Virus record (IMG/VR): IMGVR_UViG_3300025102_000104
Span: 1-36,719 of that record
Reading direction: 5' to 3' (one strand)
Length of the DNA stretch: 36,719 nucleotides
Source of the DNA: a virus
In this document: one piece after another, positions 1 through 36,719 of the stretch
How the letters are laid out: every line of letters begins with the position of its first letter
Position numbering within the stretch: the stretch's first letter is position 1
Notes under the pieces: generated by a model
What the model was told of the DNA's origin: nothing
Databases searched by the model: none
The model's input: the letters and a program-made list of their open reading frames with translations, nothing else
Program-made: the position numbers and the translations under genes

Positions 1-210
1 TTTGCACGTTTAGATGAAGAAGACTCTGATGGAGATATTCCTATCATTGGTTTAACTGGCGCAGGATATTGGGACTTTAGAGAATTTGGTGGAATACCTG
101 CAGATAAATCTAGCAACAGTAACCAAAGTGATGTTAATTTTGTAGTACCTGGTGCCGCAGACGATGGTAACATGTACACAGTTATAGCAGAGTTCCAGAA
201 AATTTATTAG
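1..210 (+). CDS. 3' end of a phage gene, probably structural (partial)
   Basis: An open frame enters from the left edge and stops at TAG 208-210, leaving 69 C-terminal residues. The visible part is acidic and rich in Gly, Asp and Ser and ends in MYTVIAEFQKIY. It has no membrane segment or catalytic motif I recognise. The next gene starts 10 bases later behind a good AGGAGG site and encodes a neck-type protein, so by position this is probably a head or neck structural gene; in P22-like gene orders the coat protein lies close to here. That assignment is positional only, and the true start is outside the window. Confidence 0.6.
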   Translation, partial: FARLDEEDSDGDIPIIGLTGAGYWDFREFGGIPADKSSNSNQSDVNFVVPGAADDGNMYTVIAEFQKIY

Positions 211-220
211 GAGGTAACTG

Positions 221-976
221 ATGGCCAATACAACTTCCGGCACAGTTATTTTTGATAAGGGCTTTGCAGTTGATGATATTATTGCAGAAGCATACGAGCG
301 TATCGGATCACAAGTAACGTCTGGATATCAATTAAAGACAGCAAGACGCTCTCTTAACATATTGTTTCAAGAGTGGGGTAATAGAGGTTTGCACTACTGG
401 GAAGTAGCTGAAACTAATATTGACTTAATCGAAGGTCAAGCTGAATACACATTTTATAGATCAAGCGATGATGGCACAAGTTCTAGCACTAATGCAACAT
501 CTAATGTTTATGGTGTGGCGGATATTCTAGAAGCAACTATAAGAACCAATAGAACTGCAACAACACAAGCTGATTCTGCTTTAACGAAAATAGATAGATC
601 AACTTATTCTGCATTAGCAAATAAATTAACTAAAGGAACTCCGGCACAATATTTTGTTCAAAGATTTATAGACAAAACAACTTTAACTGTTTACCCAACA
701 GCAGACTCTACTAATGCATCTAAAGACTTACATTTTTATTATGTAAAAAGAATACAAGATGCAGATTCAACTTATACAGATGCAACAGACGTACCATACA
801 GATTTGTACCGTGTATGGCTTCAGGATTAGCTTTTTATTTAGCACAAAAATTTAATCCACAATTGGTACAACAAATGAAATTATTATACGAGGATGAGTT
901 GGCAAGAGCGTTAGCAGAAGACGGTTCTTCTACGAGCACTCACATAACTCCTAAAAACTATTACCCGAATATTTAA
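221..976 (+). CDS. head-tail adaptor, P22 gp4-like
   Basis: A 251-residue protein preceded by AGGAGG about 5 bases before its ATG. An N-terminal helical part (about residues 10-55, AYERIG and RRSLNILFQEW) is followed by a beta-rich middle containing YWEVAETNIDLIEGQAEYTF. The C-terminal helical part has RFVPCMASGLAFYLAQKF and LLYEDELARAL. This pattern is familiar from podoviral neck proteins that join the portal ring to the tail hub (P22 gp4 class), and the gp10-like hub protein encoded downstream fits a P22-type tail. The residue 80-95 region is Ser/Thr-rich and low in complexity. The fold class is inferred by eye; family membership would need a profile search. Confidence 0.6.
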   Translation: MANTTSGTVIFDKGFAVDDIIAEAYERIGSQVTSGYQLKTARRSLNILFQEWGNRGLHYWEVAETNIDLIEGQAEYTFYRSSDDGTSSSTNATSNVYGVADILEATIRTNRTATTQADSALTKIDRSTYSALANKLTKGTPAQYFVQRFIDKTTLTVYPTADSTNASKDLHFYYVKRIQDADSTYTDATDVPYRFVPCMASGLAFYLAQKFNPQLVQQMKLLYEDELARALAEDGSSTSTHITPKNYYPNI

Positions 977-978
977 TT

Positions 979-1539
979 ATGGCAAAATACGCAAAAGCAA
1001 TATCAGACAGATCAGGAATGGAGTTTCCATATAAAGAAATGGTCACAGAATGGAATGGTTCTTTTGTGCATATATCTGAGTATGAAGAAAAACATCCTCA
1101 ATTAGAATTAAGAGCTAATAGAGGTGCAGAACAACAAGGTTTAAAAAACGCTAGACCTAAAAGAGTAGAAAATGAAGTTATAATACTTCTTGTACCTAAT
1201 CCTTTTGAAACCATAGCTGCAAGTTCTGGAATTATAAATGTAAAAGAACAAAGCCACGGAAGATCGACTGGAGATACTGTAAGATTTAGAGGTGCAAGAT
1301 ATATTACATCTGATCCAGATGGATTTCAAAACCCTTCTAATTTTGATGGTATTACAGGTTCTAATATAGCAAAAGCTGCTGGTTACTCGATAACTGTAGG
1401 CAAAAGAGATTCAAGTGGAAATATTACAAACACAGAAAATTTCTATCACTTTACTGTAGACACAGATACTGCTACAACTGGTGGTATATCAGGAGGAGGA
1501 GAAGGTTGTTCATCAGGACCAGCAACCTTAACAGCATAA
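979..1539 (+). CDS. conserved marine-phage structural-region protein, unknown function
   Basis: A 186-residue protein starting 2 bases after the preceding stop. Its first 50 residues (AISDRSGMEFPYKEMVTEWNG and HPQLE) match a pattern I have seen in structural clusters of marine phages, usually without an assigned role. The middle (about residues 70-120) looks beta-rich and the C-terminus is Gly/Ser-rich (GGISGGGEGCSSG). There is no signal peptide and no membrane helix. It sits between two adaptor-like genes, which suggests a neck or tail-attachment component; that is inferred from position only. Confidence 0.6.
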   Translation: MAKYAKAISDRSGMEFPYKEMVTEWNGSFVHISEYEEKHPQLELRANRGAEQQGLKNARPKRVENEVIILLVPNPFETIAASSGIINVKEQSHGRSTGDTVRFRGARYITSDPDGFQNPSNFDGITGSNIAKAAGYSITVGKRDSSGNITNTENFYHFTVDTDTATTGGISGGGEGCSSGPATLTA

Positions 1540-1540
1540 T

Positions 1541-2245
1541 ATGGCAGGACTAAGCGCATCAGGATTAAAAACACAAATAAAAAGCTACACAGAAGTTAGC
1601 TCTACGGTGCTATCAGATTCTGTTTTAGAGAATATTATTTTAAATGCTCAATATAGAATATTTAGAGATGTGCCAATTGATGCTGATAGAAAAACATCTA
1701 CAGGTAATTTTACATCTGGAACAGGCACTGTAACTGTGCCAGCAGGAGCTGTATTTATTAGAGCAGTTCAAGTTTATACTGCAACGGGATCTACTTATAC
1801 AGGTGCTAATACATATTTAGAAAAAAGAGATTTAACCTTTTTAGAGGAATATATTTCAGCAACTACAACCACTGGAACACCAAAATATTATGCAATGCTA
1901 GATACAGGGGCAACTGGAGAAAGTTCATCAAACTCTGGATCTATAATTGTGTCACCAACACCAAGTGCAACTTTTGCATATAAAATACATTACAACGCAG
2001 CACCAGCTTTATTAGAAAACAACGACACTAATTATATTAGTATGAATTTTCCAAATGGTCTGCTATATTGTTGTCTAGCAGAAACCTATGCTTTTTTAAA
2101 GGGACCTGCAGACATGTTACAGTTATACGAACAAAAATATAGACAAGAAGTTGAAAAATTTGGAGGAGAACAAATAGGTAGAAGACGAAGAGATGACTAC
2201 ACAGATGGAACAGTCAGAATACCTGTTAACTCACCAACACCGTAA
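1541..2245 (+). CDS. second head-tail adaptor/neck-like protein
   Basis: A 234-residue protein beginning 1 base after the previous stop. An N-terminal helical part (LKTQIKSY, VLENIILNAQYRIFRDVP) precedes a Thr/Ser-rich beta region at about residues 50-150. The C-terminal part has LLYCCLAETYAFLKGPADML, then a YEQKY helix, and ends in an Arg-rich GRRRRDDYTDG segment. The plan (helical start, beta core, helical end with a leucine-rich A-E-A-Y-x-F-L-K signature) resembles the gene at 221-976, so both may descend from one adaptor family and form successive rings of the neck. A role as a tail-tube or fibre-attachment ring is also possible. Confidence 0.5.
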   Translation: MAGLSASGLKTQIKSYTEVSSTVLSDSVLENIILNAQYRIFRDVPIDADRKTSTGNFTSGTGTVTVPAGAVFIRAVQVYTATGSTYTGANTYLEKRDLTFLEEYISATTTTGTPKYYAMLDTGATGESSSNSGSIIVSPTPSATFAYKIHYNAAPALLENNDTNYISMNFPNGLLYCCLAETYAFLKGPADMLQLYEQKYRQEVEKFGGEQIGRRRRDDYTDGTVRIPVNSPTP

Positions 2246-2255
2246 GGATTAAAAT

Positions 2256-5200
2256 ATGGCATCATCATTTTCAGATTTGGGTTTAGAACTAATGGCAACT
2301 GGCGAAAACGCCGGTACATGGGGAACAAAAACTAACACCAACTTACAAATTATAGAAAAATCTATTGCTGGTTATGTAGAACAAGCAGTAACTAGTGGTG
2401 GTACAACAGCGTTAAGTATTACAGATGGAGATACAACAGAATCAACATCAGTTGCAAGACACGCTGTAATTAAACTTACAGGGACAATAACAGGAAACTC
2501 AATTGTAACTGTTCCTGACTCAATAGAAAAAGTTTACATTGTAACTAACGGCACATCAGGTGCATACACTGTTCAATTTAAAACAGCATCAGGAACTGGT
2601 ATTACTTTTGGAGTATCAGAAAAAACTACAAGATTAGTTTATTCAGATGGAACTAATATTGTTGATGCAGGATTTGGTGGCGCATCTGATATGGAAGGAA
2701 GAGAGTTAGTTTTAGATGCTGATGGTGATACAACTATTACAGCAGATACTGATGATCAAATAGATATTAAAATTGCTGGAGCAGATGATTTTCAATTTAC
2801 AGCAAACACTTTTACTGCACAATCTGGCAGCACAATTGCTGCACAAGCATTAACTGCTACTACAATAACAGCTAGTGGTATTGTAAAAACAGACGATACA
2901 ACTGAAGCAACTTCTACAACAGATGGCTCCTTACAAACAGATGGTGGATTATCTGTAGCTAAAGATGCTGTTTTTGGTGATGATGTTAAATTATTAAGTG
3001 ATAGTGCTGTATTAAATTTTGGTGCAGATTCAGATGTATCACTTACTCATGTTGCAGATACAGCTTTATTATTAAATGCTGCAATGAGATTACAATTCAG
3101 AGATTCTGGATTATATATAGGTTCTAATGCAGACGGGGATTTAGACATTGTATCAGATGGTACTGCAGTTGATTCAATTAATTTAGAATCAGCAGGTGGT
3201 ATTACATTAGATGCAGGTACAGCAGGTAGTGGTATTATTTATGAAGATGATGGCACTGAGATGGCTCGTATTCATAATTCATCTAGTGATGTAATTTTAG
3301 AAACTAAAGTTTCAGATAAAGACTTTGTTATTAAAGGTAACGATGGCGGTTCAACAGTTACTGCTGCAACTTTTGATATGTCTGATGCTGGTACTTTAGC
3401 ATTAAATCATGATTTAAGAGTAGCTGATGGAGGACAAATAGGTTCTGCTTCAGATGCTGATGCAATTTCTATTTCTTCAGGTGGTGTAGTAACATTTTCA
3501 CAAGCACCAGTATTTCCTGATGGTTCTATAAACATTGCTGATATTGATCTTGATGGTGGAACAGATGTAGGTGGTGCTATTGCTGATGCTGATTTATTTT
3601 TAATAGATGACGGTGCCGGTGGCACAATGCGAAAAGCAACTGCTTCAAGAATTAAAACATACATGGGTGCTGCTACAGGTGAGTTCTCAGTGGCAAACCT
3701 TGATATTGATGGTGCAACAGATATTGGTGCAGCAATTGTAGACGCTGACTTATTTATTATTGATGACGGTGCTGGTGGAACAAATAGAAAAGTTACAGCA
3801 TCTAGACTAAAAACTTATGCACAAACAGGTGTATCTTCAGCAGCAGATGACATTACTGCAGGTGATGCAGCTGTTAGTCTTACAACAACATCAGGTAACA
3901 TTACAATTGATGCACAAGCTGGTGATTCAGATATTATATTTAAAGGGACAGATAGTTCTTCAGATATTACTGCTGCAACTTTTGATATGTCTGATGGTGG
4001 TGCACTTATACTTGAAGGTGGTGTTATTGACGTTAAAAATAGAGGATCACAATCTGTTGTAAGATTTTACTGTGAATCTTCTAATGCACACTATGCACAA
4101 ATTCAAGCTCCTGCGCACTCAGATTTTTCTGGTAACGTAACTTTAACTTTACCTGCCTCAACTGACACAATTGCAGGTATTGCAGCTACACAAACATTAA
4201 CAAACAAAACTTTAACTACACCTGTAATTGCAGAGATAGATTCAGGATCAACAATTACACTTGATGCAACAACAGATATTACATTAGACGCTGACGGTGG
4301 TGATATATTCTTCAAAGACGGTGGAACAACTATTGCTACATTTACAAATAGTTCTACTGATTTTATAGTTGAGTCTGCAACATCAGACAAAGATATAATA
4401 TTTAAAGTTAATGATGGTGGTTCTTCTACAGAAGTTGCTAGATTTGATGGAGACGTTTCGGCGTTTAAAATGGCTTCTGGCAAACAATTACAATTAGGTG
4501 CTGCTGAGGAACATATTTCAGGCGATGGAACAGACATAACTTTTGCTGTTGGTTCAGGCGGAGATATAAATATTGGATCTGGCATTGGATTAACTTTTGG
4601 TGATGATGGTGAAAAAATTGAAGGCGATGGAACTGATTTAACCATATCTTCTAGTGCTAAATTAAATTTAACAGCAACATCAGATGTTCACATACCTAAT
4701 AACGTTGGAATAGTTTTTGGTGGAGACTCAGAAAAAATTGAAGGTGACGGAACAGATTTAACTATATCAGCTAATAATTTAACAATTGATGCAGCTGCTG
4801 ATATTATATTAGACGCAGCAGGTAACGATTTTAACTTTAAAGCTGGTGGCACAGAAGTTTTAAGAATAACTAACTCATCAAGTGATGTAATTATAAGACC
4901 AGTTGTTGATGCTAAAGATATTATTTTTCAACAAAGAGATGGCACAGAAGTTGCAAGAATTGAAGACAATGGAACGTTTAATATTGTAACAGATAAGTTA
5001 GCTATTAATGGAACAGCAGTTACATCTACAGCAGCAGAATTAAATATATTAGATGGTGTTAACTCAACAACTGCAGAATTAAATATTATAGATGGCGGCA
5101 CATCAGCAACAAGTACAACAGTTGCAGATGCAGATAGAGTTGTATTAAATGATAATGGTACAATGGTTCAAGTGGCTATGACTGATATTAAAACATATAT

Positions 5201-5504
5201 TGGTGGTGGAACTTCTTGGCAATCTGTTAAAACTTCTAATTACACTGCATCAGCAGGACAAGGTGTATTTGCAAACACAACGTCAGCATCATTTACAGTT
5301 ACATTACCAGCATCACCTAGTTTAGGAGATGAGGTTTCAATTAAAGATTATGCAGGTACATTTGATACAAATGCACTTACAGTAGGAAGAAATTCACAAC
5401 CCATAGAAGGCGTAGCTGCAGACTTAACTGTCAGTGTAGAAAGAGCTGGTTTTACATTAGTGTATTCTGATTCTACACAAGGTTGGCTATTGAAAGATAA
5501 ATAA
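2256..5504 (+). CDS. large repetitive tail fibre protein
   Basis: A 1082-residue protein, probably a host-contacting fibre. The N-terminus (ELMATGENAGTWGTKTNTNL, then a helix) is a virion-attachment module common on marine phage fibres. The long middle is built from degenerate short beta repeats: variants of ITLDA-DGGDI-FK, IEGDGTDLTISS, TAATFDMSDAG and SDKDIIFK-NDGG-T recur many times, as expected for a trimeric beta-helical shaft. About residues 425-520 hold a near-duplicated unit with DLFLIDDGAGGT. The last 95 residues (GVFANTTSASFTVTLPASP to the end) form a distinct C-terminal beta domain often found at fibre tips. Its stop overlaps the next ATG by one base, so it is coupled to the propeller genes. 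Confidence 0.8.
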   Translation: MASSFSDLGLELMATGENAGTWGTKTNTNLQIIEKSIAGYVEQAVTSGGTTALSITDGDTTESTSVARHAVIKLTGTITGNSIVTVPDSIEKVYIVTNGTSGAYTVQFKTASGTGITFGVSEKTTRLVYSDGTNIVDAGFGGASDMEGRELVLDADGDTTITADTDDQIDIKIAGADDFQFTANTFTAQSGSTIAAQALTATTITASGIVKTDDTTEATSTTDGSLQTDGGLSVAKDAVFGDDVKLLSDSAVLNFGADSDVSLTHVADTALLLNAAMRLQFRDSGLYIGSNADGDLDIVSDGTAVDSINLESAGGITLDAGTAGSGIIYEDDGTEMARIHNSSSDVILETKVSDKDFVIKGNDGGSTVTAATFDMSDAGTLALNHDLRVADGGQIGSASDADAISISSGGVVTFSQAPVFPDGSINIADIDLDGGTDVGGAIADADLFLIDDGAGGTMRKATASRIKTYMGAATGEFSVANLDIDGATDIGAAIVDADLFIIDDGAGGTNRKVTASRLKTYAQTGVSSAADDITAGDAAVSLTTTSGNITIDAQAGDSDIIFKGTDSSSDITAATFDMSDGGALILEGGVIDVKNRGSQSVVRFYCESSNAHYAQIQAPAHSDFSGNVTLTLPASTDTIAGIAATQTLTNKTLTTPVIAEIDSGSTITLDATTDITLDADGGDIFFKDGGTTIATFTNSSTDFIVESATSDKDIIFKVNDGGSSTEVARFDGDVSAFKMASGKQLQLGAAEEHISGDGTDITFAVGSGGDINIGSGIGLTFGDDGEKIEGDGTDLTISSSAKLNLTATSDVHIPNNVGIVFGGDSEKIEGDGTDLTISANNLTIDAAADIILDAAGNDFNFKAGGTEVLRITNSSSDVIIRPVVDAKDIIFQQRDGTEVARIEDNGTFNIVTDKLAINGTAVTSTAAELNILDGVNSTTAELNIIDGGTSATSTTVADADRVVLNDNGTMVQVAMTDIKTYIGGGTSWQSVKTSNYTASAGQGVFANTTSASFTVTLPASPSLGDEVSIKDYAGTFDTNALTVGRNSQPIEGVAADLTVSVERAGFTLVYSDSTQGWLLKDK
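3534..3821 (+). repeat. near-duplicate coding unit inside the tail fibre gene
   Basis: Two adjacent copies (about 3534-3665 and 3696-3821) each encode a roughly 43-residue unit with the pattern DIDLDGGTDVGGAIADADLF, then IDDGAGGT, then ATASRIKTY. The copies differ at many third positions and at several residues, so the duplication is old rather than recent. A second near-duplicate, encoding EKIEGDGTDLTIS, occurs around 4608-4650 and 4728-4770. Confidence 0.7.
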
Positions 5505-6532
5505 TGGCTAAGTATAAAGATATTGGTGGTACAACCGTTGGGTTTAGAAGCGGTTCAGAAGAATATACATATCCATCTGGATTTGAAGGTTCAATTTATT
5601 ATAATTCTAGTAATGGTCAATTTGAATTTGTAGGTTTAGGCTCTGGCACTTGGGCTACTGGTGGTAATATGAATACAGGAAGATTTAATACTGCTAGTGG
5701 TTTTGGAACACAAACTGCGGGTGCAGTTACTGGAGGACAAACTCCAGCAGATGATTATACAGACAATGTAGAAGAGTATAATGGAACGTCTTGGACTGAA
5801 GTTACTAATACTTCAAGAGATAAATTTGCATCATCTAATTCTTCAGGAACACAAACTGCTGGATTATTATGTGGTGGTTATGTGGAGCCAGCAAGTGGTG
5901 CTGTAAATTCAACAGAAGAATACGATGGTACTAATTGGACAAGTGGTGGAAACTATCCTTTATCTATACAAGTTGGAGCATTAATTGGAACACAGACAGC
6001 GGCACTTTTTGCAAGTGGTGTTGAGCCATCACCTTCAGTAACAGCAGTATGTAATACCTATAATGGATCATCGTGGACTGAAATAGCTGAAATTAATACT
6101 GGAAGAAAACAAGGAACAATAGGTAGTGGAACTACAACTGATGCTATAATTGCAGGCGGTAGAGATAATTCTAATAATGCTTTAAGTGGTGCAGAAACTT
6201 GGAACGGAAGTTCATGGACTGAAGTAGGAGATTTAAATACTGCTAGATTTTTAGCTTCTGGCTCACAAAATGGAGTTTCAACAGCTACTATAGCTGCAGG
6301 AGGATTTGTTTCTCCTAATAATTCTATGACAAATACTGAATTTTGGAATGGAACATCATGGGCAGAAACAAATGATTTATCACAAAAAAGAGCTTACTCT
6401 CAAGGTGCTGGAACAGGAACTCTAGCATTAGCTATGGGAGGTAATACTGGACCAGGAGGTAATCCTGCAATTTTAACAGCAACAGAAGAGTGGACATTTT
6501 CTCACCCTATTAAGACAGTGACAACAAGTTAA
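5504..6532 (+). CDS. kelch-like beta-propeller tail protein, one six-bladed propeller
   Basis: A 342-residue protein. Residues 1-45 form a small N-terminal module (GGTTVGFRSGSEEYTY, SIYYNSSNGQFEFVGLG) that probably anchors it. The rest holds six units of about 45 residues, each with N-T-x-R, T-Q-T-A, a Gly-Gly turn and a closing N/D-G-(S/T)-S-W-T-E strand; WNGSSWTEVGDLNTAR is the clearest copy. This is the layout of kelch/galactose-oxidase-like propellers. By position and fold it is probably a receptor- or glycan-binding tail component, a paralogue of the two following propeller genes. It could also be a decoration protein. Confidence 0.75.
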   Translation: MAKYKDIGGTTVGFRSGSEEYTYPSGFEGSIYYNSSNGQFEFVGLGSGTWATGGNMNTGRFNTASGFGTQTAGAVTGGQTPADDYTDNVEEYNGTSWTEVTNTSRDKFASSNSSGTQTAGLLCGGYVEPASGAVNSTEEYDGTNWTSGGNYPLSIQVGALIGTQTAALFASGVEPSPSVTAVCNTYNGSSWTEIAEINTGRKQGTIGSGTTTDAIIAGGRDNSNNALSGAETWNGSSWTEVGDLNTARFLASGSQNGVSTATIAAGGFVSPNNSMTNTEFWNGTSWAETNDLSQKRAYSQGAGTGTLALAMGGNTGPGGNPAILTATEEWTFSHPIKTVTTS

Positions 6533-6567
6533 AAATAAATTATAACAAAAGAAAAGGAGGATAAACT

Positions 6568-6867
6568 ATGGCATACAAATACAGTGTAAAAGAAAACTGG
6601 GGCAAAAATGCAAACGGTGATTCATTTATTCGTCATGAAGATAGAAAAATGTTTTATATTGAAGGTTTCCCTGGCAATGTCTGGGTAACTGATGACAATG
6701 TATACGCTGACAGATGGATAGCTAGACACAGTGCAACGGCTAAAACTAAGTCGCAAGCACAAGCTATTGTTGATAGTGAAATTGATGATGCTCAAGCTGT
6801 TTATGATGCTTTGTCAGAAGAAGATAAAGCATTACAATCTAGACCAACAGATATAACATTACCGTAG
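6568..6867 (+). CDS. small conserved-looking protein between propeller genes
   Basis: A 99-residue soluble protein behind an excellent AAGGAGG site. The N-terminal half has aromatic strands (YSVKENWG, FYIEGFPGNVWVTDDNVYAD) and the C-terminal half an acidic helix (QAIVDSEIDDAQAVYDALSEEDKAL). I do not recognise the family. Lying between kelch-like tail genes it could be a fibre-assembly chaperone or small tail component; in tailed phages, small genes next to adhesins are often assembly factors. The strong ribosome site suggests it is made in quantity. Confidence 0.6.
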   Translation: MAYKYSVKENWGKNANGDSFIRHEDRKMFYIEGFPGNVWVTDDNVYADRWIARHSATAKTKSQAQAIVDSEIDDAQAVYDALSEEDKALQSRPTDITLP

Positions 6868-6877
6868 TAGAATCCTC

Positions 6878-8698
6878 ATGGCAGAATACAAAGCTATACA
6901 TGGAACTCTGGTTGAGCATAAGACATCTGATCCGTTAGCGGCAGGTATCGATAATGCTACGTGGGCTTCTGGTGGTGCTTTAAACACAGCTAGATCAGAA
7001 TTAGCAGGAGCAGGAGTTCAAACTGCAGCCATAGCTTTTGGTGGACTAGTTTTTCCCCCAAGAGTTGCAAACAATGAATTATATGATGGTAGTAGTTGGA
7101 CTGAAGTTGGAGATTTAAACACAGCAAGATCAACTCACACGGGAATAGGTTTATCAACTGCTGCGTTAGCAGTAGGAGGTCAGACACCAACAGCAGTAGT
7201 GGCTATCACTGAAAGTTGGGACGGTTCGTCATGGACTGAAGTTGGAGATTTAAATTCTGGTAGACAAAATATGACAGGTTCAGGAACAACACCAGCAGCA
7301 TTAATCTTTGGTGGTAACGATGGATCAAATAGAGGTTATACAGAAACTTGGGATGGTAGTAGCTGGACTGAAGCAGGTGATTTAAACACAGCGAGATCAG
7401 ATCTAGCAGGTGCTACAAATGGAACTACAACTGCTACACTAGCTTTTGGTGGTGGCACTAATCCAAAAGCACAAAATGAAAGTTGGAATGGTTCTGCATG
7501 GACAGAGTTAGGAGATTTAAATACAGGTAGACAAAATTTAGGCGGAGGAGGTGTTCAAACAGCTGCTTTAGCATTTGCTGGAGAAACTGTTGCTATTACT
7601 GAAAGTTGGGATGGCTCTTCATGGACTGAAGTAGCAGATCTTTCAACAGCAAGATATGATTTAAATACTGGCGGAGGTGGAGCTAGTAGTTCTTTAGCAT
7701 TAGCATTTGGAGGTAATGCACCAGGTGGTAAACAAACGGCAACAGAAGAATTTACAGCAGCACAAATAACAGATTCAATAAAAAGAGATGGACAAGCTTT
7801 CTATCGTAGTGATACAGGCGACTTTAAAGTTTCATTAACACAATTTGGTACAGGTGCTTGGTCCTCTGGTGGTAATTTAAATACTCCAAGAAATGATTTA
7901 GATGGAGCAGGCAGTGCAACTGCAGGATTAGCTTTTGGAGGAAATCCAGGTAATTCAAATTCTACAGAAGAGTATGATGGAAGTGCATGGACATCCGGTG
8001 GAGCTTTAAATACAGGAAGAAGAGCTTTAACAGGTTTTGGATTACAAACAGCAGCTATAGCTACAGGAGGTTCAGAAGGTCCTTATAACGATGACACAGA
8101 ACAATATAATGGATCTAGTTGGACTGAAATAGCTGAAATTAATACAGCAGGTGGTGGTTCACCAGGTTCTGCTGGCACAACAACTGCAGGTTTAGTTTTT
8201 GGTAGAAGAAAATTACCAGGTGCTACTAAAGGTGGAGAAACAGAAACTTGGGATGGTAGTAGTTGGACTGAAGTAGGGGATTTAAATACTGCTAGATGGG
8301 CGATAGGTGGATTAGGAACTCAAACAGCTGCTTTAGCAGTTGCTGGAGCACCCCCTCATTATGCTAATGTAGAACAATGGGATGGTAGTAGCTGGACTGA
8401 AGTAGGAGATATTAACTCAGCAAGAAGTGCTGGAGGTGCATCTGGAATTACAACGAGTGCTTTATATTTTGTTGGAGAAGATTCAACTGGATCTAGAAAT
8501 TTAACAGAGGAGTGGAACGGAAGTGCTTGGACTGAAGTAGCTGATGCATCAGCTGGTGCTGGTAAAGTTGCAGACTCTGATAATAGTTCTCTAAGTGCTT
8601 TTTTTGCTGGTGGAGATGGTCCTCCAGGTTCTTTTGTTGCAACAACAGAAGAATGGCTTGTACCTGAATCAGTAAGTAATTTAACAATAACGGATTAA
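6878..8698 (+). CDS. kelch-like tail protein, two six-bladed propellers
   Basis: A 606-residue paralogue of the 342-residue propeller. Two sets of six blades can be counted (about residues 28-292 and 325-595), each blade ending in a W-(D/N)-G-S-(S/A)-W-T-E signature. They are separated by a linker (DSIKRDGQAFYRSDTGDFK) resembling the N-terminal module of the 342-residue protein, so the gene looks like a fusion of two linker-plus-propeller units. The conserved blade core alternates with variable loops between the Gly-Gly turn and the closing strand, where ligand-binding differences would be expected. No catalytic copper-site residues are evident, so binding is more likely than oxidase activity. 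Confidence 0.75.
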   Translation: MAEYKAIHGTLVEHKTSDPLAAGIDNATWASGGALNTARSELAGAGVQTAAIAFGGLVFPPRVANNELYDGSSWTEVGDLNTARSTHTGIGLSTAALAVGGQTPTAVVAITESWDGSSWTEVGDLNSGRQNMTGSGTTPAALIFGGNDGSNRGYTETWDGSSWTEAGDLNTARSDLAGATNGTTTATLAFGGGTNPKAQNESWNGSAWTELGDLNTGRQNLGGGGVQTAALAFAGETVAITESWDGSSWTEVADLSTARYDLNTGGGGASSSLALAFGGNAPGGKQTATEEFTAAQITDSIKRDGQAFYRSDTGDFKVSLTQFGTGAWSSGGNLNTPRNDLDGAGSATAGLAFGGNPGNSNSTEEYDGSAWTSGGALNTGRRALTGFGLQTAAIATGGSEGPYNDDTEQYNGSSWTEIAEINTAGGGSPGSAGTTTAGLVFGRRKLPGATKGGETETWDGSSWTEVGDLNTARWAIGGLGTQTAALAVAGAPPHYANVEQWDGSSWTEVGDINSARSAGGASGITTSALYFVGEDSTGSRNLTEEWNGSAWTEVADASAGAGKVADSDNSSLSAFFAGGDGPPGSFVATTEEWLVPESVSNLTITD

Positions 8699-8699
8699 T

Positions 8700-10532
8700 A
8701 TGTCATACGGAAGTGGAAATAGCGGAGATTACAAAAAACTAAAAGGTCAGATGATACAAGTCACTGACACTGATCCAGTTGTGTATGCTGGTGCTTGGTC
8801 TTCTGGTGGTAGTTTAAATACTGCAAGAAGAAGAGTTGGGGCTGCAGGTATTCAAACTGCTGCAATAGCTTTTGGTGGTAGTAGCGATCCTCCAGTAAGA
8901 GCAAATGCTGAACAATACGATGGAACAAGTTGGACTGAAGTAGGTGATTTAAACACAGCTAGAGAAGCAATGGGTCCTAGTTCAAAAGGAAGTCAAACAG
9001 CTGTTTTAGCTGCTGGTGGAAATCCAATTACAACAGCTAACGAATTATGGGATGGAAGCAGTTGGACTGAAGTAGGCGATATTAATACAGGCAGAGAAGG
9101 GTTAGGAGGAGGTGGAACATCAACAGCAGCATTTGTTGCAGGTGGAACCACTGCTACAGCGAGACAAGTTTTATCAGAAACTTGGGATGGTTCTTCTTGG
9201 ACAGAAGTTGGAGACTTAAATGCTGCAAGGTCTTTTGCTGGGATGTTTGGAACACAAACATCTTCTATATTTGCAGGAGGAGATATTGCAACTGGTCAAT
9301 CAGCAGCTAATGAATCTTGGAACGGATCAGCTTGGACTGAAGTAGCAGATTTAAATGAAACAAAAAAAGCTATGGGTGCAGCTGGAACAGATAACACAGA
9401 AGGTTTAGTTTTTGGTGGCGGTGTTCCTGGAAGAACAGCAAACACAGAGACTTGGAATGGTTCTTCTTGGACAGAAGTTGGAAATTTACCTGCGGTAATA
9501 GATAATAATACAGGAGCAGGATCAGAAAGTAGTGCAATAACTGTAGGTGGTCGTAGTGCAACTGCAATTACAGGTGTAACAAATGAATGGTCTTTTCCAT
9601 CAACACCTGTAGTACAAGAAGGACAACTTTGGATTAAAACTGCAACAGGTACTAGTAGTGTTATGAAAGGATACCAGGCTCAAGGGACAGGTGCATGGGC
9701 AACTGGTGGAAATTTAAATGAGGCAAAAAGAGGATTATATTCAGCGGCAGGAGCTAGTTCAAGTGCAGGACTTATAGCTGGCGGACAAACTTCAGACACA
9801 ACTGTAACAGCTAACGCAGAAGAATATAATGGAACAGCATGGACAGAAAAAAGTAATTTAAATCAACAAAGAATGCAAATGTCTACAGCAGGTAGTCTTA
9901 CGGCTGCATTATGTGTAGGTGGAAATGTTCCAGGAGCCTCAGCTTTAGCAGAATCCTGGAATGGAAGTAGTTGGACTGAAGTAGGCGATTTAAATCAAGC
10001 AAGACGTTTAGCTGCACATTGTGGAACAAGCACTGCATCATTATATGCTGGAGGATATACTCCAGATAGTAGTGCTTTAGTAGAATCATGGAATGGTTCT
10101 TCATGGACAGAAACTGGAGATTTAAACACAGCTAGGGAAGAATTAGCTGGATCAGGAACACAACCAGCGATGATAGTTTTTGGAGGAGGTAGCCCTTCAG
10201 TAACAGCAAATGCAGAAAAATGGGATGGCACTGCATGGACAGAAGTAGCTAATTTAAATACAGCTCGAAAAAATTTGGGAGCGTCAACTGGAGGAACATC
10301 TACAGCAGCTTTAGGTTTTGGTGGACAAACTGGAAGTTTAGAAGACGCAACAGAATCTTGGAATGGTAGTTCTTGGACAGAATTAGGTGATATGTCAACC
10401 GCAAGAAAACAATTAAGTGGTAATGGAACACAAGTAAGTGCTCTAGGTGCAGGGGGTTTTACAGACGACAATGTAACATCAACAGAAGAATGGACAGTTC
10501 CATTTGTAACTAAAACAATAGGCACAGATTAG
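8700..10532 (+). CDS. kelch-like tail protein, two six-bladed propellers
   Basis: A 610-residue protein starting 1 base after the preceding stop, with the same design as its upstream neighbour. A short N-terminal module (about residues 1-30) and six blades are followed by a linker (VVQEGQLWIKTATGTSSVMK) and six more blades ending in TEEWTVP. Blade signatures such as WNGSSWTEVGDLN recur nearly identically at protein and DNA level, so recombination or conversion between blades and between the paralogues is plausible. It is the last gene before a sigma70-like promoter, so it ends the adhesion module. Confidence 0.75.
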   Translation: MSYGSGNSGDYKKLKGQMIQVTDTDPVVYAGAWSSGGSLNTARRRVGAAGIQTAAIAFGGSSDPPVRANAEQYDGTSWTEVGDLNTAREAMGPSSKGSQTAVLAAGGNPITTANELWDGSSWTEVGDINTGREGLGGGGTSTAAFVAGGTTATARQVLSETWDGSSWTEVGDLNAARSFAGMFGTQTSSIFAGGDIATGQSAANESWNGSAWTEVADLNETKKAMGAAGTDNTEGLVFGGGVPGRTANTETWNGSSWTEVGNLPAVIDNNTGAGSESSAITVGGRSATAITGVTNEWSFPSTPVVQEGQLWIKTATGTSSVMKGYQAQGTGAWATGGNLNEAKRGLYSAAGASSSAGLIAGGQTSDTTVTANAEEYNGTAWTEKSNLNQQRMQMSTAGSLTAALCVGGNVPGASALAESWNGSSWTEVGDLNQARRLAAHCGTSTASLYAGGYTPDSSALVESWNGSSWTETGDLNTAREELAGSGTQPAMIVFGGGSPSVTANAEKWDGTAWTEVANLNTARKNLGASTGGTSTAALGFGGQTGSLEDATESWNGSSWTELGDMSTARKQLSGNGTQVSALGAGGFTDDNVTSTEEWTVPFVTKTIGTD

Positions 10533-10534
10533 AC

Positions 10535-10563
10535 TTGACTGTTATTTAGAAAGTTATTATATA
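10535..10563 (+). promoter_or_regulatory. sigma70-like promoter before the oxygenase cassette
   Basis: TTGACT (10535-10540), a 17-base spacer, then TATATA (10558-10563), in the 42-base gap between the last propeller gene and the gene at 10575. The -10 lies inside TTATATAAG, which also occurs in the minus-strand promoter at 26512-26541. The expected transcription start is about 10570, very close to the ATG at 10575, so the transcript would have almost no leader. It would drive the coiled-coil gene and the four oxygenase genes. Confidence 0.55.
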
Positions 10564-10574
10564 AGTAATAAGAA

Positions 10575-11243
10575 ATGGATAAAGAAAAACGAAATATACA
10601 GACGTTAGCAACTACGCAATCTAAATATTTATCAGATATATTAGATGTCGAAGATGTTAAAGAGTTTAAGTCATTAATTCCTGAGCTAAAAGATACTTGG
10701 AAAAAGAAACAAGTATTTAGAACAGAAACAGAGATGAGATTTTCTGTATTATCAGATAATAAATATCCAACAAGAGCAGCTAAATATTGGCAGTGTGTTA
10801 GAGAACAAAATACACACTTTGAAAATTTAATGCACTTATCATTTGATGCTAGAAAAAATGATGTAGAGATAGAAAAATTAAGAGTAAAAATTAAAGAAGA
10901 AAAAAATAAACTAGAAAAACAATTATTACAAATAGAATTAGAAGAAAAAATATATGGCAAAGCAAGCATGGAACTTGTAGCTAAACACAGAATGAGAGAA
11001 GTAGCTACATGGTCTAAACTTAAAAAAGAATTTCATGATGGATCGTTTGATGACAAAGATGTAAATACACATCAAGCACATTCATATAAATTAAGATTAG
11101 AACATCAAAAAGCAACACTAACACCAGGCTCCTCTCAACCAGAGGTATTTAATGTATTAGGACAATTAAATACATTAGATAGAGTTATGAGAGAAGGTGA
11201 ATTGTTGCCTAATAAAGAAAAGAAAAAAATAAAAAGAAAGTAA
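10575..11243 (+). CDS. coiled-coil protein, unknown function, first gene of oxygenase operon
   Basis: A 222-residue highly charged protein. Residues about 90-135 form a strong Lys/Glu heptad region (EIEKLRVKIKEEKNKLEKQL). A conserved-looking C-terminal half contains MREVATWSKLKKEF and QAHSYKLRLEHQKA, and the end is very basic (NKEKKKIKRK). It has no signal peptide or membrane helix. I recognise no family, though similar proteins occur in marine phage genomes as hypotheticals. It starts just after the promoter at 10535-10563 and ends 1 base before the first oxygenase gene, so it is probably co-expressed with the four dioxygenases; a scaffold or substrate role is possible but unsupported. Confidence 0.65.
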   Translation: MDKEKRNIQTLATTQSKYLSDILDVEDVKEFKSLIPELKDTWKKKQVFRTETEMRFSVLSDNKYPTRAAKYWQCVREQNTHFENLMHLSFDARKNDVEIEKLRVKIKEEKNKLEKQLLQIELEEKIYGKASMELVAKHRMREVATWSKLKKEFHDGSFDDKDVNTHQAHSYKLRLEHQKATLTPGSSQPEVFNVLGQLNTLDRVMREGELLPNKEKKKIKRK

Positions 11244-11244
11244 T

Positions 11245-11907
11245 ATGAAATTTGACTTTGTTTATCTTGGTCAGACCGTTCTTAAATATCAAGTTCCTTT
11301 AGAAATTTTTGTTGGTCTCAATGATATATACGAAAAACGTAAAAAAGAATTACCTAAAGCCAATAAACAACTTGTAGGTAAAATAGAAGATGAAGTATCT
11401 TTATTTTATTCTGGTCCTAACAACAATAAAATGCATCAACATTCTTTTTTATCTCAAGATATACTAATGTGGTTTGATTCTATTTTTGATCATTATCTTA
11501 CATGGAATAAAATAGGTGAAAACCAAAGAGCAATAAATTCTATATGGGTTAATGAAATGAAAGCACATGAGTACAATCCAATACATATTCATCAAGGTAA
11601 ATTATTCACAGGCTTATCATCAGTTATGATTATGAAATTACCAAAAGAAACAGGTATAGAATATTCAGCACCAGACAAACCTATGAATGGAAGACTACAA
11701 ATTATAGGTGCAGCTAATGGTCAGTTTGCTAAAACAGATTATTCTCCTGAATGTAAAATAGGAGACTTTTATGTTTTTCCTTATGACATGAGACACTGTG
11801 TTTATCCTTATAATAATAGTAAAGAAAAACGTAGAACATTAGTTTGTAATGTTGATGTTGATTATAATCCGGTATCATCAAGAACAGCTGGAGGACAATT
11901 AGAATGA
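11245..11907 (+). CDS. 2OG-Fe(II) oxygenase-like protein 1
   Basis: A 220-residue protein with features of the double-stranded beta-helix oxygenases that use 2-oxoglutarate and Fe(II). HIHQG (His114, His116) fits the first part of the metal triad (H-x-H type), followed by a strand like the SGVYY strand of the third copy (FTGLSSVMIMKL). GDFYVFPYDMRHCVYPY supplies the distal His184, and KRRTLV supplies an Arg for 2-oxoglutarate. The N-terminal 100 residues are helical and unlike the other three copies. The substrate is unknown. Its stop overlaps the next start (ATGA), so the cassette is translationally coupled. This is the least standard of the four by motif. Confidence 0.65.
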   Translation: MKFDFVYLGQTVLKYQVPLEIFVGLNDIYEKRKKELPKANKQLVGKIEDEVSLFYSGPNNNKMHQHSFLSQDILMWFDSIFDHYLTWNKIGENQRAINSIWVNEMKAHEYNPIHIHQGKLFTGLSSVMIMKLPKETGIEYSAPDKPMNGRLQIIGAANGQFAKTDYSPECKIGDFYVFPYDMRHCVYPYNNSKEKRRTLVCNVDVDYNPVSSRTAGGQLE

Positions 11908-12485
11908 TTATAAAAATGCCAAGATGGCAATCTTACATGGCTACCACAACAGAACCTTTGTTTACTCCACAACAATGTCAAGATATTATAAATGCAGGTC
12001 ATTCAGAAAAACCACAAGTGGCACAAGTGGGTATGAACAAACCAGGTGGTGGCGTTGATAAGAAGAAAAGAACAACAACAATATCTTGGATACCATTTAA
12101 AAAATTACCAGAAATGTATAAAAAAGTAGAACATCAATTATCATTAGTAAACTTAAATCATTTTGGTTTTGAAAATGTACATATAACAGAACCTGCACAG
12201 TTTACAGAATATCCTAAAGGTGGATTTTATGATTGGCATATGGATTTAGATGTTAACGGTCAACACGAACCACCAGTTAGAAAAATATCTATGACGTGTT
12301 TATTATCTGATCCATCTACGTTTACAGGTGGTGAATTAGAATTTACAGAAAAACATAAAATAAATAATTTAAAACAAGGACAAGCTATATTCTTTGCATC
12401 ATTCTTAAGACATAGAGTAGCTCCTGTAAAAAAAGGAATTAGGAGGTCTTTGGTTATGTGGTTTGGAGGCCAACCTTTTAAATGA
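11904..12485 (+). CDS. 2OG-Fe(II) oxygenase 2, prolyl-4-hydroxylase-like
   Basis: A 193-residue protein with the clearest dioxygenase core of the four. YDWHMDLD gives H112-x-D114, GGELEF is the typical mid-barrel turn, FFASFLRHRVAPV gives the distal His170, and KGIRRSLVMWFGG gives the 2-oxoglutarate-binding Arg180. Length and order fit P4Hc/PiuC-like proteins of phages and bacteria. Family reactions hydroxylate proteins, peptides or small molecules; the substrate here is unknown. The ATG overlaps the previous TGA. An in-frame ATG at 11916 is an alternative start. Confidence 0.85.
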   Translation: MIIKMPRWQSYMATTTEPLFTPQQCQDIINAGHSEKPQVAQVGMNKPGGGVDKKKRTTTISWIPFKKLPEMYKKVEHQLSLVNLNHFGFENVHITEPAQFTEYPKGGFYDWHMDLDVNGQHEPPVRKISMTCLLSDPSTFTGGELEFTEKHKINNLKQGQAIFFASFLRHRVAPVKKGIRRSLVMWFGGQPFK

Positions 12486-13096
12486 ACCGAGAAATATTAT
12501 TTCCAACTCCTGTCTATTGGAAAGATTTACCTAACGCAAAAGAACTTAATAAATATTTATTTAAACACATAAAAGCTTGGTACAAAAGCGATATTAAAAA
12601 AGGCAAACCTACTGGAGAATTTAAAACTAATTCTGGGTTTGGTTGGCATAGTTCAACAGATATGAATAATAAAAAAGAATATGATCCTTTAATATCAGAG
12701 TTATTTAAGATGGCTGAAGAATGTAATAAAGATTATGGTATTAAACCTAAATTAGGTTTAGGTAATATGTGGGCTAATGTAAGTCCAACTTATTCTTATA
12801 ATAAAACACATACACATCCTAACGCTATGTGGTCAGGTGTATATTATATTAAAGTACCTAAAAATTCTGGTAAGTTGTTTTTAGAAGACCCTAGACCAGG
12901 ACCTAATAATTACATGCCAAGAAGAATAGATAATCTACCTAAAGCCTTATGGCGTGTTATTGCTTATGAAGCAGTAGAAGGTAGAATGATATTTTTTCCA
13001 TCATGGCAACCTCATGGTGTGGACATAAACATGAATACAGAAAAAGGTGAAAAGAACTGGCGTATATCTGTGTCATATAACTTTATACAAATATGA
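12482..13096 (+). CDS. 2OG-Fe(II) oxygenase 3, TIGR02466-like
   Basis: A 204-residue protein. The start (LFPTPVYWKDLP) and the core THTHPNAMWSGVYYIKVP, with H110-x-H112 then WSGVYY, are hallmarks of the small putative oxygenases grouped as TIGR02466/PF13759. FFPSWQPHGVD gives distal His178, and NWRISVSYNF gives Arg194 for 2-oxoglutarate. The metal site is H-x-H...H rather than H-x-D...H, as usual in this group. It overlaps both neighbours by 4 bases (ATGA). The family is common in marine phages, but its substrate is unsettled. Confidence 0.82.
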   Translation: MNREILFPTPVYWKDLPNAKELNKYLFKHIKAWYKSDIKKGKPTGEFKTNSGFGWHSSTDMNNKKEYDPLISELFKMAEECNKDYGIKPKLGLGNMWANVSPTYSYNKTHTHPNAMWSGVYYIKVPKNSGKLFLEDPRPGPNNYMPRRIDNLPKALWRVIAYEAVEGRMIFFPSWQPHGVDINMNTEKGEKNWRISVSYNFIQI

Positions 13097-13743
13097 GTTT
13101 TAAAAAAAACAAATATCAAGTTATTAGAGGAGCTATATCAAAAGAACTAGCAGATATAGCTTTTACTTATTTAAGAATATCAGCAGAAGCAGATTATTGG
13201 TTACTTGCTAATCAAGCAACACACGAAGGTAATTTTTTAATAGGTAATTTTAAAGATAGGCAAGTTCCAAATTCTTATGCAAAATATGCAGACCGATTGA
13301 TGGAAACATTACTTGTTAAAACTATACCTATGATGAAAGCTAAAACAGGTTTAAATTTAATACCTACTTACTCATACACAAGATTATATAAAACAGGTAA
13401 TATATTAAATAGACATAAGGATAGACCTAGTTGCGAGATATCAACAACACTTAATTTAGGTGGTGATCCATGGCCTATCTATATTGATCCCACAGGGTCT
13501 AACAACGTCATAGATGAATATAAAGGTATAATGAAACCAAATGCTCCTAAAGGAAATAAAGTAGATTTAAAACCTGGCGACATGCTTATATATTCTGGCT
13601 GTGAATTAGAACACTGGAGAGAACCGTTTCAAGGTAAGTTATGTGGTCAAGTATTTTTACATTATAATCATGCAAATGGACCCTTTGCAAAGTCTAATTT
13701 ATATGATAAAAGACCATTATTGGGTATACCCAAAACTCGTTGA
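13093..13743 (+). CDS. 2OG-Fe(II) oxygenase-like protein 4
   Basis: A 216-residue protein. RHKDRPSCEISTTLNLGG gives H108-x-D110 with the following strand, LKPGDMLIYSGCELEHWREP gives the distal His174, and GKLCGQVFLHYNHA places Lys182 where the 2-oxoglutarate carboxylate contact is expected. The N-terminal half is helical (KELADIAFTYLRI) with a conserved-looking TYSYTRLYKTGN before the barrel. This arrangement is typical of phage P4Hc-like proteins. It overlaps the previous gene by ATGA and ends the four-gene cassette; a 34-base gap with a TATAAT box follows. Substrate unknown. Confidence 0.78.
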   Translation: MSFKKNKYQVIRGAISKELADIAFTYLRISAEADYWLLANQATHEGNFLIGNFKDRQVPNSYAKYADRLMETLLVKTIPMMKAKTGLNLIPTYSYTRLYKTGNILNRHKDRPSCEISTTLNLGGDPWPIYIDPTGSNNVIDEYKGIMKPNAPKGNKVDLKPGDMLIYSGCELEHWREPFQGKLCGQVFLHYNHANGPFAKSNLYDKRPLLGIPKTR

Positions 13744-13766
13744 TTCCCAACGCAATCTAATATAAT
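13740..13766 (+). promoter_or_regulatory. possible sigma70-like promoter before the tail hub gene
   Basis: A perfect TATAAT (13761-13766) lies in the short gap before the ATG at 13778. The best -35 is TTGATT (13740-13745) at a suboptimal 15-base spacing. The predicted start of about 13773 again falls just before the ATG, and no Shine-Dalgarno site is visible. In DNA this AT-rich a chance TATAAT is quite possible. Confidence 0.3.
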
Positions 13767-13777
13767 CTAATTAACCT

Positions 13778-15925
13778 ATGTTACAAAAAGTTAAATTTGC
13801 ACCTGGATTCAATAAACAAGTCACTGCTACTGGAGGCGAGAGCCAATGGGTTAACGGAGATAATGTTAGATTTAGATATGGCACACCTGAAAAAATTGGT
13901 GGTTGGTCTCAATTAGGTTCGGTTGCAGTAACGGGTCGTAATACAGCTATTCATCATTTTATCAATACGTCAGGTATTAAGTACGCTGTGCTTGGAACAA
14001 ACAGAATTTTATACGCATACTCAGGTGGTATATTTTATGACATACATCCACTTAAATCTACAACAACATTAACTAGTGCTTTTTCTACAACTAACGGATC
14101 AGCAGTTGTAACATTAACATTTGCATCAGCACATAATATTAATCAATTCGATATTATCTTATTAGATAATTTTACATCTATAACAAACTCTGGTTTTACA
14201 TCAGCTAACTTTGACGATAATAAATTTATGGTGACCACAGTGCCAACAGATACAACGATAACAATTAACGTTGGATCAAATGAATCAGGCAGTGGTGCCA
14301 CTACATCAGGCGGTATTAGAGTTAGACATTATTATCCAGTTGGTCCAGCTGTAGAAGTTGCATCAACAGGTTGGGGATTAGGACCTTGGAGTGGTTTTAA
14401 AACAGGACAATTTACATCAACACTATCCTCAAGTATCAATGCATCCGTTACAAGTTTAACAATGGCTAGTTCAACTTCTTTTCCATCTTCAGGAACGGTA
14501 TTGATTGATAATGAACTTATTACTTATACAGGTAACAGTGGTGGCACATTATCTGGTTTGACAAGAGGAGCTTCAGGAACCACAGCAGCAACACATTCAT
14601 CAGGAGCTACAGTGACTGATGCATCTAATTTCTTTGCGTGGAATGCTGCAGCGTCAGGCGACGTGGTAACAGCACCAGGATTATGGTCATTAGATAATTT
14701 TGGTAATAAACTTATTGCAACTATTAATAGTGGTGAAACGTTTGAGTGGGACTCTAATCCTACTGGAGCTAACAACACAAGAGCAACGATTGTGTCAGGT
14801 GCACCAACAGCTTCTGCACTTTCTTTAGTATCTACACCAGATAGACACTTAATATTTTTTGGCACAGAAACAACGATTGGAACTAAATCTACACAAGATC
14901 CTATGTTTATAAGATTCTCTTCTCAAGAAGATATTAACACTTATGCACCATCAGCAACGAATACAGCAGGCACACAGAGACTTGCAGATGGATCAAAAAT
15001 TGTAGGATGTATTAGAGGTCGAGATGCAATTTACGTTTGGACAGATACAGCATTATTTATTATGAGATTTGTTGGTCCACCATTTACTTTTTCATTTCAA
15101 CAAGTTGGTACGAACTGTGGATTGATTGGACAGAACGCAGCGGTCGAAGTTGATGGTACAGCTTATTGGATGTCTGAAAATGGTTTCTTTAGATATACAG
15201 GTAAATTAGAGTCATTACCGTGTTTGGTTGAAGACCACGTATTTGATGATATTAATACAACGCCAAAACAACATATTAATGCAGGTTTAAATAATTTGTT
15301 TGGTGAGGTAATGTGGTTCTATCCTAACTCAGGATCAGGAACTGTAAACAGAGTAGTAACTTATAATTATTTAGACTCGTCTCCTCAAAGACCAGTGTGG
15401 ACTACAGGAACATTAGCTCGAACATCGTGGCAAGATTCTGCTGTATTTGGTAAACCTCACGCAACAGAGTATGATGAAGACGGAGAAACAGCAGACACAG
15501 ATGTTAACTATGTTCACGGAAACACTGACGGTACATCTACATATTACGAACATGAAACAGGATTAAACCAAGTTAAAGAAGGTGCAACTACAGCTATTGC
15601 TGCTAACATAGAATCAGGAGACTTTGATATAGGTCAACAAGGATTAGCTGGCGATGGTGAGTTTATGATGAAAATAAGAAGAGTGATACCAGACTTTTTA
15701 TCTCAAACAGGAGATGCAGTAGTAACTTTAAATTTAAGAGATTTTCCAAATGATACACAAGCTAGTTCTACATTAGGACCATTTACTATTACAAGTGGTA
15801 CACAGAAAATAGATACACGAGCTAGAGCGAGATCTATATCTTTAAAAATAGCTAATACAAGCACAAGTCAGTTTTGGAAATTAGGCACATTTAGAATAGA
15901 CTATCAACCGGATGGAAGAAGATAA
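13778..15925 (+). CDS. packaged-DNA stabilisation / tail hub protein, P22 gp10-like
   Basis: A 715-residue protein. The start (KVKFAPGFNKQ, WVNGDNVRFRYGTPEKIGGW) is the signature of the phage stabilisation family (P22 gp10, Phage_stabilise), which forms the hub closing the tail channel after packaging. Later segments (ATPDR-like STPDRHLIFFGTE, FSSQEDINTYAP, GRDAIYVWTDTALFIMRFVG, FQQVGTNCGLIGQNAAVEVDGTAYWMSENGFF split by short spacers) form a beta-propeller-like body. About residues 226-275 are an inserted beta domain (FPSSGTVLIDNELITYTG, LTRG, THSSGATV) often present in marine phage copies. It is the main evidence for P22-like tail architecture. Confidence 0.85.
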   Translation: MLQKVKFAPGFNKQVTATGGESQWVNGDNVRFRYGTPEKIGGWSQLGSVAVTGRNTAIHHFINTSGIKYAVLGTNRILYAYSGGIFYDIHPLKSTTTLTSAFSTTNGSAVVTLTFASAHNINQFDIILLDNFTSITNSGFTSANFDDNKFMVTTVPTDTTITINVGSNESGSGATTSGGIRVRHYYPVGPAVEVASTGWGLGPWSGFKTGQFTSTLSSSINASVTSLTMASSTSFPSSGTVLIDNELITYTGNSGGTLSGLTRGASGTTAATHSSGATVTDASNFFAWNAAASGDVVTAPGLWSLDNFGNKLIATINSGETFEWDSNPTGANNTRATIVSGAPTASALSLVSTPDRHLIFFGTETTIGTKSTQDPMFIRFSSQEDINTYAPSATNTAGTQRLADGSKIVGCIRGRDAIYVWTDTALFIMRFVGPPFTFSFQQVGTNCGLIGQNAAVEVDGTAYWMSENGFFRYTGKLESLPCLVEDHVFDDINTTPKQHINAGLNNLFGEVMWFYPNSGSGTVNRVVTYNYLDSSPQRPVWTTGTLARTSWQDSAVFGKPHATEYDEDGETADTDVNYVHGNTDGTSTYYEHETGLNQVKEGATTAIAANIESGDFDIGQQGLAGDGEFMMKIRRVIPDFLSQTGDAVVTLNLRDFPNDTQASSTLGPFTITSGTQKIDTRARARSISLKIANTSTSQFWKLGTFRIDYQPDGRR

Positions 15926-16089
15926 TGGCTAGAATTGTACAAGCATTAACACAACCTAATAAAGAATACGATCAACAGATTCAACAATCATTTGTTAGAG
16001 ATGTTGATAGTGTAATACAAAAACTTAATACAACGTTCCAACAAGACGTAAAAGATGAAGTTGAAGCGTTTAACTTTTTCTTAGCATAA
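15925..16089 (+). CDS. 54-residue structural-region protein
   Basis: The frame is exactly packed between its neighbours: its ATG shares one base with the TAA of the hub gene, and its TAA shares one base with the ATG of the next gene. The 54 residues (start MARIVQALTQPN, end VEAFNFFLA) are mostly one predicted helix, rich in Gln, Asp and Val, with no cysteine or membrane segment. The double coupling supports it as a real gene. Function unknown; a small linker or assembly protein of the tail is plausible. Confidence 0.65.
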   Translation: MARIVQALTQPNKEYDQQIQQSFVRDVDSVIQKLNTTFQQDVKDEVEAFNFFLA

Positions 16090-16430
16090 TGGCAAATTCT
16101 TTTGTAAATAAAAAAGCTGATTTAACATCAACGAGTGCTACGACATTATACACTGTACCCACAGCTACAACGAGTGTGGTTAAGTCTATATTAGTGTCCG
16201 AGGACTCTGGTAACGCTGATACTATAACGGTAACAATTACAGATACTAGCGATAATGTATTTAGCTTATTTAAGACTAAATCCATATCAGCAAATGCAAC
16301 AACAGAATTACTAACAAATTCTTTAGTTTTAGAGGAAAGTGAAGTATTAAAAGTAACAGCAGCAACCGCAAATAGACTACATGTGGTGCTTTCTGCTCTA
16401 GAGATTAAACCTAGAGAAGTAACAACATAG
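16089..16430 (+). CDS. small beta-rich virion structural protein
   Basis: A 113-residue protein with alternating beta-strand segments rich in Thr and Val (TTLYTVPTATTSVVKSILVS, TITVTITDTSDNVFSLFKT, LKVTAATANRLHVVLSALEI). The spacing suggests a compact beta-sandwich. Proteins starting with the pattern of a short helix, then LYTVP and V-K-SI-V-S, occur in marine phage structural clusters, but I cannot name a role; decoration or tail-surface protein is the best guess. The stop is followed directly by the candidate structured RNA at 16431-16492. Confidence 0.65.
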   Translation: MANSFVNKKADLTSTSATTLYTVPTATTSVVKSILVSEDSGNADTITVTITDTSDNVFSLFKTKSISANATTELLTNSLVLEESEVLKVTAATANRLHVVLSALEIKPREVTT

Positions 16431-16492
16431 TCTTGATTTACTAGGAAAAACCTAGTAAGTTGATAAATTCAGGTGAAATTCCTGCCTTAAGA
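16431..16492 (+). ncRNA. candidate three-way-junction RNA element
   Basis: In the 80-base gap between two structural genes, starting directly after the stop codon, three helices can be paired: an outer helix TCTTGA (16431-16436) with TTAAGA (16487-16492, one G-T pair); a perfect 8-bp hairpin TTACTAGG/CCTAGTAA (16438-16445, 16451-16458) with an AAAAA loop; and CAGG/CCTG (16470-16473, 16481-16484) with a TGAAATT loop. No T-tract follows, so it is not a standard terminator. The gene at 16511 has no clear Shine-Dalgarno site, so a translation or mRNA-processing role is possible. No known riboswitch or ribozyme was matched by eye. Confidence 0.35.
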
Positions 16493-16510
16493 ATTTAATT
16501 TAATAAACAT

Positions 16511-17773
16511 ATGATAACAAGAGCTCAAATGCAAAGACAGTTACGTAATAGAGGCGGTGTAATGACCGTCAAAACTATCCGTAAAAAATACGGTATAGGT
16601 AGTGATTTAAAAGACTTTGTTAGAAAAATAATACCAAATGAATTAGCAAATGTTGCAGTTAAAGCTGCACCTTTTGTTGCTCCTTTTAACCCATTAGCAG
16701 CAGCAGCGATGAGAGGTATTGGAAGATTTGATCAAAGAGGTAGTATCAGTGATGCACTTAAACAAGGTGCTGGTACATTCGCTTTTGGTTATGGTGCAAG
16801 AAAACTTGGTGGTGCTGATGGTATTGGTGGATTTAGTATGGATAGTTTTAGCTCTCCATTAAGTTCTGAAAGAACACAAGCATTAAGTAGTTTATTTAAA
16901 TCAGATTCATCAAAAGTAAATTTAGATGATCCTAGAAAAGGTCTTGACATAATACAAAGAGGAACAGATGCAACAATTGGTAAAGTTCCAGTGTTAAAAG
17001 AATTACCTGATATTGTTAAACAACAATTATTTGTAACTGGTATTACAGGTGGAGCTACAGCATTATATGAGTATTTTAAAGGTAACTTTAGACCACAAGA
17101 AGAAGGTGAAACTATAGAAGATTATTTAGCTGCAAGAAAAGAGGCAGTAGGAACACAAATGAGAACTTATATGGATAACTATTTTAAATTTGATAAAGAG
17201 TATTCAACTATGACTGATGCAGAAAGAGATGCATTCGTTGCAAGATACAATGTTCGTGATGGTGGTAGAATAGGATATGCATTAGGTGGCAATGAATTAC
17301 CACCAGATCCTACAGCACCTGTAAATCCTTTTAAACCAAAACCAATAGGACCTGTATTACCAAATAAAGAAGTGGCGTCTAATATAGAAAACGATAGAAT
17401 ATTAGAAGCTCTTTTTGAAAAGTATTTAGAAATGGGTCTATCTCCTAAAGATGCAACAGAAGCAGCGCAAAAAGAGTTTGAGAGAATGAGCATGATGAAA
17501 ATGAAAGATAGAACTATGGCAGATAAAGGTGGTGTAATGGGTATACCTGTAAGAATGAACTCTGAAGGAATCAAAGAATTAGATATGAGAAAGACTGGCG
17601 GTTTTGTTCCAATTGGTGTAAAAGAAAAAGCAGATGACGTTCCAGCAATGTTATCTAAAAATGAATTCGTAATGACAGCTGATGCAGTAAGAGCTGCAGG
17701 CGGTGGTAGTATACAAAAAGGAGCACAAAGAATGTATGACACAATGAAAAGATTAGAGAGTAGGGTAGCATAA
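16511..17773 (+). CDS. marine-phage virion protein with C-terminal EFVMTADAVRAAGGG motif
   Basis: A 420-residue protein. The N-terminus is basic (RAQMQRQLRNRGGVMTVKTIRKKYG). About residues 45-120 are Ala/Gly/Phe-rich with amphipathic hydrophobic stretches (AAPFVAPFNPLAAAAMRGIG). RDGGRIGYALGG lies near residue 250, and the C-terminus carries KADDVPAMLSKNEFVMTADA followed by a Gly-rich turn and a terminal helix. The last motif recurs in virion proteins of many marine phages next to internal-virion genes. It is probably an internal or tail-tip structural protein. An in-frame ATG at 16562 has a better ribosome site (GAGG), but the earlier start keeps a typical N-terminus. Confidence 0.65.
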   Translation: MITRAQMQRQLRNRGGVMTVKTIRKKYGIGSDLKDFVRKIIPNELANVAVKAAPFVAPFNPLAAAAMRGIGRFDQRGSISDALKQGAGTFAFGYGARKLGGADGIGGFSMDSFSSPLSSERTQALSSLFKSDSSKVNLDDPRKGLDIIQRGTDATIGKVPVLKELPDIVKQQLFVTGITGGATALYEYFKGNFRPQEEGETIEDYLAARKEAVGTQMRTYMDNYFKFDKEYSTMTDAERDAFVARYNVRDGGRIGYALGGNELPPDPTAPVNPFKPKPIGPVLPNKEVASNIENDRILEALFEKYLEMGLSPKDATEAAQKEFERMSMMKMKDRTMADKGGVMGIPVRMNSEGIKELDMRKTGGFVPIGVKEKADDVPAMLSKNEFVMTADAVRAAGGGSIQKGAQRMYDTMKRLESRVA

Positions 17774-18726
17774 TGGCAATAACAGAACAAAGAACATTAC
17801 CACCAGAATATATAGAAGCAGCACAGAAAACGTTTCTAGCTGATCTTACAAGACAAGCTGGTATACCAAGTATTACAACTGCAACAACACAACAACCAGG
17901 TGAAACAGCAGAAATGTTTGCAGCAAGACAAGCTCAAGCTCAACAATTTGGAATTACAAAAGCTGGCATGGCTGATCTTGCACCACAAGTTGCACCTGAA
18001 TCACAATTACAAATTGATGCTAGAGGTTTAGCAAGCGGTCTTGGATCTTTTCAACCTTTCTTAACAAAAGCTGGAGATGCAGCAACAGCTGCCACTGGAG
18101 TAACAGGACCTATGACAGAAGCACAAAGAACTGCTTATATGTCCCCTTATCAATCAGCTGTTATTCAAACAACATTAGATGAATTCGACAGACAAGCAGA
18201 TGCACAAAAAACTCAACAAGCTGCACAAGCGTTAGGCACACCTGGTGCTTTTGGTGGTGGTAGAGAAGGTGTACTACAAGCCGAGTATGCATCAGCAAGC
18301 GACAGGAATCGAGCGGCTTTACAAGCAGGATTATTACAACAAGGTTTTCAACAAGCACAATCAGCACGACAACAAGATTTTGCAAATCAATTGGGATTAG
18401 CTAATTTACAATCAGGTTTAGGAGCAAGAGCTCAAGACTTTAGTAGAGCACAAATATCTGGTCTTGGCACACTAGGTTCAGCACAACAAGCACAACAACA
18501 AGCAATATTAAATGCACAAAGACAAACAGCACAAATGGCTGTTGATGATCCAAGAAGAAGATTATCGATGCTAGGCTCAGGTATTACGCAACTGACACCA
18601 GGTGCAGGAGCTGTAAGCATATCTGATGCACCAGAAGCAGCAAGTGCTAGTCCATTAGCAAATGCTTTAGGTATCGGTTTAATGGGTGCTGATATTTATG
18701 GAAGAATATTTGGACCAAAAGGATAA
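17773..18726 (+). CDS. Gln/Ala-rich helical protein, probable internal virion (ejection) protein
   Basis: A 317-residue protein whose ATG overlaps the previous stop. It is dominated by Ala, Gln and Gly and predicted helical, with long Q-A heptad-like stretches at about residues 135-255 (YQSAVIQTTLDEFDRQADAQ, LQAGLLQQGFQQAQSARQQD) and a Gly-rich hinge (GTPGAFGGGREG). The C-terminus has a short hydrophobic stretch (LANALGIGLMGADIYGRIFG). This composition is typical of podoviral ejection proteins that cross the envelope during infection (P22 gp7/gp16/gp20 or T7 gp14-16 functions). The role is inferred from composition and neighbours. Confidence 0.55.
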   Translation: MAITEQRTLPPEYIEAAQKTFLADLTRQAGIPSITTATTQQPGETAEMFAARQAQAQQFGITKAGMADLAPQVAPESQLQIDARGLASGLGSFQPFLTKAGDAATAATGVTGPMTEAQRTAYMSPYQSAVIQTTLDEFDRQADAQKTQQAAQALGTPGAFGGGREGVLQAEYASASDRNRAALQAGLLQQGFQQAQSARQQDFANQLGLANLQSGLGARAQDFSRAQISGLGTLGSAQQAQQQAILNAQRQTAQMAVDDPRRRLSMLGSGITQLTPGAGAVSISDAPEAASASPLANALGIGLMGADIYGRIFGPKG

Positions 18727-18730
18727 TAAA

Positions 18731-19441
18731 ATGAGAGTATTAAAAAGACCAATGTTTAGAAAAGGTGGATCTACAAGTAAAGGTATTATGACTGGGCTTG
18801 TGGATCGAAAAAATTATAAGACAGCTGGTATGGTTAGTGGCACTAACAAAGCTATAGATCCAAGAATGTTACAAGCTGATACACAAGCAATCTTAGATGC
18901 ATTAAATCAATATGCACCGCTACCAAAAACAAGAATACCTTTGGGTCAAGTAGGGTTTGCATTAACTCAAGGGGCAACTCCAACAGAAGCATTAGGTGTG
19001 GGGTATGGTACATTTACAAAAGCAGATGATGCTAGAAGAAAACTATTAGCACAAAGAAAAGCAGGAGCTGTAACAGCTGGTATACAAAGACAATTTAAAA
19101 AAGGTGCAAAAGATTTTTACGCTGCACAAACACCAGAAGCTCAGTTTGCAGCTAAATTAAAAGAATATAGTAAATCAACTATTCCAGCTATAAAAAATAA
19201 TGCAACAGACATTGCTAACTTTGAAGTAAGACATAGAAATAAACCTGTTGCACAATTAGATTTTAGATTTGATAAAAAGAAAAAAGATTTTGTGCCTGAT
19301 TTTAGAAGTCTTCCTGTAGGTTATGTAACTTTTAATCCGCTTGATGGTAAAGCTTATAAAAGAAACGAAGATGGTTCAGTGACAGCATTGAACCCACTTG
19401 ATTTAAAACCGTTAAAAAGTGTTGATGGCACAGAAAGTTAA
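18731..19441 (+). CDS. basic structural protein in the ejection-protein cluster
   Basis: A 236-residue protein. ATG 18731 is chosen because AAAAGGA stands just upstream and the start MRVLKRPMFRKGGSTSKGIM is typical of this cluster; an in-frame GTG at 18686 would overlap the previous gene by 41 bases. The protein is basic and has a helical region around residues 100-165 (ADDARRKLLAQRKAGAVTAG, FYAAQTPEAQFAAKLKEYSK) and a beta-like C-terminus (VPDFRSLPVGYVTFNPLDGK). There is no catalytic motif. It lies between two probable internal virion genes and is probably part of the same ejectosome; function not recognised. Confidence 0.6.
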   Translation: MRVLKRPMFRKGGSTSKGIMTGLVDRKNYKTAGMVSGTNKAIDPRMLQADTQAILDALNQYAPLPKTRIPLGQVGFALTQGATPTEALGVGYGTFTKADDARRKLLAQRKAGAVTAGIQRQFKKGAKDFYAAQTPEAQFAAKLKEYSKSTIPAIKNNATDIANFEVRHRNKPVAQLDFRFDKKKKDFVPDFRSLPVGYVTFNPLDGKAYKRNEDGSVTALNPLDLKPLKSVDGTES

Positions 19442-19443
19442 TT

Positions 19444-22400
19444 ATGCCTTTAGTCATAGATCCTCAAACAGGCGCTCTAATTGACTCGGAAGAGCTTAAT
19501 AGAAAACAAAATCAACAATTAAATTATAAAGACATAGAAAAAAGTTATGGTATAGACACAGAAGATGTTGTGCCTGAAGCTGAAGAAAACAATGAAGTAT
19601 CTGGAGCAACAGCTTTTGCTGCAGGTTTAGGGTCAGGTGTTATTAAAACTGTAGAGGGTGTTGTATCTTTAGGAGCAGAACTTATTGACCTTGGAGCAGA
19701 CACAAATTTAGCAGCAGAAGTAGAATTATTTTTTGATAAAATTAATCCTTTAGAAGAAATTGCAGAACAAAGAGCTGTGGGTAAACTAACGGAGGCTTTA
19801 GTTCAAATTGGTATACCTGGAGGTGCGGGTGCAAAACTTGCAACTACATTAGCTAGTAAAGCTATAAGAGCTAAGAAAGCTGGTAAGTATGTTAATTTTA
19901 AATCTGCTAATTTTCAAAAAGGAATTAAAAAAACAAAAGATTTAAATAAATTATCTGGCACACAAAGATTTGCTGCTATTGTTGCAGGTGGAGCTGCAGG
20001 AGAAACATTAGTTGCTGATGTAGAAAACATAGGAACGTTTGGTGATTTATTTCAAGGTGGACCTACAGAATTAGATAGAGATGTTAGATCTGATCCTTCA
20101 GAAGACGCAGCAAGAAAACTTGCAAACAGATTACGGTTTGGTTCAGAGTCTATACTTTTAACACCGTTTGTTTATGGTGTAGGTGCGGGTGCAAAAACTT
20201 TAGCTAAAAGAGGTAAAGAACTAGCCTATAGTAATTCTCAAATAGAAAAAGGTTTAGATAAATTAGCAAGTGCTTTTAGGTTTAGAGGAGCAAAACCACA
20301 AGAGGTAGCAGAAGCAAAACAATTGCAAAAAGCAAGAGGCATGAGAGATACTAATTTTGCAGAAGAACAAGTAGCAAGAATAGATAAAGAAGTAGATAAA
20401 GTATTTCCAGAGTTTAGAAAAGTATTTAACGCATCTACTGCAGATGAAAGAAAAAATTTTTTAAAAATATTAGATGATGCTTTGTTTGTAGATGATTTAA
20501 CAAAACCTTTAAATCCTAATATTGTAAAAGATATTAAAAAAACTGTTACTAAAAGATTAGGCGCTGTTAAAGGCAATGAGATTTCTAATAATATGTTGAC
20601 TGCACTAACTAAAACAAGAGGTGAATTTAATAAACTTTTAGAAATTACAGCACAAGGACCAGGTGCTAAAGCAGATCTTCCTGTAGGTGTAACTAAAGAT
20701 TTAAGAAAGATTATGGGCAATCGTGTAAAAAATTATATTGGTAATACATTTGAAATTTTTGAGAATGCAGAAGCTGGTTTCTTTTCTAGATATAAACCAA
20801 CACAAGAAGCTACTGATAGAGTTAAAAAAATATTTATGAGGTATGCAGCAAAAAATAAAAACCCTATTACTGAGCTTGAAGCTGAAGGTATGGTTAATGA
20901 TATAATAAAAGGTGTTAGAAAAATGAATCCTGGTAAAGACACTCTACCTACTTTTGCTTATCAAGATTTATCATCTAGTGCTAAAGACCCTTTTGCATTA
21001 AAAACATTTGCACAAACTATAGAAAAAAAATTACCGGGTGGTAAAAAAGAATTAAAAATAATTGGTAAAGGTAGTAAAGCATTTAGAGAATTGTTTGGTG
21101 AGATAGAAGACGTAAGACATTCTATTTTTGAAGGTATGAATAGATTATCTGCTATTGCAAGAAAGAATCAATTGTTTGATGAAATATTAGATGTTGATGA
21201 TGCAATGAAAGCAAAAGCAACAGCAGACACTCCTCCAGGTCAAAGAGGATTTTTTCATAGCACTCCGTTAGCTGCTAAAAGAGCGTTTGGTCCAAACGCA
21301 GATGTTGTAAAAATGGATGATTATGTAAAAGAATATTTTAAAGATGGTGTATTAATAAATAGATTATCTAACACATATACCACAAAAGAAATTGCAGAAG
21401 GATTTACCAATACATCACAAGTACAAAATTTTATGAGAGGTGATACTGGAGGTGTATTAGGTAAAACATTTTCTATGGCTTATCGTAATTTATTATTAAC
21501 ACCTAAAGCAGGTGCACAATATGCAAAAACAATTTTATCTGTACCTACACACATACGAAACTTTTTAAGTTCTAGTGCTTTTTCATTAGCAAACGGTGTA
21601 GTATTTGCAAATCCAAAAGTGTTTGCAAAAGCAATGAGTAATGCTTTTGGTATGGTTCAAGTAGGTGGACCTAGAAAACCGTTATCTCAAGAAAAATACA
21701 GAGAATATTTAGAACTAGGTGTTGTTAATACAAACGTAAGGCTTGGAGATCTTAGAAATCTTATGAAAGATATAAGATTTGGTGAGGGTAATATCGCAAC
21801 TGACAGTGTTTTAAAACCTATGCTTAATACTTTAGGTAAAAGAGTAAGCCGAGGTGTTAAAAAAGCAGGAAAAGTTATGCAAGATCTATATGTTGCAGAA
21901 GATGATATTTGGAAAATTGTAAACTATGAAGTGCAATTAATTCAAAGAGGAGATGCATATAGAAAAGCAGGTATAAAAATAGCTCCTGATGCATTAAAAA
22001 GAGAAGTAGCACAAATTGTACAGGACACAGTGCCAAACTATGCAAAAGTTGGAGAGTTTGTAAGAGCTGCTAGGGTATCTCCATTTGGTAATTTTATGTC
22101 TTGGCCTTCAGAAATATTTAGAACAGGTTATGGTATTTTTGAACAAGCACTAAAAGATCTTAAAACACCTGGATTTAGAGGACTAGGTATGAAAAGAGTT
22201 GTTGGCATGACTGCAGCTGCAAGTGTAATACCATATGGATTAACAAAAGGATCACAAGCTATCTTTGGTGTATCAAACGAAGAAGCAGATGCAGCAAATG
22301 ATTTTGTTGCACCATGGGCAAAAAGCTCAACAAAAATATATTTTAGAGATCCAGAAACAGATGATTTATTTTATATTGATTGGTCAAAAAACAATGTTTA

Positions 22401-23430
22401 CGACACACTTACAAGACCTTTTCAATCTGTGTTAAGAAATATACAGGAAGGAATAGAAAATGAAGATGTTCTTATTAAAGGGTTTGTACAAGGTATAGCA
22501 GAAGCAGCTGGCGAAACAGCATCACCATTTATATCAGAGTCTATTTATACAGAAGCGTTTATGGATATTTGGGGTAGAGAAGGTAGAACAAGAGAAGGTA
22601 GACAATTATACACAGAACAAACACCAGGTGGAGAAAAGATAGCTATTATAATGCAGCATCTTGGTAAAACTTTAATGCCTACTACACAACCTTTTCAAAG
22701 AACTAAAAAAGCATTTACTGGAGAACCTGGTAGAGGATCAGAGTTATATGAAATACCCTATGAGATTGCAGGTATATTTGGATTTAGAGGTATTAAAGTT
22801 GATCCAAAAAAATCTTTAGGGTTTAAATTGTTTGAATATCAAAAAGCAGTTTCTGATTCTAGAAAATTATTTACAGGTGAAATTGATGTTACAGAAATGA
22901 AGACAGCTTCTGATGTTATAAAAAGATATTTTTTAGCTAATCAACAAATATTTAATGTTAGAAAAAAAATGTTAAACACTATTAATAATGCACAAACTGT
23001 TGGATTATCGCCTACTGAAACTTTTGAAATTTTTGATAAAAGAGGATTAAAAGGTGAATATAATGAATTATCTGTTGGTCAATTTGATCCTTTCTTTCCA
23101 TCTGAAAGACTGCAACAAGTATTTGAAGACAACGCTAGAAGGGGTAATGTATCAAATGTATTTTATGAAGCAGAACCTACGTTAAGAGCAATACAAGCAG
23201 CTATGTCAACATTAAATTTATATGGTGAGTTTGACTTAAACGTAGAGGACTTTTTACCAGACACAGATCCACAAGGACAGTCTGCTTTACCCATAACACC
23301 TGAAGTTAGTAGACAAGCATTAGCAACAAATAACATGCCTGTGTCACAAACAGGATTGACACAGACTGAACAAGGGTTATTATCAGACGAAGAAAAGGCA
23401 ATAAGACTTAGACAAAGAGGAATAGCTTAA
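19444..23430 (+). CDS. very large internal virion / DNA-ejection-type protein
   Basis: A 1328-residue protein, the longest here. Acidic N-terminus (about 1-52), then Gly/Ala-rich amphipathic stretches (ATAFAAGLGSGVIKTVEGVV, AAIVAGGAAGETLVADVENI), long Lys-rich helical regions at 240-600, further hydrophobic patches near residues 690-730 (IRNFLSSSAFSLANGVVF) and 920-950 (VVGMTAAASVIPYGL), and a C-terminus ending LSDEEKAIRLRQRGIA. The size, cluster position and alternating helical/amphipathic plan match giant podoviral ejection proteins (T7 gp16-type role). I see no lysozyme or transglycosylase motif. A polyvalent protein role is an alternative. Confidence 0.6.
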   Translation: MPLVIDPQTGALIDSEELNRKQNQQLNYKDIEKSYGIDTEDVVPEAEENNEVSGATAFAAGLGSGVIKTVEGVVSLGAELIDLGADTNLAAEVELFFDKINPLEEIAEQRAVGKLTEALVQIGIPGGAGAKLATTLASKAIRAKKAGKYVNFKSANFQKGIKKTKDLNKLSGTQRFAAIVAGGAAGETLVADVENIGTFGDLFQGGPTELDRDVRSDPSEDAARKLANRLRFGSESILLTPFVYGVGAGAKTLAKRGKELAYSNSQIEKGLDKLASAFRFRGAKPQEVAEAKQLQKARGMRDTNFAEEQVARIDKEVDKVFPEFRKVFNASTADERKNFLKILDDALFVDDLTKPLNPNIVKDIKKTVTKRLGAVKGNEISNNMLTALTKTRGEFNKLLEITAQGPGAKADLPVGVTKDLRKIMGNRVKNYIGNTFEIFENAEAGFFSRYKPTQEATDRVKKIFMRYAAKNKNPITELEAEGMVNDIIKGVRKMNPGKDTLPTFAYQDLSSSAKDPFALKTFAQTIEKKLPGGKKELKIIGKGSKAFRELFGEIEDVRHSIFEGMNRLSAIARKNQLFDEILDVDDAMKAKATADTPPGQRGFFHSTPLAAKRAFGPNADVVKMDDYVKEYFKDGVLINRLSNTYTTKEIAEGFTNTSQVQNFMRGDTGGVLGKTFSMAYRNLLLTPKAGAQYAKTILSVPTHIRNFLSSSAFSLANGVVFANPKVFAKAMSNAFGMVQVGGPRKPLSQEKYREYLELGVVNTNVRLGDLRNLMKDIRFGEGNIATDSVLKPMLNTLGKRVSRGVKKAGKVMQDLYVAEDDIWKIVNYEVQLIQRGDAYRKAGIKIAPDALKREVAQIVQDTVPNYAKVGEFVRAARVSPFGNFMSWPSEIFRTGYGIFEQALKDLKTPGFRGLGMKRVVGMTAAASVIPYGLTKGSQAIFGVSNEEADAANDFVAPWAKSSTKIYFRDPETDDLFYIDWSKNNVYDTLTRPFQSVLRNIQEGIENEDVLIKGFVQGIAEAAGETASPFISESIYTEAFMDIWGREGRTREGRQLYTEQTPGGEKIAIIMQHLGKTLMPTTQPFQRTKKAFTGEPGRGSELYEIPYEIAGIFGFRGIKVDPKKSLGFKLFEYQKAVSDSRKLFTGEIDVTEMKTASDVIKRYFLANQQIFNVRKKMLNTINNAQTVGLSPTETFEIFDKRGLKGEYNELSVGQFDPFFPSERLQQVFEDNARRGNVSNVFYEAEPTLRAIQAAMSTLNLYGEFDLNVEDFLPDTDPQGQSALPITPEVSRQALATNNMPVSQTGLTQTEQGLLSDEEKAIRLRQRGIA

Positions 23431-24659
23431 TGGAAGAAGATGATATTTTATACCAATCAATCATAGCAGATCCTGAAACGGTATCTCCTGATGTAGATAT
23501 ATCTAGACTTAGAACTGAAACACCAACAGACCCTAGATTGCTTGGAGGTGTATCTGAGTTTCCTGGTTTACAATTTGATCCTACACAATACAGTGCATAT
23601 GAAGATCTATATGATTTATACAGCACAGGATTACCTATGATACCCACACCTGCAACAACACCTGTGGTAGAAACACCAATAACAGATACAAGTGCTGAGG
23701 ATCAGGCGACAGGGGACTTATTAACAACAGATGAATTAATAGAACAAGGTTTAACTCCAACTGGAGTTGCAACAATCACTCCTAACGTTTTTGATTATGA
23801 AGCAGAAGCAGCTGGTGTTCAGCCGACGGGCCTTGATCCTAATGTTTTTGACTATGAATCAGAAGCAGCAGGTGTTCAACCTACAGGCATAAGTTCTAAT
23901 GTATTTGACTACGAATCAGAGGCAGCTGGTGTTCAACCAACAGGTATAAGCCCTAATGTTTTTGATTATGAGTTTGAAGCTACAACACCAGAACAAAGAG
24001 CAGAAGCTTTAACACAAGAACAAATTGAAGGTACAGGTATTGTAGATAAAGCAATCAATGCCATAAGCGGTGTTTCAAGACAAGATGTCATTAATGCTGT
24101 TCAAGTTGGTAGAATAGGTCTAGCTGCGTTAACTGGAGGAACTAGTGAAGTCTTAAAACAAATAGCTGGAATCGCTGGAGGAACCATTATTAGTGATGCT
24201 GCTGCTGATATTGTCTCCGATAAACTTCTTCAACAAACAGGTGCCATAACACCAACTAGCACTGCTCAAGACATACAATTAAATTTACAACAGCAACAAG
24301 CAGCTTTAGATCCTGATCAAAATATTATGGATGAAGTTGCATTAACAGTTGGAACAAATTTACAAACTCCAGCAGAACAAATTTATGGAGACGAAGGGGA
24401 AACAACATCTGATGCAGGATTTGCAGATGCTGTTAATGAAGCAGACGTAGAAGCAGGTTTAGCCACGGAATCAATATTTGATGAACCCGAACCAACACCA
24501 GCTCCGGCACCAGCACCAGTGTATTATGATAGTGGTAATGGTGATAGTGGAGGCGGAGGCGGAGGTGGTTCGTCTTCAACTGCAGGAGATGATCCTGGTT
24601 ATAGTGGACCTTCACCATTTAAAGAAGGGGGCTTTGTAGAAAAAAATGCCAAACGGTAA
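23430..24659 (+). CDS. acidic structural-region protein with 19-residue tandem repeats
   Basis: A 409-residue acidic protein. Residues 118-185 hold three complete and one partial copy of a 19-residue repeat (NVFDYESEAAGVQPTGIS pattern). About residues 225-270 form an Ala/Gly-rich, partly hydrophobic region (VINAVQVGRIGLAALTGGTS, AGIAGGTIISDAAADIV). The end is Pro/Ala-rich, then poly-Gly/Ser (residues about 375-385) and PFKEGGFVEKNAKR. The start ATG overlaps the stop of the 1328-residue gene. Disordered linkers and repeats suggest a flexible internal or tail-tip protein; no family recognised. Confidence 0.6.
   Translation: MEEDDILYQSIIADPETVSPDVDISRLRTETPTDPRLLGGVSEFPGLQFDPTQYSAYEDLYDLYSTGLPMIPTPATTPVVETPITDTSAEDQATGDLLTTDELIEQGLTPTGVATITPNVFDYEAEAAGVQPTGLDPNVFDYESEAAGVQPTGISSNVFDYESEAAGVQPTGISPNVFDYEFEATTPEQRAEALTQEQIEGTGIVDKAINAISGVSRQDVINAVQVGRIGLAALTGGTSEVLKQIAGIAGGTIISDAAADIVSDKLLQQTGAITPTSTAQDIQLNLQQQQAALDPDQNIMDEVALTVGTNLQTPAEQIYGDEGETTSDAGFADAVNEADVEAGLATESIFDEPEPTPAPAPAPVYYDSGNGDSGGGGGGGSSSTAGDDPGYSGPSPFKEGGFVEKNAKR
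23781..23984 (+). repeat. 57-bp tandem repeat within the 409-residue protein gene
   Basis: Units at 23781-23837, 23838-23894 and 23895-23951, plus a partial copy at 23952-23984, all in frame. Each full unit encodes 19 residues of the pattern (P/S)-N-V-F-D-Y-E-(A/S)-E-A-A-G-V-Q-P-T-G-(L/I)-(D/S). Protein conservation is higher than DNA identity, with differences mostly at third positions, so the repeat appears maintained by selection rather than freshly duplicated. Confidence 0.85.
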
Positions 24660-24855
24660 ACCACCAAAAACAACTGGCGAACATTTAGTATCTCTGTACG
24701 GATATGTAACAGGGTTTAAAAAACAAATAGATCATCTACACGCAGACATAGGAAAGTTAGAAAAGAAAACAGACACTGTAATTTATTGGATTGTTGGTGG
24801 TGCGTTTACAACTATTCTTACACTTGTGGGTTTATTTAATTTATTTATAAACTAA
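24646..24855 (+). CDS. small membrane protein with one C-terminal helix, holin/XhlA-like
   Basis: A 69-residue protein overlapping the previous gene by 14 bases. The N-terminal half is soluble and helical (GEHLVSLYGYVTGFKKQIDH, then IGKLEKKTDT). The C-terminal part (about residues 46-68, YWIVGGAFTTILTLVGLFNL) is one membrane segment. Coiled coil plus one C-terminal helix is the plan of XhlA-type and other small phage lysis-associated proteins, and the GKPPKTTGEH start recurs in marine phages. A holin or accessory lysis role is plausible, though no endolysin is visible nearby. It meets the minus-strand gene tail to tail, with the stop codons overlapping within CTAA. Confidence 0.55.
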   Translation: MPNGKPPKTTGEHLVSLYGYVTGFKKQIDHLHADIGKLEKKTDTVIYWIVGGAFTTILTLVGLFNLFIN

Positions 24856-25055
24856 TCTTCTCTATCATCGTGCCAGCGTTCATTAATTTTGCCAGCTAAC
24901 CAAGCAGCGATAGGTATACATAATATAAACGTAATTTCTGCTGCTCTTTGTATGCTAACATCAAAACGATACATTACATAGTAATGAATTAATATTGGGG
25001 AAAAAGCTCCTACACATAACAATATAGCCATACGATAATGAAAAGGTGGTTTCAT
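24852..25055 (-). CDS. small two-helix membrane protein
   Basis: A 67-residue minus-strand protein starting at ATG 25055, which overlaps the stop of the helicase gene as ATGA; a TTG two codons upstream (25061) is the alternative. Two hydrophobic segments (about residues 9-28, RMAILLCVGAFSPILIHYYV, and 36-56, RAAEITFILCIPIAAWLAGK) are joined by a short loop, and the tail is charged (NERWHDDRED). The plan fits a class II holin or an envelope protein such as a superinfection-exclusion factor. Coupling to the SNF2-like helicase rather than to lysis genes makes a holin role uncertain. Confidence 0.55.
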   Translation of the reverse strand: MKPPFHYRMAILLCVGAFSPILIHYYVMYRFDVSIQRAAEITFILCIPIAAWLAGKINERWHDDRED

Positions 25056-26485
25056 ATCCAAGCTTTTAATTCTTCACCCATAACTTGAGTAGCTATGTTT
25101 ACTTTTTTACGTAAAGCTTTTACTATTTTTTCATCAACAGTTTTTTCACACATAATATCAATATATGTCATAGGCATTTTTTGTCCAATACGATCTATTC
25201 TAGCTTCTGATTGCATTCTTTTTTCAAGATCATAACCATTAGAATAATATATCATAGTTGATGCTCCAGTAAGTGTAATACCATATCCACCTGTTTGTGG
25301 TGTGCCTATAATAAATCTAACAGAACTTTTAGGATCTTGCATTTTTTTAATAGCTTTCTGTCTATCTTCAGTTGATGTATCACCAAAATAAGTTACATAA
25401 GAGTTATCCCCATACTCTTTTTTGATATGTTTCACTATTGTTTCTATATCGTTCCTCCAATGTGCCCATATTACAACTTTACCTTGTATCTCTTCTAATG
25501 TGTCCATAAGTTCTACAATACGATTATTTTTTATTTCTTGTGTAGTTCCATCATCAGATTTAAAATGACCACAAGTAATTTGTTGTAAACGCATAAGTTG
25601 TGTCATAGCTGTTGCAGTTGTACTTAATTTACTATTCATAATAGCTAATGCACTTTTTTTCATTTGAGTGTATAATTTTTGTTGTTCATCTGTAAGTTGT
25701 ATTATTCTTTTTGTATATGTTTTAGCAGGTAAGTCTAAACAATCATCTTTTAAGACACGATAAGAAAAACTTGTAAGTTTATTGGACAGTTCTGGAATAT
25801 TTTTGTATCCAACCACAATTTGAACTGATCTACCACCAAAGTTTGCAGTTTTCATAACCGCAAATCTTGTTCTAAAACTATAATAAGATTGATGACCTAA
25901 CAACCATGGATCTAAAAATTCACATTGTTTATATAAATCTAATGGTGATTTAGTTACAGGTGAACCTGTTAATATTCTTCTGTATTTTGTTTGTCTACCT
26001 AACCTACAAATACTTTTAGTTCTTTTAGCATCAGGGTTTTTTATAGTAGTTGATTCATCGATAGCCATTAGAGTTTCATGACAGCTAATAAATTTGGTAA
26101 CAAAATCAACACCTTTTTTAGTAGACAAAGCCTCTACATTTACAATTAATACGTGTAGTTCATGACCTGTTTTAAACAGTTTAGATAATTCTTTTTCTTG
26201 TTTTTTATTAATATTAGATTGCCACAATACTGACACATGTTCGACATGATCTGCCATATGTGTTGGTATCTCTAGTTCATGCCAGTTTTTATATACACCT
26301 TTTGGTGCCACAATTACGACACCATTTATTTTGCCTTTATCATACAGCATAGATACGTTATCTATTAATACTTTTGATTTACCTGTTCCCATCTCCATAA
26401 AAAGCGCAAACACTTCTTTATCCCAAGACATTTTTAACGCTTTCAACTGATGTGCGTATGGTTTAGTTTTAAACTTGTAGTTCAT
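25052..26485 (-). CDS. SNF2-like superfamily 2 helicase/ATPase
   Basis: A 477-residue DNA translocase. Residue order: a Q-motif-like AHQLKAL, Walker A MEMGTGKSK (residues 30-38), motif Ia VIVAPKGVYKNW, motif II DEST (143-146), motif III LTGSPV (172-177), then the C-terminal RecA lobe with VIWAHW, GTPQTGGYGITLTGA and motif VI QSEARIDRIGQ (425-435). All core motifs are present, so it should be active. Length is normal for compact phage SNF2-like proteins. Possible roles are replication-fork remodelling, recombination or protein displacement. It is on the opposite strand from the rest of the window and has its own near-consensus promoter. Confidence 0.9.
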   Translation of the reverse strand: MNYKFKTKPYAHQLKALKMSWDKEVFALFMEMGTGKSKVLIDNVSMLYDKGKINGVVIVAPKGVYKNWHELEIPTHMADHVEHVSVLWQSNINKKQEKELSKLFKTGHELHVLIVNVEALSTKKGVDFVTKFISCHETLMAIDESTTIKNPDAKRTKSICRLGRQTKYRRILTGSPVTKSPLDLYKQCEFLDPWLLGHQSYYSFRTRFAVMKTANFGGRSVQIVVGYKNIPELSNKLTSFSYRVLKDDCLDLPAKTYTKRIIQLTDEQQKLYTQMKKSALAIMNSKLSTTATAMTQLMRLQQITCGHFKSDDGTTQEIKNNRIVELMDTLEEIQGKVVIWAHWRNDIETIVKHIKKEYGDNSYVTYFGDTSTEDRQKAIKKMQDPKSSVRFIIGTPQTGGYGITLTGASTMIYYSNGYDLEKRMQSEARIDRIGQKMPMTYIDIMCEKTVDEKIVKALRKKVNIATQVMGEELKAWI

Positions 26486-26505
26486 TTTTATTTCTTAACT
26501 TTCTA

Positions 26506-26533
26506 TTGACTTATATAACACAAAGTTTATATT
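26506..26533 (+). promoter_or_regulatory. sigma70-like promoter for the replication operon
   Basis: TTGACT (26506-26511), a 16-base spacer, then TATATT (26528-26533). The expected start is about 26540, at or next to the ATG at 26541, so the first gene may be translated from a leaderless mRNA. It overlaps the minus-strand promoter at 26512-26541: each lies almost wholly inside the other, so polymerase bound for one direction should block the other. Confidence 0.55.
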
Positions 26534-26541
26534 GCTGTCAA
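26512..26541 (-). promoter_or_regulatory. sigma70-like promoter for the SNF2-like helicase gene
   Basis: On the minus strand a perfect TTGACA (26541-26536) is followed after 18 bases by TATATA (26517-26512), or after 17 by TTATAT. The -10 is part of TTATATAAG, as in the promoter at 10535. The expected start is about 26505, giving a leader of about 20 bases before the ATG at 26485. The -35 overlaps the start codon of the plus-strand gene at 26541. Confidence 0.6.
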
Positions 26542-26930
26542 TGTCAGAAAGTATAAATTATAAAAGCATTAAAGAAACTCCGTCTACTGTTTATGTCATA
26601 CAAGAGATTGCAGGCACACGAGAGGGTAGACCAAAAATAAATATTATGGGCGCATCACAATATGGTTCGTTCAAATTTTTATTACCGGAGTTATCTCAAA
26701 TAATTTTTTCACCTGGTCCATTAATAATGAAACTTAGACAAGGTTTAAAAAATTATAGACCTAATGATTATTTGTTACTTACTGGTGATCCTGCTATAAT
26801 AGGTGTTGCATGTTCTATCGCATCAGATATTACAAATGGTAAATACAATGTATTAAAGTGGGACAAACAAGAAAGAAGATACTATCCAATACATATAAAC
26901 TTATACGAGAAAGGAAATATAAATGAGTGA
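26541..26930 (+). CDS. small conserved-type protein at the head of the replication operon
   Basis: A 129-residue soluble protein. ATG 26541 (MSESINYKSIKETPSTVYVI) is preferred to an in-frame TTG at 26532, which lies in the predicted -10 region. It is a mixed alpha/beta protein (KINIMGASQYGSFKFLLPEL, YLLLTGDPAIIGVACSIASD) ending VLKWDKQERRYYPIHINLY. I do not recognise a named family; proteins of this sort stand before replication genes in other marine phages. First position in the operon suggests early expression, and a DNA-metabolism or regulatory role is possible. Confidence 0.65.
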   Translation: MSESINYKSIKETPSTVYVIQEIAGTREGRPKINIMGASQYGSFKFLLPELSQIIFSPGPLIMKLRQGLKNYRPNDYLLLTGDPAIIGVACSIASDITNGKYNVLKWDKQERRYYPIHINLYEKGNINE

Positions 26931-27486
26931 AGACCTACAAAAAATGTTTATTGAAGATGCACCACAAGATGTAGAAAATCTTACTGGTGTAAACAACCTA
27001 TCTAGTTTGGTTGTTGAACTTCAAAAACTAGAAGACGAAATTAAACTAGATGAAGAGAGATTAAAATTAAAAAAAGAAAAAGCAGATAAAATATCTAACA
27101 TAGCTATACCTGAAATAATGGAAGCATTGAAAATGAAAACAATGAAACTAGCTGATGGATCTGCAATAGAAGTAAAAGAAATTTATAGCGCAACTATTCC
27201 TCTTAACAAAAGAGAAGGCGCATACAACTGGCTTCGAGAGCATGGCCTAGGTGATCTTATCAAAAATGAGATTACTGTTTCCTTTGGTCGTGGCGAAGAC
27301 AACAAGGCGAGCGAATACGCAAACCTTGCAAAAGGGAATGGGTTCGAACCAACACAAAAGTTGAAAGTCGAACCTATGACCCTTAAAGCATTGTTCAGAG
27401 AACGTTCTGAGAATAATCAAGAATTGCCATCTGAACATTTTAATCTGTTTAAGGGAAACAAAACAAAAATAACAAGGAGCAAATAA
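26923..27486 (+). CDS. coiled-coil protein, unknown function, upstream of the ssDNA-binding-type gene
   Basis: A 187-residue protein overlapping the previous gene by 8 bases, with AAAGGAAA before its ATG. Residues about 28-60 form a coiled coil (VELQKLEDEIKLDEERLKLK). A globular part follows (ALKMKTMKLADGSAIEVKEI, REGAYNWLREHGLGDLIKNE), then a C-terminus with VEPMTLKALFRER. The pattern of coiled coil, then a strand pair, then WLREHG, occurs in phage proteins adjacent to recombination or ssDNA-binding genes, so a partner or inhibitor role in DNA metabolism is plausible; I cannot name the family. The 27270-27380 stretch is more GC-rich than the rest of the gene. Confidence 0.6.
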   Translation: MSEDLQKMFIEDAPQDVENLTGVNNLSSLVVELQKLEDEIKLDEERLKLKKEKADKISNIAIPEIMEALKMKTMKLADGSAIEVKEIYSATIPLNKREGAYNWLREHGLGDLIKNEITVSFGRGEDNKASEYANLAKGNGFEPTQKLKVEPMTLKALFRERSENNQELPSEHFNLFKGNKTKITRSK

Positions 27487-27487
27487 C

Positions 27488-28258
27488 ATGAGCGAAGAAA
27501 CAAGAGACGTCGCAAAAAAACAAGGTGGTGCATTAGCAACTTTGGACTTTGTTGCAGATTCAGGAATGGGTCTTGACAATATTGACAAAGGTGATCTTGC
27601 TTTACCTTTTCTGAAATTACTGCAAAGTATGTCAGATGAAACTAAGAAAAAACATGCCAAGTATGTCGAAGGGGCAGAAGCTGGTATGTTTTATAATACA
27701 GTTACAAAAAAACTGTATGATGGAGAAAAAGGAATAGAAGTTATTCCTGTGTTCTACAAAATGACTTACCCTGAGTGGGCACCTTTTGAAAGAAGTGAAG
27801 GTCGACCTGTTCATTCTGATAGGGGGGCAAGCATTATGGCAGAAACATCTCAAATCAAAGGTAGCAATAAAGATGTGTTAAAAAATGGTAATGAAATTAT
27901 CAAAACAGCAAATCATTTTGTTATCATTAACGGAGAAAGACCTGAGAAAGCTTTAATGACTATGAAGTCTACTCAGTTAAAAGTCAGTAGAGGATGGAAC
28001 TCTCAAATGGAAGATCAATTTGAGACAGATCCTAAAACTGGCAAGTCGGTGCAAGCACCTATGTTTTCAAGAATATACAGATTAAGGTCTGTTGAAAACG
28101 CTGGAAGCAACTTTAATTGGCATGGTTATAATATAGACATGTTGAAAAAAGTTGATAATGCCGGTCTTTACCAAATGGCCCGTGATTTTTATAACTCTTT
28201 AAAACACTCGCAGCAAAAAGCTGCCACAGTTTCAGGAGAAGATAAATCAAATTACTAG
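27488..28258 (+). CDS. candidate ssDNA-binding-type replication protein
   Basis: A 256-residue protein starting 1 base after the previous stop behind AAGGAGC. It contains GDLALPFLKLLQSMSDETKK, GMFYNTVTKKLYDGEKGIEV, VIPVFYKMTYPEWAPF and FSRIYRLRSVENAGSNFNWH, in a beta-rich layout with an acidic/polar C-terminus. Phage proteins with this series of motifs usually lie just before primase and polymerase genes and are often taken as ssDNA-binding or recombination-mediator-like, though direct evidence for the family is thin. The C-terminus is not strongly acidic, unlike T7 gp2.5. Role inferred mainly from context. Confidence 0.5.
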   Translation: MSEETRDVAKKQGGALATLDFVADSGMGLDNIDKGDLALPFLKLLQSMSDETKKKHAKYVEGAEAGMFYNTVTKKLYDGEKGIEVIPVFYKMTYPEWAPFERSEGRPVHSDRGASIMAETSQIKGSNKDVLKNGNEIIKTANHFVIINGERPEKALMTMKSTQLKVSRGWNSQMEDQFETDPKTGKSVQAPMFSRIYRLRSVENAGSNFNWHGYNIDMLKKVDNAGLYQMARDFYNSLKHSQQKAATVSGEDKSNY

Positions 28259-28306
28259 TTTCTCACTAGGAGAAAGTGGGCGCCGATGGGAGACTGGAGG
28301 CGCCCA
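28259..28306 (+). promoter_or_regulatory. tandem hairpins before the primase gene, candidate RNA regulator or origin
   Basis: Starting right after the preceding stop: hairpin 1 TTTCTC/GAGAAA (28259-28264, 28270-28275) with loop ACTAG, then hairpin 2, a perfect 8-bp TGGGCGCC/GGCGCCCA (28277-28284, 28299-28306) with a 14-base purine-rich loop. Seven of the eight pairs in hairpin 2 are G-C, highly unusual for this sequence. The only good ribosome site (AGGAGA, 28268-28273) lies in hairpin 1, and an in-frame ATG (28286) lies in the loop of hairpin 2. No T-tract follows, so it is not a standard terminator. Confidence 0.45.
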
Positions 28307-28321
28307 TTATACGGGATCGTT

Positions 28322-29890
28322 ATGGTTAATGAATTTATAAAATTATTTAATGGTTATGATGGAGATTTCGGTATTGCCGACATGTCCACGGCTACATTAG
28401 ATACAGATAAAAACAAATTAAAACCTGACTATGAATGGTCAGGCAGACCAGTCACACCACAAGATTACGAAAATCACATTAAAGGAAAAATATCTATTGG
28501 TATTCAACCATGTAGACTAGATAAAACTGCACAGTTTGGTTGTATTGATATTGATCCTAAAAATTATGCAGACTTTAAAATAGAAAAGTATTTAGCATTA
28601 TTTCAAAAATTTAAATTACCTCTAATACCACTTATGTCAAAAAGTGGTGGTTTGCATTGTTATATATTTTTAAAAGAACCAACACCAACTTCAGATTTGA
28701 TAGAGGCATTAAAAGCTTTTCTGTTACCACTAGGATTAAAACCTACTACAGAAATTTTTCCAAAACAGAAAGAACTAAAGGAAGATGATAAAGGTAATAT
28801 AAAACCAGGTAACTTTATTAACTTACCATATTATAACAATGGTGAGACTCAAAGATATGCTGTAGATAAGAATAATTCTAAACTATCACTAGAACAATTT
28901 ATACAACTAGCTAACGAATCTAAAATAGATAAAAATAAATTAGATTTTTTGGTAGATGAAACACATAAAAATATTTTAGTTGGAACTAACCCAGAGTTTG
29001 ATGATGGACCACCGTGTCTTGCATTGTGTTCTAGAGTTAAACTAGATGATGGTAGAGACAGATTCATGTATAACTACATGGTCTTTGCAAAAAAGAAATA
29101 TAAAGATAAGTGGCCAGACTTTGTATCAAAAGCAAACTATGAATATTTAGAGTCACCTTGGGACAAATCTAAACTAGATCAAAAAATAAAAGCGTGGGAC
29201 AAAGAAACAGCAGGACACACTTGTTATGAAGATCCTATACAAGATAAGTGTATGCGTAGCCTATGTTATTCAAGAAAATTTGGTGTTAAATCTGATAGCA
29301 TAAATGTTTTTCCTGACATTACAGACTTTCAAATTATAAAGTATGAACAACCAGAGTATAGATTTAATGTTGTTATGCCAAATGACGACAAGATAGAAGT
29401 TATCATACCTAATCTTAAATTGATGACCACACAAAAAGAAGTTTTAAATTTAATATGGGAACAAACAGGGATATATTTTGAACCTATAAAACCAAAAGAT
29501 TGGAGAGCAAAATTAAATGATTGGAGAAAAAATTGTCAGAATATTAAGCCACCGGAGGGTACAAGCACTGATGATATTTTAGGTAACGAGTTATATCAGT
29601 ATTGTATTAATGGTCCTCAAGCAAGAGAAAGAATACAGATTAGATTAGGATCTTGTCTTACTGAGGAAGGTTTTCATTTTTTTAAATATCAATCTTTTCT
29701 TACACATCTTGGTAGTGATTGGAAAATTTCAAAAGAAAAAATAGGACAGAAACTAAAAGAAAGATTTAAAGTAGAATTTAATTATTCATTAAAAGTAGAG
29801 GGTAAGGTTGAGAAGGTATGTAAAGTAAAACAGCTACACGTCGATAAGATAGAATACAAACCAGTAGAAAGAAAAGGAGATAACTATTAA
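28322..29890 (+). CDS. archaeo-eukaryotic-type primase (AEP/PrimPol, TOTE-like)
   Basis: A 522-residue primase from ATG 28322 (MVNEFIKLFNGYDG). ATG 28286 would add 12 residues and has a better ribosome site but lies within a hairpin. Catalytic signatures of the AEP fold are clear: GCIDIDPKNY (residues 73-82) provides the two metal-binding aspartates, and SKSGGLHCYIFL provides the S-G-G-x-H nucleotide-binding motif (108-112). NFINLPYYN lies about residue 164. A Cys cluster, HTCYEDPIQDKCMRSLCYSR (Cys301, 310, 315), is the zinc-binding pattern of phage and TOTE-type primases. The C-terminal 190 residues may be a helicase- or DNA-binding-associated domain. No Walker A is present, so the helicase must be separate. 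Confidence 0.85.
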   Translation: MVNEFIKLFNGYDGDFGIADMSTATLDTDKNKLKPDYEWSGRPVTPQDYENHIKGKISIGIQPCRLDKTAQFGCIDIDPKNYADFKIEKYLALFQKFKLPLIPLMSKSGGLHCYIFLKEPTPTSDLIEALKAFLLPLGLKPTTEIFPKQKELKEDDKGNIKPGNFINLPYYNNGETQRYAVDKNNSKLSLEQFIQLANESKIDKNKLDFLVDETHKNILVGTNPEFDDGPPCLALCSRVKLDDGRDRFMYNYMVFAKKKYKDKWPDFVSKANYEYLESPWDKSKLDQKIKAWDKETAGHTCYEDPIQDKCMRSLCYSRKFGVKSDSINVFPDITDFQIIKYEQPEYRFNVVMPNDDKIEVIIPNLKLMTTQKEVLNLIWEQTGIYFEPIKPKDWRAKLNDWRKNCQNIKPPEGTSTDDILGNELYQYCINGPQARERIQIRLGSCLTEEGFHFFKYQSFLTHLGSDWKISKEKIGQKLKERFKVEFNYSLKVEGKVEKVCKVKQLHVDKIEYKPVERKGDNY

Positions 29891-31329
29891 TGAGATATAA
29901 AGTTATAGGACCACCAGGCACAGGGAAAACTAAAACATTATTAGATAAAGTTAAACTATATTTAGATACAGGTATACCATTAGATAGGATAGGATACTTT
30001 GCATTTACAAGAAAAGCATCTGAAGAGGCAAGAGATAGATTTTTAAAACAAAAACCAAATCTTAGTAAAAAAGATATAAAATATTTTAGAACTCTACATT
30101 CGTTAGCGTTTAACAATTTAGGTTTAAAAGAAGAAAATGTAATGAATGAGTTACACTACAAAGCCATAGGTGAAACATGCGGCATACAAATTCAATATGC
30201 GTCTTACGAAAAAGATGCATGGAACGGTATTTTTTCTTCAAGCAGTGAATATTTAAACTTAATAAATTTAGCTAGAGTTAAAAGAATAACAACATTAGAG
30301 CAACTAGATTTAAATGAGCATCTTGCAAAAGTAGAAAGAAATAAACTGGAGGCTATTGATACTGAAATAAAAAACTATAAGAAAACTTATGGTCTTATAG
30401 ATTTTACGGACATGTTAGAAAAATTTTTAGACAAAGGAGATGTAACAAATAAGTTAGATGTAATCTTTGTAGATGAAGCTCAAGACTTATCTAAAATACA
30501 ATGGGCAATGATTGAAAAGATTGAGAAAGATAACGGCTGTGATGTTTGGATAGCTGGTGATGACGATCAAGCGATATTTGGTTGGGCAGGAGCTGACGTA
30601 GATTCTTTTATTGATTGGGATGCATTAGAAATGCCACTTAAACAATCTGAAAGAGTTCCAAGTCAAATACAACAAAAAGCTTTATCTATAATATCTAGAG
30701 TTAGAGATAATAGATTAGATAAAGATTACTTACCAAAAAAAGAAACAGGTCAAACATTTGAAGTGTATAAATTTACAGACATAGATATGTCTAAAGGTTC
30801 TTGGTTAGTTTTAGCAAGAACAAATCCTTTATTAAAACCAATACCTGCAATATTAAAAAGAAAGGGTTTATTTTTTAAAACAGCAGATGGCAACAGTATA
30901 GGTAAACATTTATACGAGGACATAGACCATTGGAATAAATTAAGAAAGGGAGAAACTATACCAGACATACAGAAACAAAGATTGTTGGAAAAAATAAAAG
31001 GAAAACTAAATTACAGTTTAGAATGGTATGATGCATTTAATAATGTTGCATCAGCTAAAATAGATTATTTAAGAGCCATGTTATTGAATGGTGAAAAAAT
31101 AAATAAAGAACCAAGAATAAAAGTATCTACTATTCATGGTGCAAAAGGAGGGGAGGCAACAAATGTTGTATTGTTTTTAAATCAAACAATCAACACAATG
31201 AAAGCAGCAAGTAAGTCTATAACAAAACAAGATGAAGAATATAGAGTTTGGTATGTTGGCGTGACACGAACTATACAAAATTTATATTTAGTAAAATGCA
31301 ATCACAAACAAAAGGAGTTTATAATATGA
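29890..31329 (+). CDS. UvrD/Rep-like superfamily 1 helicase
   Basis: A 479-residue protein, its ATG overlapping the primase stop by one base behind AAAGGAG. Motifs in order: Walker A GPPGTGKTKT (residues 7-16), motif Ia YFAFTRKASEEA (36-47), FRTLHSLAF (66-74), motif II VDEAQDLS (194-201), motif III GDDDQAIFGWAGAD (223-236), motif V STIHGAKGGEATNVVLF, and motif VI VWYVGVTRTIQNLYLV. It is shorter than cellular UvrD (about 720) and so lacks large 1B/2B insertions. Coupling to a primase without a helicase domain suggests it unwinds DNA for this replisome, though a recombination/repair role (T4 Dda-like) is equally open. Confidence 0.9.
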   Translation: MRYKVIGPPGTGKTKTLLDKVKLYLDTGIPLDRIGYFAFTRKASEEARDRFLKQKPNLSKKDIKYFRTLHSLAFNNLGLKEENVMNELHYKAIGETCGIQIQYASYEKDAWNGIFSSSSEYLNLINLARVKRITTLEQLDLNEHLAKVERNKLEAIDTEIKNYKKTYGLIDFTDMLEKFLDKGDVTNKLDVIFVDEAQDLSKIQWAMIEKIEKDNGCDVWIAGDDDQAIFGWAGADVDSFIDWDALEMPLKQSERVPSQIQQKALSIISRVRDNRLDKDYLPKKETGQTFEVYKFTDIDMSKGSWLVLARTNPLLKPIPAILKRKGLFFKTADGNSIGKHLYEDIDHWNKLRKGETIPDIQKQRLLEKIKGKLNYSLEWYDAFNNVASAKIDYLRAMLLNGEKINKEPRIKVSTIHGAKGGEATNVVLFLNQTINTMKAASKSITKQDEEYRVWYVGVTRTIQNLYLVKCNHKQKEFII

Positions 31330-31592
31330 GTGTATACAAAAAACAAATTGGCGGAAGCCACTATCGAAACATGGTTTTGCAGCCAAGTGAGTTTATCAAC
31401 AAGAACAGGTTGCTTTTTGCAGAAGCATCCGCTATAAAATATATATGCAGACATTCTGCTAAAGGAAAGGAAGAAGATATTAAAAAGGCAATACATTATC
31501 TAGAAATGATTTTAGAACGAGATTATTCAGAAAATAAAAAAGAATCTTGGGCTGAAGGTTATAAAAAATGGAAAAAACAAAATGATATTTAA
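31326..31592 (+). CDS. DUF3310-family small phage protein
   Basis: An 88-residue protein. ATG 31326 is chosen because AAAGGAG is about 8 bases upstream and the start MSVYKKQIGGSHYRNMVLQP fits the family; it overlaps the helicase stop as ATGA. The core pattern (GGSHY, PSEFI, LFAEASAIKYICRHSAKGKE, EDIKKAIHYLEMILE) is that of DUF3310. These proteins are widespread in phage replication regions and are sometimes labelled nucleotide kinase, but no P-loop is present here and that label is unsupported. Probably an early replication-associated accessory protein. Confidence 0.8.
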   Translation: MSVYKKQIGGSHYRNMVLQPSEFINKNRLLFAEASAIKYICRHSAKGKEEDIKKAIHYLEMILERDYSENKKESWAEGYKKWKKQNDI

Positions 31593-33426
31593 AGCACAGA
31601 CAGAGTGGGTAAAACCTACAGAGTTTCCTGACTTACGTCATGCACAAGAAATAGCCATTGATTTAGAGACGTATGATCCTGATTTAAAAAAATTAGGCAC
31701 AGGGTCTGTTATTGGTAGAGGTAAAGTTGTAGGTATAGCTGTAGCCACAGACGGATATTCTGGTTACTTTCCATTTGATCACGAGGGTGGTGGCAATCTT
31801 GACAAAAATTTAGTTATGAAATGGTTTAAAGATGTTTGTGAATCAACAGCAGATAAAATATTTCACAATGCTATGTATGATGTTTGTTGGATTAGATCTA
31901 TGGGTTTTAAAATAAATGGTAGAATATACGACACAATGATTGCAGCATCTTTGGTAAACGAAAATAGATATAGATATGATCTTAATAGTTTAGGTTGGGA
32001 TTATGTTGGTCAAGGTAAAAATGAAACAGAGTTAACTAATGCAGCACAAGAATGGGGACTAGATCCTAAAGCAGACATGTGGAAATTACCCGCATTATAC
32101 GTAGGTAATTACGCAGAAAGGGATGCAGAGCTTACCTATTCTTTGTGGAGAGTCATGCAAAAAGAATTAAGCGACCAGGATCTAGGATCTATATTTAATT
32201 TAGAAACAGATTTGTTTCCGTGTTTAGTTGATATGAGATTTAAAGGGGTTCGTGTCGATACCGAATCCGCTCATAAATTAAAACAACAGTTAAGTACAGA
32301 AGAAAAAACGTTATTATCAGAAGTAACCAAAGAGACAGGAGTAGAATGTCAAATATGGGCAGCACGAAGCATTGCCAAAGTTTTTGACAAATTAAAATTA
32401 CCTTATGAAAGAACTGAGAAAACACAGGCACCATCATTTACTAAAAACTTTCTGTCTAATCATGAACATCCTTTGGTTAAGAAGATAGCAAAAGCCAGAG
32501 AAATAAACAAGGCACACACAACATTTATAGACACTATAATAAGATATGAACATAAAGGTAGAATACATGCGGATATTAACCAGATAAGATCTGATCAAGG
32601 TGGCACAGTCACTGGTAGATTTTCATATTCTAATCCTAATTTACAACAGATTCCTGCTCGTAATAAAGACCTCGGTCCACTGATTCGATCCCTTTTTATA
32701 CCAGAGTCAGGTTGCGAGTGGGGATGTTTTGATTACAGTCAACAAGAACCAAGACTAGTAGTTCATTATGCATCCCTAGACCAAGACACAAGTGTGTTTG
32801 GTGTTAAAGAAGCATACGATGATGGAGACGCAGATTTTCATACTATCGTTGCAAAGATGGCAGACATACCTAGATCTGCAGCAAAAACAATTAATCTTGG
32901 ATTATTCTATGGTATGGGTAAAGCAAAGCTACAAGCAGAACTTGGTGTAAGTAAAAATAAAGCTGAAGAACTATTTAATATTTATCACAGTAGAGTTCCA
33001 TTTGTTAAGTCATTAATGAACTCAGTTTCTAACAGAGCACAGCAACGAGGACAAATAAGAACGTTACTTGGAAGACTATGCCGGTTTCATTTATGGGAGC
33101 CAAATAGTTTTGGTATGCATAAAGCATTACCATTTGAACAAGCTGTCCAGGAACATGGACCAGGCATCAAGCGTGCTTACACTTACAAAGCATTAAATAA
33201 ATTAATACAAGGATCAGCTGCTGACATGACAAAAAAATCTATGTTAGATTTATATAAGGAAGGAATTGTCGCACATATACAAATACATGATGAGTTAGAT
33301 ATTTCTGTTGAGTCATCAGAGCAAGCTAAAAAAATTGTTGAGATTATGGAGAATGCTGTTAAATTAGAAATCCCTAACAAAGTTGATTATGAATTTGGTA
33401 AAAACTGGGGAACAATTAATGATTAA
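31582..33426 (+). CDS. family A DNA polymerase with 3'-5' exonuclease
   Basis: A 614-residue replicative polymerase of T7/Pol I type, overlapping the previous gene by 11 bases. Exonuclease motifs: Exo I IDLET (Asp27, Glu29), Exo II FHNAMYDV (Asn96, Asp100), Exo III YAERDAEL (Tyr177, Asp181). Polymerase: TGRFSYSNPNLQQIPAR (344-360), motif A CFDYSQQEPRL with Asp384, motif B (O-helix) RSAAKTINLGLFYG (431-444), and motif C QIHDELD with His569, Asp570, Glu571. The residue equivalent to E. coli Phe762 is Leu439. There is no 5' nuclease domain. All catalytic residues are present, so it should be active in both directions. Confidence 0.95.
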   Translation: MIFKAQTEWVKPTEFPDLRHAQEIAIDLETYDPDLKKLGTGSVIGRGKVVGIAVATDGYSGYFPFDHEGGGNLDKNLVMKWFKDVCESTADKIFHNAMYDVCWIRSMGFKINGRIYDTMIAASLVNENRYRYDLNSLGWDYVGQGKNETELTNAAQEWGLDPKADMWKLPALYVGNYAERDAELTYSLWRVMQKELSDQDLGSIFNLETDLFPCLVDMRFKGVRVDTESAHKLKQQLSTEEKTLLSEVTKETGVECQIWAARSIAKVFDKLKLPYERTEKTQAPSFTKNFLSNHEHPLVKKIAKAREINKAHTTFIDTIIRYEHKGRIHADINQIRSDQGGTVTGRFSYSNPNLQQIPARNKDLGPLIRSLFIPESGCEWGCFDYSQQEPRLVVHYASLDQDTSVFGVKEAYDDGDADFHTIVAKMADIPRSAAKTINLGLFYGMGKAKLQAELGVSKNKAEELFNIYHSRVPFVKSLMNSVSNRAQQRGQIRTLLGRLCRFHLWEPNSFGMHKALPFEQAVQEHGPGIKRAYTYKALNKLIQGSAADMTKKSMLDLYKEGIVAHIQIHDELDISVESSEQAKKIVEIMENAVKLEIPNKVDYEFGKNWGTIND

Positions 33427-33428
33427 CT

Positions 33429-34079
33429 ATGGCATATCTAAACGCTAACATTCCAGTAGAGTACGCTCAAATAAGGAGAGAATATCTTTATGACCTTAAA
33501 AAACATCACGGTGAAGTTGAAGATTGTATTATCTTTGGTCTGTCGTCTATCACAGGTAAGTCAATCTTATTTCATGCTATTATGGAAAATGGTGCGATCT
33601 TCTACCGTTTACCAATCACTGCTTTCATTCAAAGAGGTTTTAAACCGGACAAAGTTCCTAGACGTAGACTTGATGAGTTACAGCTTTGGAATTGTTTCAG
33701 TTATTATCCTTCTGTACATTCTTGGGATATTCTAGCAGGACAAGCTGGTAAATACATTGGTAAAGATAAAAAATGGCATCCTGGTAAATACTTATTTACA
33801 GTTGACTTTGCACATCCAGAGAGTAATATATTAGACACCGATCATTCGGAAATCCCGCACGAACATAAGTGCGCTCATATCATAGCCCTAGACGACGGGA
33901 ACTATGCAGCACAACCTAACAACAGATGTATTTGGGACATACCTTCATTTACAGTGAAAGATAGTGTTCCAGACTGGAAAGTACAAACATCTGAGTGGAA
34001 TGTTGAGAACACAAGTAAATGGAAAACAGAAGATACTGATAATTTCTTTTACGAAATTGAGGAGAAAAAGCATGATTAA
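33429..34079 (+). CDS. conserved-type protein after DNA polymerase, unknown function
   Basis: A 216-residue protein starting 2 bases after the polymerase stop. It is rich in aromatics and His (LQLWNCFSYYPSVHSWDILA, GKDKKWHPGKYLFTVDFAHP, PHEHKCAHIIALDDGNYAAQ, NNRCIWDIPSFT). The fold looks mixed alpha/beta, with a charged, Trp-rich tail (WKVQTSEWNVENTSKWKTED) likely to be flexible. His and Cys residues could bind a metal, but no known motif is complete. Similar proteins appear in marine phage genomes as hypotheticals. Its last bases overlap the start of the 22-residue ORF. Confidence 0.65.
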   Translation: MAYLNANIPVEYAQIRREYLYDLKKHHGEVEDCIIFGLSSITGKSILFHAIMENGAIFYRLPITAFIQRGFKPDKVPRRRLDELQLWNCFSYYPSVHSWDILAGQAGKYIGKDKKWHPGKYLFTVDFAHPESNILDTDHSEIPHEHKCAHIIALDDGNYAAQPNNRCIWDIPSFTVKDSVPDWKVQTSEWNVENTSKWKTEDTDNFFYEIEEKKHD

Positions 34080-34140
34080 GTGGATAAAAAAACAATGGAA
34101 AAGATTTATTGACTGGTACACAGCTGGCTTAGATAAGTAA
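34072..34140 (+). CDS. 22-residue basic, Trp-rich micropeptide (putative)
   Basis: A very short frame with a strong GAGGAG site 7 bases before its ATG, overlapping the preceding stop and meeting the next ATG as TAATG. Sequence MIKWIKKQWKRFIDWYTAGL plus two residues: three Trp, six Lys/Arg, and hydrophobic residues spaced as in an amphipathic helix. Such peptides tend to associate with membranes or act as small regulators. The good ribosome site and exact packing favour a real product, but its length makes chance possible. Confidence 0.45.
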   Translation: MIKWIKKQWKRFIDWYTAGLDK

Positions 34141-34244
34141 TGAGCCTTTGTAGTAACTGTTATCACGAATGTCACTGTAATAATAATTTACACGCAGACG
34201 AATATGGAGTTTGTGTATGCGAGGAGTGTAAATGCAAAGAATAA
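34140..34244 (+). CDS. 34-residue cysteine-rich protein (putative metal binder)
   Basis: The frame starts within TAATG of the preceding micropeptide and ends 13 bases into the next gene. Eight Cys (4, 7, 11, 13, 25, 27, 30, 32) and three His (9, 12, 18) occur in 34 residues, as SLCSNCYHECHC...GVCVCEECKCKE. This suggests binding of one or two zinc ions or a metallothionein-like cluster. No Shine-Dalgarno site is seen, so it would depend on coupling to the ORF before it. Function unknown; rarity of Cys in this genome argues against chance. Confidence 0.5.
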   Translation: MSLCSNCYHECHCNNNLHADEYGVCVCEECKCKE

Positions 34245-34834
34245 TTTTTTTAATATTTATTTTATTAACAACATCTGTTTTTGCAGATACAACTCAAAAT
34301 AATACAAGTGGGTCGAACACTTCTATAACTGGTGGTTATACAAACGCCACAACATATGAGTCTGGATCTAGTTCTAGTTCAACTACAACTAACAATACAA
34401 CATCTAACATTAGATCAGCACCTCCAACATCATCTGCTCCAAACATAAATGCAGGTGGTATGGATATTTGTGCTGTAGGTGTATCAGCTGGTGTTCAAAC
34501 TTTTGGTCTTGGTGTGTCAGCTGGTAAACATTTTAGAGATAAAAATTGTGAGAGAATAAAATTAGCAAGAGAATTATCAAATCAAGGTATGAAAGTTGCA
34601 GCTGTAAGTATGCTTTGTCAAGATGAAAGAGTATTTCAAGCTATGCATCATGCAGGCACACCGTGTCCTTTTGAAGGGCAGATAGGAAAAAAAGCAACAA
34701 AGGCTTGGGAAAAATATGACAAGTTAAGACCGGACTATGATTTATATGTAAAAGAATTAAAAATTATAGAGGAGGCAAATGCTAAAGCTAACGCTATCAT
34801 TATTGATCCTGTTATCGATAACACTAAAAAGTAA
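34232..34834 (+). CDS. exported protein with signal peptide, unknown function
   Basis: A 200-residue protein behind GAGGAG. Residues 1-18 (QRIIFLIFILLTTSVFA, then DTTQ) are a clear Sec signal peptide with an A-x-A-like cleavage end (VFA). A Ser/Thr/Asn-rich linker (about 20-75) follows, then a compact domain (GGMDICAVGVSAGVQTFGLG, four Cys including Cys80, Cys107 and Cys139) that may form disulfides in the periplasm, and a helical C-terminus (KIIEEANAKANAIII). No family recognised. Its end overlaps the next exported-protein gene by 56 bases, so the two are probably functionally linked, perhaps in the cell envelope. Confidence 0.65.
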   Translation: MQRIIFLIFILLTTSVFADTTQNNTSGSNTSITGGYTNATTYESGSSSSSTTTNNTTSNIRSAPPTSSAPNINAGGMDICAVGVSAGVQTFGLGVSAGKHFRDKNCERIKLARELSNQGMKVAAVSMLCQDERVFQAMHHAGTPCPFEGQIGKKATKAWEKYDKLRPDYDLYVKELKIIEEANAKANAIIIDPVIDNTKK

Positions 34835-36290
34835 TTCTGAAGAAGCTACATCAAGTAATCTACTACCTAACGCAGGCACAGGACAAACTAGTTTACAAAA
34901 TTCTAGTGGTTCTATTGATGGTTTTAACAGCACTAGTAATTGGACAATGTCTGGCACAACATACTATCCAAACGAGATAGAGGCGACAGGAACAGGAACT
35001 GTATCTGCAAATGGTTCTTTATTAAACATCACAACAGAAAAAGAAAACAGTGGTCAGTTTACAACTACAGCAAACAGTTTAGATGGCGGAGTAAGATTAA
35101 ACTCTACAACAGAAGTACAAAACTGTGAGTGGGTGGGATCTGCTCATCAATGTGGTCAAGCATCTTCTGGTGGTGGACAAAGAGATAGTTACTCAACAAC
35201 TGTAAAAATATTAGATGAATCTAATGGTGTTTTAGGCAGCGTAACTCAAAATAGAAATAATGATGCTGGCTATTATAGCAATACATTTACTTACACAGAT
35301 ACCGTTATTCATAATGGCACAGGAGCAAGAAACTGGAGTTGGGAGTGGCGAGGAATAGATGGTGGCAATACCAGTTCTACAGCAGCCATAGGACCCAATT
35401 TGGTCGGTGCAGAACTTACAGCAACATTATTGGATATTGATTACACACCGTTACCACCAGCAATACAAACAGAAATAACAGAAGTATTTGAAGAACTATT
35501 TGAAGAGTTTGAAGAGATAGAACAAATTGTAGAATTAAATTTTGAAGAAGAATTTGAAATTATAGAAGAACTTGAAATGGAAGAGGTATTTGAAATATTT
35601 GAGATAATAGAAATGTTACCACCTCCTATGGAAGAAGAACCTAAAATGACCAAGTTAGAAGTATTAGAAACATTTGAAGAATTAAAAGAAGAGATGCCTA
35701 TGGAAATAGTAGAAGAATTTGAAGAGTTTATAGAAGAAAAAGAAGAGATGATTATGGAAGTGGTTGAAGAATTTGAAGAATTAAAAGAAGAAAAAGAAGA
35801 AAAACCCATAATGAACAAACAAATGGAGGTAGTAGAAAATGAAGAAAAAGAAGAAGAAAAAACAGAAGAAATTGCAGAGGAATCCAATAGCGAAGAGCCT
35901 ACTAGAACAGCCGAGTCTAAGACAGAGAGTAGAAAAGAACAAAAAGAAAAAATACGTGAGGCTAAAGCGGATGCAAGACTTGTTAAAACTTTAGATAAAA
36001 TTGACGAAAAGATTAAAGAAGTAGACAAAAATTTGCAAGCAAAAAATTTTATAAAAATAAACGCAATGGTAGACAATTCTATCTTGTTAACTTATAATGT
36101 TCCGTTTTATAAAGAAGAAAAGATCTATGAAGATCAATTAAATATATTTGACAACAGGTTAATCTACACTAGAAATCTTGCAGAATATCAACAAAATGAC
36201 CCTATTTTTACCAAACAAAATGAGATTAATAGTATTAGACTTGAAAAACAAAAATTGATAAAAGAGATAGAGGTATTAACAAATGGGTAA
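34779..36290 (+). CDS. exported protein with extreme Glu-rich segment
   Basis: A 503-residue protein. The ATG is inside the previous gene, but a perfect GGAGG (34771-34775) supports it. Residues 1-20 (KLTLSLLILLSITLKSNS) look like a signal peptide. Residues about 28-230 form a Thr/Ser/Gly-rich beta domain (YYPNEIEATGTGTVSANGSL, WSWEWRGIDGGNTSSTAAIG). Residues about 235-385 are mostly Glu with Phe, Ile, Met and Val (EVFEELFEEFEEIEQIVELN). A Lys/Glu coiled coil and a C-terminal domain (NAMVDNSILLTYNVPFYKEE) follow. No family recognised. The acidic part could bind cations or basic envelope components. Confidence 0.7.
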   Translation: MLKLTLSLLILLSITLKSNSEEATSSNLLPNAGTGQTSLQNSSGSIDGFNSTSNWTMSGTTYYPNEIEATGTGTVSANGSLLNITTEKENSGQFTTTANSLDGGVRLNSTTEVQNCEWVGSAHQCGQASSGGGQRDSYSTTVKILDESNGVLGSVTQNRNNDAGYYSNTFTYTDTVIHNGTGARNWSWEWRGIDGGNTSSTAAIGPNLVGAELTATLLDIDYTPLPPAIQTEITEVFEELFEEFEEIEQIVELNFEEEFEIIEELEMEEVFEIFEIIEMLPPPMEEEPKMTKLEVLETFEELKEEMPMEIVEEFEEFIEEKEEMIMEVVEEFEELKEEKEEKPIMNKQMEVVENEEKEEEKTEEIAEESNSEEPTRTAESKTESRKEQKEKIREAKADARLVKTLDKIDEKIKEVDKNLQAKNFIKINAMVDNSILLTYNVPFYKEEKIYEDQLNIFDNRLIYTRNLAEYQQNDPIFTKQNEINSIRLEKQKLIKEIEVLTNG

Positions 36291-36537
36291 AATAAAAGAA
36301 CAATTAGCAGGAGTAGCTGCTTTGATTGGTGTCCTAGGTGCAATAGGTGCTGGGTTTATTAAATATGGTGAAGTAATGTCTAAATTAGACAGTATGGAAG
36401 CATTTAATCCAGATCCAATAGTACAAGTATTAGGTGAGAATAAAAAGGACATTGCAGTTCTACAAAAAACAATTCAAGTATTAGAGTTGGAAATACAGGA
36501 ACTGAAAGCGAGTAGTAAAAATCCACTAGCAAACTAA
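36283..36537 (+). CDS. small membrane protein, N-terminal helix plus coiled coil
   Basis: An 84-residue protein overlapping the previous gene by 8 bases. Residues about 7-30 (LAGVAALIGVLGAIGAGFIK) form one Gly/Ala-rich membrane segment. The rest is acidic and helical, with a heptad stretch at about 50-76 (NKKDIAVLQKTIQVLELEIQ). The plan is that of small phage lysis-accessory or envelope proteins, such as a pinholin-like or spanin-type subunit, but no defining motif is present. It is coupled to a similar small membrane gene next to it. Confidence 0.55.
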   Translation: MGKIKEQLAGVAALIGVLGAIGAGFIKYGEVMSKLDSMEAFNPDPIVQVLGENKKDIAVLQKTIQVLELEIQELKASSKNPLAN

Positions 36538-36719
36538 TGGCACTAAAAATATCAGAATCCGCAGCCGTACAGATGCCGATGAAAACGGTTGCCAGTTTGA
36601 TCGTGCTCGTCGCAATGGGCGTGCTCGGTTACACAGAATTGACAGCAAGGTTGGTGTCGTTAGAGACTTCACGTGAGCTGATGCAGGCTGATTTACTCAA
36701 GGCCTCAGATCAGAAGCCA
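36537..36719 (+). CDS. small membrane protein, cut by the window edge, GC-shifted
   Basis: The frame begins at an ATG sharing one base with the previous TAA and runs 61 residues to the right edge without a stop. A short soluble start (ALKISESAAVQMPMK) is followed by a membrane segment (about 17-34, VASLIVLVAMGVLGYTEL) and an acidic helix (ARLVSLETSRELMQADLLKA). Similar short membrane proteins occur in marine phages, function unknown. By count 91 of 183 bases are G or C (50%), against about 30% for the adjoining 120 bases 36361-36480, with codons such as CTC, GTC and CGT that neighbours rarely use. This suggests recent acquisition. Confidence 0.6.
   Translation, partial: MALKISESAAVQMPMKTVASLIVLVAMGVLGYTELTARLVSLETSRELMQADLLKASDQKP

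Follow-up and report, generated by a model that had tools for sequence, protein, structure and literature searches.

A near-fixed cassette of four 2-oxoglutarate oxygenase-type genes is linked to kelch-like adhesins in a pelagiphage-like virus

Runs of 2-oxoglutarate (2OG) oxygenase genes are common in marine phages, and they are unexplained. One such run is found in the viral record IMGVR_UViG_3300025102_000104 of IMG/VR, the whole of which (36,719 nt) was analyzed and is here called the window. It raises the question of what purpose a set of these enzymes could serve among the tail genes of a virus. As the original prediction had stated, the run consists of four consecutive ORFs at 11245-13743, here named OX1 to OX4, with a 4-nt ATGA overlap at every junction. 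Their link to the type of adhesin encoded nearby suggests a testable job for them, namely the modification of receptor-binding proteins.

The record can be placed by its other genes. Its hub protein, encoded downstream of the run, showed 45–50% identity to the hubs of HTVC023P, HTVC027P, and 023Pt_psg01, and the genes for an SNF2-type helicase (25052-26485, minus strand, after the structural block) and a DNA polymerase (31582-33426) fit the layout of HTVC023P. Judged by this hub relatedness and gene layout, the record is an HTVC023P-type pelagiphage-like virus, whose host is probably SAR11, the ocean's commonest bacteria. No near-identical DNA was present in the phage collection that was searched.

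Upstream of the run, three genes on the plus strand encode kelch-like repeat proteins of 342 aa (5504..6532), 606 aa (6878..8698), and 610 aa (8700..10532), all matching phrog_27227 (2.8e-64, 2e-159, and 2.2e-159, respectively); these are the candidate substrates. The largest scored 20.8 bits against the Pfam model Kelch_6, under its cut-off of 25.3. With 5, 10, and 10 [WY][ND]G repeats, the proteins contain a total of 25 near-identical repeats of the form [W/Y]-[N/D]-G-[S/T]-x-W-T-E, in which the Asn/Asp, Gly, Trp-Thr-Glu, and Leu-Asn positions are conserved. These positions would be obvious places for hydroxylation. Between the kelch-like genes and the oxygenases lies a gene for a conserved protein of 222 aa (UP; 10575..11243, plus strand; phrog_1409, 2.4e-5), which was found directly 5' of OX1, with no gene intervening, in 93 contigs. 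The run itself, also on the plus strand, comprises OX1 (11245..11907, 220 aa), OX2 (11904..12485, 193 aa), OX3 (12482..13096, 204 aa), and OX4 (13093..13743, 216 aa), and is followed after 34 nt by the gene for the tail hub or stabilisation-type virion protein (13778..15925, plus strand; phrog_3287, virion structural protein, 4.2e-107). The predicted flanks of adhesins and hub were thereby recovered, with the correction that UP is the immediate 5' neighbor. A dedicated promoter, also predicted, was dropped: the gap between UP and OX1 is 1 nt, and a promoter scan gave 27 matches compared to 24.3 +/- 5.4 in shuffles, none of the 27 immediately 5' of OX1. The median dN/dS was 0.087-0.106 across all four oxygenase genes, indicating that these are real genes under purifying selection rather than decaying ones.

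Three of the four proteins could be assigned through Pfam, with scores above the cut-off of 27 bits: OX1 and OX3 matched PF13759 (40.5 and 74.7 bits), and OX2, which is P4H/PKHD-like, matched PF13640 (54.9 bits). OX3 is also a member of TIGR02466 (121.3 bits, over the curated cut-off of 62.5), while OX1 is not (18.8 bits). In the PDB, OX3 matched 3bvc (1.1e-10) and OX2 matched PiuC (9ghl, 8.6e-8), although OX2 is not a member of the PKHD-type hydroxylase (YbiX/PiuC) family, scoring 57.4 bits where the cut-off is 143. Sequence and profile searches of the PDB gave no significant match for OX1 or OX4, so that a structural route was needed to assign their folds. AlphaFold2 models of these two proteins, built on homologue alignments, were both double-stranded beta-helices. 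Among solved structures, Foldseek placed the OX1 model (pLDDT 87.2, pTM 0.86) nearest to 3bvc (E 3.6e-7) and 2rg4, which are uncharacterised PF13759-like proteins, and then to 2OG oxygenases; the prolyl-4-hydroxylase of P. putida was also among its best matches. The OX4 model (pLDDT 93.3, pTM 0.89) is prolyl-4-hydroxylase-like, and was nearest to that same P. putida enzyme (4iw3, its complex with EF-Tu; E 7e-9), followed by other prolyl hydroxylases. As predicted, all four ORFs fall within the Fe(II)/2OG oxygenase superfamily, three through Pfam and OX4 through its predicted fold, and they are presumably catalytically active. The argument that they did not arise by simple recent duplication needs some qualification. 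OX1 and OX3 are distant homologues (profile–profile E 1e-7), for which an old duplication is possible; the remaining profile comparisons among the oxygenases were weak or insignificant.

The predicted metal-binding residues, two sets of the H-x-D and two of the H-x-H type, were invariant among diverse homologues of each protein: H114-x-H116...H184 in OX1 (43/43), H112-x-D114...H170 in OX2 (39/39), H110-x-H112...H178 in OX3 (35/35), and H108-x-D110...H174 in OX4 (45/45). OX2 and OX4 contain the canonical H-x-D/E...H iron triad. OX1 and OX3, with H-x-H...H, do not, and their placement in the superfamily was therefore based on fold and Pfam instead. This motif may form an unusual three-histidine iron site in OX1 and OX3; an H-x-H likewise occupies the aligned position in 3bvc and 2rg4, their solved PF13759 relatives. 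A basic residue for binding 2OG, predicted for each protein, was found on the last strand of OX1 (R196/R197, 43/43), OX2 (R180, 39/39), and, in most homologues, OX3 (R194, 31/35). The exception is OX4, in which no such anchor is present at +10/+12 from the distal histidine, and C184 and Q186 are invariant instead (45/45). K182 is variable among its 45 homologues, and R97, R111, and R176 are invariant elsewhere in the protein. Given the missing anchor, OX4 is only a candidate user of 2OG.

All 45 OX4 homologues matched phrog_2954 and phrog_3531, both of which are named ferrochelatase, and HTVC023P gp67, HTVC033P gp58, and HTVC008M gp068 carry the same name in their records. We rejected this assignment. 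The OX4 of the window had no match in Pfam or NCBIfam, and none of the 45 family members matched the ferrochelatase Pfam models, even at E 10. Likewise, no ferrochelatase structure was among the top 50 PDB fold matches of OX4, which were dominated by prolyl hydroxylases along with further 2OG oxygenases. Pairs of a 2OG oxygenase and a ferrochelatase have been read as partner metabolic genes (PMC9599517, PMC11561400); on this evidence, the published pair would rather encode two enzymes with a predicted oxygenase fold. The label is widely used, and underlies part of the published claims on haem and iron metabolism in phages and on seasonal enrichment. Within the parts of the literature covered by our search, nothing clearly on point had corrected it.

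The conservation of the cassette was studied in non-redundant IMG/VR contigs, from which near-duplicates were removed and in which close relatives were kept, so that the contigs are not phylogenetically independent. Oxygenases served as bait for most contigs in the counts of gene order, while the kelch-anchored and hub-anchored sets were chosen otherwise. OX1 was followed by OX2 in 153 of 156 contigs, and OX3 came next after OX2 in 175 of 184, both junctions usually being 4-base overlaps; the complete order OX1-OX2-OX3-OX4 was found in 139 contigs, some with a ParB-like insert. The predicted co-occurrence with kelch-like genes was clear from either side: all four oxygenases were present in order in 39/41 kelch-anchored contigs reaching 3.5 kb or more downstream, most of which encode kelch proteins of ~41–53% identity to the query, and a kelch-like gene lay upstream in 77/79 cassettes beginning with OX1. 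One locus (L389), containing kelch and UP genes with T4-like neck genes downstream, had no oxygenase within 3.9 kb.

The hub-anchored set comprised 42 contigs extending 2 kb or more upstream. Oxygenases were present in 17 of these, in no case (0/17) together with arrays of ~200-aa adhesins. Oxygenases were likewise found in 0/15 contigs that did contain these arrays, and 10/42 had neither (Fisher p 4e-5 for the exclusion, uncorrected for relatedness). The possibility that the ~200-aa ORFs beside the hub encode extra oxygenases was rejected, as a representative had no Pfam match and matched phrog_14820, of unknown function. Cassettes that lack OX1 and begin with OX2 mostly adjoin glycine-rich adhesins (e.g., L188/L189), and a similar adhesin is found beside the oxygenase run of HTVC008M. 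From the former, OX1 and UP look like kelch-specific parts of the cassette. The families of OX2 to OX4 were also found beside adhesins that nearly lack the [WY][ND]G motif, making a single shared target motif unlikely, and the idea of one motif common to all cassette-linked adhesins was rejected on these grounds. Our search of the literature, as far as its sources extended, returned nothing clearly on point for pelagiphages in which kelch adhesins and 2OG oxygenases are neighbors.

Further genes were found inserted in the cassettes of relatives. A sulfotransferase (PF00685, 50 bits) is encoded between UP and OX1 in many of them (29 of 157 OX1-bearing contigs had the gene), either alone or together with an APS-kinase-like gene and a small nucleotidyltransferase; the window itself contains no sulfotransferase. 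The 130-aa insert is APS-kinase-like, just above the threshold (Pfam 25.7, cut-off 21.1), with other small kinases scoring equally. For the 114-aa insert, the best models are NMN adenylyltransferase-like, and a reading as ATP sulfurylase was dismissed for want of proof. In 32 contigs, a ParB-like ORF was present between OX3 and OX4. Outside of phages, OX4 homologues of 34–42% identity were detected in the chromosomes of Mucilaginibacter, Methylobacter, Methylomonas, and Polaromonas (in a single genome scan, and confirmed by genome search). Another 2OG oxygenase or an Asp/Asn hydroxylase was encoded within ~4 kb in all five bacterial loci tested, and a sulfotransferase in three. In addition, one locus contained genes for PqqD and Asn synthase, one for Asn synthase, and one for tail-collar proteins. 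L344 was interpreted from its resemblance to L343. These neighborhoods point to the modification of peptides or adhesins, for which reason a polypeptide substrate is preferred.

With double-stranded beta-helices in both models, invariant metal residues in all four proteins, and a clear link to kelch-like genes, a system for the modification of tail proteins is a reasonable reading, as the original prediction proposed. Its multi-step character is less certain, since subsets of the oxygenases (OX2-OX3-OX4, or OX3 with another oxygenase) are found beside other adhesin types, and the genes may act in parallel. More specifically, we tentatively propose that the cassette hydroxylates the virus's own tail adhesins, which we consider to have somewhat less than an even chance of being correct. 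Four non-haem iron oxygenases would be made from one late transcript with the tail genes and would hydroxylate polypeptides, of which the kelch-like repeat proteins encoded upstream are the best candidates. In some relatives, the new hydroxyls could then be sulfated by the neighboring sulfotransferase, which would adjust how the adhesin binds its receptor or how stable it is. The closest folds to OX4 are those of prolyl hydroxylases with protein substrates, one of them EF-Tu. This counts in favor of the proposal, as do the co-occurrence with kelch-like genes, their position upstream, the exclusion of adhesin arrays, the glycine-rich adhesins beside cassettes without OX1 and beside the run of HTVC008M, and the sulfotransferases of relatives together with the bacterial contexts of OX4. 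The locus with kelch genes and no oxygenases, the presence of the OX2 to OX4 families beside adhesins with hardly any [WY][ND]G motif, the absence of a sulfotransferase from the window, and the missing basic anchor of OX4 count against it, and the linkage may also reflect hitchhiking of a module. A stronger version, in which this is a dedicated system for adhesin hydroxylation (and, in some relatives, sulfation) built from families shared with bacterial peptide and tail-collar modification clusters, is doubtful but credible. If true, it would represent a post-translational modification of virions that is absent from the papers we found; on hydroxylated phage tails, too, the portion of the literature we searched held nothing clearly on point.

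Several other explanations were weighed against the hydroxylation of adhesins. The slot between adhesin and hub could be a recombination hot spot, in which separate accessory oxygenases with unrelated targets travel along with one adhesin module. The subsets, additional oxygenases (OXx36, OXx47), the ParB-like insert, and an oxygenase gene on the opposite strand in HTVC027P would all fit such a scenario. We nevertheless find it unlikely, as the near-fixed order with 4-nt overlaps and the co-occurrence with diverged kelch genes both argue for a joint function. Glycans and lipids are common substrates of sulfotransferases, and glycosyltransferases are encoded downstream in HTVC023P and HTVC027P; both observations are compatible with hydroxylation of a lipid, LPS, or glycan at the host surface, aided by sulfation in relatives, which might serve, for instance, to prevent superinfection or re-adsorption. 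The chance of this appears small, given that the cassette sits in the late structural block and is strictly paired with the type of adhesin, and that the PqqD/Asn-synthase context of one bacterial homologue points to peptides. Hydroxylation of host proteins at takeover, such as translation factors, is suggested by the fold matches of OX4 and OX1 to the P. putida enzyme that acts on EF-Tu. As that match is one of fold at 12–14% identity, and the link to adhesin type would be left unexplained, we regard such a role as improbable.

Nucleobases were also among the targets originally suggested. AlkB and TET/JBP enzymes are members of the superfamily, and one cellular OX4 homologue weakly matched an AlkB-type Pfam model (22.9 bits, under the cut-off of 31.2). 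The cassette has no replication or base-modification neighbors, however, and structurally its products best match hydroxylases of proteins or small molecules. Nothing found here points to nucleobases, and modification or repair of DNA is the least probable of these readings, with only a faint chance. A role in auxiliary metabolism, either by drawing down 2OG or in relation to iron or haem, has been proposed for cyanophages and for the 2OG oxygenase/"ferrochelatase" pairs (PMC3037559, PMC9599517, PMC11561400). This is very improbable as well, because the supposed ferrochelatase matches no ferrochelatase model and is predicted to fold like a 2OG oxygenase, and because the consumption of 2OG does not need four divergent, constrained enzymes.

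Comparison with cultured phages showed that four such genes in a row are less exceptional than originally thought, as HTVC008M has five and HTVC023P three. In HTVC023P, three adjacent genes (gp65-gp66-gp67) are homologues of OX2-OX3-OX4 in the order of the window, as are those of HTVC033P (gp61-gp60-gp58) and 023Pt_psg01. Like that of the window, these runs are flanked by tail-fibre genes and the hub gene, or occupy the matching place. Unlike in the window, OX1, UP, and the kelch-like family were not found in these three phages, and their OX3 homologues score only ~40–58 bits against the window's family. The five consecutive 2OG-oxygenase-type genes of HTVC008M (gp068-gp072) lie between a glycine-rich tail adhesin and neck genes; gp068 is an OX4, gp072 is OX2-like, and gp069-gp071 belong to other families. 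HTVC008M differs from the window in being a myovirus, in carrying the run on the opposite strand to its neighbors, and in that no kelch proteins were seen in the stretch.

Turning to the individual enzymes, PKHD-type PiuC and YbiX come closest to OX2 among solved and named relatives, the similarity covering its catalytic half, but OX2 scores below the family cut-offs and its genomic context differs. The P. putida prolyl-4-hydroxylase (4iw3/4j25) is the best structural match of OX4, at 12–14% identity and with the usual basic 2OG residue missing from OX4. The pair of a 2OG-Fe(II) oxygenase and a ferrochelatase described by Wittmers et al. 2022 (PMC9599517) shares both its phage group and its gene families with the window. 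In that study, the partner was read as a haem enzyme, and the order of the genes varies, with the oxygenases nearby and not adjacent; here, OX4 is itself predicted to fold as a 2OG oxygenase, and gene order is near-fixed in the kelch-linked form. Oxygenase runs at this position were thus already known from cultured phages, to which the present analysis adds a kelch-linked, near-fixed order of four genes.

Parts of the oxygenase cassette (OX1 to OX4) adjoin T4-like neck genes (gp13/14/15-like) in the compared contigs L116, L149, L283, L275, and L143, and the cassette therefore crosses between podovirus- and myovirus-type phages. In relatives, genes for a sulfotransferase, an APS-kinase-like protein, and a small HxGH nucleotidyltransferase are inserted adjoining the oxygenase genes (L019:7606-8004, L010:5658-6002, L144:3314-4108), and possibly constitute a PAPS-type sulfation module; a single profile, phrog_10255, spans both the APS-kinase-like and the nucleotidyltransferase genes. 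In 32 contigs, OX3 is separated from OX4 by another insert, a 138-aa ParB-N-domain ORF (e.g., L030:8328-8744).

Upstream of the tail hub gene in the relatives L183, L186, L194, L201, and L215, the slot filled in the window by the kelch-like genes and the oxygenases is occupied by up to 9 tandem, overlapping, beta-rich ORFs of ~200 aa (phrog_14820, labelled unknown function), which look like an adhesin repertoire.

Homologs of OX4 were also detected in chromosomal settings. A Methylobacter cluster (L343:1934-7278; also L344) encodes one alongside an Asp/Asn beta-hydroxylase, a sulfotransferase, and phage-tail-collar proteins. A lone homolog (49% identity; L330:3992-4705) lies on a Rickettsiales-labelled contig that otherwise looks chromosomal, and was possibly acquired from a phage.

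PF13759-type proteins, which are putatively 2OG-dependent, may use a three-histidine metal site: H-x-H...H is kept in place of H-x-D...H in OX1 (11245-11907) and OX3 (12482-13096), as in the solved structures 3bvc and 2rg4 (PDB).
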